64,000 bases of DNA from Flavobacteriaceae bacterium (GTDB taxonomy: Bacteria > Bacteroidota > Bacteroidia > Flavobacteriales > Weeksellaceae): the NCBI GenBank assembly GCA_012522185.1, contig JAAYKY010000057.1:1-64000 (forward strand), in the 5' to 3' direction. Of this stretch, positions 1 through 64,000 are shown in pieces. A program made the position numbers and the translations under genes. Positions within the stretch are counted from its first letter, which is position 1; the number at the start of each line of letters is the position of its first letter. The notes beneath the pieces were generated by a model, which saw nothing but the letters and a program-made list of their open reading frames with translations, was not told the DNA's origin and searched no databases.

Positions 1-70
1 ACTCCTGATTCTTCTGCGAAAATCTGCGCAATCTGCGGGCAGATAATTTTCCCGCAGATAAACGCTGATT
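1..70. repeat. Palindromic intergenic repeat, copy 1
   Basis: This is an imperfect inverted repeat. The left arm reads AATCTGCG-CA-ATCTGCGGG and the right arm, CCCGCAGAT-AAA-CGCTGATT, is its near reverse complement. The arms are separated by an AT-rich loop. It lies just after the stop of the GH13 gene on the minus strand. A related copy lies at 1957-2027. The left end of the element may be cut by the window edge. Confidence 0.7.
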
Positions 71-71
71 T

Positions 72-1937
72 TTATTTCAACTCCAAAATCATCGAAGATT
101 TCGATTTGATTTCTAATCTATTATTCAATTCAAATTCCTTATCAGAAATCACGTCTTTTCCTTTTTTGAAATTCTTAATTCCTTCTTTGAAACGTTTCAT
201 TTCCAAACTTTGATTTTTTTCGGAATTATTCAAAACCACCATCACGGTTTCTCCCGAATTTTCATCGTACCGAAAATACACATAAACATTGTCCTGTGGC
301 ACAAAATGCAAGGTTTTTCCATGGTGAATAGCCGAATTTCCTTTGCGCCAGTTCAATAGTTTCTTTGTGAAGTCGAAATATTCTTTCTGCTCAGCGGTCC
401 TTCCGCTTTCGGTAAAAGCATTTTGGGCATCTGATTTCCATCCGCCCGGGAAATCACGTCGAATGTCGCCATCGCCCTTGCTCTTTTCACCTTTCATCCC
501 GATTTCAGAACCGTAATACAATTGCGGAATCCCACGAACGGTCAAAATCAAACTCAATCCCAATTTATAATCTTCCAACTTATCATAAATCTGATTGAAA
601 CGATTGGTGTCGTGATTTTCCATAAAAACCATCAGATTATTGATGTCCGGATACAGAAAATCATTCGTGAAATTCTCATACACACGGATCATTCCACTGT
701 CCCAGCTTTGTTCTTTTTCGTGAAAAACCATACCGATGGCATCGTGCAAAGTGAAATCCATCACCGAAGGCAAATGGGAATTATAATTCTGAATCGCTGC
801 AATCTTACTGTCCTTTTGCCAATAAGCCATTTGCGCCTGATCGTGCATCCAGACTTCGCCCACGATGTTGAAATTCGGATATTCATCCATCACGCGTTGG
901 GTCCATTCGGCAATTCCCTCTTTGTCGTTATAAGAATAGGTATCCACTCTTAATCCGTCCAATCCGGCGTATTCAATCCACCAAATCGCATTCTGCACCA
1001 TATAATTCAAAACCAAAGGATTTTTCTGGTTCATATCGGGCATCGTTGTATCAAACCAGCCGTCCATGCAGCCTTCGGCATCGGTTTGAGAAGCATTCAA
1101 ATCAAACTGCGTGGTCATCCGATAATTGCTTCGCTGAAATCCGTTTTGCTGACGGGCTTCTTCCGTATCCCAAATGTGGATCCAATCCTGAGTCGGTAAA
1201 TCCTGAATGATCCAATGTTTGGAACCCCAATGATTGGTCACATAATCCATCACCAATTTCATGTCGCGTTTATGCATTTCGTCTGCCAATCTTTTGTAAT
1301 CTTCATTGTTTCCGAAACGCGGATCGATTTTGTAATAATCACTTTGGGCATATCCGTGGTAGGAAAAAACAGGTTCATTGTCCTCCAGCATCGGTGTCGT
1401 CCAAATCGTAGTAATTCCCAAATCGTTCAGATAATCCAAATTCTGAATAATTCCTTCGATATCGCCGCCGTGTCTTCCGTTGGGATTGGAACGATCGGCT
1501 TTTTCAGCAGTATCGGGCGTATTATCATTGTTCGGATTCCCATTGGCAAAACGATCCGGCATAATCAAATAAAAAACATCGGAACTGTCAAAGCCCTTTC
1601 GCTGTGCGGAATTCGGATTTCTTCGCTTGAATTCATAATCGAATTTCTGAACCGTTTTCTTTCCTTTTTTGAAGTTCAACTGAACTTTCCCCGGCGGAAC
1701 GCTTTTGGTGTCAATCGTTACGAATAAATAATTCGGATTTTCCACTTTTTTGACTTCCTTGATGGGAATATTTGAGGAAAATTCAGGAACCAAATCCGAA
1801 ATGTTTTTTCCGTAAACCAATAATTGAAGTTCGGTGTTTTTCATGCCGCTCCACCAAAATTCCGGTTCGATTTTATCGACTTGGGCGTAAGAAAAGTTGA
1901 AAATTAATAGTAAAATTAAGATTTGTAATTTTTTCAT
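72..1937 (-). CDS. Periplasmic GH13 alpha-amylase / neopullulanase-like (SusA-like)
   Basis: Hydrolyses alpha-1,4 linkages of maltodextrins or starch. The 621 residues begin with a signal peptide ending near AQ at residue 19, then an N-terminal beta-sandwich of the cyclomaltodextrinase type (about 25-110), the (beta/alpha)8 GH13 domain (about 118-540) and a C-terminal beta domain. The GH13 catalytic triad is visible: nucleophile D332 in GLRVDTY, acid/base E361 in IVGEVW and D443 in MENHDTN. No type IX sorting tail or lipoprotein cysteine is seen, so a soluble periplasmic enzyme is inferred. It is the last gene of the minus-strand maltose operon, separated from the GH97 gene by a palindromic repeat. 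The subfamily and the exact product cannot be told by eye. Confidence 0.93.
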   Translation of the reverse strand: MKKLQILILLLIFNFSYAQVDKIEPEFWWSGMKNTELQLLVYGKNISDLVPEFSSNIPIKEVKKVENPNYLFVTIDTKSVPPGKVQLNFKKGKKTVQKFDYEFKRRNPNSAQRKGFDSSDVFYLIMPDRFANGNPNNDNTPDTAEKADRSNPNGRHGGDIEGIIQNLDYLNDLGITTIWTTPMLEDNEPVFSYHGYAQSDYYKIDPRFGNNEDYKRLADEMHKRDMKLVMDYVTNHWGSKHWIIQDLPTQDWIHIWDTEEARQQNGFQRSNYRMTTQFDLNASQTDAEGCMDGWFDTTMPDMNQKNPLVLNYMVQNAIWWIEYAGLDGLRVDTYSYNDKEGIAEWTQRVMDEYPNFNIVGEVWMHDQAQMAYWQKDSKIAAIQNYNSHLPSVMDFTLHDAIGMVFHEKEQSWDSGMIRVYENFTNDFLYPDINNLMVFMENHDTNRFNQIYDKLEDYKLGLSLILTVRGIPQLYYGSEIGMKGEKSKGDGDIRRDFPGGWKSDAQNAFTESGRTAEQKEYFDFTKKLLNWRKGNSAIHHGKTLHFVPQDNVYVYFRYDENSGETVMVVLNNSEKNQSLEMKRFKEGIKNFKKGKDVISDKEFELNNRLEIKSKSSMILELK

Positions 1938-1956
1938 TGTTTATTTTTTATTAAAA

Positions 1957-2027
1957 TAATCAGCGAAAATCTGTGTAATCAGCGGGCTAAAAATTTCCCG
2001 CAGATGTTGCAGCTAAACGCAGATTTT
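1957..2027. repeat. Palindromic intergenic repeat, copy 2
   Basis: Same family as the element at 1-70: AATCTGTGTAATCAGCGGG on the left faces CCCGCAGAT and AAACGCAGATT on the right. It fills almost the whole gap between the GH97 and GH13 genes. In RNA it would form a long stem between two cistrons. Confidence 0.7.
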
Positions 2028-2029
2028 AA

Positions 2030-4261
<2,232 letters not shown>

Positions 4262-4271
4262 TTATTTAATT

Positions 4272-6578
4272 CTAAACTTTTACCAAATTTCCCGGTTCTA
4301 CTTTCACCGGATTTCCATTTACCAAAATTTCAAGTTCTTCTTCGCCATCGACCGAAAAAGAATTTCCTTCATGCGAAACATGGATTGTCAATATTTTATT
4401 ACGGAAAATGATTTTGAACGAATAAGATTTCCATTGCTCCGGAATATGCGGATGAAAGGACAATTTTCCGTCCTTGACACGCATTCCACCAAATCCTTCC
4501 ACAATACTCATCCAAGTTCCGGCCATCGAAGTGATGTGCAGACCTTCTTCCACTTCTTTGTTGTAATCATCCAAATCCAGTCGGGAAGTTCGAAGATAAA
4601 ATTCATAGGCTTGTTCCATTCGACCTAATTTCGCTGCCTGAATACTGTGAACACAAGGCGAAAGCGATGATTCATGAACCGTCAGTGGCTCATAAAAATC
4701 AAAATGTTTTTCCAATTCTTCGGTCGTGAAATGATCTTCGAAAAAATAAAACGTCTGAAGCGTATCGGCCTGTTTGATGTAAGGCGAACGCAAAATCCGA
4801 TCCCAAGACCATTTCTGATTTAATGGCCGCTGGGATTTATCCAATTCCGAAACCGGCGTCAAATCTTTGTCCAAAAATCCGTCTTGTTGCAAATAAACCT
4901 GATGTTCTTCCGAATAAGGGAAATACATATTTTCGGCTACCATTTTCCATTCCGAAATCTCTGCTTTCGACAAACGAAGTTTGTTCAGAATTCTTACATA
5001 ATCCGAATGGAATTCTTTTTCGATTTTATCGATATTTTCAATTGTAAATTCGATGCACCATTTCGCTATGTAATTGGTATAGAAATTATTATTGATGTTG
5101 TTTTCATATTCGTTCGGTCCCGTCACACCCAGCATTACGTATTTTCCTTTGGCTTCCGACCAATTGACTCTTTGGTGCCAAAACCGTGCAATTCCAATCA
5201 AAACTTCCAAACCTTTTTCCGGCACATAACTGAAATCGCCGGTGTAGCGTACATAATTATAAATCGCAAAGGCAATCGCTCCGTTTCGGTGGATCTCCTC
5301 AAAGGTGATTTCCCATTCGTTATGGCATTCTTCACCGTTCATCGTCACCATCGGATAAAGCGCTGCACCATTTTTAAAACCTAATTTTTCAGCATTTTCA
5401 ATCGCTTTTTCTAAATGATTGTATCGATACGCCAAAAGATTTCTCGCCACTTCCTGATTTTTGGTGGACATATAAAAGGGCAAGCAATAAGCTTCGGTGT
5501 CCCAATAAGTTGAGCCGCCGTATTTCTCTCCCGTAAACCCTTTCGGACCGATGTTCAATCGGGCATCTTTGCCTAAATAAGTTTGGTTCAATTGGAATAT
5601 ATTGAAACGAATTCCTTGTTGTGCTTTCACATCACCTTCAATCGTGATGTCGGCCATTTCCCAGATTTTCGCCCAAGCCCTTTTTTGTTCTTCCAATAAT
5701 TTTTCAAATCCCTTTTCAGTCGCTTGGGAAACGAGATTTTTTGCAGCCGAAATCAATTCTTCTTCGGGATGATTGGTCGATACGGTATATCCGCCGAACT
5801 TCACCATCGAAACCCATTGGTTTTCAGAAGCATTTAAAGTATAATTCAATTTGATTTTTGTACTGCTTTCTTCCTCCAACTTCGGTAAAACTTCCTGCAA
5901 TTTACCGTCCAGAAAAACCGAGTTTTTCATATAGGTAACCACATTGAACCCGGTTTTAAAGGTTCTCGCCTGAACAAAACCAAAATCGGTTTCCTGTCCG
6001 GAATCCAAAGCTTCCCAGAAAATTTCTTCCCAGTTCGCATCTTGGTTTTTCACGCCGGAATCCACATAAGGATTGAAACTGATTTTGGCTGATTTATTTA
6101 AGGGACGAATTTCATAATGAATCGCACCCAATTCGTCCAAATCCAATGAAAGAAATCGTTTTATACGAACTTCAATTTGAGTTCCATTAGCAAGCTTTGC
6201 TTCAAACGAACGACTCAGCCAACCTTCTTTCATATTGAGTTCGCGACGGAAATTCCTTACTTCGATTTTATTTAAATCTAAATTCTCACCGTTGATTTCC
6301 ACATCGATCCCGATCCAATTCGGCGCGTTTAATACTTTAGCGAAATATTCAGGATAACCATTTTTCCACCAGCCGACTTTGGTTTTGTCGGGATAATAAA
6401 CGCCGGCGATGTAACTGCCGGGAAAGGTTTTGCCCGAATAAGTTTCTTCAAAATTGGCACGTTGCCCCATGGCTCCGTTCCCAATGCTGAAAAGACTTTC
6501 AGACGAGATCACTCGTTCCTTCTCAAATCCTTCTTCGATGATGGACCATTCGTTTGGTATGATATAATCTTGATTCAT
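4272..6578 (-). CDS. GH65 glycoside phosphorylase, probably maltose phosphorylase
   Basis: Expected to split maltose with inorganic phosphate into glucose and beta-glucose-1-phosphate in the cytoplasm. The 768 residues have no signal peptide. An N-terminal beta-sandwich (about 1-270) precedes the (alpha/alpha)6 catalytic barrel and a small C-terminal beta domain. The motif GVTGPNEYENN contains E490, the expected general acid of GH65 (E487 in Lactobacillus brevis maltose phosphorylase, from memory). The next gene upstream, pgmB, uses the beta-glucose-1-phosphate product, which favours a phosphorylase over a hydrolase. Kojibiose, nigerose or trehalose phosphorylase cannot be excluded by eye, but the starch-type neighbours favour maltose. 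Confidence 0.9.
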   Translation of the reverse strand: MNQDYIIPNEWSIIEEGFEKERVISSESLFSIGNGAMGQRANFEETYSGKTFPGSYIAGVYYPDKTKVGWWKNGYPEYFAKVLNAPNWIGIDVEINGENLDLNKIEVRNFRRELNMKEGWLSRSFEAKLANGTQIEVRIKRFLSLDLDELGAIHYEIRPLNKSAKISFNPYVDSGVKNQDANWEEIFWEALDSGQETDFGFVQARTFKTGFNVVTYMKNSVFLDGKLQEVLPKLEEESSTKIKLNYTLNASENQWVSMVKFGGYTVSTNHPEEELISAAKNLVSQATEKGFEKLLEEQKRAWAKIWEMADITIEGDVKAQQGIRFNIFQLNQTYLGKDARLNIGPKGFTGEKYGGSTYWDTEAYCLPFYMSTKNQEVARNLLAYRYNHLEKAIENAEKLGFKNGAALYPMVTMNGEECHNEWEITFEEIHRNGAIAFAIYNYVRYTGDFSYVPEKGLEVLIGIARFWHQRVNWSEAKGKYVMLGVTGPNEYENNINNNFYTNYIAKWCIEFTIENIDKIEKEFHSDYVRILNKLRLSKAEISEWKMVAENMYFPYSEEHQVYLQQDGFLDKDLTPVSELDKSQRPLNQKWSWDRILRSPYIKQADTLQTFYFFEDHFTTEELEKHFDFYEPLTVHESSLSPCVHSIQAAKLGRMEQAYEFYLRTSRLDLDDYNKEVEEGLHITSMAGTWMSIVEGFGGMRVKDGKLSFHPHIPEQWKSYSFKIIFRNKILTIHVSHEGNSFSVDGEEELEILVNGNPVKVEPGNLVKV

Positions 6579-6594
6579 TTTATTTTAAGATTAA

Positions 6595-6657
6595 AGAAAA
6601 TAGATGATAGAGAATAGACTTTTAATTCTATGTTCTATTTTCCGTGTTCTATTTTCT
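6595..6657. repeat. AT-rich inverted repeat between pgmB and GH65 genes
   Basis: Perfect outer arms AGAAAATAG (6595-6603) and CTATTTTCT (6649-6657) enclose weaker inner pairing. The right half repeats TTCTATTTTC twice. It fills most of the gap between the two genes and would form a weak hairpin in the operon mRNA. Confidence 0.6.
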
Positions 6658-6659
6658 CT

Positions 6660-7319
6660 TTAGTTATTTTCTAATTTTTCTAAAAATTCCTTTGATATTT
6701 GAGTGAAGTCTGCAAAAACATAATCGGCTTCCTTCAGGACTTCCTTTTCTCCGATTCCGATGCTCAGCATCCCGGCATTATTCGCCGCCTGAATTCCTGC
6801 AATCGCATCTTCAAAAACCAGACATTCTTCCGGTTTGGAATTCGTTCGCTCTGCACCCAAAAGGAAAACTTCGGGATCGGGTTTGACTTTGGAAACATCA
6901 TTTCCATCCACAATTGCATCGAAATATTCCATCAATCCGACTTTCTCCAAAATCGGTTTGGCATTTTTACTGGCCGAACCCAATACGATTTTTCCTCCTT
7001 CATTTTTAATCCATTTCAAAGCATCCAAAACACCGGGAAGAATTTCTGAAGCGTCCATTTTCTCAATGTAACTCAGATAATTCTTGTTTTTCTCATTCAG
7101 AATTCGATCAAATTCCGCATCGGATATTTTTTTATTTCCCAATTCCAAAATGATTTCCAACGAACGAATCCGGCTGACACCTTTTAAAAGCTCATTGCTA
7201 TCTTTTGTAAATTCAATTCCCAATTCTTCAGCCGATTTTTTCCAAGCCTGAAAATGGTATTTCGCCGTATCGACAATCACTCCGTCCAAATCAAATATAT
7301 AGGTTCTAATTTTTTGCAT
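6660..7319 (-). CDS. pgmB: Beta-phosphoglucomutase (HAD superfamily)
   Basis: Converts beta-glucose-1-phosphate to glucose-6-phosphate, linking the GH65 phosphorylase to glycolysis. The 219-residue length is typical. The HAD motif FDLDGVIVDTA places the phosphorylated nucleophile at D10 and the acid/base at D12. A helical cap domain follows (about 15-85). LGSASKNAK carries motif II serine, and VFEDAIAGIQAA carries the metal-binding acidic motif near the C-terminus. The GVSR stretch in the cap resembles the beta-PGM substrate-specificity loop. The start overlaps the end of the permease gene by 14 bp, implying coupled translation. The protein is cytoplasmic. Confidence 0.93.
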   Translation of the reverse strand: MQKIRTYIFDLDGVIVDTAKYHFQAWKKSAEELGIEFTKDSNELLKGVSRIRSLEIILELGNKKISDAEFDRILNEKNKNYLSYIEKMDASEILPGVLDALKWIKNEGGKIVLGSASKNAKPILEKVGLMEYFDAIVDGNDVSKVKPDPEVFLLGAERTNSKPEECLVFEDAIAGIQAANNAGMLSIGIGEKEVLKEADYVFADFTQISKEFLEKLENN

Positions 7320-8664
7320 TTATCAATTCTGTTTTATCATCCACATCATAAACTTTTAACACACAAACAGCTGCAATAAGGAAGGCTACACCGCTGGTAA
7401 CCAAAGCAAAAATGGGATTACCGCCATAAAGATATTTCACAATCGGACCGCCGATGATGGCATTGATAATCTGAGGAAGAACAATGAAAAAGTTGAAAAT
7501 CCCCATGTAAACACCCATTTTTCGTGCGGGAATGGACCCTGCCAAAATCGCATAAGGCATCGCTAGGATGCTCGCCCAGGCAACTCCCACCGCAATCATC
7601 GAGACAATCAACATATTGGGCGATGAAACAAAATAAATAGAAATCAATCCAAGTCCTCCAATGACCAAAGCGATTGCATGCGTGGTTTTACGTCCGATTT
7701 TTTTAGCAATGAACGGAAGAAAAAAGGCAATGATTGCCGACACTCCGTTGTAAACCCCAAAGATAATTCCTACCCAGTCACCGGATTTCTGATAAGTCGC
7801 ACTGCTCGTATCGGAAAGCGGAAGCTCATAAATATGATGGGCAATCGCAGGTGTGGTAAAAACCCACATCCCAAACAATCCAAACCAGGAAAAAAACTGA
7901 ACCCATGCAAGTTGCCGCATGGTTTTGGGCATTTTGGCAAAATCCGTAAAGATGTCCCAAATTCGAGCTTTCTCTTCTTCGACTACCCGATTTTCGGGTA
8001 ATTCAAAAGATAGTAATTCTTCGTTTGTGTACTCTTTCGTGGTGAGAATCGTGACCATAACCGCTCCGACTAAAAAGGCTGCTCCGATGATAAATGAGAA
8101 TATCAAATGCAAGGGAACTTCGCCGGGAAGGGCTTCACTCGAAACCCCAAACCAATTGCTCAAAGCATAAGGGAGCCAGGATCCAATGACCGCTCCAATT
8201 CCAATCAAAACCGTTTGTACGCTGTAGCCAAGCGTTCGCTGATCCGATGGCAAAAGGTCGGCAACCAATGCGCGGAATGGTTCCATGGCAATGTTGAAAG
8301 ACGCATCCATTATCATCAGGAAGCCTGCTCCAATCCACAAAGCGGGAAGAAGTGAAGTGAAAATTCCGGCTTGCGGCATCATAATCAAACCTACCGCCGC
8401 CAATAGAGCACCTACCAAAAAATAAGGTTTTCTTCGACCAAATTTCGTCCAGGTTCGGTCGCTGTAATGCCCCACAATCGGTTGAACAATCAAACCCATC
8501 AAAGGAGGAATGATCCAAAACCAGGATAAACTGTGGACATCGGCACCAAAAATCTGTAAAATTCGGCTTGCGTTTGCATTTTGGAGGGCAAAACCCATTT
8601 GGATTCCCAGAAATCCAAAACTCAAATTCCAGATTTCCCAAAATCCCAACCTACGCTTTTCCAT
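7306..8664 (-). CDS. MFS sugar permease (SLC45 / GPH-like), probable maltose importer
   Basis: An inner-membrane carrier of 452 residues with about twelve hydrophobic segments. The start MEKRRLGFWEIWNLSFGF leads into the first helix. The loop DRTWTKFGRRKPYF between helices 2 and 3 is the MFS signature seen in sucrose/maltose carriers of the SLC45 and GPH type, and FIAKKIGRKTTH is its counterpart in the second half. As the first gene of the operon with pgmB (14-bp overlap), GH65, GH97 and GH13, it probably moves maltose or maltodextrin from periplasm to cytosol. The upstream region holds an inverted repeat and a promoter-like motif shared with the lacI upstream region. Substrate is inferred from context only. 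Confidence 0.9.
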   Translation of the reverse strand: MEKRRLGFWEIWNLSFGFLGIQMGFALQNANASRILQIFGADVHSLSWFWIIPPLMGLIVQPIVGHYSDRTWTKFGRRKPYFLVGALLAAVGLIMMPQAGIFTSLLPALWIGAGFLMIMDASFNIAMEPFRALVADLLPSDQRTLGYSVQTVLIGIGAVIGSWLPYALSNWFGVSSEALPGEVPLHLIFSFIIGAAFLVGAVMVTILTTKEYTNEELLSFELPENRVVEEEKARIWDIFTDFAKMPKTMRQLAWVQFFSWFGLFGMWVFTTPAIAHHIYELPLSDTSSATYQKSGDWVGIIFGVYNGVSAIIAFFLPFIAKKIGRKTTHAIALVIGGLGLISIYFVSSPNMLIVSMIAVGVAWASILAMPYAILAGSIPARKMGVYMGIFNFFIVLPQIINAIIGGPIVKYLYGGNPIFALVTSGVAFLIAAVCVLKVYDVDDKTELINAKN

Positions 8665-8690
8665 TATCGTAATTTACTGTTAAACAATAC

Positions 8691-8709
8691 GATAAGCGCA
8701 AAGCTTATC
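8691..8709. promoter_or_regulatory. Inverted repeat upstream of the permease operon
   Basis: GATAAGC and GCTTATC are perfect 7-bp arms separated by GCAAA, 27 bp upstream of the permease start codon. The CTTATCAA half also occurs beside the lacI palindrome (9991 onward). It could be an operator or a short leader hairpin. Confidence 0.45.
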
Positions 8710-8724
8710 AAAACTTATAAAGGT

Positions 8725-8741
8725 GAGAAGTAAAAATATAA
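8725..8741 (-). promoter_or_regulatory. 17-bp motif shared with lacI upstream region; possible promoter
   Basis: GAGAAGTAAAAATATAA is identical at 10074-10090. Read on the minus strand it contains TATTTTTA, one base from the Bacteroidota -7 element TAnnTTTG. In both places CAAA (TTTG on the minus strand) lies 12-13 bp further upstream. It sits upstream of the permease gene here and upstream of lacI at the second site. Confidence 0.45.
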
Positions 8742-8838
8742 GTTTCGATTGGACAAATATAAACGATAATTTGATTTAGAAGAAGTTTTGTTCAGAGTTT
8801 TAACCTTTCGGAATCAGAAGTTTAATATAGCGGTCTTA

Positions 8839-8898
8839 AACTCAACCACTCTCAACTCAATCACCCCCAACTCAATCACCCCCAACTCAATCACTCTC
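8839..8898. repeat. Four 15-bp tandem repeats abutting the lacI stop
   Basis: The unit is AACTCAATCACCCCC, with copies at 8839, 8854, 8869 and 8884. The middle two are identical and the outer two end in CTCTC. The array ends exactly at the stop codon of the lacI-type gene and so forms the start of its 3' untranslated region. Confidence 0.85.
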
Positions 8899-9939
8899 CT
8901 ACTTTGTAGAGTCTCTTTCGATTAATTCCGTTTCGATGACCAATGTCTGATAATTTTCTTCGGGTGTAATTCCTTCCAATTTATCGATGAGAAGTCTTGC
9001 CGAAGCTTCGCCAATCTGCCGACCATGCTGACTGACGGCTGTGAGACTTGGATAAGAGTATTTAGGCAAATCACCGTCCGAAAAAGCGATTATCGAAATT
9101 TCTTCTGGAATCTGAATCGATTTCTTTTTGAAAAAATTCGCAGCTGTAATCGTATAAAACTCATTGACCCCAATTAAACCATCGATATCCGGAAATGTTT
9201 CAAGCAATTTCTCCAATTCATTAAAAATAAATTCTTCGATTTCATCGGAATTCAATTCGTCCTTTACTTTGATAATCAATGAATTGTTTGCTATGATTTT
9301 GTTTTCGTTCAAAGCTTCCATATAGCCTTTCAGGCGAAGATTTCCCACAGAAACAAAGTCTTCGGTGGTAATGAAAACAATTTTTTTACAACCCGAATTG
9401 ATCAGTTTTTCAGTCGCTTTTTTGGCGCCTTCTACATCGTCGATGATCACTTTATCACAATTCACTTCCGCTGCTTCACGATCAAACATCACAACGGGAA
9501 CACCTTGTGAAATGGTTTCATAAAAGTGGTGATAATCCGCTTTTTTCATCGTTTCCTTGGCTACGGAAAGAATAAAACCGTCGATGCTACCATTGACCAA
9601 GGTTTCCATATTTAGAACTTCTTTGTCAAATGAATCGTTTGAGACGGCGATGATGACGTTGTAGTTTCTGCGGTTGGCTTCGGACTCAATTCCTTGTATC
9701 ACCTTGGTAAAGAAGTGATTGACGATCTGAGGTATGATGATGGCGATGGATTTGGAAGATTTATTTCGTAAACTCAGCGCAATGCTATTGGGTTTGTAAT
9801 TGTACATTTTCGCAAAAGCCTGAATTTTCTGTCGGGTATCCAAACTGATTTCTTCGTTGTCACGAAGTGCTTTTGAAACGGTAGAAACTGATACTTCAAG
9901 TTCCTTTGCGATTTGTTTGAGAGTTACGTTTTTCTTCAA
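8899..9939 (-). CDS. LacI/GalR-family transcriptional regulator of the maltose locus
   Basis: A 346-residue cytoplasmic repressor-type protein. The N-terminal helix-turn-helix reads VTLKQIAKELEVSVSTVSKALRD (residues 4-26), followed by the hinge helix region PNSIALSLRNK. A periplasmic-binding-protein-like effector domain occupies about residues 60-340 (KSIAIIIPQIVNHFF onward). The gene lies between the two arms of the maltose locus and is transcribed away from susC. A perfect 14-bp palindrome of the LacI operator kind lies 61 bp upstream of its start, so autoregulation and control of susC are likely. The effector is not known; a maltose-related sugar is the natural guess. Confidence 0.93.
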   Translation of the reverse strand: MKKNVTLKQIAKELEVSVSTVSKALRDNEEISLDTRQKIQAFAKMYNYKPNSIALSLRNKSSKSIAIIIPQIVNHFFTKVIQGIESEANRRNYNVIIAVSNDSFDKEVLNMETLVNGSIDGFILSVAKETMKKADYHHFYETISQGVPVVMFDREAAEVNCDKVIIDDVEGAKKATEKLINSGCKKIVFITTEDFVSVGNLRLKGYMEALNENKIIANNSLIIKVKDELNSDEIEEFIFNELEKLLETFPDIDGLIGVNEFYTITAANFFKKKSIQIPEEISIIAFSDGDLPKYSYPSLTAVSQHGRQIGEASARLLIDKLEGITPEENYQTLVIETELIERDSTK

Positions 9940-10000
9940 ATTCCCTTATTTTTTAGCTGAGTTAAGTTAATTCGCTCTAAATTAAGAAAACTTATCAACA

Positions 10001-10014
10001 CGAAAACGTTTTCG
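10001..10014. promoter_or_regulatory. LacI-type operator palindrome
   Basis: CGAAAACGTTTTCG is a perfect palindrome with the central CG typical of LacI-family operators. It is flanked by GAAAACTT (9986-9993) and AAGTTTTC (10016-10023), themselves inverted copies. It lies between the divergent lacI-type gene and susC, where a repressor could act on both. Confidence 0.7.
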
Positions 10015-10073
10015 CAAGTTTTCGAAGCCTCGAATTTAGACCAAGTTAGATTCTATTTACATAATTTTAACAC

Positions 10074-10090
10074 GAGAAGTAAAAATATAA
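10074..10090 (-). promoter_or_regulatory. Second copy of the 17-bp motif
   Basis: Identical to 8725-8741. On the minus strand it lies about 135 bp upstream of the lacI-type start and could be that gene's -7 region. On the plus strand it is about 97 bp upstream of susC. Confidence 0.4.
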
Positions 10091-10186
10091 CATTTTTTTC
10101 AAATTTAATTAATATCTGAGGGATGAAATCCGCCGGAATTAAGGGCGAATTTCCATCTGGTAAAATGAAAACAAAAAATTAAACAG

Positions 10187-13141
10187 ATGAAATTATTGAG
10201 CAAAATTTATGTTGTTTGTATGTTGGTTATTCCAATATGGGTGGCCGCACAAACAACGGTAAGTGGTGTGGTTACAGAAGACGGCACCGGGTTTACACTG
10301 CCTGATGTGTCGGTAATCAACCAAAATACATTGGAGGAGGCTTTCACCGATTTCGATGGGAATTATACCATTCAGGCCAGTCAGGGAGATGTCCTCGTCT
10401 TTTCGTTCGATGGGTACAACGATATGAACATCACCTACAATAATCAGGCTGTGGTAAATGTAACAATGGCAACCACTTCTTCGTTTCAATTGAACGAAAT
10501 CGTGGTAATCGGATACGGAACCACAACGCATAAAGACGCAACGGGTTCTGTAGTTGCCGTTACAGAAAAGGATTTCAACGAGGGACTCAACACTGCACCC
10601 GAACAATTACTAACCGGAAAAGTTTCGGGACTGCAAATTACAACAGGTGGCGGACAGCCGGGGACGGGTTCCTTGATCCGAATCCGAGGAGGTTCATCTT
10701 TGAATGCAGTGAGTGATCCGCTTTTTGTGGTGGACGGAATCCCAATGGACAACGGTGCTACCGTTGCAGGAACTTCCAATCCTTTGAACTTTATCAATCC
10801 AAGTGACATCGAATCAATCAGTGTGCTGAAAGATGCTTCCGCAACTGCAATCTACGGTTCACGTGCTTCCAACGGTGTAATCATTATTACCACCAAAAAA
10901 GGAAGAAAAGGAAAATCACTGGGAATCAATTTCAATAGCTCGGTTTCACTTTCGGACCGAATCAATCAAGTGGATGTTTTATCAGCCGATCAATTCCGCC
11001 AGGTGATGACTGAGCGCGCCAATCCAGATGTTGCAGCAATGATGGGTGATGCCAATACTAATTGGCAAGATCAGATATTCAAAAAGGCATTGGGATACGA
11101 TAGTAATATCGGTATCAATGGGATGATTGGAAATAATTTACCCTTCCGGGTTTCATTGGGTTATACCAATCAAGATGGAATACTGAAAACCAGTAATTTC
11201 GAAAGAACGACAGCTTCAGTTAGTTTGACACCAACTTTGTTGGACGATCATTTGACCATTGATATCAACGCAAGAGGTTCTTACGAAGAAAATCAATTTG
11301 CCGATGCAGGAGCAATCGGTGCGGCCATCCGTATGGATCCTACCCAACCGGTTTATTCAGGAAATGACGACTTTGGCGGGTATTGGGAATGGCTGAATAA
11401 TCAAGGCGATCCCAATCCAAATGCTACAAGAAATCCATTGGCATTGTTAATGTTAAAAGACAATCATTCCTATGTAAACCGAAGCGTTGGAAACATCAAA
11501 TTTGACTATAAAATTCACGGATTTGAAGACTTAAAAGCGGTATTGAACTTAGGTTATGATTATGCCGAAGGAAAAGGTTCGGAAACCGTTCCGGTTTTTG
11601 CCCGAATGAATTACAATGTAAACGATCCGGCAGAAGGTGGTTTCAGTCGAAATTACAACCAAATCAGAAGAAACCAATTGTTTGATTTCTATTTGAACTA
11701 TAACAAAGACATTGCTTCCATCCGAAGTAAAATAGATCTAACCGCAGGTTATTCGTACCAAAGTTTTGATTACGAGAATTATGAAATCAATAGAAACTTT
11801 ATGCACACCGATACCATCGGATTGTATCAGGATATCAATACACGTGTTTTGATCGGATTCTTTGGAAGATTAAATTATACTTTCAACGATAAATATTTAT
11901 TGACAGCAACCATCAGAAGAGACGGATCCTCTCGTTTCTCTCCTGACACTCGTTGGGGGTGGTTCCCGTCCGTGGCTTTAGCATGGAACATTGCGGAAGA
12001 GGAATTCCTAAAAAATTCCCAAACCGTTTCCAATATGAAACTTCGATTGGGTTGGGGGATTACCGGACAAGAAAATTTAGGAGGAAGTCCTTATCCTTAT
12101 TTACCGATTTATTTGTCTTCGACGAATCAATACGGATATTACCCAATGGGCGGAACTTTCGTGCCGACTTTGCGTCCGAATATTTACGATCCCTTGTTGA
12201 AATGGGAAGAACAAACCACTTGGAACATCGGATTGGATTTTGGATTCTTCAACAATCGACTTTGGGGATCAGTTGAATTTTACCAAAAAGAAACAGAAGA
12301 TATGTTGCAGACCATCGCAGCGCCACTTCCAAATCTTAATAACTTGATTACAACCAATATTGGAACGATGGAAAACCGTGGTGTAGAAATCAATGTAGGC
12401 GGAGATATCATCAAAACCAACGATCTGACTTGGACAGTAAATGCGAATGCAACTTATAATGAAAATGAAATTACTAAAATCTCAGGAGCTGGTGAGCGTG
12501 AGTTCTATTTGGCCGGAGATGCGATTTCAGGAGGAGTAGGAAATCAGCTACTTGTAAACATGGTAGGTGTTCCTGCTTATTCTTTCTATGTGTACGAACA
12601 AGTTTACGATGCGAACGGAAACCCGATCCAAGGAGCTTATGTGGATCAAAACGGTGACGGAATCATCAACGATTTGGATTTACGCCCTTTCCATTCGGGT
12701 CGTCCCGACTGGTACCTTGGATTTAGTTCAAATTTGAACTATAAAAACTGGGATTTCGGGTTCTCGATGCGTGCAAATCTTGGAAACTATTTGTACAATA
12801 ACATCGCGTCTGACGCCGGTACTTATGGAGCCATCAGAGGAACCAATGGGTATTTGGTAAACATTCAGTCCGATGCTTTGAATTCAGGATTTGAAAACAA
12901 CGAATACTTCTCAGATTACTACATTCAGAATGCATCTTTCCTGAAAATGGATTATATGACATTGGGTTATACTTTCCGACAAGTATTTGGAAAAACAAAT
13001 ATGCGTTTCTACGGAACAGTTCAGAACGTATTTACCATTACGGATTATGAAGGATTGGATCCTGAAATCGGAAGCGGACTTGACAATAATATCTATCCGC
13101 GTCCAAGAATTTATACGTTTGGTGTAAATGTGAACTTTTAA
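10187..13141 (+). CDS. SusC-like TonB-dependent outer-membrane transporter
   Basis: Imports oligosaccharide across the outer membrane, powered by TonB. The 984 residues comprise a signal peptide ending near WVAAQ, a carboxypeptidase-regulatory-like domain (about 24-100, TTVSGVVTEDGTG), the plug domain (about 110-235, LNEIVVIGYGTTTHKDATGSV) with the SusC hallmark VSGLQITTGGGQPGTGSLIRIRGG region, and a large beta-barrel ending in an aromatic residue (VNVNF). A DQNGDGIINDLD calcium-loop-like motif appears late in the barrel, as in many SusC proteins. The susD gene follows 18 bp later. Given the enzymes nearby, the substrate is probably maltodextrin. The upstream region holds the LacI-type palindrome. 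Confidence 0.96.
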   Translation: MKLLSKIYVVCMLVIPIWVAAQTTVSGVVTEDGTGFTLPDVSVINQNTLEEAFTDFDGNYTIQASQGDVLVFSFDGYNDMNITYNNQAVVNVTMATTSSFQLNEIVVIGYGTTTHKDATGSVVAVTEKDFNEGLNTAPEQLLTGKVSGLQITTGGGQPGTGSLIRIRGGSSLNAVSDPLFVVDGIPMDNGATVAGTSNPLNFINPSDIESISVLKDASATAIYGSRASNGVIIITTKKGRKGKSLGINFNSSVSLSDRINQVDVLSADQFRQVMTERANPDVAAMMGDANTNWQDQIFKKALGYDSNIGINGMIGNNLPFRVSLGYTNQDGILKTSNFERTTASVSLTPTLLDDHLTIDINARGSYEENQFADAGAIGAAIRMDPTQPVYSGNDDFGGYWEWLNNQGDPNPNATRNPLALLMLKDNHSYVNRSVGNIKFDYKIHGFEDLKAVLNLGYDYAEGKGSETVPVFARMNYNVNDPAEGGFSRNYNQIRRNQLFDFYLNYNKDIASIRSKIDLTAGYSYQSFDYENYEINRNFMHTDTIGLYQDINTRVLIGFFGRLNYTFNDKYLLTATIRRDGSSRFSPDTRWGWFPSVALAWNIAEEEFLKNSQTVSNMKLRLGWGITGQENLGGSPYPYLPIYLSSTNQYGYYPMGGTFVPTLRPNIYDPLLKWEEQTTWNIGLDFGFFNNRLWGSVEFYQKETEDMLQTIAAPLPNLNNLITTNIGTMENRGVEINVGGDIIKTNDLTWTVNANATYNENEITKISGAGEREFYLAGDAISGGVGNQLLVNMVGVPAYSFYVYEQVYDANGNPIQGAYVDQNGDGIINDLDLRPFHSGRPDWYLGFSSNLNYKNWDFGFSMRANLGNYLYNNIASDAGTYGAIRGTNGYLVNIQSDALNSGFENNEYFSDYYIQNASFLKMDYMTLGYTFRQVFGKTNMRFYGTVQNVFTITDYEGLDPEIGSGLDNNIYPRPRIYTFGVNVNF

Positions 13142-13159
13142 TCGCTAAATCAATTTGAA

Positions 13160-14782
13160 ATGAAAAATATTAAAATCATATTATTATTCTTAATGTCCGG
13201 GATGCTTTTCAACTATTCCTGTCTTGACGACCTGGACGTGGATGTGGAAGACCCCGATGAAATCATCGGCGGAAATGCTTACCAGAGTTTAGCCGACTAT
13301 ACTTCTGGTATAGCAAAAGTGTATGCAGGTTTGGCGCTTTCGGGTCAACAAGGTCCAGCGGGACAAGGTGACATCGGAGGTATCGACGAAGGTTTCGGCC
13401 AATACTTACGAGCTTATTGGCAATTGCAACAATTACCAACCGACGAAACCAAAATCGCGTGGATCGACGGTACATTGCAGACCTTTAACTTTCAGAATTG
13501 GTCTAGTAACAGTGAATTTATCAATGCCGGATACAGTCGTTTCCTTTACGAAGTGGAATTGGCCAATCAGTTCCTGAGAGACTCAAGCGACGACCGTTTG
13601 GATGCTGCAGGATTGACCGATGCTGAAAAAGCAGTCGTTCGTCAATATCGATTAGAAGCTAGATGGTTGAGAGCTTTGGGTTATTACCACGCATTGGATT
13701 TGTTTGGAAGTGTTCCGTTTAAAACCGAAAACGATCCGGTAGGTGGTTATTTCCCACCGCAATATTCAAGTGCAGAATTGTTTAATTATATCGAATCTGA
13801 ACTATTGGCCATCGAAAATGAAATGGTGGCACCTAAAGAAAACGACTACGGACGTGCAGACCGCGCCGCAGCTTGGGCATTATTGGCCAAAATGTATTTG
13901 AATGCAGAAGTTTATACAGGACAAGCCAAATACAATGAAACCATTACCTATTGTGAGAAAATTATGAACGCCGGATATGCTTTGGCTTCCAATTATGAAA
14001 ATCTTTTCCGTGCCGATAACCACATCGGTGATGCAGCCAACGAAATCATTTTTGCCATTCCTTACGATGCTTCTTATATGCAGACTTTTGGAGGAATGAC
14101 TTTCATTATCAACGCTTCCATCGGTGGAGATGCAAGCCCTTCTGAACTGGGTGTTCCCGGAGGTGGATGGGGCGGAACTCGTACCACAAAAAATCTGGTT
14201 CATTTATTTGCACCGGACGGAAACCTTGAAACTGTAACTGATACACGCGGTAAAGCTTACGGCAGCGGAAACGGAACTTTCTTCACAGAAGGACAAACTT
14301 TGGAAATGACCGATGTGACCGTTTACCAAAATGGATACGGTGTTTTCAAATTCAAAAACCTGAATGCTGACGGAACACCGGGAACCACCGGATCCAACGA
14401 TGCAAGCCAGGTAAGCGTGGACTTTCCTTTGTTCAGATTGGGTGATGTGTACCTGATGTGGACCGAAGCCAAAATGAAATCCGGAGGAGCCGATGCAACT
14501 TATGTCAATTTATTGCGTCAGCGTGCCAATGCACCAAACGTTACCGCCGGACAAATCAATGACCAGTTCATTCTAGATGAAAGAGGAAGAGAACTTTATT
14601 GGGAAGCAACTCGAAGAACCGATTTGATCCGTTTCGGAAAATTTACCGGCGGAAGTTATGTGTGGCCTTGGAAAGGACAGTCTCCGGAAGGAACTGCAAC
14701 CGATCCCAAGTATGATTTATATCCGCTTCCGGTATCGGATTTGGCAGCAAATCCTAATTTAACTCAAAATCCGGGTTATTAA
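13160..14782 (+). CDS. SusD/RagB-like surface glycan-binding lipoprotein
   Basis: The lid and binding partner of the SusC transporter at the cell surface. The 540 residues start with a lipoprotein signal; the lipidated cysteine is C21, followed by the acid-rich LDDLDVDVEDPDE expected for surface export in Bacteroidota. The tetratricopeptide-like helices typical of SusD are suggested by AAWALLAKMYLNAEVY (around 235-250), and the C-terminal RagB signature lies around LDERGRELYWEATRRTDLIRFGK in shortened form (WEATRRTDLIRFG). The gene is 18 bp after susC and 17 bp before the susE-like gene, so one operon is clear. Confidence 0.96.
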   Translation: MKNIKIILLFLMSGMLFNYSCLDDLDVDVEDPDEIIGGNAYQSLADYTSGIAKVYAGLALSGQQGPAGQGDIGGIDEGFGQYLRAYWQLQQLPTDETKIAWIDGTLQTFNFQNWSSNSEFINAGYSRFLYEVELANQFLRDSSDDRLDAAGLTDAEKAVVRQYRLEARWLRALGYYHALDLFGSVPFKTENDPVGGYFPPQYSSAELFNYIESELLAIENEMVAPKENDYGRADRAAAWALLAKMYLNAEVYTGQAKYNETITYCEKIMNAGYALASNYENLFRADNHIGDAANEIIFAIPYDASYMQTFGGMTFIINASIGGDASPSELGVPGGGWGGTRTTKNLVHLFAPDGNLETVTDTRGKAYGSGNGTFFTEGQTLEMTDVTVYQNGYGVFKFKNLNADGTPGTTGSNDASQVSVDFPLFRLGDVYLMWTEAKMKSGGADATYVNLLRQRANAPNVTAGQINDQFILDERGRELYWEATRRTDLIRFGKFTGGSYVWPWKGQSPEGTATDPKYDLYPLPVSDLAANPNLTQNPGY

Positions 14783-14799
14783 TTTTAATATTCAGAACA

Positions 14800-16119
14800 A
14801 TGAAAATTTTTAAATACATACTAAGCTTGATCTTCATTGCAGGAACGATTTCTTCCTGTACAGACGATGATTATACAATGCTTGACGGAACCGAACAAGC
14901 ACCGACGCTTACGGTTGCAGGTGATACAAATCTGGTTTTACTAAGTGAAAATTCCGATATGGAAGCGACTTCATTCTCCTGGAACGAAGTCAATCTAAAC
15001 GTGAATACGCCAGTAACTTACATTTTACAAGCTGCATTGGGAGGAACGGATTTCGCCGCACCGGCTACATTGCAAAACTCGATGGACACTTCATTTTCAA
15101 TGACTGTTGCGCAGTTGAATTCAAGAGCAATCAATATGGGAATCCTACCTGAAACCCAGGGCAACATTGATTTCCGTGTAGTGGCTAGATTCGGAAATAC
15201 CGATTCACATGATTTAATTTCAACTCCTATTACATTGACAGTTACACCTTATACAGATGTTCTTGACCTATCGACAGATTGGGGAATCGTTGGTTCTGCT
15301 ACACCAAATGGATGGGACGGGCCGGATATTCCTTTTTGGCAAACCGGAACTGAAAATGTATTTGTGGCTTATGCCAATTTGATTGATGGGGAAATTAAAT
15401 TCCGTCAAAATAACGAATGGGATGTAAACTACGGTGGCTCAGGAGGAAACTTAGTTGAAGGAGGCGACAATATTTTGGTTACTGCAGGTAAATACAAAGT
15501 CACAATCGATTTCAACAATATGACGTATGTAATTGAAGCCTTTTCCATTGGAATAGTAGGTGATGCTGCTCCAAACGGATGGGACGGACCGGATGTTCCT
15601 TTGATTTACGATCCAACTTCTGACCAGTTCCGTGCAGTGGTTCAATTCACAGACGGTGAAATGAAATTCAGATTAAACAACGACTGGGGCGTAAATTGGG
15701 GCGATGACGGTGCAGATGGAACATTGGAAGCCGGAGGCGCAAATATTCCTGTAACTGCAGGTAAATATGTCGTTACCGTGAACGTGAATGAAATGACTTA
15801 CGAAATCGAAGCCATCGCAAATATCTGGGGATTGGTGGGGGATGCAACTCCGAACGGATGGGACGGACCCGATGTTCAATTGAACATTGATTACACATCT
15901 GATTATACTTCAGGCGGGGTTTGGTACATCAATAATGTTTCCCTTTTTGCCGGAGAAATTAAATTCCGTGCTGACAATGATTGGGGATTGAATTATGGTG
16001 ATGATGGCGCAGACGGAACGCTTGAGAACGGAGGTGCCAATATCGCAATACCTGCCGACGGAAATTATGATGTAGTTATGGATCTTGACAATATGACCTA
16101 TTCCATAACAGCTAACTAA
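14800..16119 (+). CDS. SusE/SusF-like surface glycan-binding lipoprotein with three tandem repeats
   Basis: Probably binds starch at the cell surface. The 439 residues start with a lipoprotein signal, with C20 followed by TDDDY, an acid-rich surface-export signal. A SusE-type N-terminal domain (about 30-150) precedes three homologous modules starting near residues 161, 250 and 343, each opening with W/I-G-x-VG-x-A-x-PNGWDGPD and containing a later WxxN(Y/W)GxxG(A/G) block. The conserved tryptophans suit carbohydrate stacking. Modules two and three are more alike (GDDGADGTLE shared) than module one, which suggests recent duplication. It is the last gene of the susCDE operon, followed by a terminator. 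Confidence 0.9.
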   Translation: MKIFKYILSLIFIAGTISSCTDDDYTMLDGTEQAPTLTVAGDTNLVLLSENSDMEATSFSWNEVNLNVNTPVTYILQAALGGTDFAAPATLQNSMDTSFSMTVAQLNSRAINMGILPETQGNIDFRVVARFGNTDSHDLISTPITLTVTPYTDVLDLSTDWGIVGSATPNGWDGPDIPFWQTGTENVFVAYANLIDGEIKFRQNNEWDVNYGGSGGNLVEGGDNILVTAGKYKVTIDFNNMTYVIEAFSIGIVGDAAPNGWDGPDVPLIYDPTSDQFRAVVQFTDGEMKFRLNNDWGVNWGDDGADGTLEAGGANIPVTAGKYVVTVNVNEMTYEIEAIANIWGLVGDATPNGWDGPDVQLNIDYTSDYTSGGVWYINNVSLFAGEIKFRADNDWGLNYGDDGADGTLENGGANIAIPADGNYDVVMDLDNMTYSITAN

Positions 16120-16125
16120 AGAATA

Positions 16126-16136
16126 ACATTATCAAA
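16126..16136 (+). other. 3' untranslated motif ACATTATCAAA, copy 1
   Basis: ACATTATCAAA lies seven bases after the stop of the susE-like gene. The same 11-mer follows the last genes of two other plus-strand operons (45162 and 53726), each time directly before an intrinsic terminator. Confidence 0.5.
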
Positions 16137-16177
16137 AGCCGCGCGGCGGACTTGAACTTATAATTTGTACTCTTTGA

Positions 16178-16211
16178 AAATCCTCTTGCGCTTATGTGAG
16201 AGGATTTTTTT
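16178..16211 (+). terminator. Intrinsic terminator of the susCDE-like operon
   Basis: AAATCCTCT pairs with AGAGGATTT, followed by a run of T. It lies between the susE-like gene and the DUF2809 gene. Confidence 0.85.
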
Positions 16212-16222
16212 AATTTAGGGAA

Positions 16223-16627
16223 ATGAAATTCCGTTTCGATAAAAAATATTTTCTGTATTTCCTGGGATTGCTCATCGTAGAAATCCTGATTGCTTTGTTT
16301 GTGGAAAACCCTACGATTCGCGGCGCCATTGGCGATGTGCTGGTGGTGATTTTGATTTACTGTTTCATTCAGGCATTTTTTCAAATCAATAAAAAGAAAA
16401 CCATCATCGGTGTTGGGATATTTGCATTGCTCGTCGAAATATCACAAGCTTTCCAAGTTGTGGAAAAACTGAATTTACAGAACAGTAAGTTCTTTGCCAC
16501 CGTTTTGGGTACCACATTTGACCTCAATGATGTTTGGGCTTATTTGGCGGGCTGCGCCGTTGTTTGGATGCTGGAATTCTATGACGATGAATCCCGCCCG
16601 AAAAAGAAAAAGTTTTTGAGGTTTTGA
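16223..16627 (+). CDS. DUF2809 family small membrane protein
   Basis: A 134-residue protein with four predicted membrane helices (about 10-28, 33-51, 59-76 and 98-117). The stretch FVENPTIRGAIGDVLVVILIYCF and the later LGTTFDLNDVWAYLAGC match what I recall of the DUF2809 family, distant from VanZ-like proteins. The function of the family is unknown. The gene stands alone after the susCDE terminator and converges with the OsmC gene. The acidic and lysine-rich tail DDESRPKKKK is cytoplasmic by the positive-inside rule. Confidence 0.75.
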   Translation: MKFRFDKKYFLYFLGLLIVEILIALFVENPTIRGAIGDVLVVILIYCFIQAFFQINKKKTIIGVGIFALLVEISQAFQVVEKLNLQNSKFFATVLGTTFDLNDVWAYLAGCAVVWMLEFYDDESRPKKKKFLRF

Positions 16628-16679
16628 TTTTATTACAACCATTAAGATTCACTCAAAACATCAATTTGAATTTATTAAG

Positions 16680-16699
16680 ACTTGTTAAGCTCAACAAGT
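16680..16699. repeat. Short palindrome between convergent genes
   Basis: ACTTGTT and AACAAGT are perfect 7-bp arms around AAGCTC, midway between the DUF2809 and OsmC genes. No T-run follows on either side, so it is a weak terminator candidate at best. Confidence 0.4.
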
Positions 16700-16729
16700 T
16701 GATTTATTTCCAATAAACTTACTTAAAAA

Positions 16730-17140
16730 TCAATACAACTGCGCCGTCATCGTGATTTCAAATGCAAATGCTTTACTGACAGGGCAATTTTTCTCGGCAT
16801 CCTGCGCCAATTGATGAAATTCATGTTCGGGAATACCGGGCACTCTTGCTTTCACTTCCAATTCAGATTTTGACATTTTCCCATTTGCCATGGAAATATG
16901 ACAATCGGTCATGATTTCGTCGGGCGTATAGCCGGCTTCCGATAGATTGGCGATGAGTTTCATGGTAAAACATCCGGCGTGTGCGGCAGCTAAAAGTTCT
17001 TCAGGATTGGTTCCAGCTCCGTCTTCAAAACGGCTGTGAAAAGAATAAGGCGTTTGATTTAAAACATTGCTGTCTGTAGTTAAATGACCGCTGCCTTCTT
17101 TGATTGTGCCGCTCCAAACGGCTGTTGCTGTACGTTTCAT
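16730..17140 (-). CDS. OsmC/Ohr-family peroxiredoxin
   Basis: A 136-residue cytoplasmic protein of the OsmC family, which reduces organic hydroperoxides using two cysteines. The opening [18 protein letters not shown] is the usual OsmC start. The first cysteine is in [12 protein letters not shown] and the second in [11 protein letters not shown], the expected pair. The arginine in SFHSRFEDG would help bind peroxide. I chose ATG at 17138-17140 because it gives the family's standard N-terminus; an upstream in-frame ATG would add 13 poorly conserved residues. The gene is monocistronic. Confidence 0.93.
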
Positions 17141-17228
17141 AAATTCTATTTTTATAAAACGCTGCAAAAAAAAGTCCAAAACTCATCGTTTGATAAGATT
17201 TTAACTTTCAATTTAAATGAATTTGGAA

Positions 17229-18251
17229 TTAATAATAAGGATTACTTCTCCAGTAGTTACGTCCTTGAATCAATCGGTCGAGGTTGATGATCATTCCGAA
17301 ATGATTGGAGTTGGAACCTTTGTAATAATTGGCGTGCGCAAATTCGAAACGGAAGGAATTGATCCGAATGCCAAATCCATACGTCAAACCGGCAAAGGTT
17401 CTTTGGTCTTCTAATTTCAATTCATTTCCTCGTTTAAAATTATAACCCAATCGAATGTTGAACCCACGCCCGGGAAAAAGTTCTGCACCCAATGAAACGT
17501 GGTCGATTACCTTTCGTCCAAAACCTGTTTCCTGCCCATTTTCATTATACGGCATGGAAATATCAAATTTCTGCAAATCATGCAAAGTCATACTTAGTTC
17601 CAAAGGAACGTATTCCAATCGATGTGAAATACCCAAATTGATTTGGAGCGGCATTTTCTCGTAAGTACCATGATAGGTTTTGAGTTGAGCCCCGATGTTT
17701 CGAACCGAAAGAGCCACATTGGTATTGTAATCGATGTCGTGAAAAACAATCCCCAAATCGGCAGCGATGGCATGAGAAGTATAGGATTCAATCCTTGAAT
17801 TGATGTATTTGGCGTTGATTCCCACCGTGAAAAAATCGCTTAGATTTCGAGCGTATCCCACTACAATAGCTGCATCTTTTGCACTGAAATCCCCTGTTGG
17901 ATTGTCATTCTCATCAAATCCACGGAAATCACCATAATCGACATATTGACCATGAATAGAGAAAAATTCATCATCATCGTACTGATACACGGCTGAAATC
18001 GTCCCGAAATTTACATCGGCCAAATAATTGATATAATTGATTCCAAGCTGCCCGTGCGAACTTTCACTCATGAGTGCAGGATTCCAATACGACATATTGG
18101 GATCGTTGTCCCAAGCCGATTGAACATTTCCCCCCAGTGCAGCCTGACGGGGCGAAGTAGTGATGTTCACAAACTCATATACACGTGTTCCGTCCTGGCC
18201 AAGTGCCAAGGTCGTTAGGAGAAAAAACAAAAATCCGAGCTTTTTTGTCAT
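17229..18251 (-). CDS. porQ: Type IX secretion system protein PorQ
   Basis: An outer-membrane beta-barrel protein of 340 residues with a signal peptide ending at LALGQ (about residue 19). The segment TSPRQAALGGNVQSAWDNDPNMSYWNPA is characteristic of PorQ and related PorV-like barrels. In Porphyromonas and Flavobacterium PorQ belongs to the attachment-complex side of type IX secretion. It stands alone and divergent from the CBS-domain gene. Its presence agrees with the sorting-domain protein at 53855-54628. The C-terminus RGRNYWRSNPYY is unusually polar for a barrel end. Confidence 0.85.
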   Translation of the reverse strand: MTKKLGFLFFLLTTLALGQDGTRVYEFVNITTSPRQAALGGNVQSAWDNDPNMSYWNPALMSESSHGQLGINYINYLADVNFGTISAVYQYDDDEFFSIHGQYVDYGDFRGFDENDNPTGDFSAKDAAIVVGYARNLSDFFTVGINAKYINSRIESYTSHAIAADLGIVFHDIDYNTNVALSVRNIGAQLKTYHGTYEKMPLQINLGISHRLEYVPLELSMTLHDLQKFDISMPYNENGQETGFGRKVIDHVSLGAELFPGRGFNIRLGYNFKRGNELKLEDQRTFAGLTYGFGIRINSFRFEFAHANYYKGSNSNHFGMIINLDRLIQGRNYWRSNPYY

Positions 18252-18435
18252 TCGGCAAAAGTAACAATAAAGTATGTAACGTAATTTGATGAAAAATCGT
18301 GTGTAGTAATCTTTTTAAGTTATGAAAAACAAATTAATTTTCAAATGCCGGGCATCATTCTTTTTAGCTTAAAACTTACGGAACTTAGAATTGAAAAGAA
18401 GAAGAGTAAAATTATTAATCCAAAACAAATTAAAA

Positions 18436-18852
18436 ATGAAAAAAAGAGTTCCCATTACGCAGATTATGTCAAAAGACCTTGTAACCCTAAACCCAACAGA
18501 TTCTTTGTATGATGCGGAAAGATTGTTCAACAAGCACAGTATCCGTCACATTCCAGTGGTGGAAGGAGAGCGAATCGTAGGTGTCATCAGCCGTTCCGAT
18601 TTATTGAGAATAAGCTTTGCAGATTTGACAGAAAATGAAGAAACAGTAGAATCTTTTGTTTATGATGCCTACACCATTCCACAAGTGATGACTAGAGTTC
18701 CGGTAACGGTTGAGGCCGATACGACGATAAAGGAAGTCGCAGAAATCTTATCGAAACAAAGTTTCCACTCCATTCCGGTGGTTGAAAAAGGAAAATTGGT
18801 TGGGATCGTGACCACTACCGATTTGATTAATTATCTGTTGGAGCAGTATTAA
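18436..18852 (+). CDS. CBS-domain pair protein
   Basis: A 138-residue cytoplasmic protein made almost entirely of two CBS domains (about 8-65 and 72-136), a Bateman module that usually binds adenine nucleotides. Both carry the typical IMSKDLVTLNPTD / VMTRVPVTVEADT openings and HIPVV / SIPVV cores. I chose ATG at 18436 because translation from the upstream TTG would add a basic stretch not expected in the family. An intrinsic terminator follows. The ligand and partner are unknown; similar stand-alone proteins are annotated as acetoin-utilisation or IMP-dehydrogenase-like by similarity only. Confidence 0.9.
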   Translation: MKKRVPITQIMSKDLVTLNPTDSLYDAERLFNKHSIRHIPVVEGERIVGVISRSDLLRISFADLTENEETVESFVYDAYTIPQVMTRVPVTVEADTTIKEVAEILSKQSFHSIPVVEKGKLVGIVTTTDLINYLLEQY

Positions 18853-18880
18853 AAATAACTCCTTATTGGTTAGGGATAGA

Positions 18881-18916
18881 ACCTCGTCGGAATTTAATTT
18901 TCGGCGGGGTTTTTTA
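18881..18916 (+). terminator. Intrinsic terminator after CBS-domain gene
   Basis: ACCTCGTCGGA pairs, with some G-U, to TCGGCGGGGT around a short AT loop, then six T residues. It separates the CBS gene from the four-gene module. Confidence 0.85.
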
Positions 18917-18919
18917 TTG

Positions 18920-18954
18920 ACGACATAATTTGACGCTTGTTTTCCCTACTTTTG
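18920..18954 (+). promoter_or_regulatory. Promoter and left copy of bracketing direct repeat
   Basis: TACTTTTG (18947-18954) fits the -7 consensus TAnnTTTG and lies 17 bp before the ATPase start codon. Upstream, 18920-18940 reads ACGACAT, two bases, TTTGACG, two bases, TGT. The same pattern occurs at 22437-22457 just after the module. The -33 match (TTTG at 18929-18932) is closer than usual, about 14 bp from the -7 element. Confidence 0.5.
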
Positions 18955-18971
18955 AACCAAACCTTTATGAA

Positions 18972-20087
18972 ATGAAATATTTAGAACTAACCAATTTAGA
19001 CACCTACCAAAAAGAGGTTGTGAAAACCGATAGTAAAGATTTATCGGCCGTTTTTTTGGGTAACGAAAGCCATTATCTCAATTTTTGGGTTCTCTATACT
19101 TCGCTTTTTCAGAAAATCCCCAACAATATCCGTTTGGATAATATAGATGGAGAAAAAGCCTGTCAATGGTTGGAAGAAAATTTCGCATCGGAAATTATTG
19201 AAAAAATTGTTTCGGGCAAAAAACAGAAACCAAACGAAAAGGTGAATGTTTTTGAAACTTATTACATTCTTAGTGATGAATTGATGTTGGCTTTTGAAAT
19301 GAAACAAGATATTGTCAGACTGCTTTTTAAATCATCGGACGAAGAAAAAATCAACAAATTAATAACGCAAATTTCAAAATTCAAAAAGAAAAAAAGCTAT
19401 CGGGATCCGGAATTGAGTTTGTTGATTAACACCAATTACGGTCTCGATACAAAATCACTTAAAATTGCAAAGCCAAAACTCAAGATCGAAGACAATTACA
19501 ACGATGATTTTGTCGAAATACATAAAACCATTCATAAAAGATTGTCCAAAAATAATGACAAAGGATTGGTGCTTTTGCATGGGAAACCCGGAACCGGAAA
19601 GACTTCCTACATCCGCTATCTTATCGGTTCGCTGAAAAAGAAAGTGATTTTTCTTCCGCCCAATTTGGCTTCTGCCATAACAAATCCTGAATTGCTTTCG
19701 GTGTTGATTGACGAACCCAATTCCGTTTTTGTGATTGAAGATGCAGAAAACATCATCATCGACCGCGAAACAGAAGGAAGTTCGCCTGTTTCGGCTTTGC
19801 TTAACCTTTCTGACGGCCTGCTTTCCGATTGTCTCAACATCCAAATCATTTGCTCTTTCAATACTGATTTGTCCAAAGTGGATTCTGCACTTCTGCGCAA
19901 AGGAAGATTGATTGCACAATATGAATTCAAAGAACTGGAAACCGAAAAAGCCCAAGCTTTGTCCGATAAATTAGGATTTCAAACTAAAATCAATGAGCCA
20001 ATGACCCTGACCGACATTTACAATCAGGAAGAAAGAAATTTTGAAAAAAATAAGAACAGGATCGCAATTGGATTTGGGAGCAATTAA
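18972..20087 (+). CDS. BCS1-like AAA ATPase
   Basis: A 371-residue soluble AAA ATPase. The first 180 residues match nothing I recognise. The AAA domain then shows Walker A GKPGTGKT (204-211), Walker B VFVIED (252-257), a polar loop DRETEGSSPVSALLNLSDGLLSD resembling the BCS1 region, a sensor-like SFNTD, and RKGRLIAQYEF (309-319) where BCS1 proteins have RPGR. The replacement of P by K there is unusual. I chose ATG at 18972 because it follows the predicted promoter; an upstream TTG would lie inside it. It opens a four-gene module with nucleic-acid-acting neighbours. A motor or chaperone role for that module is inference. Confidence 0.75.
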   Translation: MKYLELTNLDTYQKEVVKTDSKDLSAVFLGNESHYLNFWVLYTSLFQKIPNNIRLDNIDGEKACQWLEENFASEIIEKIVSGKKQKPNEKVNVFETYYILSDELMLAFEMKQDIVRLLFKSSDEEKINKLITQISKFKKKKSYRDPELSLLINTNYGLDTKSLKIAKPKLKIEDNYNDDFVEIHKTIHKRLSKNNDKGLVLLHGKPGTGKTSYIRYLIGSLKKKVIFLPPNLASAITNPELLSVLIDEPNSVFVIEDAENIIIDRETEGSSPVSALLNLSDGLLSDCLNIQIICSFNTDLSKVDSALLRKGRLIAQYEFKELETEKAQALSDKLGFQTKINEPMTLTDIYNQEERNFEKNKNRIAIGFGSN

Positions 20088-20139
20088 AAATCTTTATATT
20101 CGAAACAGAAAATTCTAATAATCTAAACTTAAAAAAATA

Positions 20140-21261
20140 ATGGAAACAAAAGAATTTGAAATTAGACTAAACAATTGGGCTGAAAAAATTATTGATTATT
20201 GTACACCCATTTCACAATGTCAAAATTTAGAGTATTATCCATTACAATCTCCTGTTAATATCAAGAAAACTGAGGTTCTAATTGTGGGCGTGAATCCTCG
20301 AAGCAATGGAAATCATTATAGTCAAAACCAAAATGAAAAATGGCAGTTTGTCAAAGGTAAAATGACCATTTCAAGATTATTAGGTGGAAACCCATATTTT
20401 TTAAATGATAATAACTGGCGGTTTTTTAATAATTTAAAGCAAATTGACTTCTTAAAAAACAAAATAGAAAATGCAGAGTATACCTATATGAATTATTTCT
20501 ATTTTGCCACAAAAGACGCTAATGAAATGAGAAAAATAGATAAATTTTCAGATATTATTGATTTTTCTAAAGTTTCGTTAAATGAACTTATTGAACTTTT
20601 AAAGCCTAAATTAGTAGTCATTATGGGAGTGAAAGATGGTTTGGATTTAATAAGTGATTCTCCCACAAAAACAATTCTACAAAAAGGAAATAATAGGATT
20701 TTAACGAAGGGGTTATTGAAAAATAAAGTTATCTATGCAATTCCACATCCATCTAGAAATTATGGTTACGACACAAGAAGAGCATTAGACATATGTCTAA
20801 ATGAAATTTATACAGGAAAAGACGAGTTAAGCGTTTTCGAGTTTGAAAATAATAACAAACCAATACTTTCTAAAGAAGTAATTAATATAAACCTGTTAAA
20901 TGATAAATTAAGAAACCATAAAATAGAGTTTTCAAATTATCAAAATAAGTTAGGAATATTTGAAGCCGCTATTCAAGGTGTTTTAGGAGATGTATTAGAC
21001 ATAAGAATTAATACTATTGGAAAGGAAAAGTATGTTTCATTTCGATCAAAAGAAAAATTTCAAAATAGCTTTTATAATCATCTAAAAGGCAAAGATATTT
21101 ATCGTAATTCATTTTCTGGTAAATATGAAACAGAACATCAAAGTTGGTTAGTTTATAAAAACATAAATACTTATTTGAAAAGTAAATCCCTCGAAGAACA
21201 TGTTTCTGAAGATTTAATTCAATTAATCAATAAAATAAATAAGTATAGTTCTGAACTATGA
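20140..21261 (+). CDS. Uracil-DNA-glycosylase-like protein (tentative), AT-rich
   Basis: A 373-residue protein I cannot assign firmly. The first 225 residues resemble the uracil-DNA glycosylase fold: VLIVGVNPRSNG (about 47-58) sits where motif I (GxNPG-like) would be, and YAIPHPSRNYG (about 206-216) resembles the HPS motif. The last 150 residues are of unknown family and rich in lysine and asparagine. The gene is visibly more AT-rich than its neighbours, a sign of foreign origin. Its stop overlaps the next start as ATGA, so it is translationally coupled to the exonuclease. Damaged- or modified-base recognition is possible but unproven. Confidence 0.5.
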   Translation: METKEFEIRLNNWAEKIIDYCTPISQCQNLEYYPLQSPVNIKKTEVLIVGVNPRSNGNHYSQNQNEKWQFVKGKMTISRLLGGNPYFLNDNNWRFFNNLKQIDFLKNKIENAEYTYMNYFYFATKDANEMRKIDKFSDIIDFSKVSLNELIELLKPKLVVIMGVKDGLDLISDSPTKTILQKGNNRILTKGLLKNKVIYAIPHPSRNYGYDTRRALDICLNEIYTGKDELSVFEFENNNKPILSKEVININLLNDKLRNHKIEFSNYQNKLGIFEAAIQGVLGDVLDIRINTIGKEKYVSFRSKEKFQNSFYNHLKGKDIYRNSFSGKYETEHQSWLVYKNINTYLKSKSLEEHVSEDLIQLINKINKYSSEL

Positions 21262-21743
21262 CTATGCAAAACACATTCACAGCCATTGATTTTGAAACGG
21301 CACAAGGCTATCGTTGGAGCATTTGTCAGGTGGGATTGGTCAGAGTTGAAAGTGGCATCATAACCGATAAATTGTCGATTTTGGTGCAACCGCCCGATAA
21401 TTATTATTGGTATAAAAACATAGAAATTCACGGCATCACACCGACACATACTGCCAATGCACCAAATTTTGGGCAAATTTGGTCTAAGATAGAACCTTTC
21501 ATCAAGCACCAAAACGTAGTTGCGCACAATGCATTTGGGTTTGATTTTCCTTGTCTCAAACAAACTTTGGAATTGTATGGATTACAGATGCCTGAATTCA
21601 ATGGATATTGTACGTACAAAATTTTCCGAAAAAGGCTCAATTTGCTCTGTCAGGAGCACCAGATTCTGCTTAATCATCACGATGCGCTCAGCGATGCTTT
21701 GGCTTGTGCGGAATTGTATAAAATTTATCTGAGTAATTTGTAG
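21258..21743 (+). CDS. DnaQ-like DEDDh 3'-5' exonuclease
   Basis: A 161-residue stand-alone exonuclease. Motif I is FTAIDFETA (D and E as metal ligands), motif II is VVAHNAFGFDFPCL, and motif III is HHDALSDALACAELY, with the histidine placing it in the DEDDh class. The domain is about the size of the DNA polymerase III epsilon core without the clamp-binding tail. It overlaps the UDG-like gene by ATGA. A second in-frame ATG two codons downstream could also be used. The pairing of a glycosylase-like protein with an exonuclease suggests they act on the same DNA or RNA substrate. Confidence 0.9.
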   Translation: MTMQNTFTAIDFETAQGYRWSICQVGLVRVESGIITDKLSILVQPPDNYYWYKNIEIHGITPTHTANAPNFGQIWSKIEPFIKHQNVVAHNAFGFDFPCLKQTLELYGLQMPEFNGYCTYKIFRKRLNLLCQEHQILLNHHDALSDALACAELYKIYLSNL

Positions 21744-21817
21744 ATTTCTCATTTTTGTTATTTCGACGACACAGATTGGCGGAGTCAGATGTTAAATTAG
21801 CGCCAGAAAACTTTGAA

Positions 21818-22423
21818 ATGCGCATTTTACACCTTTCTGACACTCATAATCAGCACAATTTTCTAAATGATTTACCCGAAGTGGATCTCATCATTCATTC
21901 CGGAGATTTCTCTTTTGCAGGTACGGAATCTGAATTTCGAGATTTTTTGAAATGGTTCTTGAATTTGAATTATCAATATAAAATTTTCATCGGAGGCAAT
22001 CACGATAGTTTTTTAGAAGAAAATTCCCGAAAAGAAATACAATCTATTTTGCCTGAAAACTGTTATTATCTTCGACATAGTGGAATTAAGATTGAAAATC
22101 TAAAATTTTGGGGCGTGCCGATGTTCGTTTCAGAAGACATTGACGGCAGTTATTTTGAACAAATCAAAAAAATTCCTGCTGATATTGATGTGCTTGTTTC
22201 CCATCATCCGCCTTTGGGGATTTTGGATCTGGACGGCAAAATCAATTTTGGTTGCTCAGAATTATTGCATAAAACATTGGAAATCAAACCTAAATTCCAT
22301 CTGTTTGGACACATTCACAATGCTTACGGAATCGAAAAGTCGAAATCCACAACCTTTATCAATTCTTCCGTTCTAAATGGAAATTATGAACGTACAAATC
22401 CACCGATTTTATTTGAGGTTTAG
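21818..22423 (+). CDS. Calcineurin-like metallophosphoesterase
   Basis: A 201-residue phosphoesterase with all motifs of the family: LSDTH (DxH), HSGDF (GD), GGNHDSF (GNHD), SHHPPLGIL and FGHIHNAYG (GHxH). It resembles the short MPPED/239AB-type group, which hydrolyses cyclic nucleotides or phosphodiesters in some members. I chose ATG at 21818 because MRILHLSDTH is the family's usual opening; the upstream TTG extension has no conserved sequence. It lies 74 bp after the exonuclease, the last gene of the module. Its substrate cannot be told from sequence. Confidence 0.9.
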   Translation: MRILHLSDTHNQHNFLNDLPEVDLIIHSGDFSFAGTESEFRDFLKWFLNLNYQYKIFIGGNHDSFLEENSRKEIQSILPENCYYLRHSGIKIENLKFWGVPMFVSEDIDGSYFEQIKKIPADIDVLVSHHPPLGILDLDGKINFGCSELLHKTLEIKPKFHLFGHIHNAYGIEKSKSTTFINSSVLNGNYERTNPPILFEV

Positions 22424-22436
22424 ATTAATTTTTTCA

Positions 22437-22457
22437 ACGACATTGTTTGACGGATGT
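22437..22457. repeat. Right copy of bracketing 21-bp direct repeat
   Basis: ACGACAT, two bases, TTTGACG, two bases, TGT, with the same spacing as 18920-18940; 17 of 21 positions agree. A shorter inverted copy (14 bases identical to the left copy) is at 31567-31580. Confidence 0.5.
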
Positions 22458-22487
22458 GAGTTTTTAAGTTTGTAGGAAGGTAAGTAA

Positions 22488-22517
22488 CCTTGTCAAGGTT
22501 TCAAATCCTTGACAAGG
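22488..22517. repeat. Perfect 11-bp inverted repeat with GGTTTCAAA core
   Basis: CCTTGTCAAGG (22488-22498) and CCTTGACAAGG (22507-22517) pair perfectly around TTTCAAAT. The centre matches the element at 4218-4251. Such palindromes are dispersed in many flavobacterial genomes, from general knowledge. Confidence 0.75.
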
Positions 22518-22565
22518 CTAAATATTTTCAGTAATCAAATCTTTTTTACAGAGATTAATTTAATC

Positions 22566-22617
22566 CCCCCTCCTTTGGGGAGCCTGTCCCGAACTTGATT
22601 CGGGAGGTTAGGGGAGG
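22566..22617. repeat. GC-rich dispersed hairpin element
   Basis: CCCCTCC...GGGGAG and GGGGAGG flank an inner TCCCGAACTTGATTCGGGA hairpin. The sequence is far more GC-rich than its surroundings and ends just before the alaS stop codon. It may double as a terminator region for the convergent genes. Confidence 0.55.
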
Positions 22618-22619
22618 CT

Positions 22620-25226
22620 TTAAGTGAGGCTCTTCGCCTTTTCCAGCGCTCTGTCCAATCCGCTTACATCCTTTCCTCCGGCAGTTGCAAAGAAAGGCTG
22701 TCCGCCGCCGCCGCCTTGGATTTCTTTTCCTAATTCACGCACGATCTGTCCGGCATTCAATCCTTTGCTTTCCACTAATTCATCGGAAATCGAAACGGTG
22801 ATCGAAGGTTTTCCATTGTGATCAGAACCTACCACCAAAAACAGATTTTCTATTTCTTTTCGGAGTGGAAAAGCGATTTGTTTGATGGTATTCGCATCCA
22901 AACTTGTACGAACCGCCAGGAAATTCACACCATTGATGTTTTCAAAAGACTTTTTCCAGGTTTCTTTTTCCATTTGGGCTTGTTGCAGTACAAATTTTTC
23001 CAATTGGGATTTCAACTCTTTGTTCTCATCCACTAATTTTTGAACCGCATCAATTGGATCAGCTGGATTTTTCAGTTCCGCAAGAATTTGATTGTATTGA
23101 TTAAATGTATCTTTCAATTCTTCAATCGCCGCAAATCCGGTCGTAGCTTCGATTCTTCGGATTCCGGCTGCGCTTGAACTTTCGCTTTGTAATTTGAACA
23201 TAATCACATCGGCCGTATTTTGAACATGCGTTCCACCACATAATTCAATCGATTTTCCGAATTTAATCATCCGAACGACATCGCCGTATTTCTCTCCGAA
23301 AAGCGCCATGGCGCCTTCTTCCAATGCTTTTTTGAAAGGAACCGAACGCTTTTCTTCCAAAGGAATTCTTTCTGCAATTCGCGTATTTACCTGACGAATT
23401 ACTTCTCTGAGTTCATCCTCACTCAATTTATTGAAATGCGAAAAGTCAAATCGTAAATAATCAGGTCCCACATACGAACCTTTTTGTTCCACGTGCGTTC
23501 CCAAAACGTCGCGCAATGCTTCGTGCAAAAGGTGAGTGGCCGTGTGGTTGCGCATAATATGATTGCGACGTTCCTTATCCACCACCGCATGAAACGGAAG
23601 TTCCAAATATTTCGGAAGTTCTTTGGTGAAATGAACGATCAGATTATTTTCTTTTTTGGTATTGATAATTTCAACTTTTTCGAATTGATTTTCAATGAAA
23701 CCGGTATCGCCCACCTGACCACCGCTCTCAGCATAGAAAGGCGTTGCTTGAAAAACCAACTGATAAAAAGTTCCAGTTTTGTTCGCCACCTGACGATAAC
23801 GCGTGATTTTCACATCGGTTTCCAAATAATCGTATCCGATGAATTCTTCCACTTTGTCTTCGATCAATTCTGTCCAGTCAGAAGCCGAAAAAGAAGTCGC
23901 CGATTTGGATCGTTGTTTTTGTTTTTCCATTTCGGATTCAAATCCCTTTTCGTCGATGGTCAATTCTTTTTCTTCCGCAATAATTCTCGACAAATCCGCC
24001 GGGAAACCATAAGTATCGTAGAGTTCAAACACCACATCGCCCGGAATTTCTTTCAGATTGGAATTTTGCTGGATGAAATTATCGAGTCGAACCAATCCCT
24101 GATCGATGGTACGCAAGAAGTTGGTTTCTTCTTCTTTGATTACATCGGTTATCAATTGAGATTGTTTTTCCAGTTCCGGGAAAAATTCGCCCATTTGGGA
24201 TTTCAGCGTTGGAATTAATTTATAAATAAAAGCTTCGTTCAAATCCAGAAAACGATATCCATAACTAATCGCACGTCTTAAAATCCGACGAATTACATAT
24301 CCGGCACCCGAATTCGAAGGCAATTGGCCGTCGGCAATCACAAAAGAAACCGCACGCAAATGGTCTACCACCACGCGGAAAGCCACATCACTCGTGAAAT
24401 CGACACCGTATTTCTTACCTGAAATTCTTTCTAAATCATCAATCAGAGGGCGGAATACATCCGTATCATAATTCGAAGTTTTTCCCTGTAAAACCATTGC
24501 CAAACGCTCAAATCCCATTCCGGTATCGATGCTTTTGGACGGTAAAATTTCCAGTGAACCATCGGCTTTGCGCAAGTATTGCATAAAAACCAGGTTCCAG
24601 ACTTCAATTACCTGCGGATGATCTTGATTGACCAAATCCCTTCCCGGCGTTTTCATTTTTTCTTCCGCCGAACGGATGTCCACATGGATTTCCGAACAAG
24701 GTCCACAAGGTCCCGTTTCACCCATTTCCCAGAAATTGTCTTTTTTGTTTCCGAAGAGAATTCGGTCCTCGGCAATATGTTTTTTCCAAAGTTCAAGCGC
24801 TTCCTCATCCTGAGCGGTTCCGTCTTTTTCGTCGCCTTCAAAAACGGTTACATAAAGATTTTCCTTGGGGATTTTATAAACTTCGGTCAAAAGTTCCCAC
24901 GCCCAGTCGATAGCTTCTTTTTTGAAATAATCTCCAAAAGACCAGTTCCCGAGCATTTCAAACATGGTGTGGTGGTAAGTGTCTTTCCCTACATCATCCA
25001 AATCGTTGTGCTTACCGGAAACGCGAAGGCATTTTTGGGTATCGGCAATCCGGGGTGAAGTGGGTTTTTTATAGCCGAGAAAAAAATCTTTGAACTGTGC
25101 CATTCCGGAGTTGTTGAACATCAGGGTGGGATCGTCTTTCAGGACAATCGGTGCAGACGGCACGATAAGGTGTTCTTTGGATTCAAAAAAGTCTAAAAAC
25201 TGTTTACGTATCTCTTTGGAAGTCAT
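22620..25226 (-). CDS. alaS: Alanyl-tRNA synthetase
   Basis: Charges tRNA-Ala. The 868-residue length is normal. The class II catalytic domain (about 1-240) carries [14 protein letters not shown] and [14 protein letters not shown]; the tRNA-recognition domain follows, then the editing domain (about 560-710) with [11 protein letters not shown] and CGGTHVQNT zinc-binding motifs, a coiled segment and the C-terminal DHHA1 domain ending [14 protein letters not shown]. The start [14 protein letters not shown] is standard. The gene is monocistronic. A weak promoter (GATTTTTG on the minus strand, near 25250) precedes it. Confidence 0.98.
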
Positions 25227-25383
25227 TTTCTAAAAATTGAATTGCAAAAATCGTGAATTTAAGTGAATTATTGGCAATGAAGATAAAATATAGAATCGAA
25301 TGAATTGAAGCATTCGCTTAGTTTAACCAAAGTTCTGAATATATGTTTTTAAATGGTTTTGAGCTTCAATCATTTTTTTTCAT

Positions 25384-25426
25384 AAAAAAAGCCCCGAAAC
25401 TTAGATTTCTCAAAGTGCCAGGGCTT
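25384..25426 (-). terminator. Intrinsic terminator after rpsA
   Basis: On the minus strand AAGCCC at the start of the hairpin pairs with GGGCTT, with inner pairing CTTTGAGA / TCTAAG, followed by a run of T. It lies 24 bp downstream of the rpsA stop. Confidence 0.85.
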
Positions 25427-25449
25427 CGTATTTTAAGATAATTTCAGAA

Positions 25450-27261
25450 TTAGTTTCCTCCTTCTTCCATTTTCTTTTTCAATTCAGCTAAGCCGTCGAT
25501 GTCACCCAAAGTCGCTGTTTCAGTCGTTTGGTTTTCCATCGCTTTTTTCGCTGCTCTTTCTTCTTCTTCACGGAAAGTTGCAGTGTGAGAAACAACTACA
25601 CGACGGAATTCTTTGTTGAATTCAATCACTGTAAATTCTAACTCATCACCTTTTTTCACACGTGAACCGTCTTCTTTTTCCAAAGTTCTGGATGGAGCGA
25701 AAGCTTCAACGTCCGCATCTTCAAACTGGATAGTAGCCCCTTTATCAAATACGTCAACTGCAGTTCCGGTGTGTTTTGTACCTACACCATATTTAGTTTC
25801 GTATTTGTCCCAAGGATTTTCAGTCAATTGTTTGTGGCCTAAGCTTAAACGTCTTGCTTCTACATCCAATTCAAGAACTACAACGTCCAAAATCTCATCT
25901 ACATTGGTAAATTCAGATGGATGCTTGATTTTTTTCGTCCAAGAAAGGTCAGAAATATAAATCAAACCATCAACACCTTCTTCCAGTTCTACAAACACAC
26001 CGAAGTTCGTGAAGTTTCTCACTTTTCCTTTGTGCTGAGAACCTACAGGGTATTTAGTTGTGATGTCAGTCCAAGGATCTGGCGTCAATTGTTTGATGCC
26101 CAATGACATTTTTCTTTCGTCACGGTCAAGCGTAAGCACAACTGCTTCTACTTCATCACCTACTTTTACGAAATCCTGAGCGGAACGTAAATGGGTTGAC
26201 CAAGACATTTCAGAAACGTGGATAAGACCTTCAACGCCTGGCGCAACTTCAACGAATGCACCGTAGTCAGCCAATACAACCACTTTTCCTTTTACTTTGT
26301 CACCAACAGCTAAGCTCTGATCCAAAGCTTCCCAAGGGTGTTTTTCCAATTGTTTGATACCCAACTGGATTCTTGTTTTGTCTTCGTCGAAATCCAAAAT
26401 AACCACATTGATTTTCTGTCCATCTTCCAAAATTTCGGATGGATGGTTGATTCTTGACCAAGAAAGGTCTGTGATATGGATCAATCCGTCAACACCTCCT
26501 AAATCTACGAACACACCGTAAGAAGTGATGTTTTTAACTTCACCTTCCAGTACTTGTCCTTTTTCAAGTTGTGCAACGATTTCTTTTTTCTGTTCTTCGA
26601 TATCCGCTTCGATAAGCGCTTTGTGAGAAACCACAACGTTTTTGAACTCAGGGTTGATTTTAACCACTTTGAATTCCATTGTTTTCCCAACATATTGTTC
26701 GTAATCGCGAATTGGTTTCACGTCGATTTGAGATCCAGGCAAGAAAGCTTCGATTCCGAAAACGTCCACAATCATACCACCTTTTGTACGTGCTTTGATG
26801 TATCCGTTTACGATTTCCTGCTCGTCATGCGCTTTGTTTACTGCATCCCAAGCGTTCAGCGTTCTGGCTTTTCTGTGTGAAAGAACCAATTGTCCGTGTT
26901 TGTCTTCACGTGTATCTACCATTACTTCCACCTCGTCACCTACGGCAAGATTTGGATTGTAACGGAATTCGTTCAATGAAATAACACCTTCTGACTTAAA
27001 GTTGATGTCAACGATGGCTTCTTTGTCAGTCAATCGAACTACTTTTCCTTTAAAAACCGCGTTTTCGTCCAAATCGTCCAATGTCTCATCGTACATTTTC
27101 TCCAATTCAGCTTTTTCCTTACGGTCTTCTTCGTTCAATCCTGATTCAAAAGATTCCCAGTCAAATTCTTCGGGTGCAACGTTGGCATTTAAAGTAGATG
27201 GATTTGCATTAAAGTCCAATGCTTGTTCATCCATTTCTTCGTGTTTTGTCTCTTTAGACAT
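25450..27261 (-). CDS. rpsA: 30S ribosomal protein S1
   Basis: A 603-residue protein that binds mRNA on the 30S subunit and helps recruit messages lacking a Shine-Dalgarno sequence, important in Bacteroidota. Six S1 repeats are visible, with clear ones at GQVLEGEVKNITSYGVFVDLGGVDGLIHITD, GDKVKGKVVVLADYGAFVEV and GSQHKGKVRNFTNFGVFVELEEGVDGLIYISD (shown only in part). An acidic N-terminal extension of about 70 residues precedes them and a short acidic tail ends in MEEGGN. It has its own promoter at 27377-27405 and a terminator. Confidence 0.97.
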   Translation of the reverse strand: MSKETKHEEMDEQALDFNANPSTLNANVAPEEFDWESFESGLNEEDRKEKAELEKMYDETLDDLDENAVFKGKVVRLTDKEAIVDINFKSEGVISLNEFRYNPNLAVGDEVEVMVDTREDKHGQLVLSHRKARTLNAWDAVNKAHDEQEIVNGYIKARTKGGMIVDVFGIEAFLPGSQIDVKPIRDYEQYVGKTMEFKVVKINPEFKNVVVSHKALIEADIEEQKKEIVAQLEKGQVLEGEVKNITSYGVFVDLGGVDGLIHITDLSWSRINHPSEILEDGQKINVVILDFDEDKTRIQLGIKQLEKHPWEALDQSLAVGDKVKGKVVVLADYGAFVEVAPGVEGLIHVSEMSWSTHLRSAQDFVKVGDEVEAVVLTLDRDERKMSLGIKQLTPDPWTDITTKYPVGSQHKGKVRNFTNFGVFVELEEGVDGLIYISDLSWTKKIKHPSEFTNVDEILDVVVLELDVEARRLSLGHKQLTENPWDKYETKYGVGTKHTGTAVDVFDKGATIQFEDADVEAFAPSRTLEKEDGSRVKKGDELEFTVIEFNKEFRRVVVSHTATFREEEERAAKKAMENQTTETATLGDIDGLAELKKKMEEGGN

Positions 27262-27376
27262 AATTTAATAATTTGTATCCCAAAAATCAATTCGAAATAA
27301 AGCGGAGAAATTGTATTTGAGAGCAGTTAAACTTTTGTTTATCAGGGCTTTGTTTCTAAATCCGCCAAAGTGGGTG

Positions 27377-27405
27377 CAAATGTACGAAATAATTTAACGG
27401 CTCAA
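27377..27405 (-). promoter_or_regulatory. rpsA promoter
   Basis: On the minus strand TTG (27405-27403), an 18-bp spacer and TACATTTG (27384-27377) match the Bacteroidota consensus TTG / TAnnTTTG. The implied leader is a little over 100 bases, long enough for S1 autoregulation, though no clear structure was recognised. Confidence 0.75.
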
Positions 27406-27465
27406 TCGAATTATTTTAATTTTTTCTAAATTCTATTCATTTGAACATCAATTTTTTGCAATTCA

Positions 27466-28521
27466 TCAACCGATGATATTTCCGGACGAATGATTGCGAA
27501 CTGCGCCCGTAACCGAACTCAAAACATTGATTTTATTTTCCAGCCGTAACATTCCCATAAAGGCAAAAATCAAAGCTTCCTTGAATTCAATCACGGATTT
27601 ATCGGGTATGATGATTTCGCATTCCGTTTTGGATTTTAAATTTTCAATGAAAAATTGGTTGTAAACTCCACCGCCTGTGACCAAGACATTTCGAATTGAA
27701 TTTTCATTCAAAACTCTGGCAATTTGAACTGCGAAATGTTCGGTAAAACTTGCAAGCAGATTTTCGGGTCTATCGGGGAATTCATTGAGCAAAGGATTGA
27801 TTTCTTTTCGGCACCATTCCACGCCCAAAGATTTTGGCGGAAGTTTCTGATAATAATCCAAAATGTTTAATTTTCTCAGAAATTCGAAATTCAAATTTCC
27901 CGAACGAGCGAAATTTCCATTTTCGTCATAATTCTTTCCTAATTTTTCGGCCAATGGATTTAAAAGAATATTGAACGGGGAAATATCAAAAGCAATCCTG
28001 TTTTGGTTTTTTCGGAAAGAAATATTGGAAAATCCGCCCAGATTTAGACAAGCATCAAATTTTCCGAATAATAATTCGTCACCAATCGGCACAAGCGGTG
28101 CGCCTTGTCCGCCAAAAATAACATCCTGCGAACGGAAGTCAAAAACGGTTTGAATTCCAGTTTGGGCCAATATTCCTTGACCTTTCCCGATTTGAAGCGT
28201 GTAGTTTTCAGCCGGATTATGAAAAACGGTATGTCCGTGGGAAGCAATGAAATCTACCTTTTCGATTGAGTGTTTTTCCAAGAAATTTCGAGTTGAACTC
28301 CCCAGAAAAACTCCGTAATCAAAATCGAGTTTTGTAAGCTTTTTCGCGGAAAGGTGAATGGAATTTTTTAGTTTTTCTTTCCATTCCGGTGGATAAGTAA
28401 TCGTTTCGGCTTTTATAATTTCAAATTGGTAATCTGGAAGATCAAATCGAACGTAACAAATATCCAATCCGTCGAGCGAAGTACCTGACATAAGTCCTAT
28501 TGCAAAAAGCGTTTTCATCAT
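27466..28521 (-). CDS. anmK: Anhydro-N-acetylmuramic acid kinase
   Basis: Phosphorylates and opens 1,6-anhydro-MurNAc in peptidoglycan recycling. The 351 residues open with [19 protein letters not shown], the ATP-binding signature of the family, and contain [38 protein letters not shown] and a late VTGGGVYN motif. It is somewhat shorter than the E. coli enzyme. The start follows closely the divergent glyA promoter. It lies upstream of rpsA, which has its own promoter. Confidence 0.95.
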
Positions 28522-28542
28522 ATAAAACTAAGATAAATTCAG

Positions 28543-28550
28543 TATTTTTG
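28543..28550 (+). promoter_or_regulatory. -7 element of the glyA promoter
   Basis: TATTTTTG matches TAnnTTTG 18 bp before the glyA ATG, so the leader would be only about a dozen bases. No TTG is seen at the expected -33 distance. Confidence 0.55.
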
Positions 28551-28568
28551 TTAATTAAAATTTTTATA

Positions 28569-29840
28569 ATGGCACAAGATATTATTTTCGATTTGATTGA
28601 AGATGAAAGAGAAAGACAAACCGTTGGTTTGGAGCTAATTGCATCTGAGAACTACGTGAGTGACAACGTCATGAGAGCAATGGGGTCAATTTTGACCAAT
28701 AAGTATGCAGAGGGTTATCCTGGCAAAAGATACTATGGCGGATGCGAAGTCGTAGATGAAATCGAAACCCTTGCCATCGAAAGATTGAAACATTTATTCA
28801 ATGCCGAATACGCAAACGTGCAGCCACACAGTGGTTCACAGGCAAATGCTTCTGTTTACTTGGCTTGTTTGAAACCGGGCGATAAAATCATGGGATTGGA
28901 TTTGTCACATGGTGGACATTTGACACATGGTTCACCGGTGAGTTCTTCGGGAATGCTTTATCAGACTTGTTTCTATGGCGTTGATAAAGAAACCGGAACG
29001 ATTAATTACGAAGCGATGCGTCAGACTGCACTGAAAGAAAAACCCAAAATGATTATCTGCGGTGCTTCGGCTTATTCGCGCGATATGGATTTTGCGAAAT
29101 TCCGTGAAGTAGCAGATGAAATAGGCGCTTTGTTGTTGGCCGATATTGCGCACCCGGCCGGGTTAATTGCAAGAGGAATTTTGAACGACCCGATTCCTCA
29201 TTGTCATTTTGTAACTTCTACTACGCATAAAACCCTTCGTGGGCCACGTGGAGGTATCATCATGATGGGTAAAGATTTTGAAAACCCATGGGGCGAAACA
29301 ACGCCAAAAGGAGAAATCAAAATGATGTCTCAGCTGCTGAATATGGCGGTTTTCCCGGGAACTCAGGGTGGTCCTTTGGAACATGTCATCGCTGCGAAAG
29401 CAGTTGCTTTTGAAGAAGCGCTGTCGGATGGATATATGGAATACGCAGTTCAACTGACCAAAAACGCACAAGCTTTGGCCAAAGCAATGGTGGGGCACGG
29501 GTACGAAATCGTTTCGGGTGGAACTGACAATCATTTGATGTTGATTGACCTACGAAACAAAGATATCACAGGCCGTCAGGCGGAAAATACATTGGTTAAA
29601 GCCGAAATCACTTGTAACAAAAACATGGTTCCTTTTGACGATAAATCTCCGTTTACGACTTCGGGAATTCGTTTGGGAACCGCTGCGATTACAACGCGAG
29701 GTTTGAAGGAAGACGATATGCAAACCGTTGCAGATCTGATCGACGAAGCTTTGATGAACAAAGACAATGATACCGTTTTGGAAGCGGTGGGCGATAAAGT
29801 TACTGAAATGATGTCTTCTCGTCCATTGTTTCAATGGTAA
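28569..29840 (+). CDS. glyA: Serine hydroxymethyltransferase
   Basis: A PLP enzyme that interconverts serine and glycine and supplies one-carbon units to tetrahydrofolate. The 423-residue protein opens [17 protein letters not shown] and carries [32 protein letters not shown] and the lysine motif [15 protein letters not shown], where the lysine binds PLP. I chose ATG at 28569 because the upstream extension overlaps both the promoter and the anmK start. An intrinsic terminator follows. Confidence 0.98.
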
Positions 29841-29867
29841 AAAATAAACCCGAAATTTCGGATAATG

Positions 29868-29897
29868 AAAACCTGCAGTTCTCCTGTAGGTTTTTTT
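29868..29897 (+). terminator. Intrinsic terminator after glyA
   Basis: AAACCTGCAG pairs with CTGTAGGTTT around a short loop, then seven T residues. Its end touches the stop of the convergent DUF4143 ATPase gene. Confidence 0.9.
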
Positions 29898-31038
29898 ATG
29901 TAATAAAATCGAGATAGTTTTTGGGATGAATTAATTCATAAGAAGCATCGGGATAAGCCTTTGCAAAAGCGGTTGGAATTTTCGGTTTTCGGTTTTCATT
30001 CCATTTGAATTCAAATCCGGCGATGGACTCGTTTTCGGTTTCTACCCAGTCCAGTTCTTGCTGATCGTAAGTTCGCCAGAAATAATTTTCTTTTTTAAGT
30101 TTCTGATAATTTTGCTTTTTAATTCGTTCGGAAGCCAAATAATTTTCCCATAATTCGCCCGTATCATTGCGCATATCCAGTCGGTTAAAATTATTAATCA
30201 ATGCATTCCGAATGCCGTTATCGTAAAAATACCATCGGCTCGATTTGGTGATTTCCTTGCGTAAATTTCGGCTGAAACCATTTATTTTATACAAAACAAA
30301 AACTTTGGAAAGCAAATCCAGATAGCGTTCTACGGTATTTTTTGAAATCTGTAACTGATTGCCTAATTCTTGCAAGGAAACTTCTTTTCCAACTTGAAAA
30401 GCAATCATTTTGAGCAAATCGTAAATTTTAGCTGAATTTTTAATTCCGTCGTAGATTAAAATATCTTTCAGCAAATACGAACTGATGATTTCGTTCAGGT
30501 ATTCTTGTTTTTCTTCCCAGTCCGGATATTGTTCCAGTTCGGGATAGCCGCCAAATAAAAGTCTTTGTTCCAGATTTTCGGTGGTTTCTTTGTGATTTTC
30601 GAATTGAGAAAATTCAATTTGCGACAACGGAAAAAGGTAAAGTGTATTTTTTCTTCCGACCAAAGGTTCACCCAGATTATTGGCCATATCAAACATAGAT
30701 GATCCTGTGGCGATAATCTTGATGCCATCAATAGAGTCCACGATTAATTTCAAAATCCATCCGATTTCGGGAATGTGCTGAGCTTCATCAATCGCCAGAA
30801 TTTCAATTCCGTCCAAAAGACGTTTGTAATTAGCAACCGAACGTTCGCGCAATAATTCTGCATCGTTTACGTCCTCACCGTTCAGTGATAAGTATTTTTC
30901 TTTGGGAATGGTTTCCAGATAATCCTGAATGAGCTTAGTTTTTCCCACACGACGTGCGCCTAATAAAATCAATACTTTATTGGGTCTGACTTTCTTTTCA
31001 AACTCATTTAATAATGCTCTTTTGTAGCGATAGGCCAT
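29896..31038 (-). CDS. DUF4143 ATP-binding protein (AAA_14)
   Basis: A 380-residue ATPase of the common AAA_14/DUF4143 type. Walker A is GARRVGKT (27-34), Walker B LAIDEAQ (81-87) and TGSSMFD is the sensor region. A winged-helix segment follows (VSLQELGNQLQISKNTVERYLDLL). The C-terminal part has E in LWENYLA, D in QQELDWVE and E-x-K in FEFKWN, which looks like the PD-(D/E)xK nuclease core. The function of this widespread family is not established; DNA- or mobile-element-linked roles are often suspected. Short tandem repeats lie directly upstream of the start. Confidence 0.88.
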   Translation of the reverse strand: MAYRYKRALLNEFEKKVRPNKVLILLGARRVGKTKLIQDYLETIPKEKYLSLNGEDVNDAELLRERSVANYKRLLDGIEILAIDEAQHIPEIGWILKLIVDSIDGIKIIATGSSMFDMANNLGEPLVGRKNTLYLFPLSQIEFSQFENHKETTENLEQRLLFGGYPELEQYPDWEEKQEYLNEIISSYLLKDILIYDGIKNSAKIYDLLKMIAFQVGKEVSLQELGNQLQISKNTVERYLDLLSKVFVLYKINGFSRNLRKEITKSSRWYFYDNGIRNALINNFNRLDMRNDTGELWENYLASERIKKQNYQKLKKENYFWRTYDQQELDWVETENESIAGFEFKWNENRKPKIPTAFAKAYPDASYELIHPKNYLDFIT

Positions 31039-31081
31039 TTTCTGACGTTCTATTTCACTACAAAATTACGTAAATTTTGTT

Positions 31082-31160
31082 AATTCAGTCAATCAACTGA
31101 CTGAATTTACGTGAATTCCGTCAGTTGACTGACTGAATTTGCATTAATTCCGTCAGTTAG
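31082..31160. repeat. 32-bp tandem repeats (two and a half copies) upstream of the DUF4143 gene
   Basis: Units start at AATTC at 31082, 31114 and 31146, spaced exactly 32 bp. Each contains CAGT(C/T)-type half-sites, and the first forms AATTCAGTCA facing TGACTGAATT. The third, partial unit runs into the DUF4260 stop codon. The arrangement could be an operator for the ATPase gene. Confidence 0.75.
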
Positions 31161-31509
31161 AAGACCCAATTTTCCCTAAATGCGTGTCTTTGAAATCGGA
31201 AAAATATTTAAGTCCGTATCCGAAAATCCGGTCCATTACCGAATGGGCCAATAAAATTATTCCCATAAACTGTAGCCATTCCGAATGAAAATAAATCCCA
31301 ATCAGATAAACCACAACCGCCAATAATTGATGGTGGAAAAAATTATAAAGCATTGCCCCAAATTTATTTCCAAAGGCATATCCGATCATACTTAGGTCGG
31401 GCAATAAAAGACAAGCTGGAAATGCCCACCAAGGAAAACCCAAAAGCGAAAACAAATAAACCGACAAAATAAAAAGTCCCAGATTTTCCAGTTGAAGCAG
31501 TGTTTTCAT
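31153..31509 (-). CDS. DUF4260 family membrane protein
   Basis: A 118-residue protein with about four hydrophobic segments. The pattern LLQLENLGLFILS at the start, LLPDLSMIGYAFGNKFGAMLYNFFHH in the middle (quoted in part) and HSVMDRIFGYGLKY near the end match what I recall of DUF4260. The family is often called a YkvM-like or unknown membrane protein; its function is unknown. The gene lies upstream of the DUF4143 ATPase on the same strand, but the tandem repeats between them argue for separate control. Confidence 0.8.
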   Translation of the reverse strand: MKTLLQLENLGLFILSVYLFSLLGFPWWAFPACLLLPDLSMIGYAFGNKFGAMLYNFFHHQLLAVVVYLIGIYFHSEWLQFMGIILLAHSVMDRIFGYGLKYFSDFKDTHLGKIGSSN

Positions 31510-31566
31510 AAGCCATGTTTTTTTATAAGTTGCAATAATTCGGCTTTGTTACAGATAGGGTGTACG

Positions 31567-31580
31567 ACAAGCGTCAAATT
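31567..31580 (-). repeat. Inverted third copy of the TTTGACGCTTGT motif
   Basis: On the minus strand AATTTGACGCTTGT is identical to 18928-18940 plus one flanking base. It lies about 58 bp upstream of the DUF4260 start. Confidence 0.4.
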
Positions 31581-31608
31581 TCCGTTATTTGTACTATAAA
31601 TCCAGAAG

Positions 31609-34600
31609 TTGTCGTCAAAAATTTACATATCTCTTTTTCTGTTTATCTTTTTCCTGAGTGTTTCGGCTCAGGTGCCGGATTGGGAGAATGATAACTTCAG
31701 AAAGGACTCTATCAACGTTTCTGATACGGTGCAGCTCAATGCTGGCGTGATTTTGCCCGATAAATTCATGATTACGGACGAAGCCGGAAATCCTGTTTCC
31801 GAATTGTTTTACGAAGTCGATTATGCAAATTCACAAATCATTTTTGACGAAAGTCTGTCGGGGCAAAAACTATTTGTCTCTTATTATATTCACCCCGATT
31901 TGCAACGTTCATCAGTATTCTCAAAAGATACAGCGCTTATCATTGAGCCCACTCAGGAACACAAATATTATGCTTATGGCGAGGATTTGAGAGAGGTTCG
32001 AAAGCCTTTTGACGGACTGAACAGTCGGGGTTCATTGGTTCGAGGAATTCGTTTTGGGAATAACCAGAGCGCATCGGTACAATCTTCTCTTGATTTGCAA
32101 CTCACCGGAAATTTAACCGAAGAGATTGGTATCAATGCTGTGATTTCTGACAACAATGTACCGATTCAGGCCGATGGTTATACGCAGCAATTGCAGGAGT
32201 TTGACAAAGTTTATGTAGAATTATTCAATCGAAATTCCCGAATTCGTGCCGGGCACGTTGATTTACATCAGGAAAATGATTTCTTTGGAAATTTCTCTCA
32301 AAAAGTCACCGGATTGCAAGTTGCAACGGAACTTACCCATGCCAATGATTCCAAAACCCGAATTCATGCAGCGGGAAGTATGACTCGGGGCGAGTTCGCC
32401 ACCAAAAAAATAATTGGTCAAAACGGAAATCAAGGCCCTTATCGACTTTCAGGAAATCATAACGAATTGTATATCATCATCGTTTCGGGAAGTGAAAGGG
32501 TTTTCCTCGATGGAGTCTTGATGATGCGTGGCGAAAACCAGGATTATGTCATCAATTACAATACGGGTGAACTTACCTTTACCAGCAACCGACTGATTAC
32601 CGATAATTCACGAATTACTGTCGAATATCTCTATGCCAATCGAAGTTATTCCCAAGTTTTGATTTATGGAGGAGTCGAACATGAATCGGAACGATTTCGA
32701 ATTGCCGGACATTTTTATTCGAATGGCGATTCTAAAAACAATCCTTTGTCCGACAACCTAAGCGATGCGGACAAACAAATTCTTGCCGATGCCGGGAACA
32801 ATGAAGAAGAAATGTTCAATACGACGGCTGTTCCTACTGAATACGATCCTGACAAAAATTTATATCGAAAAATAATCATCGATGGGGTTGAGGTCTTTGA
32901 ATATTCCGATAATCCCGAAGAGGAATTGTATCAAGTCAATTTTACGTATGTAGGAAATAACAACGGAAATTATATTCAAACCAATGTGGAAATCAATGGG
33001 AAAGTATTTCAATACGTTCCGCCCATTGAAGGAATTCGACAAGGAAATTACGAACCGATTCGTCAGTTGATTCCACCGAAAAGACTTCAATTATATACAT
33101 TGAATTCCGCTTATAAATTAAAAAAAGGAATCATCGGGATTGATTTGGGAATGAGCAATGAAGATTTGAATTTATTTTCAGACAAAGACGATGGCGAAAA
33201 TCTAGGTTTGGCCGGAAGGATTTATGGAAATCAGGAATTTGAATTGAATTCTTGGCGAATTCAACCCCAATTTGAAATGTCCTACATTCAGCGGACATTT
33301 AATTCCATTCAAAGGCTAAGATCGGTAGAGTTTACCCGTGATTTCAATTTGACGGAAGAACTTTCTGAGGCGGATCAGACCTATCTTCGATTGGGGTTGG
33401 CAACGAGTTACAAAGATTCACTCAGTATGAATTATAATTTACATTACCTTCAAAATCAAGGTCAATATAAAGGTGTGAAAAATGATTTGAATTTAAATTA
33501 TACTTCGGATAAGAACTTTGCGCAGCTCAATTTTTCTTTATTAAATGCCGAGAAAGAAAGCCTATTGAACCCGGAGTTTGAACCCGATGCTTCTCGGTTT
33601 TTACGCTATCAGGCCGAAGCTCGTCGAAAACTTTGGAAAACACTTTGGGTAGGGGCTCAATACGCAGGAGAGCTCAACGAAATTCAAGATCATTTGCAGT
33701 TTTCGGACGGCGATAATTTATCAGATCAATCCTTCCGATGGGATGAAATTCGTGCCATGGTTGGCGTGGGAGATACCGCGAAGATTCATGCCCAACTATC
33801 TTATTACAATCGTCGCGATGATTCCGTTCGATTGGGCATCATGCAAAATTTGACGAAGTCCCATGGGGTTATTTTGCAATCTCGACTCATCAATCAGCAG
33901 GACCAAAGGCTGGAAATGATGGCGCATTATCGATCGGTTGATTATCTTTTTGAAGGCCATCCGAGCGAAGATTACATCACGGGAAACATTCGCTGGTTCC
34001 GAAGTTACTTCCGTGGCGGGATGGTGGTCAATGCTTTTTATGAATTGGGAAGTGGTGTGGAGCCCCAACGGGAATTTGAATATGTGAAAGTGACCGATGG
34101 CACCGGAATTTACAAATGGACGGATTACAATGGCGATGGTTTGGAGCAATTGGACGAATTTGAAGTAGCGGAATATCAGGACGAAGCGAATTACATCCGG
34201 GTTTATACCAATACAATTGAGTACGTCAAAACCAATAAAAATAATTTCAGCTTCTCACTTCGACTGCGCCCCAAAGAACTATTGAATTCGGAAAATCAAT
34301 TTCTCGGCCGATGGATGTTACAGGGCTCGCTTCAATCCACGAATTCGCTTCTGAAAGACGGACGAGCTCTGGAGTGGAACCCCTTCGTGAATTCGGACAA
34401 CGTCCTTTCCAAGATGCAAAGTATCCGAAGCAGTTTAAATTTCAATCAAGGCGGACAATACAAATGGTCTTCGAGTTATACTTATTCCCAACAAGAAGCT
34501 CAGAATTTTGTGTTTACCGGACGCGAATCCCGTGATACCAAAAGTCATCTCCTCAATGCTCGCTACCGTCCGTGGGAGAACTTTTACTTTTTGACCGAAG

Positions 34601-35055
34601 CCGAAAACATCCGAATCATCAGTCATTCCGATATGTTTGAAAGCCGAAGATTTATCATTGAATCTTGGCGTGTGAAACCACAGATTTCTTATCAGGTCGA
34701 TAGTAAATTCAGCGCTGCACTCAATTATACCTATCAAAACAAATCCAATCGAACGGGCGAAGAAAGCCTCAATCAATCCAATCTGGGGGCAGAAATTCAA
34801 TGGAATGATGGCTCCAAATCCTCATTGCTTGGAAGTTTTAATTACATCAACAACCGCTTCATCGGAAATGCACAATCCGTGGTAGGAAACCAAATGATGG
34901 AAGGACTCAAACCCGGAAATAACTTCGTTTGGCAACTCATGTTGCAAAGACAACTCAATTCATTTTTAAGCGTAAATATCAGTTATGATGGTAGAAAAAC
35001 CGAAGAAAATAAAACCATTCATACCGGAAATGTTCAGATTCAGGCGAGGTTTTAA
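31609..35055 (+). CDS. Large outer-membrane beta-barrel protein, unknown function
   Basis: An 1148-residue protein with a signal peptide (FFLSVSAQ, about residue 21), then a domain resembling a linked beta-sandwich region (30-110), and long runs of alternating polar/hydrophobic strands ending in IQARF, a typical barrel terminus. The segment LTGNLTEEIGINAVISDNN and VDYN-like repeats recall large Bacteroidota outer-membrane proteins distantly like SprA, but I cannot name the family. D839-YNGDGLEQLDE forms a canonical 12-residue EF-hand-like calcium loop. The start is TTG at 31609; no ATG gives a signal peptide. It stands alone between minus-strand genes. Confidence 0.8.
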   Translation: MSSKIYISLFLFIFFLSVSAQVPDWENDNFRKDSINVSDTVQLNAGVILPDKFMITDEAGNPVSELFYEVDYANSQIIFDESLSGQKLFVSYYIHPDLQRSSVFSKDTALIIEPTQEHKYYAYGEDLREVRKPFDGLNSRGSLVRGIRFGNNQSASVQSSLDLQLTGNLTEEIGINAVISDNNVPIQADGYTQQLQEFDKVYVELFNRNSRIRAGHVDLHQENDFFGNFSQKVTGLQVATELTHANDSKTRIHAAGSMTRGEFATKKIIGQNGNQGPYRLSGNHNELYIIIVSGSERVFLDGVLMMRGENQDYVINYNTGELTFTSNRLITDNSRITVEYLYANRSYSQVLIYGGVEHESERFRIAGHFYSNGDSKNNPLSDNLSDADKQILADAGNNEEEMFNTTAVPTEYDPDKNLYRKIIIDGVEVFEYSDNPEEELYQVNFTYVGNNNGNYIQTNVEINGKVFQYVPPIEGIRQGNYEPIRQLIPPKRLQLYTLNSAYKLKKGIIGIDLGMSNEDLNLFSDKDDGENLGLAGRIYGNQEFELNSWRIQPQFEMSYIQRTFNSIQRLRSVEFTRDFNLTEELSEADQTYLRLGLATSYKDSLSMNYNLHYLQNQGQYKGVKNDLNLNYTSDKNFAQLNFSLLNAEKESLLNPEFEPDASRFLRYQAEARRKLWKTLWVGAQYAGELNEIQDHLQFSDGDNLSDQSFRWDEIRAMVGVGDTAKIHAQLSYYNRRDDSVRLGIMQNLTKSHGVILQSRLINQQDQRLEMMAHYRSVDYLFEGHPSEDYITGNIRWFRSYFRGGMVVNAFYELGSGVEPQREFEYVKVTDGTGIYKWTDYNGDGLEQLDEFEVAEYQDEANYIRVYTNTIEYVKTNKNNFSFSLRLRPKELLNSENQFLGRWMLQGSLQSTNSLLKDGRALEWNPFVNSDNVLSKMQSIRSSLNFNQGGQYKWSSSYTYSQQEAQNFVFTGRESRDTKSHLLNARYRPWENFYFLTEAENIRIISHSDMFESRRFIIESWRVKPQISYQVDSKFSAALNYTYQNKSNRTGEESLNQSNLGAEIQWNDGSKSSLLGSFNYINNRFIGNAQSVVGNQMMEGLKPGNNFVWQLMLQRQLNSFLSVNISYDGRKTEENKTIHTGNVQIQARF

Positions 35056-35056
35056 A

Positions 35057-35485
35057 TTATAATTTCCTAAGCTTATCTAAAAGTACTCCATTTAAAATCT
35101 TATAAAAGAGAAGGCATATTAAAAGAAATAAGATAAATGAGACTCCAAAAATTTTATAGAAATCATTAATTTCCAGATAAATAAGATTTTTTAGAAAAAA
35201 ACAGCCTATAGCAAACATGCTGATAACATGACTTAAACTCACAATTATAAAGCTAAAAAAATAACTTAAGTAGGGCTTTAAATTATTTAAAAGATGCTCC
35301 AGCATATAAAAAACCACACACAAAATAATGGTGTAAATGAAAATTAATAATTGCAGATGAAATGCTGATAAAACTTTCAGAAAGGAGGCGTTGTTATTTA
35401 AATTTGCTTCGATTATTAAATAAGTAACTTCTTTAAAGAAAAAAAATAGAAGAATAAAAACTAAAAACTTTAAAGCCCCTTTCAT
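35057..35485 (-). CDS. Hypothetical four-helix membrane protein
   Basis: A 142-residue protein with four strongly hydrophobic segments (about 5-23, 42-62, 75-98 and 112-132) and a basic end. I do not recognise the family. The gene is AT-rich even by local standards. Its start lies three bases after the stop of the LysM gene, so it is probably the last gene of that transcript. It has no other visible motif. Confidence 0.65.
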   Translation of the reverse strand: MKGALKFLVFILLFFFFKEVTYLIIEANLNNNASFLKVLSAFHLQLLIFIYTIILCVVFYMLEHLLNNLKPYLSYFFSFIIVSLSHVISMFAIGCFFLKNLIYLEINDFYKIFGVSFILFLLICLLFYKILNGVLLDKLRKL

Positions 35486-35488
35486 TCT

Positions 35489-37447
35489 TTAATCTTTAAT
35501 CTCGCCCACATCATCCGGGGATTCATCGGCACGAACAAAAAGTCTTACAACCCGAACTGCTTTGTTCACATAAGCTTTTCCTTCTTTTTCGTATTTGAAT
35601 TTGGTAGCCAAACGGGTTTGTTCCGCTCCAAGTGAATTCAAGATATCACCTCTCGAATTCATTCTTTCCACCAAATCATAGAAAATATCGAAGCCAATTT
35701 GTTGGTATTCGTTGGGAGTGATGCAATAAACATCTAAGAACTTTTGCAAAGCTGCTCTTTCGCCCGTTCCGTAAATATTCACCAAATGAACCGTGCTAAA
35801 TGCAAATCCTATGTTCTTCAGCGCAGCGATGTTGGCCGCGTTTTTATCGTTATAGATATCATATGCATTGACAAATTTCACTCCATAAGCTTGAAGGCTT
35901 TCCGCATCCATGGATTTGAGTTTGTTTACATAAGTATCGCCCAATGCATTATTATCAGAAACCAATACGGTAATAATTGGCGTGAAATATTCTTTTTTTA
36001 CAATTGTCCCATCGCTCAGTTTTTCGTCCACCGTTTCTGATTTTTGAGCTAACTCATTGACATTTCGAGTGATTTTGATAGTCGGATTGGAAAGTCTTCG
36101 GTTCAGGTTTTGGGAAACGTATTCAGCCAAACCTTGGTGTCTTTCATCGGTCAAAATCTGAATTTCCTGTCCTTTGTAATTTGCTCTAATTTCTTCAATG
36201 ATGGCATCGGCGATAACCTCATCGCTTGGTTTGGCAATGATTACATTTTCCAATTCTTTTAGATCATCTGAATTACTCAAAGGAGAAACCAATGCAATTC
36301 CGGAGCCTGTCAGCATAGTAGCCATCGATTTGAAATTCGAAGCAAACAAAGGACCTACGACCGCATCAAATTTCGAAAAATCGGTAGTTGCAATCAGACT
36401 TTCAAGTGATGCCGACTGGTTTTCGGAGTCCATGACTTTTAGATTGATTTGCTTTCCTTTCAATGCAAGTGAGTCCAGCGCCATTTTTGCGCCTATCAGT
36501 ATATCCGTCGAAATGTTTTTCTCGGCTGCACTTCCTTTCGCATTATTGAGATGGAAAGGCAGAATCAAAGCAATATTGATTTCATTGTCATTGATACGTT
36601 TGATTTCGCCCGGTGCTTTGATGATATTTGCCCCATCCTGCAATGGAATCTTTAAAGTCATTCCGACTTTCAGACCGTCGCGAAGTTCCGGGTTGTGTTG
36701 AAGAAGTTCCGCAAGGCTGACTTTGTAAACTCGGGTAAGCGTATAAATCGTTTCGCCTGCTTTTACTTTGTGTTCGATGAGTCCATCCTGAATGACGGCA
36801 TTTGTTTTTCCTTTCTTCGGAATTTTGATATAGGAACCGACCTTCAATCCTTCGGTTTGAACACTCGGATTGGCAATGTAAAACTCATCTTCACTCACTC
36901 CAAATTGACGTGTAAGTGAGAAAACCGTTTCGCCTCTTACGACTTTATGCATTCCTGCCGGCACGATCTCTTCTTCGCCATTATTGGACTTTTTCTTGGG
37001 AATTCGGATGATGTCACCTGCTTTTAATCCTTGCTCCAATTGAGGATTTAGACTGACGAGCGCTTCTTCCGTAATTCCATATTCACGAGTGAGCGTATAG
37101 ACAGTTTGTTTGGGTTTTACTTCGTAATAAATATAGTTCTCGTCCTCTGTTGGGATGATTACTTCATGAGTTTGCCCATTCGTTGGGGTAGGTGTTTCGG
37201 GATTTTTCTGTGTAACAACGGGCTTGATAGAGCCATCGGTTTTTCCCGGAATTCTGAGCGTATCTCCGACTTGCAGAGACCTATCGTTCAGAAATGGATT
37301 GGCATTTTTTAGTTCTTCTTGCGAGATCCCATATTGCCTCGAAATCCCATAAACGGTTTCTTTTGCCTGTACTGTGTGCGTTCTCTCCTGTGCAAACAAA
37401 CCGCCTGCTAAGATCAAAAACAGAAATGCCCAAATCGCTTTTCTCAT
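35489..37447 (-). CDS. LysM repeats fused to a periplasmic-binding-protein-like domain
   Basis: A 652-residue exported protein with a signal peptide ending GGLFAQ. Four LysM domains follow, each of the form (H)xVxxxETVYxLxRxYGxSxxxLxxxNP (about 23-67, 105-152, 165-208 and 223-267), then a type I periplasmic-binding-protein fold from about 285 to 640 (INIALILPFHLNNAKG onward). LysM binds peptidoglycan; the second domain resembles amino-acid-binding receptors and LpoA-like lipoproteins. A cell-wall sensor or scaffold role is inference. The start at 37447 is set by the promoter at 37466-37494, which covers an earlier in-frame ATG. Confidence 0.88.
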   Translation of the reverse strand: MRKAIWAFLFLILAGGLFAQERTHTVQAKETVYGISRQYGISQEELKNANPFLNDRSLQVGDTLRIPGKTDGSIKPVVTQKNPETPTPTNGQTHEVIIPTEDENYIYYEVKPKQTVYTLTREYGITEEALVSLNPQLEQGLKAGDIIRIPKKKSNNGEEEIVPAGMHKVVRGETVFSLTRQFGVSEDEFYIANPSVQTEGLKVGSYIKIPKKGKTNAVIQDGLIEHKVKAGETIYTLTRVYKVSLAELLQHNPELRDGLKVGMTLKIPLQDGANIIKAPGEIKRINDNEINIALILPFHLNNAKGSAAEKNISTDILIGAKMALDSLALKGKQINLKVMDSENQSASLESLIATTDFSKFDAVVGPLFASNFKSMATMLTGSGIALVSPLSNSDDLKELENVIIAKPSDEVIADAIIEEIRANYKGQEIQILTDERHQGLAEYVSQNLNRRLSNPTIKITRNVNELAQKSETVDEKLSDGTIVKKEYFTPIITVLVSDNNALGDTYVNKLKSMDAESLQAYGVKFVNAYDIYNDKNAANIAALKNIGFAFSTVHLVNIYGTGERAALQKFLDVYCITPNEYQQIGFDIFYDLVERMNSRGDILNSLGAEQTRLATKFKYEKEGKAYVNKAVRVVRLFVRADESPDDVGEIKD

Positions 37448-37465
37448 CTGTTCAAATTTAAATAA

Positions 37466-37494
37466 CAAAAATACAATTCTTTCTGTTAAGGCAA
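37466..37494 (-). promoter_or_regulatory. Promoter of the LysM gene
   Basis: On the minus strand TTG (37494-37492), 18 bp and TATTTTTG (37473-37466) match the Bacteroidota consensus with the same spacing as the rpsA promoter. The -33 element overlaps the last codons of bshC. Confidence 0.7.
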
Positions 37495-39090
37495 TGTTTT
37501 TATCGTAAATCGAAACTCAAATGGCTGAATTTCACGGTAGATTACATCAATGAAATCTTGGCCTTGTCCGAGCTGAAATTCAGAAAAATTGGTGATTCTT
37601 TCTTGTAAATTCCCATTCGGAAATAGTTCTGAGTAGAGTATTTCGATGCGCTCAACACGTTCAGAAGACTTGATTTTCTCGGCTTTCAACCATCTGTTTT
37701 TCATTTTTTCAAATCCTTTCAGCTGTTTGGCGCGTTGTGCCTTCACCATCTTAGAAAAACTAACGTCGGTTTCGGTCGCTTTGGTATCTAACTCATCAAA
37801 GATTTTTAAAAGTTGAGACGCGTAAGCATCAAAATTCACGTCGGAATTCGTGTTTTTTCGAATATTTTCGTTGACCAATTCATACAAAGGAAGAAATAAA
37901 TCTTCGTAGGAAATATTCAATTTTATTAATTTAGAATGCTGTTTTTCAGTCAGTAAAAGAAGTGAATTCCGAACCGAAAGAATTGGAAACAATTGATTTT
38001 GCGAATCAAAAAAGGATTTTAATTGCAACCAATAAGCGATTTCTCCACTTCCACCGATGTAGGAAATATTGGGTAAAATGGTTTCTTGATATAGCGGCCG
38101 CAAAATTACATTGGGACTGAATTTATCGGGATTTTTATGTAATTCTTCGATGATTTCTTCCCGGCTGAATTCGTAGTCGGTATTCAGAACTTTATAAATC
38201 CCATCTTCTTCCAGAATTCGTTCACGGATATTTCCTTCGCCCAAATAAAAAAGATTGATTTCCCGAGGATTCACCTGACTGGAATATTGATTTTGACTTA
38301 GAAAATCATTGGTTTGGTTCAAAATTTTAAAAGCGGTATTTTCAAGAAGATCCTCTTCAAATGCGGGAATCATTAGCTTCTTTAATTCTTTGTCATCACC
38401 GTCAATCATCAAAAGCCCTTTTTCACCAAAAATTTTCTGCACGAGTTTTTGAGAAGCTTCGGTCAGGGTTTTTGAATTCAGATAAGTGGATTCAATCAAT
38501 TCGCGAAGTTCATTTCCCAATTGAGAATCGGGTAGGAATTGAAAAAATTCAGCAAAAACTTCCTTTATGGAATTCAGATCCAATCTTCCCACAGCACCTT
38601 TTGCGTCTTTATGCCAAGTAAATTTATTATTTCGAAAATAAAAATGGTTGATTTCCTCGAAATCATGGTCTTCGGTGGCCATCCAAAAAACCGGTAGAAA
38701 GTGAAATTTCGGGTGCTTCTGACTTAGTTCCTCTGCTGTTTTCAGAGTCTGCAAGATTTTATAAAAAAAATAAAGTGGCCCGGTAAGTAAATTGAGTTGA
38801 TGTCCGGTCGTAATCGTTACGGAATTGGACAGTTTGAATTTTTCTAAGTTTTCAATTTGCTTTGGATATAAATCAAATGACTTTAATTGATTTTTCAGGG
38901 CTTGATAGGTGGTTTCCCGGTACGGGAAATTTTGAATCTTGTTTTTGGTTTGTAAAATAAGATTCTCTTCGGTTGGAAATCTTTGGTACAATGAAAATGT
39001 TTCGTTTTTTTGGTTGAGATAATCCTGAATCAGTTTCGAAAACTTTCCGTATTTATTGGCATCCCAAGAAACTTTTTTTAGCAGCTCCAA
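37486..39090 (-). CDS. bshC: Bacillithiol synthase BshC
   Basis: Catalyses addition of cysteine to glucosamine-malate, the last step of bacillithiol synthesis. The 534-residue length is typical. The N-terminal YLNQKNETFSLYQRFPT and the motif TTGHQLNLLTGPLYFFYK, followed by PVFWMATEDHDFEEINH, are the recognisable Rossmann-core signatures of BshC. A long helical stretch (about 385-475) matches the coiled-coil of the family. No bshA or bshB lies nearby. It is upstream of the LysM gene with a 38-bp gap; TAAATTTG at 39119-39126 (minus) is a plausible -7 element. Confidence 0.95.
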   Translation of the reverse strand: MELLKKVSWDANKYGKFSKLIQDYLNQKNETFSLYQRFPTEENLILQTKNKIQNFPYRETTYQALKNQLKSFDLYPKQIENLEKFKLSNSVTITTGHQLNLLTGPLYFFYKILQTLKTAEELSQKHPKFHFLPVFWMATEDHDFEEINHFYFRNNKFTWHKDAKGAVGRLDLNSIKEVFAEFFQFLPDSQLGNELRELIESTYLNSKTLTEASQKLVQKIFGEKGLLMIDGDDKELKKLMIPAFEEDLLENTAFKILNQTNDFLSQNQYSSQVNPREINLFYLGEGNIRERILEEDGIYKVLNTDYEFSREEIIEELHKNPDKFSPNVILRPLYQETILPNISYIGGSGEIAYWLQLKSFFDSQNQLFPILSVRNSLLLLTEKQHSKLIKLNISYEDLFLPLYELVNENIRKNTNSDVNFDAYASQLLKIFDELDTKATETDVSFSKMVKAQRAKQLKGFEKMKNRWLKAEKIKSSERVERIEILYSELFPNGNLQERITNFSEFQLGQGQDFIDVIYREIQPFEFRFTIKTLP

Positions 39091-39118
39091 ATTATTAGTT
39101 GATTTTAAGATTGAACTA

Positions 39119-39126
39119 CAAATTTA
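39119..39126 (-). promoter_or_regulatory. -7 element of the bshC promoter
   Basis: CAAATTTA on the plus strand reads TAAATTTG on the minus strand, 29 bp before the bshC start. No good -33 partner is seen. Confidence 0.5.
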
Positions 39127-39221
39127 CAAAGTTGAAATCATTTTGTGTCTTAAATTAATTAGTTTGTATAATTAATTCATTCTGACTAATTTAGTTAAAT
39201 ATTAATTTAAAAACAGAAGAA

Positions 39222-39740
39222 ATGGGATTAGGTAAGTTTTTTAAAAATTTATTTGGTGGCTCGAGTGAAAAGGGTGCCGATTTGAAAGAAGGTTTGAAAG
39301 AAAAGACAGAAAAGGTTTCGGAAAAAGCAGCCGAAGCCTTGGAAGAGGTAAAGGAAGTAGCGGATTCGGCAAAAGAAAAACTCTCAGAATCTTGGGAGGA
39401 GACCAAGGAGGTCGCTGAAAAGGTGAAGGGAAAAGCCTCTGAAACGCTGGAAAAAGTCAAAGACAAAGCTGAAGACGCTTGGGAAGACACCAAAGAAAAG
39501 GCAGAAGAATTGAAAGAAAAAGTCAAAGACAAGGCGGAAGAAACCAAAGAAAAAATTCAAGGGGCAACCGATGAGGCAAAGGAGAAAGCCGATGAAGTCT
39601 TAAGTGAAGCTGAAGAAAAAATCAAAAAAATCGAGGAAAATGTTTCAGAAAACATCGCTCAACTTGATGCGGAAATCGATGAAGTGACCCAAAGGGCCGA
39701 TGATAAAATGAAAGACATCGAAGAAGAATTGAATGATTAA
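39222..39740 (+). CDS. LEA-like / YtxH-like charged helical protein
   Basis: A 172-residue protein with a short hydrophobic start (MGLGKFFKNLFGG) and then an almost unbroken amphipathic helix of lysine, glutamate and alanine with quasi-11-residue repeats such as EKVKDKAEETKEKI. Such sequences resemble LEA group 3 and YtxH/apolipoprotein-like proteins linked to desiccation or envelope stress. No cysteine or signal peptide is present. Reverse-strand open frames are only a result of the repetitive codons. It is followed by a strong terminator shared with the M16 gene. Homology to a named family cannot be claimed, because low-complexity sequence matches many. Confidence 0.75.
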   Translation: MGLGKFFKNLFGGSSEKGADLKEGLKEKTEKVSEKAAEALEEVKEVADSAKEKLSESWEETKEVAEKVKGKASETLEKVKDKAEDAWEDTKEKAEELKEKVKDKAEETKEKIQGATDEAKEKADEVLSEAEEKIKKIEENVSENIAQLDAEIDEVTQRADDKMKDIEEELND

Positions 39741-39780
39741 ATTCAATATGAATTTGCGGAATTCTTGAGTTAAAATCCAT

Positions 39781-39817
39781 AAAAAAACTCCTGCTCTGAA
39801 AAGGGCAGGAGTTTTTT
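39781..39817. terminator. Bidirectional intrinsic terminator
   Basis: AACTCCTGC and GCAGGAGTT pair perfectly around a 10-base loop, with A-run before and T-run after. It lies between the convergent LEA-like and M16 genes and can serve both. Confidence 0.92.
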
Positions 39818-39843
39818 ATGATTTGGGAAAAATAGGTAACGAA

Positions 39844-42756
39844 TTAGTATCCGAATAGTTCTTCCAAAGTCATTTCTTGGATTTCGCCCATTTGCTGTAC
39901 GGCTTCCCAATCCAAGTTTTCTTTTTTGCCAATCAAACCTACGTTGAATTGCTTGCCACGGATGTGCTGATTGAAAAATTTCTCTAAATCATTGAATGTC
40001 AATCGGGAAGTTTGTTGGTAAATATCGCGGTTGATATCATAATCAATTCCTCTGTCCTGAAGACTTAACCAATAGAAGAAAATACTTGATTTGGTGTAGC
40101 GCTGAGTGGCAATTTGCTTTAAAGCAGCGGTTCTCGAATTCTGGAATTGATTTTCTGCTTTGGGCATCGTGTTCATTAAATCTCTCAAAGCCTCCACAGC
40201 TTGTGGAAGTTTGTTGGCTTGAGTTCCGATGTAAGCATATACATAATTGTATAGGTCTGCTTTGGATGAGTTCGCATAGAATGAATAGGCCGAATAAGCC
40301 AAAGATTTGGACTCACGAATTTCCTGAAATATGATGGAAGACAGGCCTGAACCAAAGTACTGATTAAAAACTCCGGCAGGCGTCAATAAATCTTTGTTGA
40401 ATTTCTGCTCACGGGCACGCAAAGAGATTTCAGCCTGTACCATATCATAAGGAGTGAAATAGATTTTTCCATCAGTTGCAGGTTGTGGGTATTCTTTTGC
40501 TGCTGGAATCGGACGATTCTTTCCAAAGTTATGGTGTTTTTTCAATGCTTTTTTGGTAGCGGCTAAGTCATTTCCATAATAGAAAATTCGATGTTGATGA
40601 TCGAGGAAGTTTTTTAGAATTCCTACCAATTCTTCTGGATCGATGGATTTCAACTCTTCTTCGCTCAAAATATCTCTGAAACGACTGTTTTCACCGTACA
40701 TAGCAAATTGATTCAAAGCATTTTGAATGCTGTTTTTATTGGTTTTCGCATCCTGACGTCCTTTCAGAATTTGATCCACATAATTTAAATAAGCTTGTTT
40801 ATCGGCTTTTGCATTAGCCAAAAGATGTTCAAAAAGCTGAATCCCTTTTTCCATGTTCTCTTGAAGTCCGTTCAAATAAACAAAAGTCCGCTCGGAACCC
40901 GCTCCTACACCGTAATTAATTCCGATTTTATAGAATTCCTTTTTGATGTCCTCGGGGCTGTATTTGTCGGTACCCAAATAATTTAGATAATTGATGGCCA
41001 AAGAAAGTTTCTTGTCATGATCCGACCCCATTTCGGTAATATAATACAGCGAAGAGAGATTGTTTGTATTATTTTGAATGGAAAATAAATCCGCTTTTTT
41101 AAGTGTTTCTTTTTTAATGGATTTCTCAAAATCCACAAAAACCGGCTGAATGTCTTCTACCTGAAGTTTCATGAAGTTTTTATAAAACTCAGATTCATTT
41201 TCACGATTCAGGTTGATGGGTGTAATGCCCGGGTTTTCAACTCTCACCAAGTCTTTATTTTCGCCTTGTCTTTTGTAAACAATTACGTAATTGTCTTTGT
41301 AATTATCATTTGCAAATTTTACAATATCGGCTTTGGTAATTTTGGATAATTCATCAAGATCTGCCACGACTTCTGCCCAAGTTTGTTCCTGAATGAATGA
41401 ATTGTACATTTCAGAAGCAAGCCAATCGGAATTTTCCAAAACTTGTTGCTGTTGCTTTTTAAAATCATTGATGACTGCTTCAATCATCCATTCATCGAAA
41501 TCCCCTTTTTTGATTTTTTCAATCTGCTCAAGAATAAGATCTCTCACTTCGTCCAGAGATTGCCCCTGCCTTGGCATTCCATTGAAGATATGTGCCGAAT
41601 AATCTTTCATGATTTGAGGGGAAGCTCCGGCATATTGTGCCAATTGTTTTTGGTTGATGTTCAAATCAATCAAACCTGCAGTGCGATTGCTCAAAATCAT
41701 ATCCATGACACGCAATAACTTTGCATCTTGAGTACGTGCACCGCCCACACGAAATGCAAACTGAAGACGTTCCGCAGAAGGACTGAAAACCTCCAATTCT
41801 TTTATACCTCTCAGAGGAGATTCCTGGGCAACGTATCGATTGGGTTCTGGACCTTTTTGGAAATGACCAAAATATTTATCGACAAGCTGTATCGCAGCAT
41901 CAAACTCCAAATCACCCACAAGCACTACCGCCATATTATTGGGGATATAATATTCATCAAAATACTTTTCAATCGCTACGAGTGAGGGGTTTTTCAAATG
42001 CTCGGAGGTACCGATTGTAGTTTGGGTTCCATAGTGGCTCTCCGGGAAAAGGTTTTCCATCAAAGCATAATGGATCAATCGGAAATCATTGTCCTGCGCA
42101 CGATTAAATTCTTCATAAACCGCTTCCAATTCGGTATGAAACAAACGCAAAACCAACTCCGAAAACCTTTCGGATTCAATAATCATCCATTTTTCCAATT
42201 CATTGGAAGGAATATTATTTTTATAAACGGTTTCATCAAACCAAGTATGGGCATTCGTTCCCGTAGCACCCAATGATGAAATCAATTTGTCGTATTCATT
42301 GGCAACCGCATATTGGGAAGCGACATTTGAAATCGAATCGATTTGACGATAAATTTCACTTTTTTTCTCAGGATTGGATTCCGCCTTATGCGCTTCATAG
42401 AGGTCTGAGATTTGTTTCAGGTAAACTTTTTCTTTCTCCCAGTCATGCGAACCCATTTTGGAAGTTCCCTTGAAAAGCATATGTTCAAGGTAATGCGCAA
42501 GCCCGGTATTGTCGGTTGGGTCATTGTTGGAACCAGTTCTTACAGGAATATAAGTCTGAATACGCGGCTCATCTTTGTTCTGTGCCAGATAAACTTTTAA
42601 CCCATTGGGCAAAGTATAAATCCTTGTGTTGGATGGGTCATTCTCAACGATTTCATAAGAGTAACCATTGGTATCCTTTTTTTGGAGCGTTTTAAATTGT
42701 GCCAGCAAACTGGTGGACAAAATCAAACAGCCTAGAAGTGTTAGTTTTTTTATCAT
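39844..42756 (-). CDS. M16-family zinc metallopeptidase (two-domain, pitrilysin/insulinase-like)
   Basis: An exported protease of 970 residues with a signal peptide ending STSLLAQ. The inverted zinc motif HYLEH (H88, E91, H92) and the downstream glutamate region ELEAVYEEFNRA mark an active N-terminal half. The C-terminal half is a second pair of M16 domains lacking the motif, as usual. RGAAGLSS-like SGLSSIIFQEIRESKSLAYSAY matches the M16 C-domain. The likely role is peptide or protein breakdown in the periplasm. It is monocistronic and divergent from the ECF sigma gene. Confidence 0.95.
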   Translation of the reverse strand: MIKKLTLLGCLILSTSLLAQFKTLQKKDTNGYSYEIVENDPSNTRIYTLPNGLKVYLAQNKDEPRIQTYIPVRTGSNNDPTDNTGLAHYLEHMLFKGTSKMGSHDWEKEKVYLKQISDLYEAHKAESNPEKKSEIYRQIDSISNVASQYAVANEYDKLISSLGATGTNAHTWFDETVYKNNIPSNELEKWMIIESERFSELVLRLFHTELEAVYEEFNRAQDNDFRLIHYALMENLFPESHYGTQTTIGTSEHLKNPSLVAIEKYFDEYYIPNNMAVVLVGDLEFDAAIQLVDKYFGHFQKGPEPNRYVAQESPLRGIKELEVFSPSAERLQFAFRVGGARTQDAKLLRVMDMILSNRTAGLIDLNINQKQLAQYAGASPQIMKDYSAHIFNGMPRQGQSLDEVRDLILEQIEKIKKGDFDEWMIEAVINDFKKQQQQVLENSDWLASEMYNSFIQEQTWAEVVADLDELSKITKADIVKFANDNYKDNYVIVYKRQGENKDLVRVENPGITPINLNRENESEFYKNFMKLQVEDIQPVFVDFEKSIKKETLKKADLFSIQNNTNNLSSLYYITEMGSDHDKKLSLAINYLNYLGTDKYSPEDIKKEFYKIGINYGVGAGSERTFVYLNGLQENMEKGIQLFEHLLANAKADKQAYLNYVDQILKGRQDAKTNKNSIQNALNQFAMYGENSRFRDILSEEELKSIDPEELVGILKNFLDHQHRIFYYGNDLAATKKALKKHHNFGKNRPIPAAKEYPQPATDGKIYFTPYDMVQAEISLRAREQKFNKDLLTPAGVFNQYFGSGLSSIIFQEIRESKSLAYSAYSFYANSSKADLYNYVYAYIGTQANKLPQAVEALRDLMNTMPKAENQFQNSRTAALKQIATQRYTKSSIFFYWLSLQDRGIDYDINRDIYQQTSRLTFNDLEKFFNQHIRGKQFNVGLIGKKENLDWEAVQQMGEIQEMTLEELFGY

Positions 42757-42834
42757 TTCGTCTGTATTATTGAATCATCCAAAGATACAGAACCAAACGA
42801 TAAATGAAATTAATTTAAATAATTATTTGTTGAC

Positions 42835-42865
42835 TGTCACTTTTTTGAAAATTCATTCGTCTATA
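42835..42865 (+). promoter_or_regulatory. Putative ECF-type promoter of the sigma operon
   Basis: TGTCAC (42835-42840) and CGTCTATA (42858-42865) are separated by 17 bp, the spacing and the CGTC-type -10 typical of ECF sigma promoters. TAnnTTTG is absent here. An autoregulated promoter is inferred. Confidence 0.55.
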
Positions 42866-42917
42866 AAAACAGAAGCCTATAATTTTGAAGATTATTTCAA
42901 TCCATAGAAAACAAAAA

Positions 42918-43445
42918 GTGGAATTACTGATACCACAACTTAGAAAGCAGAACCGATTGGCTCAAAAGGAATTATTTGACCGTTCTTCTCGCAAAATGCT
43001 CAGCGTTTGCAGAAGCTATATTTCCGATTTGCATTTCGCCGAAGACTGTATGCTAAAAGGTTTTCTAAAGGTTTTCAAAAATATTGACTCCTATAAATCC
43101 CAAGGAAGCTTTGAAGGATGGATGCGAAGAATTATGGTCAATGAATGTCTGGACTTCATCCGAATGAACAAAAGTATGGTGTATCTGGATGAAATCATTC
43201 TGAAAGATGAATCTGTTGATTTTGAAGAAGATATGTCAGGGGTCAACGCGCAGGATTTACTAGATCAGCTTCCCGAAACCTATCGTGCCGTATTTAATCT
43301 TTTTGTTTTAGAAGATTATTCGCACAAAGAAATTTCGGCTCTTTTATCCATTTCAGAAGCGACTTCTAAAACTCAATTATTAAGAGCCAAAAACAAACTG
43401 AGAGAACTGGTTCTCCAACAAAAAAACAAGGCAAATGAACAATAA
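42918..43445 (+). CDS. ECF RNA polymerase sigma factor
   Basis: About 175 residues with sigma region 2 (LAQKELFDRSSRKMLSVCRSYI, then DCMLKGFLKVFKNIDSYKSQGSFEGWMRRIMVNECLDFIR, quoted in part) and region 4 (LPETYRAVFNLFVLEDYSHKEIS, SEATSKTQLLRAKNKL). It directs RNA polymerase to a small set of promoters. I take GTG at 42918 as the start because MELLIPQLRKQNRLAQ resembles other flavobacterial ECF openings; a TTG at 42885 would add 11 residues. It overlaps the next gene by 11 bp, so sigma and the membrane protein are co-expressed. Confidence 0.9.
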   Translation: MELLIPQLRKQNRLAQKELFDRSSRKMLSVCRSYISDLHFAEDCMLKGFLKVFKNIDSYKSQGSFEGWMRRIMVNECLDFIRMNKSMVYLDEIILKDESVDFEEDMSGVNAQDLLDQLPETYRAVFNLFVLEDYSHKEISALLSISEATSKTQLLRAKNKLRELVLQQKNKANEQ

Positions 43446-44067
43446 TTTAGAAAATAACATCAAAAACCAACTGGAAAACAGAGAGATTTTAGTTTCGGAG
43501 AATGCTTGGGAAAAACTCAGAGACATGATGGACGAAAAACCAGTCGAACGCAAAATCAAACCTTGGTTCTGGATAGGGGTTGCAGCTTCGGTTGCAGTTA
43601 TTATTGGATTGTTTTTCGGATTGAATTATCTGGATCCAGAATCCGAAGCTCAAATCGGAAACCCAACGCAAATAGTGATTCAGAAAACAAATCAGCCTGT
43701 AGAAGTTATTTCAAACGAAATAGAAATCGCTCAGAATGAAGTGGAAATCGAAATTCAGCCCCATGAAATTCAGTATGCCAATCATCTCAAACAAACCGAA
43801 ATTCTAAAATCCTCTAAAAAAGAAATTTGGGTTGACAATTCAAATGAAAATCGGGTTGTGGAAGAAATAATCAAAGAATATACAGAACCGAAAGTGGAAT
43901 TGAAAGAAGAACCGGTAATGGCGCTAAATACCGATTCGATTTCAAAACCTACGAATAAAACCAATTATGTTGACCCGGAAATGCTCTTGTATTCCGTTGA
44001 AAACAATCAGGCCGTTCAGCAGAAAAATTCCGGTTCGCGTATGGTTCTTATCGACTTTAATAAATAG
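43435..44067 (+). CDS. Putative anti-sigma factor (single-pass membrane protein)
   Basis: A 210-residue protein with an N-terminal cytosolic part of about 38 residues (SENAWEKLRDMMDEKP), one transmembrane helix (FWIGVAASVAVIIGLFFGL, about 45-64) and a charged periplasmic part. The topology and the 11-bp overlap with the sigma gene fit an anti-sigma factor, but no zinc-binding HxxxCxxC motif is present, so the family is not certain. It could also be a structural membrane partner of the third gene. Confidence 0.7.
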   Translation: MNNNLENNIKNQLENREILVSENAWEKLRDMMDEKPVERKIKPWFWIGVAASVAVIIGLFFGLNYLDPESEAQIGNPTQIVIQKTNQPVEVISNEIEIAQNEVEIEIQPHEIQYANHLKQTEILKSSKKEIWVDNSNENRVVEEIIKEYTEPKVELKEEPVMALNTDSISKPTNKTNYVDPEMLLYSVENNQAVQQKNSGSRMVLIDFNK

Positions 44068-44098
44068 AACTCAATTAATAATTAAAAACACTTTTAAG

Positions 44099-45151
44099 AT
44101 GAAAAAATATATCGTCTCAGGAATTCTGTGCCTTGTCGGAATGACTTTGAATGCACAAAAAATTAAATTCGATTTCAACGAAAACTCACAGACAGACGAA
44201 AGGGTAAGCCCGGCTGCGCGTGAAAAGATGGAACAATACGCCATCGAAATCAGAGAAATCGTAATCCGTGAAAAACTCGCTATGGAAACCGAAATTTCCA
44301 AAGTGGATGAAGATTTGTCACAAGGAAACATTTCCGATTCCCTGGCCGGAAATCTGAAAGCCGATATTGCGATTCGTTTTTCGGAACGCATCAATTCAGG
44401 TATTGAAGATTTAAAATTTGATTTGGATGAATTGATCAAACAACAAGTTCAATATTCGATTATGAATACCGATATCGAAAAACTCAAAGAGGAGCAAAAT
44501 TCAAAAGTCGAACAATGGCAATATAAACCTCAGAATTATATTTCCGGCTATTTATCTTATGGTATGATTCATCTCGGAGACGGCAAAAACCAAAAACTGA
44601 ACGATCATTTGGGGTTTTCAAGCGGCATTGACTTCGGGTTTTTATACCATCGACAGTTCAAGAAAACAAGTCCCTTTGTATTTCTCACTGGAGCTTATTT
44701 ATCCTGGCGAACTTTGCGGTTTGACGATAATTATTTCGTAACCCGAAATTTGGATGGGCAAGTGGATTTACATCAATACGAACATCATCTCGACAAAAGC
44801 AAACTGAGAGCAACTTACATTATGATTCCGCTCGGAATTAAATACAGCACGGCCGGATTGAAAACCAAAAACGATGAAATTTATCGCGACCCCGGAAAGG
44901 GAATCGGTTTTACAGCCAATGTTTACGGAGGATTCCGAATCTCAACCAATCATATTGTGAAAGGAAATGACATAGATTATCGCGACAAAAAAACCAATTA
45001 TGAACTGAATAATTTCGCCTACGGCGGACAGTTCACGTTGAGCATTTACAATTGGAATTTCTTTGTACGACAGGAATTCAGTCCTTATTTCAACAAAGGA
45101 AATTTCGACGACCGAAAAATGTTACAATTCGGATTGAACCTTGGGTTTTAA
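44099..45151 (+). CDS. Outer-membrane beta-barrel protein of the ECF operon
   Basis: A 350-residue exported protein with a signal peptide ending LNAQ (about residue 19). A helical stretch (residues 30-140, rich in charged residues) precedes a small C-terminal barrel that ends NLGF, with repeated aromatic-ended strands from YISGYLSYGMIH onward. It resembles the PorT-like outer-membrane family but has the long helical insertion first. I chose ATG at 44099, which gives the signal peptide; the reading frame extends upstream inside the anti-sigma gene. The gene follows the putative anti-sigma by 31 bp, and it may be the stress target of the sigma factor. Confidence 0.75.
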   Translation: MKKYIVSGILCLVGMTLNAQKIKFDFNENSQTDERVSPAAREKMEQYAIEIREIVIREKLAMETEISKVDEDLSQGNISDSLAGNLKADIAIRFSERINSGIEDLKFDLDELIKQQVQYSIMNTDIEKLKEEQNSKVEQWQYKPQNYISGYLSYGMIHLGDGKNQKLNDHLGFSSGIDFGFLYHRQFKKTSPFVFLTGAYLSWRTLRFDDNYFVTRNLDGQVDLHQYEHHLDKSKLRATYIMIPLGIKYSTAGLKTKNDEIYRDPGKGIGFTANVYGGFRISTNHIVKGNDIDYRDKKTNYELNNFAYGGQFTLSIYNWNFFVRQEFSPYFNKGNFDDRKMLQFGLNLGF

Positions 45152-45160
45152 ATAGATTTA

Positions 45161-45172
45161 AACATTATCAAA
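45161..45172 (+). other. 3' untranslated motif ACATTATCAAA, copy 2
   Basis: AATAGATTTAAACATTATCAAA, only one base different in length from copy 3, follows the stop codon directly and precedes the terminator. Confidence 0.5.
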
Positions 45173-45175
45173 TTC

Positions 45176-45207
45176 ACCTGTCAGTTCGCCAAACTGGCAG
45201 GTTTTTT
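45176..45207 (+). terminator. Intrinsic terminator of the ECF operon
   Basis: ACCTGTCAGTT pairs with AACTGGCAGGT (one G-U), followed by six T residues. Its end overlaps the stop of the convergent cysteine-cluster gene. Confidence 0.9.
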
Positions 45208-45700
45208 ATTTGAAAGTCTTCATCATTTCTTCCACGACTTTATTGGCCGCCGGACAAATCAAAGTGTTTTTCAGCGTGAGATGATTGATTTGGTAGAATT
45301 TTTTTCGATCGGTATGCGGATATTCCCGACAAGCTTTGGGGCGATGTTCATAAACTGAACAATAATTATCAGAACCCAAAAATGGACAAGGAACCGACTG
45401 TAAAACATAATCGTTTTCTTCGTCCAATCTTAAATATTTTTCGATAAATTGAGAAGGTTTCATCCGAAACAATCCTGCCAAACGTTCGATGTCTTTTTGT
45501 GTAAAAAGCGGGCCGGTGGTTTTGCAACAATTCGCACAGGAAAGACAATCGATTTCTTCGAAAACTTCCTCGTGAATTTCCAGCATTTTCCGGTCAAAAT
45601 CTTTAGGCGGTTTCTGTTTGATTTTGCCTAAAAACTTTTTATGTTCGGAATGCCTTTGCTGGGCTTTCTGTTGATTTTCAATGATTAAACGATCTCCCAT
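45206..45700 (-). CDS. YkgJ-family cysteine-cluster protein
   Basis: A 164-residue cytoplasmic protein with the zinc- or iron-binding cysteine pattern CLSCANCC then CPFLGSDNYCSVYEHRPKACREYP. This matches the YkgJ/UPF0153 family, proposed to bind Fe-S or zinc, with unknown function. The start overlaps the pyrimidine-dimer glycosylase gene by 16 bp, so the two are one operon. The cysteines could coordinate a cluster, but this is inference. Confidence 0.88.
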   Translation of the reverse strand: MGDRLIIENQQKAQQRHSEHKKFLGKIKQKPPKDFDRKMLEIHEEVFEEIDCLSCANCCKTTGPLFTQKDIERLAGLFRMKPSQFIEKYLRLDEENDYVLQSVPCPFLGSDNYCSVYEHRPKACREYPHTDRKKFYQINHLTLKNTLICPAANKVVEEMMKTFK

Positions 45701-46113
45701 TTTTCGATTTCTCCCGGAATGACAGTAAATATTTCCGCCGGATCTATACTTTCCAAATCTTTTAATTTGTAAAACTGACTGGTATCACGGATTTCCAATT
45801 TGCGAAGCAAATGTTTAAATTCATAGGCCATTTGTTCGTCGTTTACTTTTATATTTTGCGGAACAAATTCCCAGTTGATTTTGGATTTGTCGAATTTATA
45901 ACCGCGTTTGTCAGCCTCTTTCCAAATTTCCGCCAAATATTGATGAATGGCTTCCACCGGATTTTCCATTTCCTTGAAACGAATCAATTGCGGATGATTT
46001 TTATAACCTTTGGTTTTTCCTTCCAATACATTTTTGGCCAAAAGCGTTTCCCGCCAAAGTGCAACCAAACCTTTTGCATCTAAATATTTCGGATGAAGGG
46101 ACCAGAGGCGCAT
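45685..46113 (-). CDS. Pyrimidine-dimer DNA glycosylase / DNA lyase (endonuclease V type)
   Basis: Repairs UV-induced cyclobutane dimers. The 142-residue length and the opening MRLWSLHPKYLDAKGLVALWRETLLA match the Pyr_excise family related to T4 DenV; the conserved WSLHPKYLD and GYKNHPQLIRF segments are visible. In T4 endonuclease V a threonine at position 2 forms the N-terminal amine nucleophile; here residue 2 is arginine, so the catalytic arrangement may follow the bacterial branch. It is the first gene of the pair with the YkgJ-family gene. Confidence 0.85.
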   Translation of the reverse strand: MRLWSLHPKYLDAKGLVALWRETLLAKNVLEGKTKGYKNHPQLIRFKEMENPVEAIHQYLAEIWKEADKRGYKFDKSKINWEFVPQNIKVNDEQMAYEFKHLLRKLEIRDTSQFYKLKDLESIDPAEIFTVIPGEIEKWEIV

Positions 46114-46189
46114 TTATTTTTTTAGTAAATAGTGATTCGTGAAGAGTTAATGGGAATTTTTATCTTCAATTCATCCCATTTTTAATTAA

Positions 46190-47542
46190 TCAATTCTTTT
46201 TCAATTCCTCTACCGATTTCACTCCGCGAAGCTTCAGAAATTCAGAAATCACAGCATGATGCGAAACAGTTTTATCCTTGAAATAATTCACGAAATAATT
46301 CTTTTCTTCCTCGGTGGCTTCCAATTGATTGAGAATGTTTAGCAAATGCATTTTCATGTGTCCTTGCTGAATTCCGGTGGTCACCAATGAACGCAAAGCT
46401 GCGAAGTTTTGAGCCAATCCGGCAACCGCCACAAATCCCATCAGTTTTTCGGCATTTGGATTGCCTAAAACTTGCAAAGCCAGTTTCACAAGCGGATGCA
46501 GAGAAGTCAATCCGCCCACGGTACCCAATGAAATCGGCAAATCGAGCCAGAAACGGAAAACGCCATCTTTGACTTCCACATGTGTCAAACTGCTGTATTT
46601 GCCGTTTCGGGAAGCATAGGTATGCGCACAGGCTTCTACCGCACGGAAATCGTTTCCTGTTGCGATCACCACGGCATCGATTCCATTCATAATTCCTTTG
46701 TTGTGGGTGGTAGCACGGTAAGGCTCCACTTCGGCAATTCTCACGGCACGGCTGAATTTCTCCACAAATTCTTCTGAAGTCACATCGCCTTCAGCCAAGT
46801 CTTCCACCGGACAACTTACTTCGGCTCTTACGATGCAATCCGGTGTATAATTCGACAAAATACACATCACGATTTGCAAGGAATCTTTTTCTTCGGAAGT
46901 GAAATTTTCGCTGTCGTAAATTTCTCTTTTCAAAGTTTGGGCAAATTGTTCCAAACAGGAATTGATAAAATTCGCACCCATGGAATCCACGGTGTCAAAT
47001 TCTGCATGAATCTGGAAATAATCTTCGATTTCGGCCGTTTTATCGACGAGTTTCAAGTTCAGAATTCCACCGCCACGCGCCTGCATATTTTTGGTAATAG
47101 CTTCGGTGTCTTTGAAAAGTTTGGCCAAGACGGTTTCGATGAAAAAACGTTCCAGTTTTTCTTTGTCGCCCCGGAACATAAAATGAACGTGACCGAGTTT
47201 AACTTTGGACAAAACTTCGGTCTTGAATCCCCCGCGTGAAATCCAGAATTTCGCGGCTTTGGAGGCAGCCGCTACTACTGAGCTTTCCTCAATCGCCATA
47301 GGGATGCAATGCAGTTCTCCGTCGATTAAAAAGTTGGGCGCAAAGCCAAAGGGCATATAGAAATTGGAAAGAGTGTTTTCTGAAAATTCGTCGTGAAGTT
47401 GCTGAAGTGCTGGGTCTTCGTTCCAATATTGTTTCAGGATTTGGATGGCTTTATCGGAACCGTCAAGGTATTCGTTTACCAACCATTCGATTTTTCCTTC
47501 TTTTGACATTTTGGAAAAACCTTCCACAGGCGTGTGATTCAT
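46190..47542 (-). CDS. Hydroxymethylglutaryl-CoA reductase (class II)
   Basis: Makes mevalonate from HMG-CoA with NAD(P)H, so isoprenoids are probably made by the mevalonate pathway. The 450 residues include ESSVVAAASKAAKFW with the catalytic glutamate, DSMGANFINSC, NKGIMNGIDAV with the catalytic lysine, and GTVGGLTSLHPLVKLAL. Class II length and NLLNQL-type C-terminus suggest the bacterial/archaeal enzyme, often called degradative by similarity but in Flavobacteriia presumably biosynthetic. It is monocistronic or followed by the dimer glycosylase (76-bp gap). Confidence 0.95.
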   Translation of the reverse strand: MNHTPVEGFSKMSKEGKIEWLVNEYLDGSDKAIQILKQYWNEDPALQQLHDEFSENTLSNFYMPFGFAPNFLIDGELHCIPMAIEESSVVAAASKAAKFWISRGGFKTEVLSKVKLGHVHFMFRGDKEKLERFFIETVLAKLFKDTEAITKNMQARGGGILNLKLVDKTAEIEDYFQIHAEFDTVDSMGANFINSCLEQFAQTLKREIYDSENFTSEEKDSLQIVMCILSNYTPDCIVRAEVSCPVEDLAEGDVTSEEFVEKFSRAVRIAEVEPYRATTHNKGIMNGIDAVVIATGNDFRAVEACAHTYASRNGKYSSLTHVEVKDGVFRFWLDLPISLGTVGGLTSLHPLVKLALQVLGNPNAEKLMGFVAVAGLAQNFAALRSLVTTGIQQGHMKMHLLNILNQLEATEEEKNYFVNYFKDKTVSHHAVISEFLKLRGVKSVEELKKN

Positions 47543-47654
47543 AATTTGAAATTCTGATTTACAAAAGTAAGTATTCTGTTTTTGATAGATTTGACTTCCA
47601 AAGTTAATAATTGTTAAAAAAAAAATTATTTCTTTTGAAAATTTATCGACTGGA

Positions 47655-47687
47655 TTTGCACAGAAATCAAATTAGAGTGTATATTCG
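47655..47687 (+). promoter_or_regulatory. Promoter of tRNA-Gly
   Basis: TTTG (47655-47658), a 21-bp spacer and TATATTCG (47680-47687) match the -33/-7 pattern with one mismatch. The tRNA starts 55 bp after the -7 element. Confidence 0.6.
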
Positions 47688-47742
47688 CAGAATATTTCAA
47701 CAAACTTATTTGCTTTGTCAAGTTTAAGCTGGTTGATAAAAT

Positions 47743-47815
47743 GCGGGAGTAGCTCAATTGGTAGAGCTTCAGCCTTCCAAGCTGAATGTTGCGGGTTCGA
47801 GTCCCGTCTCCCGCT
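47743..47815 (+). tRNA. tRNA-Gly(UCC)
   Basis: The 73 bases fold into a full cloverleaf. The acceptor GCGGGAG pairs with CTCCCGC and the discriminator is T. The anticodon stem is TCAGC/GCTGA around CTTCCAA, so the anticodon is TCC (codon GGA). The T-arm is GCGGG-TTCGAGT-CCCGT. The 3' CCA is not encoded. A terminator follows. Confidence 0.96.
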
Positions 47816-47819
47816 CTAG

Positions 47820-47848
47820 AAGCTCGTGATACTCACGGGCTTTTTTTG
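47820..47848 (+). terminator. Intrinsic terminator after tRNA-Gly
   Basis: AAGCTCGTGA pairs with TCACGGGCTT around TACT, then seven T residues. It ends just before the phoR-like stop codon. Confidence 0.88.
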
Positions 47849-47854
47849 TTTATT

Positions 47855-48907
47855 TTAATTGGATTTATTTAGAAAGAAATAAAATTCCGTTCCTTCTTTG
47901 TAGGTGCTTTTCACGTAGATTTTTTCGCCGTGTGCTTCGAGGATATGTTTCACAATGGAAAGCCCAAGTCCCGAACCTCCGTGGGTTCTGCTTCGGCTTT
48001 TGTCAATCCGATAAAATCTTTCGAAAATCCGTTCCAGATGATCGGGTTTGATTCCGATTCCATTGTCTTTTACGATGGTTTTGATTTTTCCACTTTGGGT
48101 TTGGAAAGAAACGATAACTTCTGCGCCTTCTTTTGCAGAATGATTGATGGCATTTACCACTAAATTGGTTAGTACCTGTTCGATTTTTTCAATGTCACCC
48201 ATAACCCGGACGGGTACATCCAACGGATTTTCGATTTTCAGAATGACATCATTGTTTTGAGCTTTGATTTCGAGTAAATCAAAGACTTCTCGTGTCAAAG
48301 CGAGGATGTTGAATGTTTTTTGTTCGAGTTTTACACTTCCCGATTCGAGTTCGGTAATCATATCGAGGTCTTTGACAATGTAGGTCAGGCGCTCGACTGA
48401 TTTATTGATTCGGTTCAAATATTTATCACGAATGGATTCATCGTCAATTCCGCCTTCAATCAGCGTGAGCAAATATCCCTGAATGGAAAAAAGCGGTGTT
48501 TTGAGTTCGTGCGAAACGTTTCCAAGGAATTCTCTTCTGTAATTTTCCCTTTCGGTCAACAAATCAATTTCCTTGGTTTTGACATCGGTGAGGGATGAAA
48601 TCTGTTCCGAAAGACTTTCAAAATCTTTGGCGGTGTTTAGCGGATTTAAATCCGGAACCAGATTATATAAATGCGAAATATTGAGTTTGGAAAATGACTT
48701 AAATGCTATGGCAAGCAGCGTGAAAATCACCGCTGAAGGAATGAGAAAAGCGACCAATAGACCTGTCCAGATGAACTCTGCGGAGATCCAGTAGTCAATG
48801 TCTCTGTTTAGCAATAAGGCAGTTAATCCCCAACTGGTCAGCCAGATGATAACACCGCCGATGAGTGCGTATAAAAAGGAATTAAACCAACGGTGGGGTG
48901 TAGCCAT
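47855..48907 (-). CDS. PhoR-like sensor histidine kinase
   Basis: An inner-membrane kinase of 350 residues. Two N-terminal membrane helices (about 10-32 and 46-69) enclose a very short periplasmic loop (NRDIDYWISAE). The HisKA domain has NVSHELKTPLF with phospho-acceptor H133, and the ATPase domain shows VVNAINHSAK (N box), DNGIGIKPDH (G1), FERFYRIDKSRS and GGSGLGLSIVKH (G2). No PAS domain is seen. The tiny periplasmic loop suggests signals come through partners, as in PhoR with the Pst system. It follows the regulator gene by 10 bp. Confidence 0.92.
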   Translation of the reverse strand: MATPHRWFNSFLYALIGGVIIWLTSWGLTALLLNRDIDYWISAEFIWTGLLVAFLIPSAVIFTLLAIAFKSFSKLNISHLYNLVPDLNPLNTAKDFESLSEQISSLTDVKTKEIDLLTERENYRREFLGNVSHELKTPLFSIQGYLLTLIEGGIDDESIRDKYLNRINKSVERLTYIVKDLDMITELESGSVKLEQKTFNILALTREVFDLLEIKAQNNDVILKIENPLDVPVRVMGDIEKIEQVLTNLVVNAINHSAKEGAEVIVSFQTQSGKIKTIVKDNGIGIKPDHLERIFERFYRIDKSRSRTHGGSGLGLSIVKHILEAHGEKIYVKSTYKEGTEFYFFLNKSN

Positions 48908-48917
48908 TCAGGAAATT

Positions 48918-49592
48918 CTAAGCATTTAGTTTATAACCCACGCCTTTGATGGTGGAAAGTCGGTCGTTTCCGAATTTCTCGCGTAGTTTTCGGATGTGAA
49001 CGTCGATCGTTCTTCCGCCTACCACTACTTCATTTCCCCAAACTTTTTCAAGTATTTCGTCACGCTTAAAAACGCGTTTTGGGTTGGAAGCAAGAAGTGC
49101 AATGAGTTCAAATTCTTTTCTTGGAAGCATAAACTCTTCGTCACGGAAAGTTACTTTGTAAGTTTCTCTGTCGATGGTAAGCTCCTCTAGTTCAATTAAT
49201 TGCTGTTGCTCATCCGTTGATTTTAAACGAAGCAAAGCTTTGATTTTACTCATCAGAACTTTGGGTTTTACCGGTTTGGTGATGTAGTCATCGGCACCGG
49301 CTTCGTATCCGGCCAATTGTGAGAATTCCTCAGTTCTTGCGGTAAGGAAGACAATCAATGTTTTTTTGAGTGATTCAATTTTTCTGATTTCGGCACAGGC
49401 TTCGATTCCGTCCATTTCGGGCATCATCACATCGAGTAAAATTAAATCGGGTTTTTCGATTTTTGCTTTTTTAATTCCTTCTGCGCCATCTGAAGCCGTA
49501 AATACTTCGTATCCTTCTTTGACAAGATTGTAGGATAAGAATTCTAAGATATCGGGCTCATCGTCAACTAAAAGTATTTTTATTTTTTTCAT
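48918..49592 (-). CDS. PhoP/PhoB-like response regulator (OmpR family)
   Basis: A 224-residue regulator. The receiver domain (1-120) has D10/D11, phospho-acceptor D54 in LILLDVMMPEMDG and K105-region KPVKPKVL. The winged-helix DNA-binding domain (about 135-222) includes PRKEFELIALLASNPKRVFKRDEIL and VDVHIRKLREKFG with the recognition helix. The family binds 11-bp-phased direct repeats, which are present in the divergent intergenic region (49658-49716). Phosphate control is inferred from that and the domain type, not proven. Confidence 0.93.
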   Translation of the reverse strand: MKKIKILLVDDEPDILEFLSYNLVKEGYEVFTASDGAEGIKKAKIEKPDLILLDVMMPEMDGIEACAEIRKIESLKKTLIVFLTARTEEFSQLAGYEAGADDYITKPVKPKVLMSKIKALLRLKSTDEQQQLIELEELTIDRETYKVTFRDEEFMLPRKEFELIALLASNPKRVFKRDEILEKVWGNEVVVGGRTIDVHIRKLREKFGNDRLSTIKGVGYKLNA

Positions 49593-49657
49593 AATCGCGT
49601 CTCAATCCGGAGTGCAAAGTTAAGCTAAAATTCTCAAAATTAGGTTCGAACACAAGT

Positions 49658-49716
49658 CTTAACGAAGATTTAAAGATAAATTAACCTGGTAACCTTAAAT
49701 TAAAGAAAACTTAAAG
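49658..49716. promoter_or_regulatory. Putative Pho box: two triplets of 11-bp-phased half-sites
   Basis: TTAAC or TTAAA half-sites start at 49659, 49670, 49681 (11-bp steps), then GTAACC at 49689 and TTAAA at 49700, 49711 (11-bp steps). OmpR/PhoB regulators bind direct repeats with this period. The set lies about 40-90 bp upstream of the TonB receptor start and ends about 31 bp before a poor -7 element (GTTCTTTG), as expected for an activated promoter. Confidence 0.65.
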
Positions 49717-49777
49717 ATGAGGCAAATTTAAACTTCTCAAAGCTTCTGTTCTTTGCAAAGAATTTTGAAGAGAAAAA

Positions 49778-52522
49778 ATGTACAAACTAATTTTTGCTTT
49801 ATTGCTTTTGACGGGTAGTATCCTGAAAGCACAATCTACTGGGATTATTTACGGAAGTGTAAATGATGAAACCGGGTTAGGAATCAGCACAGCTGATGTA
49901 TTTATTGATGGAACTATTTTTTCGGTTTTCACCAACGAAGACGGGACTTATGAAATGGAGGTCGATGCTGGGACTTACGAAGTTATTATTACGGCAATTG
50001 GTTACGATGAAGTAGTTCAGACTTTGACCGTTCAGAATGGAGAACGTGTTGAGTTTTCTGCTATATTGAGTAGTTCACTGGAGACGACCACTCAATTGGG
50101 AGAAGCAGTAGTAGTAGGAGAGGTGAACCGCGAATCGGAAGTTTCTTTGTTAAATGCCCAGAAAAGAGCGGTAGTGATGCAGGAAAGTATCGGAGCTCAG
50201 GAATTGCAGAGAAAAGGTGTAAGCGACGTGGCCGGAGCGGTGACCAAAGTTTCGGGAATCTCCAAACAAGAAGGTTCGAGTGTGATTTATGTACGTGGAT
50301 TGGGCGACCGATACAATTCCACCACGATGAACGGGCTACCGATCCCTTCCAATGATCCAGAATTCAAAAACATTGACTTGTCCATCTTTTCGACCGATAT
50401 TTTGACGTATGTCGGAATTGATAAAGTGTACAACGGTTCTTTCTTTGGAGATTTTGCAGGTGGAAATGTCAATATTATATCCAAAAAGCATACAGGAAAA
50501 GGTTTCTTTTCTTTGGGAATGACTTCCCGGATTAATTCCAATGCCATTAAAGACAAAAATTTCAAATTGCAGTCGGGCATCAACTGGTTTGGATTTGATA
50601 AAGTGAAAAACCCGAATACACTTTCTGAATTTGCTTTTGAAAACAGTTTAAATCCGAAAAAATCAGTTGCTTTGGGCTCTGGATTTTCTTTTTCGGCGGG
50701 CGAAAGATTCAATGTGAGCGAAAACAGTCGTTTCAGCTTTTTCCTGACCGGAACGCATGACAATGATTATACGAGCATTGAAGAAGGTTATCTGAAATCG
50801 GGTGTAAATGCGCAAGGAACTGTTCAGGGAAAGGATTTCGAAACATTCAATTCGTATCAGTACACCACAAATTCTACCGGTTATTTGAATTTATCTTATC
50901 AGATTAACCGTAAAAACAATATCAATTTCAATAGTTTATTTGTGAATTCGACCAATCAGAAATTGGAAGAAGGCGAAGGTTATATTCGTGACAATGCCAA
51001 CGAAGGCGGATTTCAGCGAAGAGGAACTTATGTTCAGAACCAACTTTGGGTAAACCAATTATTGGGTGAGCACAAACTGAGCGACCGAACGGAATTGAAC
51101 TGGGCATTGGGTTATAATACGATTAAAAGCGATATGCCTGACCGTTTCCAGAATATGATTGAATGGAAATCTCAATTGAACCATTACGTAATTTCCAATT
51201 CATCGGCCTCATTGAACCACCGTTATTTCCAGACTTTGGACGAAGACGAAGCGGTAGGAAGACTGAGTTTGGATTTTAAATTTGCGAACTCAGATGATTT
51301 CGGATACCGTGGAAAACTGACTTTGGGTTATAACGGTAGATTTAAAAACCGTGATTTTGAAGCGATGCAATACAATATGTCGCCCAATCAGGCTTTCCAA
51401 TACATCACATTTGACAATATTGATGCTTTTTACAATCAAAATAATTATGCATCGGGACTTTTTAGTCTGACTACTTTTTCGGGAAATTCGATTGAACCAC
51501 AGTTTTATACCGGAGAGCAATTCATTCACGGAGGATTTGCCAATATCGAATACCGTGTTTCTCCGAAATTGATTGCCGTTTTGGGATTGCGTGCCGAAAT
51601 GGTTAATCAGAATGTGGAATGGAATACTTCTTTGGATCCTTCGGGAGATGAAAACGAATTGGAAGAATTTCAATTTTTACCAAGTTTGAATTTGAAATAT
51701 GAATTAAACAATCGTCAAAACCTTCGCTTTGCGGTGAGTAAAACATATACGCTTCCGCAATTCAAGGAACGTGCGAAATTTATTTACGAAGACTGGGGAG
51801 ATACGACTTACGGAAACCCTTTTGTTTATTCGTCCACAGATTATAATGCCGATTTGAAATGGGAAATTTTCCCGGGAATCGGCGAATTGATTTCGGTAAC
51901 GGCATTTGGGAAATACATTGAAAACCCGATTAACAAATTCACCGTTTCTTCTTCCACCAACGACCTTTCTTTTGGAAATACCGGAGATTGGGGCTATGTA
52001 TTTGGAGGGGAACTGGAAGTCAGAAAATCGATATATAAATCGGACTCGTCCAATCCGGTTCAGTTTACAGTAGGAGCCAATGCATCTTATGCACATACGA
52101 ATCAGGAATTGAGCGGCGACAAGATTTTTGAAGATACCAATGGATTTTTGAATGCGAATTTCACCGATGAAGAAGCGAAATTCCAAGGAGCATCAGACTT
52201 ATTGGTCAATGGAGATATTTCTTTTACAAAAGATTGGCAGCGTGGCGGAAGCTTGATGATGACGCTTGCTTACAATTATTTCTCCGATCGAATTTATGCC
52301 ATAGGAACCGACAATCGTGGGAACATTGTGGAAAAAGGAATCAGTACGTTGGATTTCATTTTGAGATCTAAAATCAATGAAAACATCGGTGTGAATTTCA
52401 ATGCGAGAAATCTTTTGAACCCGAGTTTTGAGCAAATTCAGGAGAATGCGGATCAGGACATTTCGGTTCAGCATTACAAACGAGGAATCAATTTCAGTAT
52501 AGGAATCAATTATCAATTTTAA
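49778..52522 (+). CDS. TonB-dependent receptor, probably phosphate-regulated
   Basis: A 914-residue outer-membrane receptor. A signal peptide (ILKAQ) is followed by a carboxypeptidase-regulatory-like domain (about 22-110, IIYGSVNDETGLGIS), plug (about 130-245, VAGAVTKVSGISKQEGSSVIYVRGLGDRYNS) and a barrel ending in NYQF. The plug motif VIYVRGLGDRYN places it with the CirA/FecA-like Bacteroidota group rather than SusC. It is not next to a SusD gene; instead a surface lipoprotein follows 18 bp later. The Pho-box-like sites upstream suggest phosphate-limited induction. The substrate is unknown; an organic-phosphate ligand is a guess from context. Confidence 0.9.
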   Translation: MYKLIFALLLLTGSILKAQSTGIIYGSVNDETGLGISTADVFIDGTIFSVFTNEDGTYEMEVDAGTYEVIITAIGYDEVVQTLTVQNGERVEFSAILSSSLETTTQLGEAVVVGEVNRESEVSLLNAQKRAVVMQESIGAQELQRKGVSDVAGAVTKVSGISKQEGSSVIYVRGLGDRYNSTTMNGLPIPSNDPEFKNIDLSIFSTDILTYVGIDKVYNGSFFGDFAGGNVNIISKKHTGKGFFSLGMTSRINSNAIKDKNFKLQSGINWFGFDKVKNPNTLSEFAFENSLNPKKSVALGSGFSFSAGERFNVSENSRFSFFLTGTHDNDYTSIEEGYLKSGVNAQGTVQGKDFETFNSYQYTTNSTGYLNLSYQINRKNNINFNSLFVNSTNQKLEEGEGYIRDNANEGGFQRRGTYVQNQLWVNQLLGEHKLSDRTELNWALGYNTIKSDMPDRFQNMIEWKSQLNHYVISNSSASLNHRYFQTLDEDEAVGRLSLDFKFANSDDFGYRGKLTLGYNGRFKNRDFEAMQYNMSPNQAFQYITFDNIDAFYNQNNYASGLFSLTTFSGNSIEPQFYTGEQFIHGGFANIEYRVSPKLIAVLGLRAEMVNQNVEWNTSLDPSGDENELEEFQFLPSLNLKYELNNRQNLRFAVSKTYTLPQFKERAKFIYEDWGDTTYGNPFVYSSTDYNADLKWEIFPGIGELISVTAFGKYIENPINKFTVSSSTNDLSFGNTGDWGYVFGGELEVRKSIYKSDSSNPVQFTVGANASYAHTNQELSGDKIFEDTNGFLNANFTDEEAKFQGASDLLVNGDISFTKDWQRGGSLMMTLAYNYFSDRIYAIGTDNRGNIVEKGISTLDFILRSKINENIGVNFNARNLLNPSFEQIQENADQDISVQHYKRGINFSIGINYQF

Positions 52523-52540
52523 ATTAAAACAAATTAAAAA

Positions 52541-53710
52541 ATGAGAAAATCAGCAATCAAATTTTTAGGAATTTTCGCTCTGTCTGCCGCTTTTTTTACG
52601 GCGAGCTGTAGCAGTGACGATGACAATGGAGGCGGAGGCGATCAGGGAGTTCAAATAGACCCCAATGACCTCAAGGGGACTTTTTCGGGTGAAGGAACAG
52701 ACATCGTTTTGGATCCGAATCATGTTTACAAATTGACGGGAAAATTAGAAATTTTAGATCATGCTACTTTGACCATTCCTGCAGGAACTCGAATTGAGGG
52801 AACAGGTGGAACAAGTGCTTACATTGCAATCGGACAAAATGCACAGATTTTTGTGAACGGAACCGCTACAAATCCTGTGGTTATGACAAGTGGTTCAAAT
52901 AATCCGACACCTGCAGATTGGGGTGGACTTGTAATCTGTGGAAATGCACCGATCAACCGCGCTGGAACTGCAATGTCCGAAGTAGGAGATCTTCCTTACG
53001 GTGGAAGCGTAGCCAATGACAATTCAGGTTCAATCAAGTATTTAAGAATTGAATATTCGGGAGCAAACTTCACGGCAGAGAAAGAATTTAACGGACTTTC
53101 TATGTTTGGTGTAGGAAGCGGAACGACTATTCAGTATGTACAAGTTTACCACGGAAGTGATGATGGTTTTGAATGGTTTGGTGGAACTGTAAACACAAGT
53201 TACCTGATTTCTACAGGAAACGAAGACGATCAGTTTGACTGGACTGAGGGTTGGAATGGAACCAACTCCAACTGGTATGCAAAAGAAGGATTTGGAAAAG
53301 GAAACAGAGGAATTGAAGCCGACGGGAACGGAACGAACAATGCTGCTACACCTTATTCAAGCCCAACGATTACCGGACTTACTTTGGTGGGTATTCCTGA
53401 AAGTGGTGAGCCTCAGGGAATGAAGCTAAGAGAAGGAACTCAGGGACACATCAGCAATGTCGTTTTGGCGAACTGGGCAACCGGAATTGATATTCAACAC
53501 GATATCACCTTGGATTGGATTCCTGAAAATCTTTTCATCGACGGTGTTCGATTTGTAAACGTAGGGACTGAATCCGTTGGGAAAAACAATGCTGGAGAAA
53601 TCATTGATGTAACCAATGCTTATACAATTGACTCCAATGCTACCGGAGCCGGAAACGGTGTGGACGTACCTTCTTGGGCAAACGGCTGGGCAAGATTTGA
53701 CGGTTTATAA
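52541..53710 (+). CDS. Surface lipoprotein with right-handed beta-helix-like repeats
   Basis: A 389-residue lipoprotein. C23 is followed by SSDDDNGGGG, an acid-rich surface-export signal. The rest is rich in short beta-strands with repeated G-T-x-I-x-Y-V-x-V-Y-H-G and NNP patterns (LTGKLEILDHATLTIPAGTRIEG onward), resembling a parallel beta-helix. Family members are sometimes annotated as multidrug transporter, which I think is misleading, as there are no membrane helices. It pairs with the TonB receptor and is probably the surface ligand-capture partner. Substrate unknown. Confidence 0.8.
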   Translation: MRKSAIKFLGIFALSAAFFTASCSSDDDNGGGGDQGVQIDPNDLKGTFSGEGTDIVLDPNHVYKLTGKLEILDHATLTIPAGTRIEGTGGTSAYIAIGQNAQIFVNGTATNPVVMTSGSNNPTPADWGGLVICGNAPINRAGTAMSEVGDLPYGGSVANDNSGSIKYLRIEYSGANFTAEKEFNGLSMFGVGSGTTIQYVQVYHGSDDGFEWFGGTVNTSYLISTGNEDDQFDWTEGWNGTNSNWYAKEGFGKGNRGIEADGNGTNNAATPYSSPTITGLTLVGIPESGEPQGMKLREGTQGHISNVVLANWATGIDIQHDITLDWIPENLFIDGVRFVNVGTESVGKNNAGEIIDVTNAYTIDSNATGAGNGVDVPSWANGWARFDGL

Positions 53711-53715
53711 AACGA

Positions 53716-53736
53716 AATAGATTAAACATTATCAAA
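53716..53736 (+). other. 3' untranslated motif ACATTATCAAA, copy 3
   Basis: AATAGATTAAACATTATCAAA follows the lipoprotein stop and precedes a terminator. It nearly repeats the 45151-45172 sequence in the same relative position. Confidence 0.5.
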
Positions 53737-53741
53737 ACTTT

Positions 53742-53776
53742 AAAACCTCTTCAGGCATCGTCTTGAGGAGGTTTTC
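53742..53776 (+). terminator. Intrinsic terminator after the lipoprotein gene
   Basis: AAAACCTCtTCA pairs with TGAgGAGGTTTT around a loop, then T-rich sequence. It separates the receptor operon from the sorting-domain gene. Confidence 0.85.
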
Positions 53777-53820
53777 TTAAAATTAACTATTTATTAATTA
53801 GGCTTTTCCAATGAAATGCC

Positions 53821-53828
53821 TAAATTTG
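53821..53828 (+). promoter_or_regulatory. -7 element of the sorting-domain gene
   Basis: TAAATTTG matches TAnnTTTG, 27 bp before the chosen ATG. It argues against an earlier start inside it. Confidence 0.55.
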
Positions 53829-53854
53829 CAACCTATTATTTAAACAACAGAGAA

Positions 53855-54628
53855 ATGAAAAAAATCTTTACAACTTTGACAGTTTTGGCAGTCGTTAGTT
53901 TATCTGCACAAAACCTTTTGACAAACCCTAGCTTCGAAAATGATTTGGAAGGTTGGGCAGCTGGGCCTAACAGTTCATATACAGCTCCTGAAGTTGTGAC
54001 AGGCGATTCTCAAGACGGAGATAAACACGTAGCCTATGTATCTGCCACTGCAACTACAGGCTTTTACCAAGCGGTAGATGTTACGGAAGGAGAAACTTAC
54101 GAAATTAATTTTTGGTACAAAGCTTCGGGGGACGATACGGACGCAAGACTTTGGAGTATCTTCAGAGATGCGGATGGAAATGCAGTTTATACAACCGGTG
54201 CTACTGAAGAAGATCCATTTAGAACTAATAACGGATATTTAGAGCCTGCAACTGAATGGACTTATCATACAGCTCAAATGCCTGCGGGACCTAGTGCTGT
54301 ATCACTTGAGGTAGCTTTCAGAGCTTATAATGGAGGTAATGCTTCTTTTGATAACGTTCAAGCAGGAGTTGCTGGAACAATGAGCGTTTCTGACATCAAC
54401 AACTTTGCGGATGCAGTAAAAATGAACACAGTAGTGACCAACCGATTGACTTTGCAATTGCCTGAAAGATCTACTGTAAATATTTATACTGTAGAAGGAA
54501 GATTGGTTTCTTCTCACCGTGTAGATAGCAACGGAAGTATCGATACTTCTTCTTTGGCTAAAGGAGTTTATGTAGTAACAGTTAGCAATGGAAAAGCTAA
54601 AACAAGCCAAAAAATCGTTAAGAAATAA
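53855..54628 (+). CDS. Type IX secreted protein with carbohydrate-binding-like domain
   Basis: A 257-residue exported protein. The signal peptide ends LSAQ (about residue 19). Residues 20-175 resemble a CBM4/9-like jelly roll (NLLTNPSFENDLEGW opening and GNASFDNVQAG near its end), usually carbohydrate-binding. The last 75 residues form the type A type IX sorting domain: VNIYTVEGRLVSSH, then LAKGVYVVTVSNGKAKTSQKIVKK, quoted in part. It would be exported by T9SS and anchored or released at the surface. No catalytic domain is seen, so it is a binding or structural protein. I chose ATG at 53855 to give the signal peptide. Confidence 0.88.
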   Translation: MKKIFTTLTVLAVVSLSAQNLLTNPSFENDLEGWAAGPNSSYTAPEVVTGDSQDGDKHVAYVSATATTGFYQAVDVTEGETYEINFWYKASGDDTDARLWSIFRDADGNAVYTTGATEEDPFRTNNGYLEPATEWTYHTAQMPAGPSAVSLEVAFRAYNGGNASFDNVQAGVAGTMSVSDINNFADAVKMNTVVTNRLTLQLPERSTVNIYTVEGRLVSSHRVDSNGSIDTSSLAKGVYVVTVSNGKAKTSQKIVKK

Positions 54629-54650
54629 ATCTTAATTAGATAAAAATATA

Positions 54651-54692
54651 AATCCCGGACACTGAGGTTCTCGAAGTGTCCGGGATTTTTTA
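54651..54692 (+). terminator. Strong intrinsic terminator
   Basis: AATCCCGGACACT and AGTGTCCGGGATT form a perfect 13-bp stem around an 11-base loop, followed by six T residues. It is the strongest terminator in the window and also faces the DoxX gene. Confidence 0.95.
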
Positions 54693-54699
54693 ATTTGAA

Positions 54700-55134
54700 T
54701 TAAACTGTTTTTCTTCGTTTTTTAATCATTCGATCCAAGGAGTATTTTCCAGGACCAATCAGCATCAATGCCAGGAACATAAAGAAGTAAAGCAATCCCA
54801 TCTCCTTCTGTCGGAATGGATCATCGCCGTGGGCTACAAATACCGCATAAAGCATCGTAATCATCAAAGGAATCAATGCATAACGGGTCATCAAGCCCAA
54901 AATCACGAGCAATGAACAAATGATTTCCGCAAAAATAACCAAGGCCAAAGTAGCAACAGCGCCAATTCCAAATGGATTGATGAATTCAATCGGTTCGTCT
55001 GAAAAGAATTTAGTAAACTTACCGGCGCCATGTCCGTAAATCATAAAACTTCCTGCTGCCACACGAAGTATCAAACTCGCTAAATCAAGGTTTGATACAG
55101 TTGTGCCCGAAGAATACAAACGCATTAGTTTCAT
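54700..55134 (-). CDS. DoxX-family membrane protein
   Basis: A 144-residue protein with four membrane segments. LILRVAAGSFMIYGHGAGKFTKFF and ATLALVIFAEIICSLLVILGLMTRYA are typical DoxX openings (quoted in part). In actinobacteria DoxX helps detoxify via thiol pathways, but in Bacteroidota its role is unknown. It stands apart from the operon that ends with the alpha/beta hydrolase, 83 bp away. Confidence 0.88.
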   Translation of the reverse strand: MKLMRLYSSGTTVSNLDLASLILRVAAGSFMIYGHGAGKFTKFFSDEPIEFINPFGIGAVATLALVIFAEIICSLLVILGLMTRYALIPLMITMLYAVFVAHGDDPFRQKEMGLLYFFMFLALMLIGPGKYSLDRMIKKRRKTV

Positions 55135-55216
55135 AAGAATTCAGATATTTGATAAAGTAAAGTTAATAATTAGTATGAAAAGAAATCGTTAACATTTTTA
55201 GCATTGAAATCGTTTT

Positions 55217-56005
55217 TTAATCTAAGAATCCCACTACGAAATCAAAGAAGGCTTTCGGGTTTTCAGCGTGTACCCAATGTCCGGCGTTCGGTATGGTTTT
55301 TACTTCCGAATTGGGGAAATGTGTCTTAATCAACTCAAAATCAGAATCCTGAATGTAATCCGATTTTTCGCCACGTAAAAACAAAGTCGGTTTGTCAAAG
55401 ATTCCATCGGTGAGATTTCCGCCCACCATATCGTTGTAAGAATCCGTAAGGGTTTTCAGATTGAATCGAAAATCGTATCGCTCATCATCTGTTCGATATA
55501 CATTTTTCAATAAAAATTGCCGGGTTCCTATTTCGGGAATGTATTGCTTCAGAACTTCTTCTACGTCTGAACGCTTTTCCACTTGTTCAAAATCTACGGC
55601 ATTCAAGGCTTTTATAATTCCCTGATGATGTGGCGGATAAGCCTTTGGCGCCATGTCTGCCACAATGAGTTTTTCAGTTTTTTCCGGATGTTTGTAAGCA
55701 AATTCTATCACGGAGCGACCGCCCAGCGAATGCCCGAGCAAATAACAAGCTTCAATCTGATGATGATTCAAATAATTCAAAATATCATCCGACATCGCAT
55801 CAAAACTCATATCGTCCGAATGAAAACTTCTTCCGTGGTTACGCAAATCAATGGCGTGAATAGTATAATGTTCAGCAAATTGTTTAGCGAGCGTCGCGAA
55901 ATTATCGGACTGACCAAACAAGCCATGAAAAATCAAAAGATGTTTGTTTTTTTTGCTAGCCTGTCCGCCGTGTTGGACTATTTTACTATGGAGGATTTCT
56001 TTCAT
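55217..56005 (-). CDS. Alpha/beta hydrolase (YbfF-like esterase)
   Basis: A 262-residue soluble enzyme. HGLFGQSDNF is the oxyanion region, LGHSLGGRSVIE carries the nucleophile serine, and NAGHWVHAENP carries the histidine; an acid residue lies between (about D212). The type is the YbfF group of thioesterase/esterases. Substrate cannot be told. It is the last gene of the MscS-pdxJ-lipoprotein-hydrolase operon, six bases after the lipoprotein gene. Confidence 0.9.
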   Translation of the reverse strand: MKEILHSKIVQHGGQASKKNKHLLIFHGLFGQSDNFATLAKQFAEHYTIHAIDLRNHGRSFHSDDMSFDAMSDDILNYLNHHQIEACYLLGHSLGGRSVIEFAYKHPEKTEKLIVADMAPKAYPPHHQGIIKALNAVDFEQVEKRSDVEEVLKQYIPEIGTRQFLLKNVYRTDDERYDFRFNLKTLTDSYNDMVGGNLTDGIFDKPTLFLRGEKSDYIQDSDFELIKTHFPNSEVKTIPNAGHWVHAENPKAFFDFVVGFLD

Positions 56006-56011
56006 TTGAAT

Positions 56012-56611
56012 TTAATTTAGGGTAATTCCTTCTATAACACTTTTATGGATGGGGTATTTGCTTAAATTAGGATTCGAACTTAGGATATGCAGAGAATCTT
56101 TTTCAAACTCATCTGTCCGGCTAAATATAACTGCCTTATAAAATTTTCTTTTCTTCTTTTTGTGTCTCTGTGAAACAACCTTTTCCGGAGAAAAATTACC
56201 GATATACGTAATTTCCTTTTCATTAATTGTACCTACCGGAATAGTTAAATTTTGGTAAGTCAAACCCCTTCCTTTTTCAAGATAAGAGGAATAAGCATAG
56301 AAAATATATTCGCCCGGATCAAGCGTCATATTTACGATATAGCGACTTTCATCCGCATTTTCATAAAGCAATTTATCTTTCGTGTTTATGTTACCGTTTA
56401 ATTCTAACGTTTTCACTTTTCCGTTTGTAATGTTTTTTAAATAGAAATAGCTGAATCCATTCTGAATGCCATCTTTCTTTTTAGTAAAAGTATAAACCAG
56501 AATTCCCCGATTTGTTCCTTCGAATTCCTCAAATTGTTTGGCAGTGTTGACACTTTTGTAGCTACAACTTGCAAGAATAATCAGGAATATACAAATAAAT
56601 AATTTTCGCAT
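56012..56611 (-). CDS. Hypothetical lipoprotein
   Basis: A 199-residue protein with a lipoprotein signal: FLIILASCSYKSVN, with the cysteine at about residue 16. The residues after the cysteine are not acidic, so periplasmic rather than surface location is inferred. The rest is predicted beta-rich with no recognised domain; GFSYFYLKNIT and LDPGEYIFYAYSSYL suggest an Ig-like or DUF2846-like fold, a weak guess. I chose ATG at 56611 to give the signal. It starts one base after the pdxJ stop. Confidence 0.75.
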   Translation of the reverse strand: MRKLFICIFLIILASCSYKSVNTAKQFEEFEGTNRGILVYTFTKKKDGIQNGFSYFYLKNITNGKVKTLELNGNINTKDKLLYENADESRYIVNMTLDPGEYIFYAYSSYLEKGRGLTYQNLTIPVGTINEKEITYIGNFSPEKVVSQRHKKKKRKFYKAVIFSRTDEFEKDSLHILSSNPNLSKYPIHKSVIEGITLN

Positions 56612-56612
56612 T

Positions 56613-57350
56613 TTAGAGATTGTGTTTTTGATTCGCCAACTCAATTCGTTTCAAATACGCCTGAATTGTATTTTCCAATCCCAGATAAATCGCTTCTGAA
56701 ATCAAAGCATGGCCAATGGAAACTTCCGCAATTTCAGGAATTACTTCGATGAAATACTGCAAATTATCCAAACTCAGATCGTGTCCGGCATTGAGCACCA
56801 AACCATTTTTGAGCGCCTCGTCCGCTGTTTCGCGATAAGGTTTTACGCCGTTTAAATTCCCTTTGGCGTATTCCACCGCAAAACTTTCGGTGTAAAGTTC
56901 AATGCGGTCTGCTCCAGTTTGGGCGGCCGCTTCTACCAAAGACGGATTTGGATCAAGAAAAATCGAAGTTCGGATCCCATTTCTTTTGAATTCGGAAATG
57001 ATTTCCGTCAAATAAGCCTGGTGTTTCACCGTGTCCCAACCGGCATTGGACGTAATCGCATCTTCGGCATCGGGAACCAGTGTTACCTGTTCGGGTTTAA
57101 CCTTCAAAACCAAATCCATAAAACTCTGAATCGGATTTCCTTCGATATTGAATTCAGTAGTTACCACGGGTTTCAAATCATAAACATCTTGATAGCGAAT
57201 GTGTCTTTCGTCCGGGCGCGGATGGACGGTGATGCCTTGCGCTCCAAATTCTTGTGCCTTAACGGCCGCTTCTACTACCTTGGGTGTATTTCCTCCGCGA
57301 GAATTACGTAGAGTGGCAATTTTATTGATGTTTACACTAAGTTTTGTCAT
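56613..57350 (-). CDS. pdxJ: Pyridoxine 5'-phosphate synthase
   Basis: Condenses deoxyxylulose-5-phosphate with 3-amino-2-oxopropyl phosphate in the vitamin B6 pathway. The 245-residue TIM barrel opens KLSVNINKIATLRNSRGG, with HPRPDERHIRYQDVYDL (catalytic residues), TLVPDAE, GIRTSIFLDPNP, ELYTESFA and LNAGHDLSLDNL in order. The start overlaps the MscS gene by 14 bp. The next gene starts one base later, so the operon is tight. Confidence 0.97.
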   Translation of the reverse strand: MTKLSVNINKIATLRNSRGGNTPKVVEAAVKAQEFGAQGITVHPRPDERHIRYQDVYDLKPVVTTEFNIEGNPIQSFMDLVLKVKPEQVTLVPDAEDAITSNAGWDTVKHQAYLTEIISEFKRNGIRTSIFLDPNPSLVEAAAQTGADRIELYTESFAVEYAKGNLNGVKPYRETADEALKNGLVLNAGHDLSLDNLQYFIEVIPEIAEVSIGHALISEAIYLGLENTIQAYLKRIELANQKHNL

Positions 57351-58563
57351 TTCTTTGATGAATTAAAAAAGGTTGAGAAATTTCCAGATCAAACTCTTTG
57401 CTGGCGCTGATCAAATGGTCAAATATATCGGATTGCGTTCTTTCATATGTCAAAAAATCGGAAGTCGTCGTGAAGCAATAAATCTCCAGCGGCATTCCTT
57501 CCAGTGTTTGTTCTTTTTGTCGAACCACGAGTTTGTCTGTTTTTGATACATCGGCACGGCTCATCAGATAATTTTCGGCATAAATTCTAAAAACGCCTAT
57601 GTTGGTGAGTTGTCGTCCGTTGATGATAAAGTCTTTATTGACTACGGATTGATTGCTTTCTTTTAGCTCATCTTCTTTGATCTGAATGTAGGAGCTGATC
57701 AAATCAATTTTTTTGAATCGTTTCAAAAGTTCCTCGTCACAGAATTTAAAGGAATTGGCGTTGAAAACAATCGATCTCTTGATTCTTCGCGTATCCGAAT
57801 CCACCATTGTGGTATAATTGGTCACTTCCGAAGCAATCAAATCATAAGTCGGAACGGTGGAAATGGTTTTGTTGAAATTCTCAATTTTGGTAATGGCTAG
57901 ATTGATTTCTTTCACAACCCCTTCAATCTGATATTTTGATACCGAAATCCAATCGCCTACTTTGATGGTTTTTGAGGTGGATATCTGAAGTCCCGATACA
58001 AAACCAAGAATCGAATCCCTGAAAATTAAAAGAACCACTGCCGTCAAGGCTCCCAAAACTGCAAGAATTTGTTTAGGCTCTGTATCGATGAGCGTGGCAA
58101 CAAAATAAATAATCCCAAAGAAAGAAGCAAAGATTTTGATCATTTGCCCAAAGGTTCGTACACCTACTGTGGTGTGATTTTCACGCTCGTCGTTGATGTC
58201 GATGATGGCATCGATCACCCGGTAAATGAGTCTTAAAATCAACAAGATGTAAAGTAGGTCGATGAACTTCTCCATGAATTTATCAATTCCGTGGTAACGT
58301 TGGAAAACGTAGGGATTGATGTCTTCGAGTAAATTGATGGTCACAAAATGAATGAGCGTACGAAATACTTTGTGTCGATAAAATTTTTTGACCCAATTGA
58401 TATTTAGTTTTTTGGCGATAAGCCCAAACATTCCGCCAAATAGTTTCTGTAAAATAAAATCCAGTAAAAGAAGCGCTCCAATCCAAGTGAAGACTTCGAT
58501 AAACGGAAGAAATGCTTTGTTCACCGTGTCACCGAACCATTCCTTGATCTGATTTCTGACCAT
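57337..58563 (-). CDS. Mechanosensitive channel of the MscS family (YbdG-like)
   Basis: An inner-membrane channel of about 408 residues. Several helices precede the pore helix, and the MscS core has ALTAVVLLIFRDSILGFVSGLQIS and IKVGDWISVSKYQIEGVVKEI, with NFNKTISTVPTYDLIASEVTNYT, quoted in part. The long N-terminal region before the pore and a C-terminal cytosolic part match YbdG. I chose ATG at 58563 because a minus-strand promoter (58639-58646) covers the longer frame's TTG start; GTG at 58620 is the alternative. It is the first gene of the four-gene operon. Confidence 0.88.
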   Translation of the reverse strand: MVRNQIKEWFGDTVNKAFLPFIEVFTWIGALLLLDFILQKLFGGMFGLIAKKLNINWVKKFYRHKVFRTLIHFVTINLLEDINPYVFQRYHGIDKFMEKFIDLLYILLILRLIYRVIDAIIDINDERENHTTVGVRTFGQMIKIFASFFGIIYFVATLIDTEPKQILAVLGALTAVVLLIFRDSILGFVSGLQISTSKTIKVGDWISVSKYQIEGVVKEINLAITKIENFNKTISTVPTYDLIASEVTNYTTMVDSDTRRIKRSIVFNANSFKFCDEELLKRFKKIDLISSYIQIKEDELKESNQSVVNKDFIINGRQLTNIGVFRIYAENYLMSRADVSKTDKLVVRQKEQTLEGMPLEIYCFTTTSDFLTYERTQSDIFDHLISASKEFDLEISQPFLIHQRNDKT

Positions 58564-58638
58564 TTTGGCCAGGTCTGAAATGTATTTGTTCGAGTATAAT
58601 TTATTAGGAGTATCAAACACAGTTGTCCGTTTTTTTTG

Positions 58639-58646
58639 CAAAGTTA
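58639..58646 (-). promoter_or_regulatory. -7 element of the MscS operon
   Basis: CAAAGTTA on the plus strand reads TAACTTTG on the minus strand and matches TAnnTTTG. It puts the transcription start near 58632, so the upstream TTG start of the longer reading frame is excluded. Confidence 0.6.
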
Positions 58647-58701
58647 ATCCAACTTAACTTCTTGGCGAATATTCCAAGCGAAAAGATTGTACTTTTACAA
58701 G

Positions 58702-59199
58702 ATGGAAGATTTGATTTTCAAATTGCTATTTGCTGTTCTGATGTTAATCGGAGCTGCGGGTGCGGTTTTACCAGTCTTGCCCGGCGCGCCTTTGGCGTTT
58801 GCCTCTCTTTTGCTAGCCAAAATTCTTAATTTTTCTGAACTAAGTTGGTGGCTCATCGCTTTGTTTGGGGTGCTTACACTTGTGGGTGGGCTTTTGGATT
58901 ATCTACTTCCGATTGCGACGACTAAAAAGTTGGGAGGAAGCAAATATGGGATATGGGGATTAGTGATTGGTTTGATCGTTGGAATTCTATTTTCTCCTTT
59001 TGGTTTGATCAGTATTATTCTTGCTCCTTTTTTAGGCGCACTGATTGGGGAATTGATTTACGACCGGAAAAACCATAAAAGAGCTATGAAGGCAGCCTCG
59101 GGTTCGGTGATTGGCTATTTTCTGACAAGCGGATACGGATTTCTGCTTTCCATGAGTATGTTGGCTGTGTTTCTGTTTTACGACATCATCCGTGGGTAA
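58702..59199 (+). CDS. DUF456 family membrane protein
   Basis: A 165-residue protein with about five hydrophobic segments and small-residue-rich helices (AAGAVLPVLPGAPLAFASLLLAK). The GxxGxxxP patterns and KKLGGSKYGIWGLVIG match DUF456, a family of unknown function possibly related to glycine-zipper transporters. I chose ATG at 58702. It is divergent from the MscS operon and convergent with ogt; its stop is four bases from the ogt stop. Confidence 0.85.
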   Translation: MEDLIFKLLFAVLMLIGAAGAVLPVLPGAPLAFASLLLAKILNFSELSWWLIALFGVLTLVGGLLDYLLPIATTKKLGGSKYGIWGLVIGLIVGILFSPFGLISIILAPFLGALIGELIYDRKNHKRAMKAASGSVIGYFLTSGYGFLLSMSMLAVFLFYDIIRG

Positions 59200-59203
59200 G
59201 GAT

Positions 59204-59680
59204 TTAGAATAATTCCAGGGATTTGATTCCCTTTTCAAGTTCAAGAAGAAATTTTTTTCGATGAATTCCACCAGCATAACCTGTAAGGCTTCCATCTTTT
59301 CCGATGACTCGATGACAGGGAATGAGTAGGCAAATTGGATTTTTTCCATTGGCGGAAGCCGCCGCGCGAATCCTTTTTACATCGCCCAGATTTTTTGCTA
59401 ATTCATGATAAGAAATGGTTTTCCCGCATGGGATTTTTAGAAGTTCATTCCATACTTTTTGTTGGAAGTCGGTTCCGGAAGGATTTAAATTTACATCAAA
59501 TTTCCATTCGCCCTTTTTGAAGTAATCCTCTAATTGGGAAATTAATTTCAGAGCGATTTCAGGCTGGTAATCGGATTCAGAAGGTTCTTGGTTGGAGAAG
59601 AGTACCGAGTGGATTTCCTGATGGTTTCCTTTGATTTCCAACCATCCGATTTCTGTAAGATATTTTGAAGTAAAATTCAT
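59204..59680 (-). CDS. ogt: Methylated-DNA-protein-cysteine methyltransferase
   Basis: Repairs O6-methylguanine by moving the methyl group to its own cysteine. The 158 residues show an N-terminal domain (1-65) and a C-terminal winged domain with FQQKVWNELLKIPCGKTISYHELA and the active site NPICLLIPCHRVIGKDG, with C122 as acceptor, then GYAGG. The arginine finger R103 in VKRIRAAASANG flips the base. It is a stand-alone repair protein; no Ada regulator domain is present. Confidence 0.95.
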   Translation of the reverse strand: MNFTSKYLTEIGWLEIKGNHQEIHSVLFSNQEPSESDYQPEIALKLISQLEDYFKKGEWKFDVNLNPSGTDFQQKVWNELLKIPCGKTISYHELAKNLGDVKRIRAAASANGKNPICLLIPCHRVIGKDGSLTGYAGGIHRKKFLLELEKGIKSLELF

Positions 59681-59698
59681 TAATTCAAATAATTGTCA

Positions 59699-59706
59699 TA
59701 TATTTG
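59699..59706 (+). promoter_or_regulatory. -7 element of the rimP-nusA-infB promoter
   Basis: TATATTTG matches TAnnTTTG, 60 bp before the rimP start, giving a leader of about 50 bases that contains the mini-ORF and terminator. No TTG is seen at the expected -33 distance. Confidence 0.6.
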
Positions 59707-59716
59707 CACCGAATTT

Positions 59717-59722
59717 AAGGAG
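59717..59722 (+). promoter_or_regulatory. Strong Shine-Dalgarno sequence of the leader ORF
   Basis: AAGGAG lies seven bases before the leader ATG, an ideal match to the anti-Shine-Dalgarno CCUCCUU. Such a sequence is unusual in this window. Confidence 0.7.
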
Positions 59723-59729
59723 AAAAACC

Positions 59730-59747
59730 ATGAAAGAGAGCCGTTAG
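59730..59747 (+). CDS. Five-codon leader ORF (MKESR)
   Basis: ATG AAA GAG AGC CGT TAG encodes Met-Lys-Glu-Ser-Arg. It has an ideal Shine-Dalgarno sequence. Its codons form the left arm of the terminator hairpin, so a ribosome on it would prevent the hairpin. This is the arrangement of an attenuation leader. Whether it is translated is inference. Confidence 0.5.
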   Translation: MKESR

Positions 59748-59758
59748 CTCTCTTTTTT
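59733..59758 (+). terminator. Leader terminator upstream of rimP (possible attenuator)
   Basis: AAAGAGAGC and GCTCTCTTT form a perfect 9-bp stem around CGTTA, followed by a T-run and then, seven bases on, the rimP ATG. It would stop transcription just before the operon unless prevented. Confidence 0.8.
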
Positions 59759-59765
59759 ATTCCGT

Positions 59766-60233
59766 ATGAATCAAGAATTAGTAAAACAATTAATTGAAGA
59801 AGCGATTTCGGAGAACCCGACGCTTTTTTTGGTGGATTGGAAAATCTCACCTGATTATTCCATTGAAATTTTGGTCGATGGCGATGAGGGAGTTTCGATT
59901 GATGAAATCGTGCGTATCAGTCGTCATGTGGAGCATAATTTGGACAGGGAAGAAGCCGACTTTTCATTAAATGTATCTTCTGCCGGAGTAGGAAATCCTT
60001 TGTTGCTTCCGCGTCAATTCAGAAAAAACATCGGTAGAACGCTGAAGGTGACCAAAACGGACGGAAGTAAAGAATTTGAAGGAGAATTGATTTTAGCCGA
60101 TGAGGAATCCATCGTTTTGAAATGGAGCGTACGCGAACCTAAACCTGTGGGCAAAGGCAAGCATACCGTTGAGAAAGAAGAAAAGATTAGATATACAGAT
60201 ATTAAAAAAGCAATAGTAAAAATTACTTTTTAA
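59766..60233 (+). CDS. rimP: Ribosome maturation factor RimP
   Basis: Assists 30S subunit assembly. The 155 residues include an N-terminal domain with LFLVDWKISPDYSIEILVDGDEGVSIDEIVRISRHVE (quoted in part; conserved DG and CxxxSR-like part) and a C-terminal SH3-like domain. NVSSAGVGNPLLLPRQFRKNIGRTLKV matches the family joint. It opens the rimP-nusA-infB operon, with nusA 11 bp later. The leader carries a possible attenuator. Confidence 0.95.
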   Translation: MNQELVKQLIEEAISENPTLFLVDWKISPDYSIEILVDGDEGVSIDEIVRISRHVEHNLDREEADFSLNVSSAGVGNPLLLPRQFRKNIGRTLKVTKTDGSKEFEGELILADEESIVLKWSVREPKPVGKGKHTVEKEEKIRYTDIKKAIVKITF

Positions 60234-60244
60234 AACTTAGCAAA

Positions 60245-61480
60245 ATGGACAATATTGCACTCATAGAATCCTTTGGTGATTTTAAGGATGAAAAAAACAT
60301 AGACCGAATCACATTGATGGCGATTTTGGAAGAATCCCTTCAAAGTGTATTGAGGAAAAAATACGGATCCGATGATAACTTTGACGTAATTGTAAACCCG
60401 GACAAAGGAGACCTTGAGATTTGGCACAATCGAATTGTAGTAGAAGATGGAATGGTCGAGGACGATAGTGCAGAGATTGAATTGTCTGCGGCGCGTAAAA
60501 TCGAGCCTGACTTTGAAGTGGGAGAAGAGGTTTCTGAGCCTGTGATGCTGAAAGATTTGGGGAGAAGAGCTATTTTGGCGCTTCGTCAAAACCTTGTAGC
60601 CAAAGTAATGGAGCATGACAATGCCAATCTTTATGAGAGATTCAAGGATTTGGAAGGGGAAATTGTTTCAGGAGAAGTTCACCACATTCGTCAGAAACAC
60701 ATCATCGTGATGGACGACGAACAAAATGAAATGATTTTACCAAGAGAAAATCAAATTCCTTCTGATTTTTTCAGAAAAGGAGAATCGGTACGAGCAGTTG
60801 TGGAAGAGGTGAGATTAAAAGGGATCAAACCTCAGATTATTTTATCGAGAACTTCGCCTAAATTTTTGGAGAAATTGTTTGAACAAGAAATCCCTGAAAT
60901 CTTTGATGGGATTATTACCATTAAAGGTGTTGTAAGAATTCCCGGTGAGAAAGCCAAAGTGGCAGTTGAGTCTTATGACGACCGAATTGACCCAGTAGGA
61001 GCTTGTGTTGGAATGAAAGGTTCAAGGATCCACACCATCGTGCGCGAACTGAAAAATGAAAACATTGACGTGATTAATTATACCAATAACTTACAATTGT
61101 ATGTTGCAAGGACACTGAGTCCAGCGCGAATCTCCCGAACGGAAATTGACGAGGAAGAAAACAAAGTTACCGTATATGTAAAGCCTGAAGAAGTTTCCAA
61201 AGCCATCGGTAAGAGTGGACACAACGTAAGGCTTGCTGGAAAATTACTCGGAATGGAAATTGATGTGTTCAGAGATATTCCGCAGGATGAAGACGTAGAA
61301 TTAGCAGAATTCAGCGACGAAATTGATACTTGGGTCATCGAAGCATTCCAGAAAATCGGACTCGATACCGCAAGAAGTATATTGGAGCAAGACATAAATG
61401 ACCTGATATCAAGAACAGATTTAGAAGAAGAAACCATTCACGATGTGATTCGGATTCTACGTGAAGAACTTGAAGACTGA
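60245..61480 (+). CDS. nusA: Transcription termination/antitermination factor NusA
   Basis: Binds RNA polymerase and RNA to control pausing and termination. The 411 residues comprise the N-terminal RNAP-binding domain (1-125), the S1 domain (about 135-200, EGEIVSGEVHHIRQKHIIV), two KH domains with GACVGMKGSRIHTIVRELKNE and KAIGKSGHNVRLAGKLLGMEI, and a C-terminal acidic part. There is no duplicated AR repeat as in E. coli. In other bacteria NusA represses its own operon. The preceding leader terminator could be the point of that control. Confidence 0.97.
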   Translation: MDNIALIESFGDFKDEKNIDRITLMAILEESLQSVLRKKYGSDDNFDVIVNPDKGDLEIWHNRIVVEDGMVEDDSAEIELSAARKIEPDFEVGEEVSEPVMLKDLGRRAILALRQNLVAKVMEHDNANLYERFKDLEGEIVSGEVHHIRQKHIIVMDDEQNEMILPRENQIPSDFFRKGESVRAVVEEVRLKGIKPQIILSRTSPKFLEKLFEQEIPEIFDGIITIKGVVRIPGEKAKVAVESYDDRIDPVGACVGMKGSRIHTIVRELKNENIDVINYTNNLQLYVARTLSPARISRTEIDEEENKVTVYVKPEEVSKAIGKSGHNVRLAGKLLGMEIDVFRDIPQDEDVELAEFSDEIDTWVIEAFQKIGLDTARSILEQDINDLISRTDLEEETIHDVIRILREELED

Positions 61481-61502
61481 TTCAGTCAAAATAAAATAAA
61501 AC

Positions 61503-61529
61503 GTACTAAATTTAGAATTAGTACATTTG
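61503..61529 (+). promoter_or_regulatory. Palindrome overlapping an internal infB promoter
   Basis: GTACTAA (61503-61509) and TTAGTAC (61518-61524) form a perfect inverted repeat. TACATTTG at 61522-61529 matches the -7 consensus TAnnTTTG, so the right arm overlaps it. It lies 27 bp upstream of the infB start and could be an operator or an RNA hairpin. Confidence 0.5.
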
Positions 61530-61555
61530 CAAACTGAAAAAATTCAAATCAATAT

Positions 61556-64000
61556 ATGTCGGAAACGATAAGATTAAATAAAGTACTAAAAGAATTAAAC
61601 ATCTCAATTGATCGCGCGGTTGATTATTTGAGCGAACAAGGTATTCAGATTGAACGTACTCCCAATACGAAAATCGATCAGAGTACCTATTCGATTCTAA
61701 TCAAAGAGTTTCAGTCAGACGCTGAGCAAAAAGCCGCATCTGAAGAGGTGATTATCAATAAGATTCCGGAAAGAAAACCCGAACCGGTTAAAATGCCGGA
61801 ACCCGAGCCAAAACCTGAAGTGCCTGAGGAAATCATCACAGCCAAGGTAGAGCTCGAAGGGCCAAAGACCATCGGGAAAATTGATTTGGACAAATTAAAT
61901 CCTCCAAAACCTAAAGCCAAAGAACAGGAAAAACCGGTTGAGAAGCCAGTTGAAAAACCTGCGGCACCGGTTGAGAAAAAAGAAGAAAAACCAGTTGCAA
62001 AAGTAGAAGAGGAGAAAAAAGAAACGGTTCAGCCAAAGGAAGAAAAGCCAGCCGCTGAAAAGGAAAAAGAATCCAAACCTACCGAGCCTGCTTCCGACGA
62101 ACCTATAAAAATAGAAACCAAGTACAAAAAACTGGAAGGACCTAATTTTACAGGTAAAAAACTGGATCTTTCGGAATTTGAAAAAGACAAAAAACTTGCC
62201 GAAGACCGTAAGGAAAAACAGAAGCAAGAAAAAGAAAATAAAAAGAAAAGAAAACGCATACGCAAGGATGTCAAAATAGATGATGTCAAAACCTCAGGAA
62301 ACACCGGAGGTGGAAGAAATCAAAAAGGAGGTAATCAAAATCGTCCTGCACGAAGACAACCTGCTGAATTAACTGAGGAGGAAGTTTCTAAGCAAATTAA
62401 AGAAACACTTGAGAAACTTACCAATAAGGGAGTGAAATCCAAATCAGCCAAGTACAGGAGGGATAAACGTAAAGAGCGTCGTGAATTGGAAGCCATGGAA
62501 ATGGAGGCCATGGAAAAAGACAAAACACTTCATGTAACCGAATTTGTAACGGTAAATGAATTGGCCAGTCTGATGGATGTAGCGGTTACCGAAGTCATCT
62601 CAGCATGTATGGCACTAGGAATCATGGTAACCATGAATCAACGTCTGGAAGCAGATACGATTCAGTTGGTGGCCGATGACTTTGGCTTTGAAGTGGAGTT
62701 CAGCAACGTAGAAGAAGACTTGGACATCGAAGACGATGTAGAGGATCTACCGGAAGACCTGATTACGCGCGCACCAATTGTTACAGTGATGGGGCACGTG
62801 GATCACGGTAAAACTTCCTTGTTAGACTATATACGTAAAGCCAACGTAATTGCTGGAGAGTCCGGAGGGATTACTCAGCACATTGGTGCTTACAACGTGA
62901 AGTTGGAAAATGATCAGAGAATTACATTTCTTGATACGCCCGGTCACGAAGCCTTTACGGCGATGCGTGCAAGAGGAGCGCAAGTGACGGACATTGCAAT
63001 TATTGTAATTGCAGCAGACGATCAGGTGATGCCACAAACACGCGAGGCAATCAGCCACGCTCAAGCAGCTGAAGTGCCGATTATTTTTGCAATCAATAAA
63101 ATTGACAAACCCACAGCAAATCCAGATAAAGTAAAAGAACAATTGGCCAATATGAATTTATTGGTAGAAGATTGGGGAGGATCGATTCAATCCCAGGATA
63201 TTTCAGCCAAACAAGGATTAAATGTAGATGAACTCTTGGAAAAAGTTTTACTGGAAGCAGAGGTTTTAGAATTAAAAGCAAATCCCAACCGTCTGGCAAC
63301 CGGAACCGTAGTGGAGGCTTCCCTGGACAAAGGAAGAGGATATGTATCTACGATTTTGGTTCAAACCGGAACTTTACGAGTGGGAGACTATCTTGTCGCA
63401 GGAAGCAACCACGGAAAAGTACGTGCGATGTTGGACGAGAGAGGCAAGCCAGTAAAAGAAGCAGGCCCTTCTACTCCTGTAACCATTTTAGGATTGGATG
63501 GAGCACCAACGGCCGGGGATAAATTCCGTGTGTTTGAAGAAGAACGAGAGGCCAAACAAGTTGCAACCAAGCGTGAACAACTTCAGCGTGAGCAAACCAT
63601 CCGAACTCAAAAACATATTACACTGGATGAAATCGGAAGACGAATTGCTCTGGGTGACTTCCAGGAATTGAACATCATTTTGAAAGGAGACGTGGATGGC
63701 TCAGTAGAAGCCTTGACGGATTCCTTGCAGAAATTATCGACAGAAGAAATTCATATCAATATCCTTCACAAAGGAGTGGGGCAAATTACCGAGTCCGACG
63801 TATTGTTGGCAAGTGCTTCGGATGCAATTGTAATTGGCTTTAATGTGCGACCTGGAGTTTCTGCCAAAGAAATTGCGGAGCGAGAAGAAATTGAAATCCG
63901 AAACTATTCCATTATCTATGACGCCATTGATGATGTGAAAGAGGCGATGGAAGGAATGCTTTCGCCGGAATTGAAGGAGCAGGTATCAGGAAATATCGAA
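61556..64000 (+). CDS. infB: Translation initiation factor IF-2 (cut by window edge)
   Basis: Delivers initiator tRNA to the 30S subunit with GTP. The first 815 codons are in the window; the 3' end is missing. The N-terminal domain opens [17 protein letters not shown], then a long acidic/lysine-rich linker (about residues 60-300), then the IF2_N segment with [10 protein letters not shown]. The GTPase domain has G1 GHVDHGKT, G3 DTPGHEAF and G4 NKID, followed by domain II. It follows nusA by 75 bp, with a possible internal promoter, and ends at the window edge. Confidence 0.97.

What the first reader, a model, noticed from the sequence alone, without database searches (positions are those of the whole stretch)
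18920..22457. Four-gene accessory module: AAA ATPase, UDG-like protein, DEDD exonuclease, metallophosphoesterase
A BCS1-like ATPase, an AT-rich UDG-like protein, an exonuclease coupled to it by an ATGA overlap and a phosphoesterase are consecutive on one strand. All four could act on nucleic acids or nucleotides. The AT-rich second gene suggests transfer. Such combinations of ATPase, base-recognition and nuclease genes often occur in phage-defence systems, but I know of no described system with exactly this set.
Basis: partly seen in the sequence, partly recalled or inferred. Interest (0 to 1): 0.66.

Follow-up and report, generated by a model that had tools for sequence, protein, structure and literature searches.

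The report
Co-regulated, modular phage-defence-type gene cluster
Four neighbouring genes (an ATPase, a DNA-glycosylase-like enzyme, an exonuclease and a phosphodiesterase) look like interchangeable parts of bacterial phage-defence islands, and they carry the same unusual promoter switch as two other clusters in the same genome, probably read by a WYL-type sensor protein.

Summary
The four genes are real: BCS1-like AAA ATPase, UDG-superfamily protein (residues ~4-228 plus an unassigned C-terminal part), DEDDh exonuclease, MPPED2-like metallophosphoesterase. They are not a fixed four-gene system: all four together occur only here among 246 family genomes. They are recurring parts of WYL-regulator-linked defence islands. 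WYL genes lie within 10 kb of 4/5 UDG, 3/7 AAA, 5/6 close exonuclease and 8/13 phosphoesterase relatives (expected 0.1-0.2 each).

With a Bacteroidota -7 box (TANNTTTG) exactly 11 bp downstream, it precedes AAA (18921) and the phosphoesterase (21767, one mismatch), and WYL, UDG-operon and AAA genes elsewhere: 22 of 24 hits at gap 11, against a mean of 0.1 (maximum 3) for 200 permuted operators. None occurs in 392 kb of other own-genome sequence. No WYL gene lies on the focal contig; the genome's two are at related clusters. Best reading: a dispersed WYL-type defence regulon; the glycosylase-like protein probably attacks phage DNA as Brig1 does. Binding and function are untested; an S24/LexA-like regulator is the main rival.

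The parts
18921..18935 (+). Operator-like palindrome R1, CGACA-TAATT-TGACG, upstream of the AAA operon
   Evidence: exact match to CGNCA-N5-TGNCG, 36 nt before ATG 18972
18947..18954 (+). -7 box TACTTTTG (TANNTTTG), 11 bp after R1
18972..20087 (+). BCS1/YjoB-like AAA ATPase (371 aa from ATG; ORF opens at TTG 18930)
   Evidence: Pfam AAA 2.4e-11; Bcs1 best PDB sequence match 1.9e-9; fold Z 15.6 YjoB, 15.0 Bcs1
20140..21261 (+). UDG-superfamily protein, 373 aa; UDG domain ~4-228 with N52-P53 and H203-P204-S205, plus C-terminal ~250-372 part of unknown fold
21258..21743 (+). DEDDh 3'-5' exonuclease, 161 aa, ATGA overlap with the UDG gene
   Evidence: RNase_T 1.4e-15; D11, E13, D96, H141, D146 invariant in 7 of 7
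21767..21781 (+). Operator-like palindrome R2, CGACA-CAGAT-TGGCG, upstream of the phosphoesterase
   Evidence: 36 nt before ATG 21818, the same distance as R1
21793..21800 (+). -7-like box TAAATTAG (one mismatch), 11 bp after R2
21818..22423 (+). MPPED2-like calcineurin-type metallophosphoesterase (about 201 aa from ATG; ORF opens at TTG 21755)
   Evidence: Metallophos 5.8e-13; PADLOC PDC-S10 7e-75; PDB MPPED2 1.6e-54 with profile A3
22438..22452 (+). Operator-like palindrome R3, CGACA-TTGTT-TGACG, no gene downstream before the 3' end of alaS
   Evidence: gap of 12 to TAAGTTTG at 22465-22472
17229..18251 (-). Flank: PorV-like gene
   Evidence: Pfam PorV 1e-6; same neighbour in G009 and G038
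22620..25226 (-). Flank: alaS; same neighbour in G009 and G055

Best explanation
The locus is a variable defence-gene site between a PorV-like gene and alaS, holding two transcription units (AAA-UDG-exonuclease; phosphoesterase) under one composite promoter/operator, CGNCA-N5-TGNCG-N11-TANNTTTG. The same element stands before WYL-regulator genes and other defence-type operons in this family. Inferred mechanism: a WYL-domain repressor encoded elsewhere in the genome (candidates at C50 and C14) sits on the operator and, on sensing a nucleotide or nucleic-acid signal of infection or DNA damage, releases both units together. The UDG-superfamily protein then excises a (probably modified) base from invading DNA, the DEDDh exonuclease trims the resulting broken strands, the BCS1-like AAA remodels a complex, and the MPPED-type phosphodiesterase hydrolyses a cyclic nucleotide or cyclic-phosphate end, perhaps clearing the signal. 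Shown here: gene identities, patchy and modular distribution, linkage to WYL genes, the composite element and its spacing. Inferred: WYL binding, induction, every biochemical step.
For: WYL within 10 kb: UDG 4/5, AAA 3/7, exo 5/6, MPE 8/13, against 0.1-0.2 expected. Neighbours of relatives: type IIG RM, GmrSD_N pairs, IetA-like and KAP NTPases, SLOG, cREC. In the same genome, C50 carries exo-MPE-AAA-WYL and C14 AAA plus WYL. Composite element: 24 hits in 58 loci (634 kb), 22 at gap exactly 11 with gaps 0-17 allowed; 200 permuted operators gave mean 0.1, maximum 3 at gap 11. Window: 2 hits at <=1 mismatch, 0 in 100 shuffles. Operator 36-45 nt before the ATG in 6 of 7 AAA genes, against 17 of 282 other ORFs with one within 150 nt, several of them first genes of the same islands. 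WYL genes with the element in their own promoter: L076, L081, L087, L169, L190. 0 strict hits in 392 kb of other own-genome sequence. UDG residues N52, P53, H203, P204, S205 invariant in 4 of 4. Further PF03167 matches in WYL loci L175, L190, L187 and at the same site in G009.
Against: No WYL gene on the focal contig; regulation would have to act in trans. G055 has an AAA gene with the element, but no WYL gene was found in that genome. 26 of 46 WYL genes tested have no element within 5 kb even at 2 mismatches. The element was derived from the focal sites and refined by eye on orthologous upstreams before the scan; some loci are near-duplicates (L160/L170, L082/L175). Bacteroidota LexA-like S24 repressors also use dyads with an N5 spacer (PMC8565304, passages). 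A copy stands before recA in G009 (L187), not a defence gene. The exonuclease and UDG are not always with AAA or MPE, so joint function is not shown. No phage or enzymatic data.
Confidence: 0.6

Rival explanations
1. The element is read by a LexA-like S24-family repressor, so the cluster belongs to an SOS-type regulon and the proteins are DNA-repair rather than defence enzymes.
For: Bacteroidetes LexA-like proteins bind CTAA-N5-TTAG or GGA-N5-TCC, and Weeksellaceae paralogues have diverged dyads that keep the N5 spacer (PMC8565304, passages). A one-mismatch element lies 84 nt before recA in G009 (RecA named from its sequence, recalled). UDG, exonuclease and AAA are plausible repair proteins.
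Against: The element stands in the promoters of five WYL genes, and no S24 gene was noted beside it, though S24 genes were not searched for systematically. It was absent from 392 kb of own-genome sequence. Genes under it are patchy and sit with restriction genes.
Confidence: 0.2
2. The genes are a chance pile-up of unrelated accessory genes at an insertion-prone site, with a general Bacteroidota promoter motif and no shared function.
For: The four genes occur together only here. Gene order and content differ between G000, G009, G055 and G038 at this site.
Against: Exo, MPE and AAA recur together at a second place in the same genome; exo-MPE pairs occur on Marinobacter plasmids with a 4-base overlap. 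The composite element has a fixed gap and is not a general promoter.
Confidence: 0.15
3. The UDG-like protein is an ordinary uracil-repair enzyme carried as cargo.
For: UDG fold and NP/HPS motifs as in active uracil glycosylases (motif assignment recalled).
Against: No match in 236 of 246 family genomes by this search, found with WYL genes in 4 of 5 places, and carries an extra ~120-residue part.
Confidence: 0.2

Closest known systems
Brig1 / Brig3 anti-phage DNA glycosylases (PMC11078745; PMC13160076)
   Same: UDG superfamily, lone glycosylase genes in defence islands, operons with helper enzymes
   Different: Described Brig1 homologues are mostly in Actinobacteria; Brig3 partners a deglucosylase (BapA). 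Here the partners are AAA and exonuclease, with an extra C-terminal part. No sequence comparison with Brig proteins was possible, and the substrate is unknown.
BrxR-type WYL repressors of defence islands (PMC9122601)
   Same: WYL regulator tied to diverse defence genes; palindromic operator with 5-bp spacer; autoregulation
   Different: BrxR arms are 11 bp and the gene is local; here the arms are 5 bp, there is a fixed 11-bp gap to a TANNTTTG box, and the regulator would act in trans on several dispersed clusters.
NAD/ADPr and RNA-repair neighbourhoods with cREC, WYL, SLOG and calcineurin-like enzymes (PMC9503650, PMC7824862)
   Same: MPE relatives fused to cREC; WYL, cREC and SLOG side by side in L160
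   Different: The focal locus itself has no cREC, SLOG or NAD enzyme; UDG and exonuclease are added.
PADLOC PDC-S10 and Cas-associated DEDDh models
   Same: MPE 249 bits to PDC-S10; exo 83 bits to DEDDh
   Different: PDC-S10 is a candidate family (meaning of PDC recalled); the exonuclease here is not next to Cas genes.

Membership tests
UDG superfamily | UDG fold | tested here: met
   Z 11.6 over 168-171 residues
UDG superfamily | motif I (GxNP-like) and motif II (HPS) | tested here: met
   N52-P53 and H203-P204-S205 invariant in 4 of 4; the Gly of motif I is Ala in one; motif meaning recalled
Brig anti-phage glycosylases | sequence relation to Brig1/Brig3 | not tested
   no Brig sequence at hand; none was named among PDB matches
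Brig anti-phage glycosylases | excision of a modified phage base giving phage resistance | not testable with these tools
   -
Brig anti-phage glycosylases | location in defence islands | tested here: met
   WYL within 10 kb in 4 of 5 places; focal site in a variable island with the shared element
WYL-regulated defence island | WYL gene in the locus | tested here: not met
   no WYL on the focal contig; two elsewhere in the genome
WYL-regulated defence island | palindromic operator shared with WYL promoters | tested here: met
WYL-regulated defence island | regulator binds the operator | not testable with these tools
DEDDh exonuclease | D-E-D-H-D residues | tested here: met
   D11, E13, D96, H141, D146 invariant in 7 of 7; roles recalled
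MPPED / class III cyclic-nucleotide phosphodiesterase | sequence relation and metal ligands (D-H, D, N, H, H-H) | tested here: met
   MPPED2 1.6e-54; D9, H11, D31, N62, H130, H166, H168 invariant in 8 of 8, alignment numbering; ligand roles recalled
MPPED / class III cyclic-nucleotide phosphodiesterase | cyclic nucleotide hydrolysis | not testable with these tools
   -
BCS1-type AAA | BCS1-like AAA domain | tested here: met
   best PDB sequence matches are BCS1; fold Z 15.0-15.6 to Bcs1 and YjoB
BCS1-type AAA | N-terminal membrane segment and BCS1 middle domain | tested here: inconclusive
   N-terminal 35 residues have pLDDT under 50; residues 37-142 were aligned only in the poorer superpositions
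Bacteroidetes LexA-like regulon | CTAA-N5-TTAG or GGA-N5-TCC operator | tested here: not met
   focal operators are CGNCA-N5-TGNCG; diverged paralogues are not excluded

The most novel reading that the evidence does not exclude
Weeksellaceae run a dispersed immune regulon: one WYL-type sensor in trans switches on several unlinked clusters through a fixed 34-bp operator-promoter cassette that travels with each gene set, and several distinct UDG-superfamily glycosylases in these clusters serve as interchangeable recognisers of modified phage bases, with a DNA-damage link (recA in one species).
Probability: 0.3. Interest if true: 0.75.

Novelty: new variant of a known kind. Interest (0 to 1): 0.56.

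Why it matters
How dispersed defence genes are switched on together is little known. A short, fixed operator-promoter cassette that recurs before WYL genes and before unlinked defence clusters would give a sequence tag to find the whole regulon, and a direct test of trans control. It would also extend anti-phage glycosylases to Bacteroidota, with new partner enzymes.

Tried and rejected
Integron cassettes: the recurring ~300-aa neighbour looked like an integrase, but it is a WYL regulator. Recombination-site reading of the direct repeats: dropped when two of the three copies proved to lie 36 nt before start codons with a -7 box at gap 11 and the motif recurred before orthologues. AT-richness as proof of recent transfer: rejected, a family trait. 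A wide family of the full-length UDG-like protein: the genome-contig scan gave 3 loci already known, 345 phylum genomes gave only the own genome at 1e-8, plasmids none, phages one 27% partial match. The C-terminal UDG part was not predicted alone, so its fold stays open. Genome-wide CGNCA-N5-TGNCG without the -7 box is too loose: 28 in the own genome against 9 for the reversed control, and G055 had 23 against 41; many hits are coding or look like 16S rRNA. Rfam: nothing in 18000-23000. Candidate UDG-like neighbours picked by eye: 3 of 6 had a PF03167 match. Of 47 WYL places one (G042:C28) was not fetched, so 46 were tested; the G167, G171, G181 and G151 loci are near relatives. L172 overlaps L160 and was left out of the counts. 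Literature: no paper held at least 4 of the 5 terms WYL domain, metallophosphoesterase, exonuclease, defense island, uracil-DNA glycosylase.
Full report
Observation. The four ORFs exist as described, on one strand, with the ATGA overlap between the UDG-like and exonuclease genes. Family matches: AAA 2.4e-11, RNase_T 1.4e-15, Metallophos 5.8e-13; UDG only 0.003, below its cut-off. The UDG call rests on fold: the AlphaFold model (mean pLDDT 75, 4 aligned sequences) aligns over residues ~3-228 with bacterial and archaeal UDGs at Z 11.6, and N52-P53 and H203-P204-S205 are invariant in 4 of 4 relatives. The remaining ~120 residues have no assigned fold. The ATPase is BCS1/YjoB-like, the phosphoesterase MPPED2-like with its metal ligands intact, the exonuclease DEDDh with its residues intact.

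Distribution. Of 246 genomes of the family, matches were found in 10 (UDG), 9 (AAA), 20 (MPE; about 13 strong places) and 241 (exonuclease, a large family; only 6 genomes with 60% identity or more). All four occur together only in this genome. The genus site between PorV-like and alaS holds AAA-UDG-exo-MPE here, a different UDG-superfamily gene with MPE and AAA in G009, AAA beside alaS in G055, and WYL-cREC-exo (84% exonuclease) beside PorV in G038, where alaS lies 48 kb away. Flanking PorV and alaS are 78-88% identical across these genomes while AAA and MPE are 57-71%. In the same genome, contig C50 holds exo-MPE-AAA-WYL and C14 holds AAA with a WYL gene. Outside the family, two Marinobacter plasmids have exonuclease-MPE pairs with a 4-base overlap, and a Prevotella plasmid has WYL-exo-DUF262-DUF262 beside MBL-MPE.

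Defence linkage. A WYL gene lies within 10 kb of 4 of 5 UDG, 3 of 7 AAA, 5 of 6 close exonuclease and 8 of 13 MPE places; expected by WYL density 0.11, 0.12, 0.12 and 0.20. Neighbours include a type IIG RM enzyme, GmrSD_N proteins, IetA-like AAA, KAP NTPase, PD-(D/E)XK, SLOG and cREC proteins. UDG-superfamily matches recur in WYL loci: L175 (3.4e-4), L190 (2.3e-5, over the cut-off), L187 (0.007).

The composite element. The finding's limits coincide with copies of a direct repeat. Three copies, CGACA-N5-TG(A/G)CG, lie at 18921, 21767 and 22438. The first two lie 36 nt before the AAA and MPE ATGs. A genus-wide scan of a longer form found only these three plus one one-mismatch match (pattern made from these sites). 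Upstreams of orthologues showed the same palindrome and a TANNTTTG box (the box is the Bacteroidota -7 consensus, recalled; a search listing found it in Flavobacterium papers). In 58 held loci (634 kb), allowing one mismatch in the operator and any gap of 0-17, 24 hits were found, 22 at gap 11. With 200 letter-permuted operators the mean was 1.39 in total (maximum 9) and 0.1 at gap 11 (maximum 3). I had seen the spacing by eye in about four sites before this scan; some loci are near-duplicates, so independent sites are perhaps 18-19. Downstream genes: AAA (W, L078, L079, L080), WYL (L076, L081, L087, L169, L190), exo operon (L076), UDG operons (L082, L175, and the 137-aa/UDG-like unit of L078), IetA-like AAA (L094), SLOG/WYL and 160-aa/cREC units (L160, L170), recA (L187), small unassigned first genes (L083, L093, L174). 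Around WYL genes, 15 of 46 had it within 5 kb at <=1 mismatch and 20 at <=2; control loci (195 kb) held 1 strict hit against 24 in 501 kb of module and WYL loci. A 392-kb sample of the own genome held none.

Interpretation. BrxR shows that WYL proteins repress defence islands from inverted repeats with a 5-bp spacer (PMC9122601, passages). WYL proteins are linked to cyclic-nucleotide, cREC and SLOG neighbourhoods (PMC9503650 and PMC7824862, passages). I therefore propose a WYL regulon acting in trans on this cluster. The main rival is an S24 LexA-like paralogue: such repressors in Bacteroidetes use N5-spaced dyads and diverge in Weeksellaceae (PMC8565304, passages), and the recA hit fits that too. 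The UDG-like enzyme most resembles Brig1 and Brig3 in concept (PMC11078745 passages; PMC13160076 abstract and passages), but no sequence comparison with them was possible. That the family is Weeksellaceae is inferred from a Kaistella record identical in length to a G167 contig and recall.

Verdict. Real, defence-type and co-regulated by inference; not a fixed four-gene system. A new variant of a known kind; biochemical roles are inferred from families only.

Noticed in passing
window 22438-22472: A third operator plus TAAGTTTG box (gap 12) points at the 3' end of alaS with no gene behind it: possibly a relic of a lost cassette or an unannotated small RNA.
   Followed up: partly
L187 2403-2436 (G009, minus strand): A one-mismatch composite element 84 nt before recA, beside a WYL gene and a UDG-like gene: possible DNA-damage link of the regulon.
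   Followed up: partly
window 18972-20087: The AAA domain is 43.5% identical over residues 146-369 to proteins of large Pseudomonas phages (PA5oct group), annotated ATPase or hypothetical.
   Followed up: no
L160 / L170: A Kaistella cluster with cREC, WYL, SLOG (YAcAr) and PD-(D/E)XK genes under three copies of the element: a compact second model locus.
   Followed up: partly
window 18391-18852: A two-CBS-domain protein lies between PorV and the module; no relative was seen in the fetched regions of the other genomes at this site.
   Followed up: no
G167:C16:1453 and similar: CGTCAGCTCGTGCCG hits of the loose operator pattern look like 16S rRNA (recognised from recall), a source of false positives.
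   Followed up: no

Follow-up and report, generated by a model that had tools for sequence, protein, structure and literature searches.

The rimP-nusA-infB operon in a genome of the Flavobacteriales opens with a short leader in which a hairpin and a T-run stand just upstream of rimP, and the locus raises the question of whether this hairpin is an attenuator and what would set the fraction of transcripts that pass it. The window, which is the whole 64,000-nt stretch of DNA that was analyzed, is part of a 2.55-Mb assembly. An earlier note on it proposed that a ribosome translating a mini-ORF led by a Shine–Dalgarno (SD) sequence blocks the terminator; its letters and coordinates at positions 59699–59768 were all correct when checked against the window sequence. 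All leader elements lie on the plus strand. The promoter element TATATTTG at 59699–59706 matches the −7 type TAnnTTTG, and transcription is expected to start near 59709–59711. The box is followed by GAATTTAAGGAGAAAAACC and then by ATG AAA GAG AGC CGT TAG, which is a mini-ORF of five codons (MKESR) at 59730–59747, with the ATG at 59730–59732 and the stop codon TAG at 59745–59747. The site of a family-specific leader element (GAATTTAAGGAGA) covers 59711–59723, and it contains the AAGGAG sequence (59717–59722), which is the Moheibacter version of this element. The predicted intrinsic terminator occupies 59733–59758 and has a perfect 9-bp stem, with the left arm AAAGAGAGC at 59733–59741, the 5-nt loop CGTTA at 59742–59746, and the right arm GCTCTCTTT at 59747–59755. 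Its run of six T extends to 59758 and is separated by seven bases from the rimP ATG at 59766. The identity of the operon was borne out by Pfam: rimP (59766–60233, plus strand; PF02576 and PF17384 above cut-off), which encodes the ribosome maturation factor, is the first gene, followed on the same strand by nusA (60245–61480; PF08529, PF13184) and by infB, encoding IF2 (61556–64000; PF11987, PF04760, PF00009), which continues past the window end. The divergent neighbor on the minus strand (59204–59680) encodes, according to Pfam, an O6-methylguanine methyltransferase-like protein.

Among named relatives, Moheibacter lacus is the closest by RimP (81%), and a genome from the genus search, probably that of Moheibacter lacus (G001), has an identical leader and rimP coordinates equal to those of the window. 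The window therefore very probably belongs to Moheibacter (Weeksellaceae, Flavobacteriales). RimP loci were sampled from six genomes of the genus, from the family (93 loci in 30 genera, including that of the window), from the rest of the order (69 more loci, 36 genera) and from the rest of the class (30 more loci), giving 192 loci in 96 genera. To count as a terminator, a stem had to contain three or more G-C pairs, be followed by a T-rich tail, and lie at most 130 nt upstream of rimP. A second set of 80 named genomes, which shares part of its species with the first, was fetched by a separate route.

The data strongly supported the proposal of the earlier note that the hairpin with its T-run is an attenuator upstream of rimP-nusA-infB. 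The computed energy of the stem alone was −11.8 kcal/mol, and in a 9-kb scan for terminator-like sites the hairpin ranked top, where the symmetry of the stem caused it to be listed for the minus strand. A terminator was present upstream of rimP in 184 of the 192 Bacteroidia loci and in 89 of the 96 sampled genera, as compared to 5.9% of shuffled leaders. It was found in all six congeners, in 87/87 other loci of the family, in 65/69 other loci of the order, and in 26/30 other loci of the class. At a score of at least 20 the terminator was detected in 93% of leaders versus 1.9% of shuffled ones, and 76 of the 80 separately fetched loci contained it. Within the window only four of 48 genes have such a site at most 130 nt upstream. 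Hence, the hairpin is beyond chance, and almost every sampled member of the Bacteroidia has a predicted rimP-leader attenuator. A TAnnTTTG box, the −7 consensus mapped in Flavobacterium psychrophilum (PMC9723704), precedes the stem in 173 of these 184 leaders (86/93 in the family, 63/65 in the rest of the order, and 24/26 in the rest of the class), with a median of 27 nt between the box and the first G-C pair of the stem, which places the terminator inside the operon's own leader. A comparison of the leader with the Rfam covariance models up to an E value of 10 returned no rimP or other credible leader match.

Two further observations concern related elements. In three loci of one genus (L096, L105, and L112; genus g54, family f6) the stretch from the promoter to the first transcribed bases is identical (GTATATTTGCCGCGAAATGGAAGACAG) while the hairpin varies, which suggests an extra constraint on the promoter-proximal sequence. 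The window also contains, at 16178–16223, another terminator-like hairpin (AATCCTCT...AGAGGATTTTTTT). A DUF2809 gene has its ATG about 19 nt past the end of this hairpin, which is either the terminator of the preceding gene or a second attenuator.

The letters of the stem vary by genus (GAGGGGAC, GAGAGC, GGCC, GAGGCACGC, GAAGAGGC, GAGAGGAC), while its complementarity is kept. The most common stem outside the family of the window is GAGGGGAC...GTCCCCTC, and within the family the stems are of the types GGCC..GGCC/GGCTT..AAGCC, GAGGGCT..AGCTCTC, or GAGAGC..GCTCTC. Several Watson-Crick pair types occur at stem positions 2, 3, 5, and 6, which are compensatory changes. The pair counts were taken from the detected stems, because variable loop lengths left the arms out of register in the MAFFT alignment of the hairpins; the diversity of pair types is safer evidence than stem-arm swap statistics, which are inflated since the arms had been picked by pairing. 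A total of 38 out of 118 Flavobacteriales genomes contained the exact string GAGGGGACN{3,7}GTCCCCTCTTTT, at 39 places, each of them at most 400 nt upstream of rimP; therefore, the stem letters look recognized rather than generic. The Moheibacter-type stem occurs at rimP in all six congeners, and the genome of the window contains one copy of it. An extra copy, GAGAGC..GCTCTCTTTTT, lies distant from rimP in the probable Moheibacter lacus genome (G001:C6:114883–114905).

Competition for the right arm of the stem by another part of the leader did not exceed chance. The earlier note suggested that AAGGAGA could pair with TCTCTTT in the right arm (59749–59755). The two segments can indeed pair, with one G-U, and yet the pairing is weak (−3.5 kcal/mol versus −11.8 kcal/mol for the stem) and unconserved, and it was rejected as an anti-terminator on these grounds. 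In three groups the complementarity between the leader and the right arm was no better within loci than between loci, and no anti-terminator emerged from this comparison. The family leader element, which is TTTACGGAA in most sister genera and TTTAGGGAA in others, showed a different pattern. In the family, TTTACGGAA can pair with TTTTCGTA(G/A) just past the T-run, and this pairing is better within loci than across loci (p ~0.001); the excess was absent outside the family. The sites of this pairing correspond to 59711–59723 and 59753–59765 in the window, and they are also found in the leaders of loci L018, L044, and L067. The pairing of TTTACGGAA is possible in the readthrough RNA alone, after the termination decision.

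These features are similar to those of the rimP-leader, which headed a ranking of predicted attenuators and for which NusA was put forward as the effector (Naville and Gautheret 2010, PMC2965389). Both are intrinsic terminators in the 5′ UTR of rimP-nusA-infB (there located 4 to 130 nt before rimP), neither has a larger conserved structure or, in the general form, a visible anti-terminator, and in both the stem letters are rimP-specific. The Bacteroidia consensus GGGGAC...GTCCCC also resembles the GGGc...gCCC of that element. On the other hand, the main text of that study names Firmicutes and Gammaproteobacteria and not Bacteroidetes, and the window stem GAGAGC...GCTCTC differs from the consensus most common elsewhere in Bacteroidia and has no GGGc(...)gCCC letters. 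The window stem has lost the GGGGAC letters, which would speak for sequence recognition. In Bacillus subtilis, NusA regulates its own expression by stimulating termination in the 5′ leader of its gene (reviewed in PMC12288461), where a leader terminator likewise controls transcription into nusA, while the promoter is of a different type and the NusA dependence in Bacteroidia is an analogy. The Escherichia coli operon is also under NusA control (PMC6511841). In Streptococcus agalactiae, transcription terminates 31 nt after the start site upstream of rimP-nusA, and NusA feedback was proposed (PMC4448216). The terminator is close to the start site in both organisms, 31 nt in the former and about 49 nt here, although the S. 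agalactiae leader belongs to another phylum, has another sequence, and was seen by RNA-seq in short and long forms, whereas the present one is a sequence prediction. In Flavobacterium psychrophilum, which is of the same order, a list of structured 5′ elements includes one at the same gene that is conserved among genera of the Flavobacteriaceae and matches no Rfam family, and the consulted part of that report gives no structure or mechanism for it (PMC9723704).

Taken together, the element is probably the Moheibacter copy of a Bacteroidia-wide rimP-leader attenuator, with NusA as the factor most likely to set the readthrough fraction. RNA polymerase would start at the TAnnTTTG promoter and transcribe about 23 nt, followed by the stem–loop and the U-run. 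A fraction of the polymerases would halt at about +49, leaving a short leader RNA, and the remainder would read through into rimP-nusA-infB. Since NusA stimulates pausing and intrinsic termination, plentiful NusA would lead to more stops and scarce NusA to more readthrough, which would amount to negative autoregulation. Attenuation itself is very probable, while the assignment of NusA as its effector, which draws on the analogy with other bacteria, is reasonably likely. The lack of a competing leader segment, the rimP-specific stem letters, and the presence of nusA in the operon form the pattern that had led to the proposal of an attenuator mediated by a protein, with NusA as the leading candidate (PMC2965389). 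Both the occurrence of termination in the organism of the window and the choice of NusA over RimP, IF2, or another factor as the effector are inferred. As an attenuator the element would be ordinary and widespread, and its stem is lineage-specific.

The same attenuator could respond to an effector other than NusA, with RimP, IF2, or another RNA-binding protein reading the stem or the leader. Recognition by a protein that reads the sequence would fit with stem letters unique to rimP in the order, the operon itself encodes RimP and IF2, and feedback by RimP has also been considered (PMC2965389). However, the experimental support from other organisms, B. subtilis and E. coli, is for NusA alone, and we regard a different effector as unlikely, though worth keeping in view.

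Another possibility is suggested by an ATG at the foot of the stem, which in the window is the start codon of the mini-ORF. It could be functional without a conserved peptide, if initiation there affected the hairpin or were coupled to rimP translation in the readthrough mRNA. The ATG was present in 20 of 28 genera of the family versus 9.3 expected (0 of 2000 shuffles) and in 12 of 20 other Flavobacteriales genera versus 5.7 expected (5 of 2000 shuffles), in statistics for which the genera are not independent by descent. In one genome (G002) the stop codon of the ORF overlaps the rimP start (TTATGA). On the other hand, there was no trend in other Bacteroidia (5/21 versus 6.0 expected), the position of the stop codon varied, and the frames 0, 1, and 2 relative to rimP were represented in the family by 5, 7, and 8 cases, that is, randomly. 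An A-rich foot inherited by descent is a simpler source of the excess, and this functional reading of the ATG is quite improbable. Given the relatedness of the genera, the A-rich foot, and the lack of a conserved peptide or stop, a function is rated unlikely; the stem-foot ATG is the sole part of the sensor idea of the earlier note with wider support. A more speculative version, for which we see only a slim chance, is that the Flavobacteriales attenuator gained a stem-foot start codon that is read for initiation only, with neither a peptide nor a fixed frame; the supply of initiating ribosomes would then tune the ribosome-maturation and IF2 genes atop the older NusA-controlled terminator.

The hairpin could also be a fixed throttle or insulator, that is, a constitutive, regulator-free partial terminator which lowers operon expression or blocks read-in. 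The failure to find an anti-terminator fits this explanation, as does the plus-strand gene at 58687–59199, from which transcription could continue across the methyltransferase gene on the opposite strand and enter rimP. However, in almost all loci the operon's promoter precedes the terminator, whose position is kept across families, while an insulator would be expected before the promoter, and this explanation is very unlikely.

The last explanation is that of the earlier note, in which ribosomes free of bS21 would bind AAGGAG, translate MKESR, and thereby block the terminator, making the leader a sensor of ribosome state. The window and three congeners share the AAGGAG sequence, its spacing, and the overlap with the stem. 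The note had named a lack of joint conservation of these elements among relatives as a refutation of its model, and this is what the comparison of related leaders gave: of the SD, the ORF, and the hairpin, the hairpin alone is conserved. Even within the genus these elements vary: AAGGAG is found in four of six congeners and is replaced by TTTTTAGGAAA or TTTTAGGGAAA in the other two, and the mini-ORF has 5, 12, 22, 6, 0, and 41 codons. No conserved frame or stop was seen in the six congeners or in the family, nor was a mutually exclusive anti-terminator, as would be expected of a leader-peptide attenuator. SD-like sequences before the stem-foot ATG were found in 0 of 87 other family loci (29 other genera) and in 0 of 65 other Flavobacteriales loci. 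AAGGAG with a spaced ATG is common by chance: the pattern AAGGAGN{4,10}ATG occurs six times in the window versus 3.25 expected (11 of 100 shuffles reach six), and genome-wide 165 times versus 122 for the reversed control.

The label of an "ideal" SD also does not hold in this lineage. The anti-SD tail was taken from congeners, as a 16S gene was not found in the assembly of the window genome. In two Moheibacter congeners (L201, L203) the 16S 3′ tail is GGAACAUCUCUUAUAUAGAG, versus the canonical ...CACCUCCUUUCU, and the tail was altered in all ten genera of the family that were read, in agreement with the altered anti-SD of Weeksellaceae (PMC9976891, PMC8710568). The genus anti-SD is therefore the non-canonical AUCUCUUAU, to which AAGGAG is not a full match. 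The rpsU gene of the window genome has AAUAAGAG five bases before its ATG (L163:1480–1494), an exact 7-bp match to the tail of the congeners, so that the cognate SD of the genus appears to be AUAAGAG, not AAGGAG. The 7-bp pairing of the AUCUCUUAU tail with the AUAAGAG of rpsU is a natural covariation of SD with anti-SD. The 16S tails of three other genera (g16, g18, and g29) likewise end in UCUCUU, versus the UCUCA form reported for Chryseobacteria. The AGGAGA of the leader can form 6 bp, one of them G-U, with the genus anti-SD UCUCUU at −6.3 kcal/mol, near the −7.0 kcal/mol of rpsU, and only one of 48 window genes pairs as well; hence, weak recognition may still occur. In most of nine other genera with a 16S read, however, the pairing of the leader with its own anti-SD was no better than shuffled. 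The known SD control in Flavobacteriales, the bS21/rpsU autoregulation of Flavobacterium johnsoniae, shares with the proposed sensor an SD sequence in this order, but it is limited to rpsU, where it needs an extended SD rather than a rimP mini-ORF, and the anti-SD is altered in the family of the window (PMC9976891). The pairing there is stronger than −13 kcal/mol, on an energy scale that differs from that of the values computed here, and the rimP leader has no exceptionally strong cognate SD of this kind.

The geometry is also against a ribosome on the mini-ORF blocking the terminator. With a start near 59710, the AUG lies at about +21 and the T-run ends at about +49, which leaves a gap of about 28 nt. 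The edge of a ribosome extends about 16 nt past the A of the AUG, and about 14 nt of RNA are covered by RNA polymerase. Because these lengths together exceed 28 nt, the ribosome would hardly be seated before the polymerase passes the decision point; judged by these general footprints, there is almost no room for it. An SD-led leader peptide is therefore rejected because of its conservation, the anti-SD of the genus, and the geometry, and the sensor is the least likely of the explanations.

The analysis indicates that SD look-alikes need judging by the organism's own 16S tail. For the attenuator with NusA as its probable effector, the rimP-specific stem raises a testable question, which is whether NusA reads the stem to set its own level, and this question arises in a phylum that departs from the model bacteria in both its promoters and its translation initiation.
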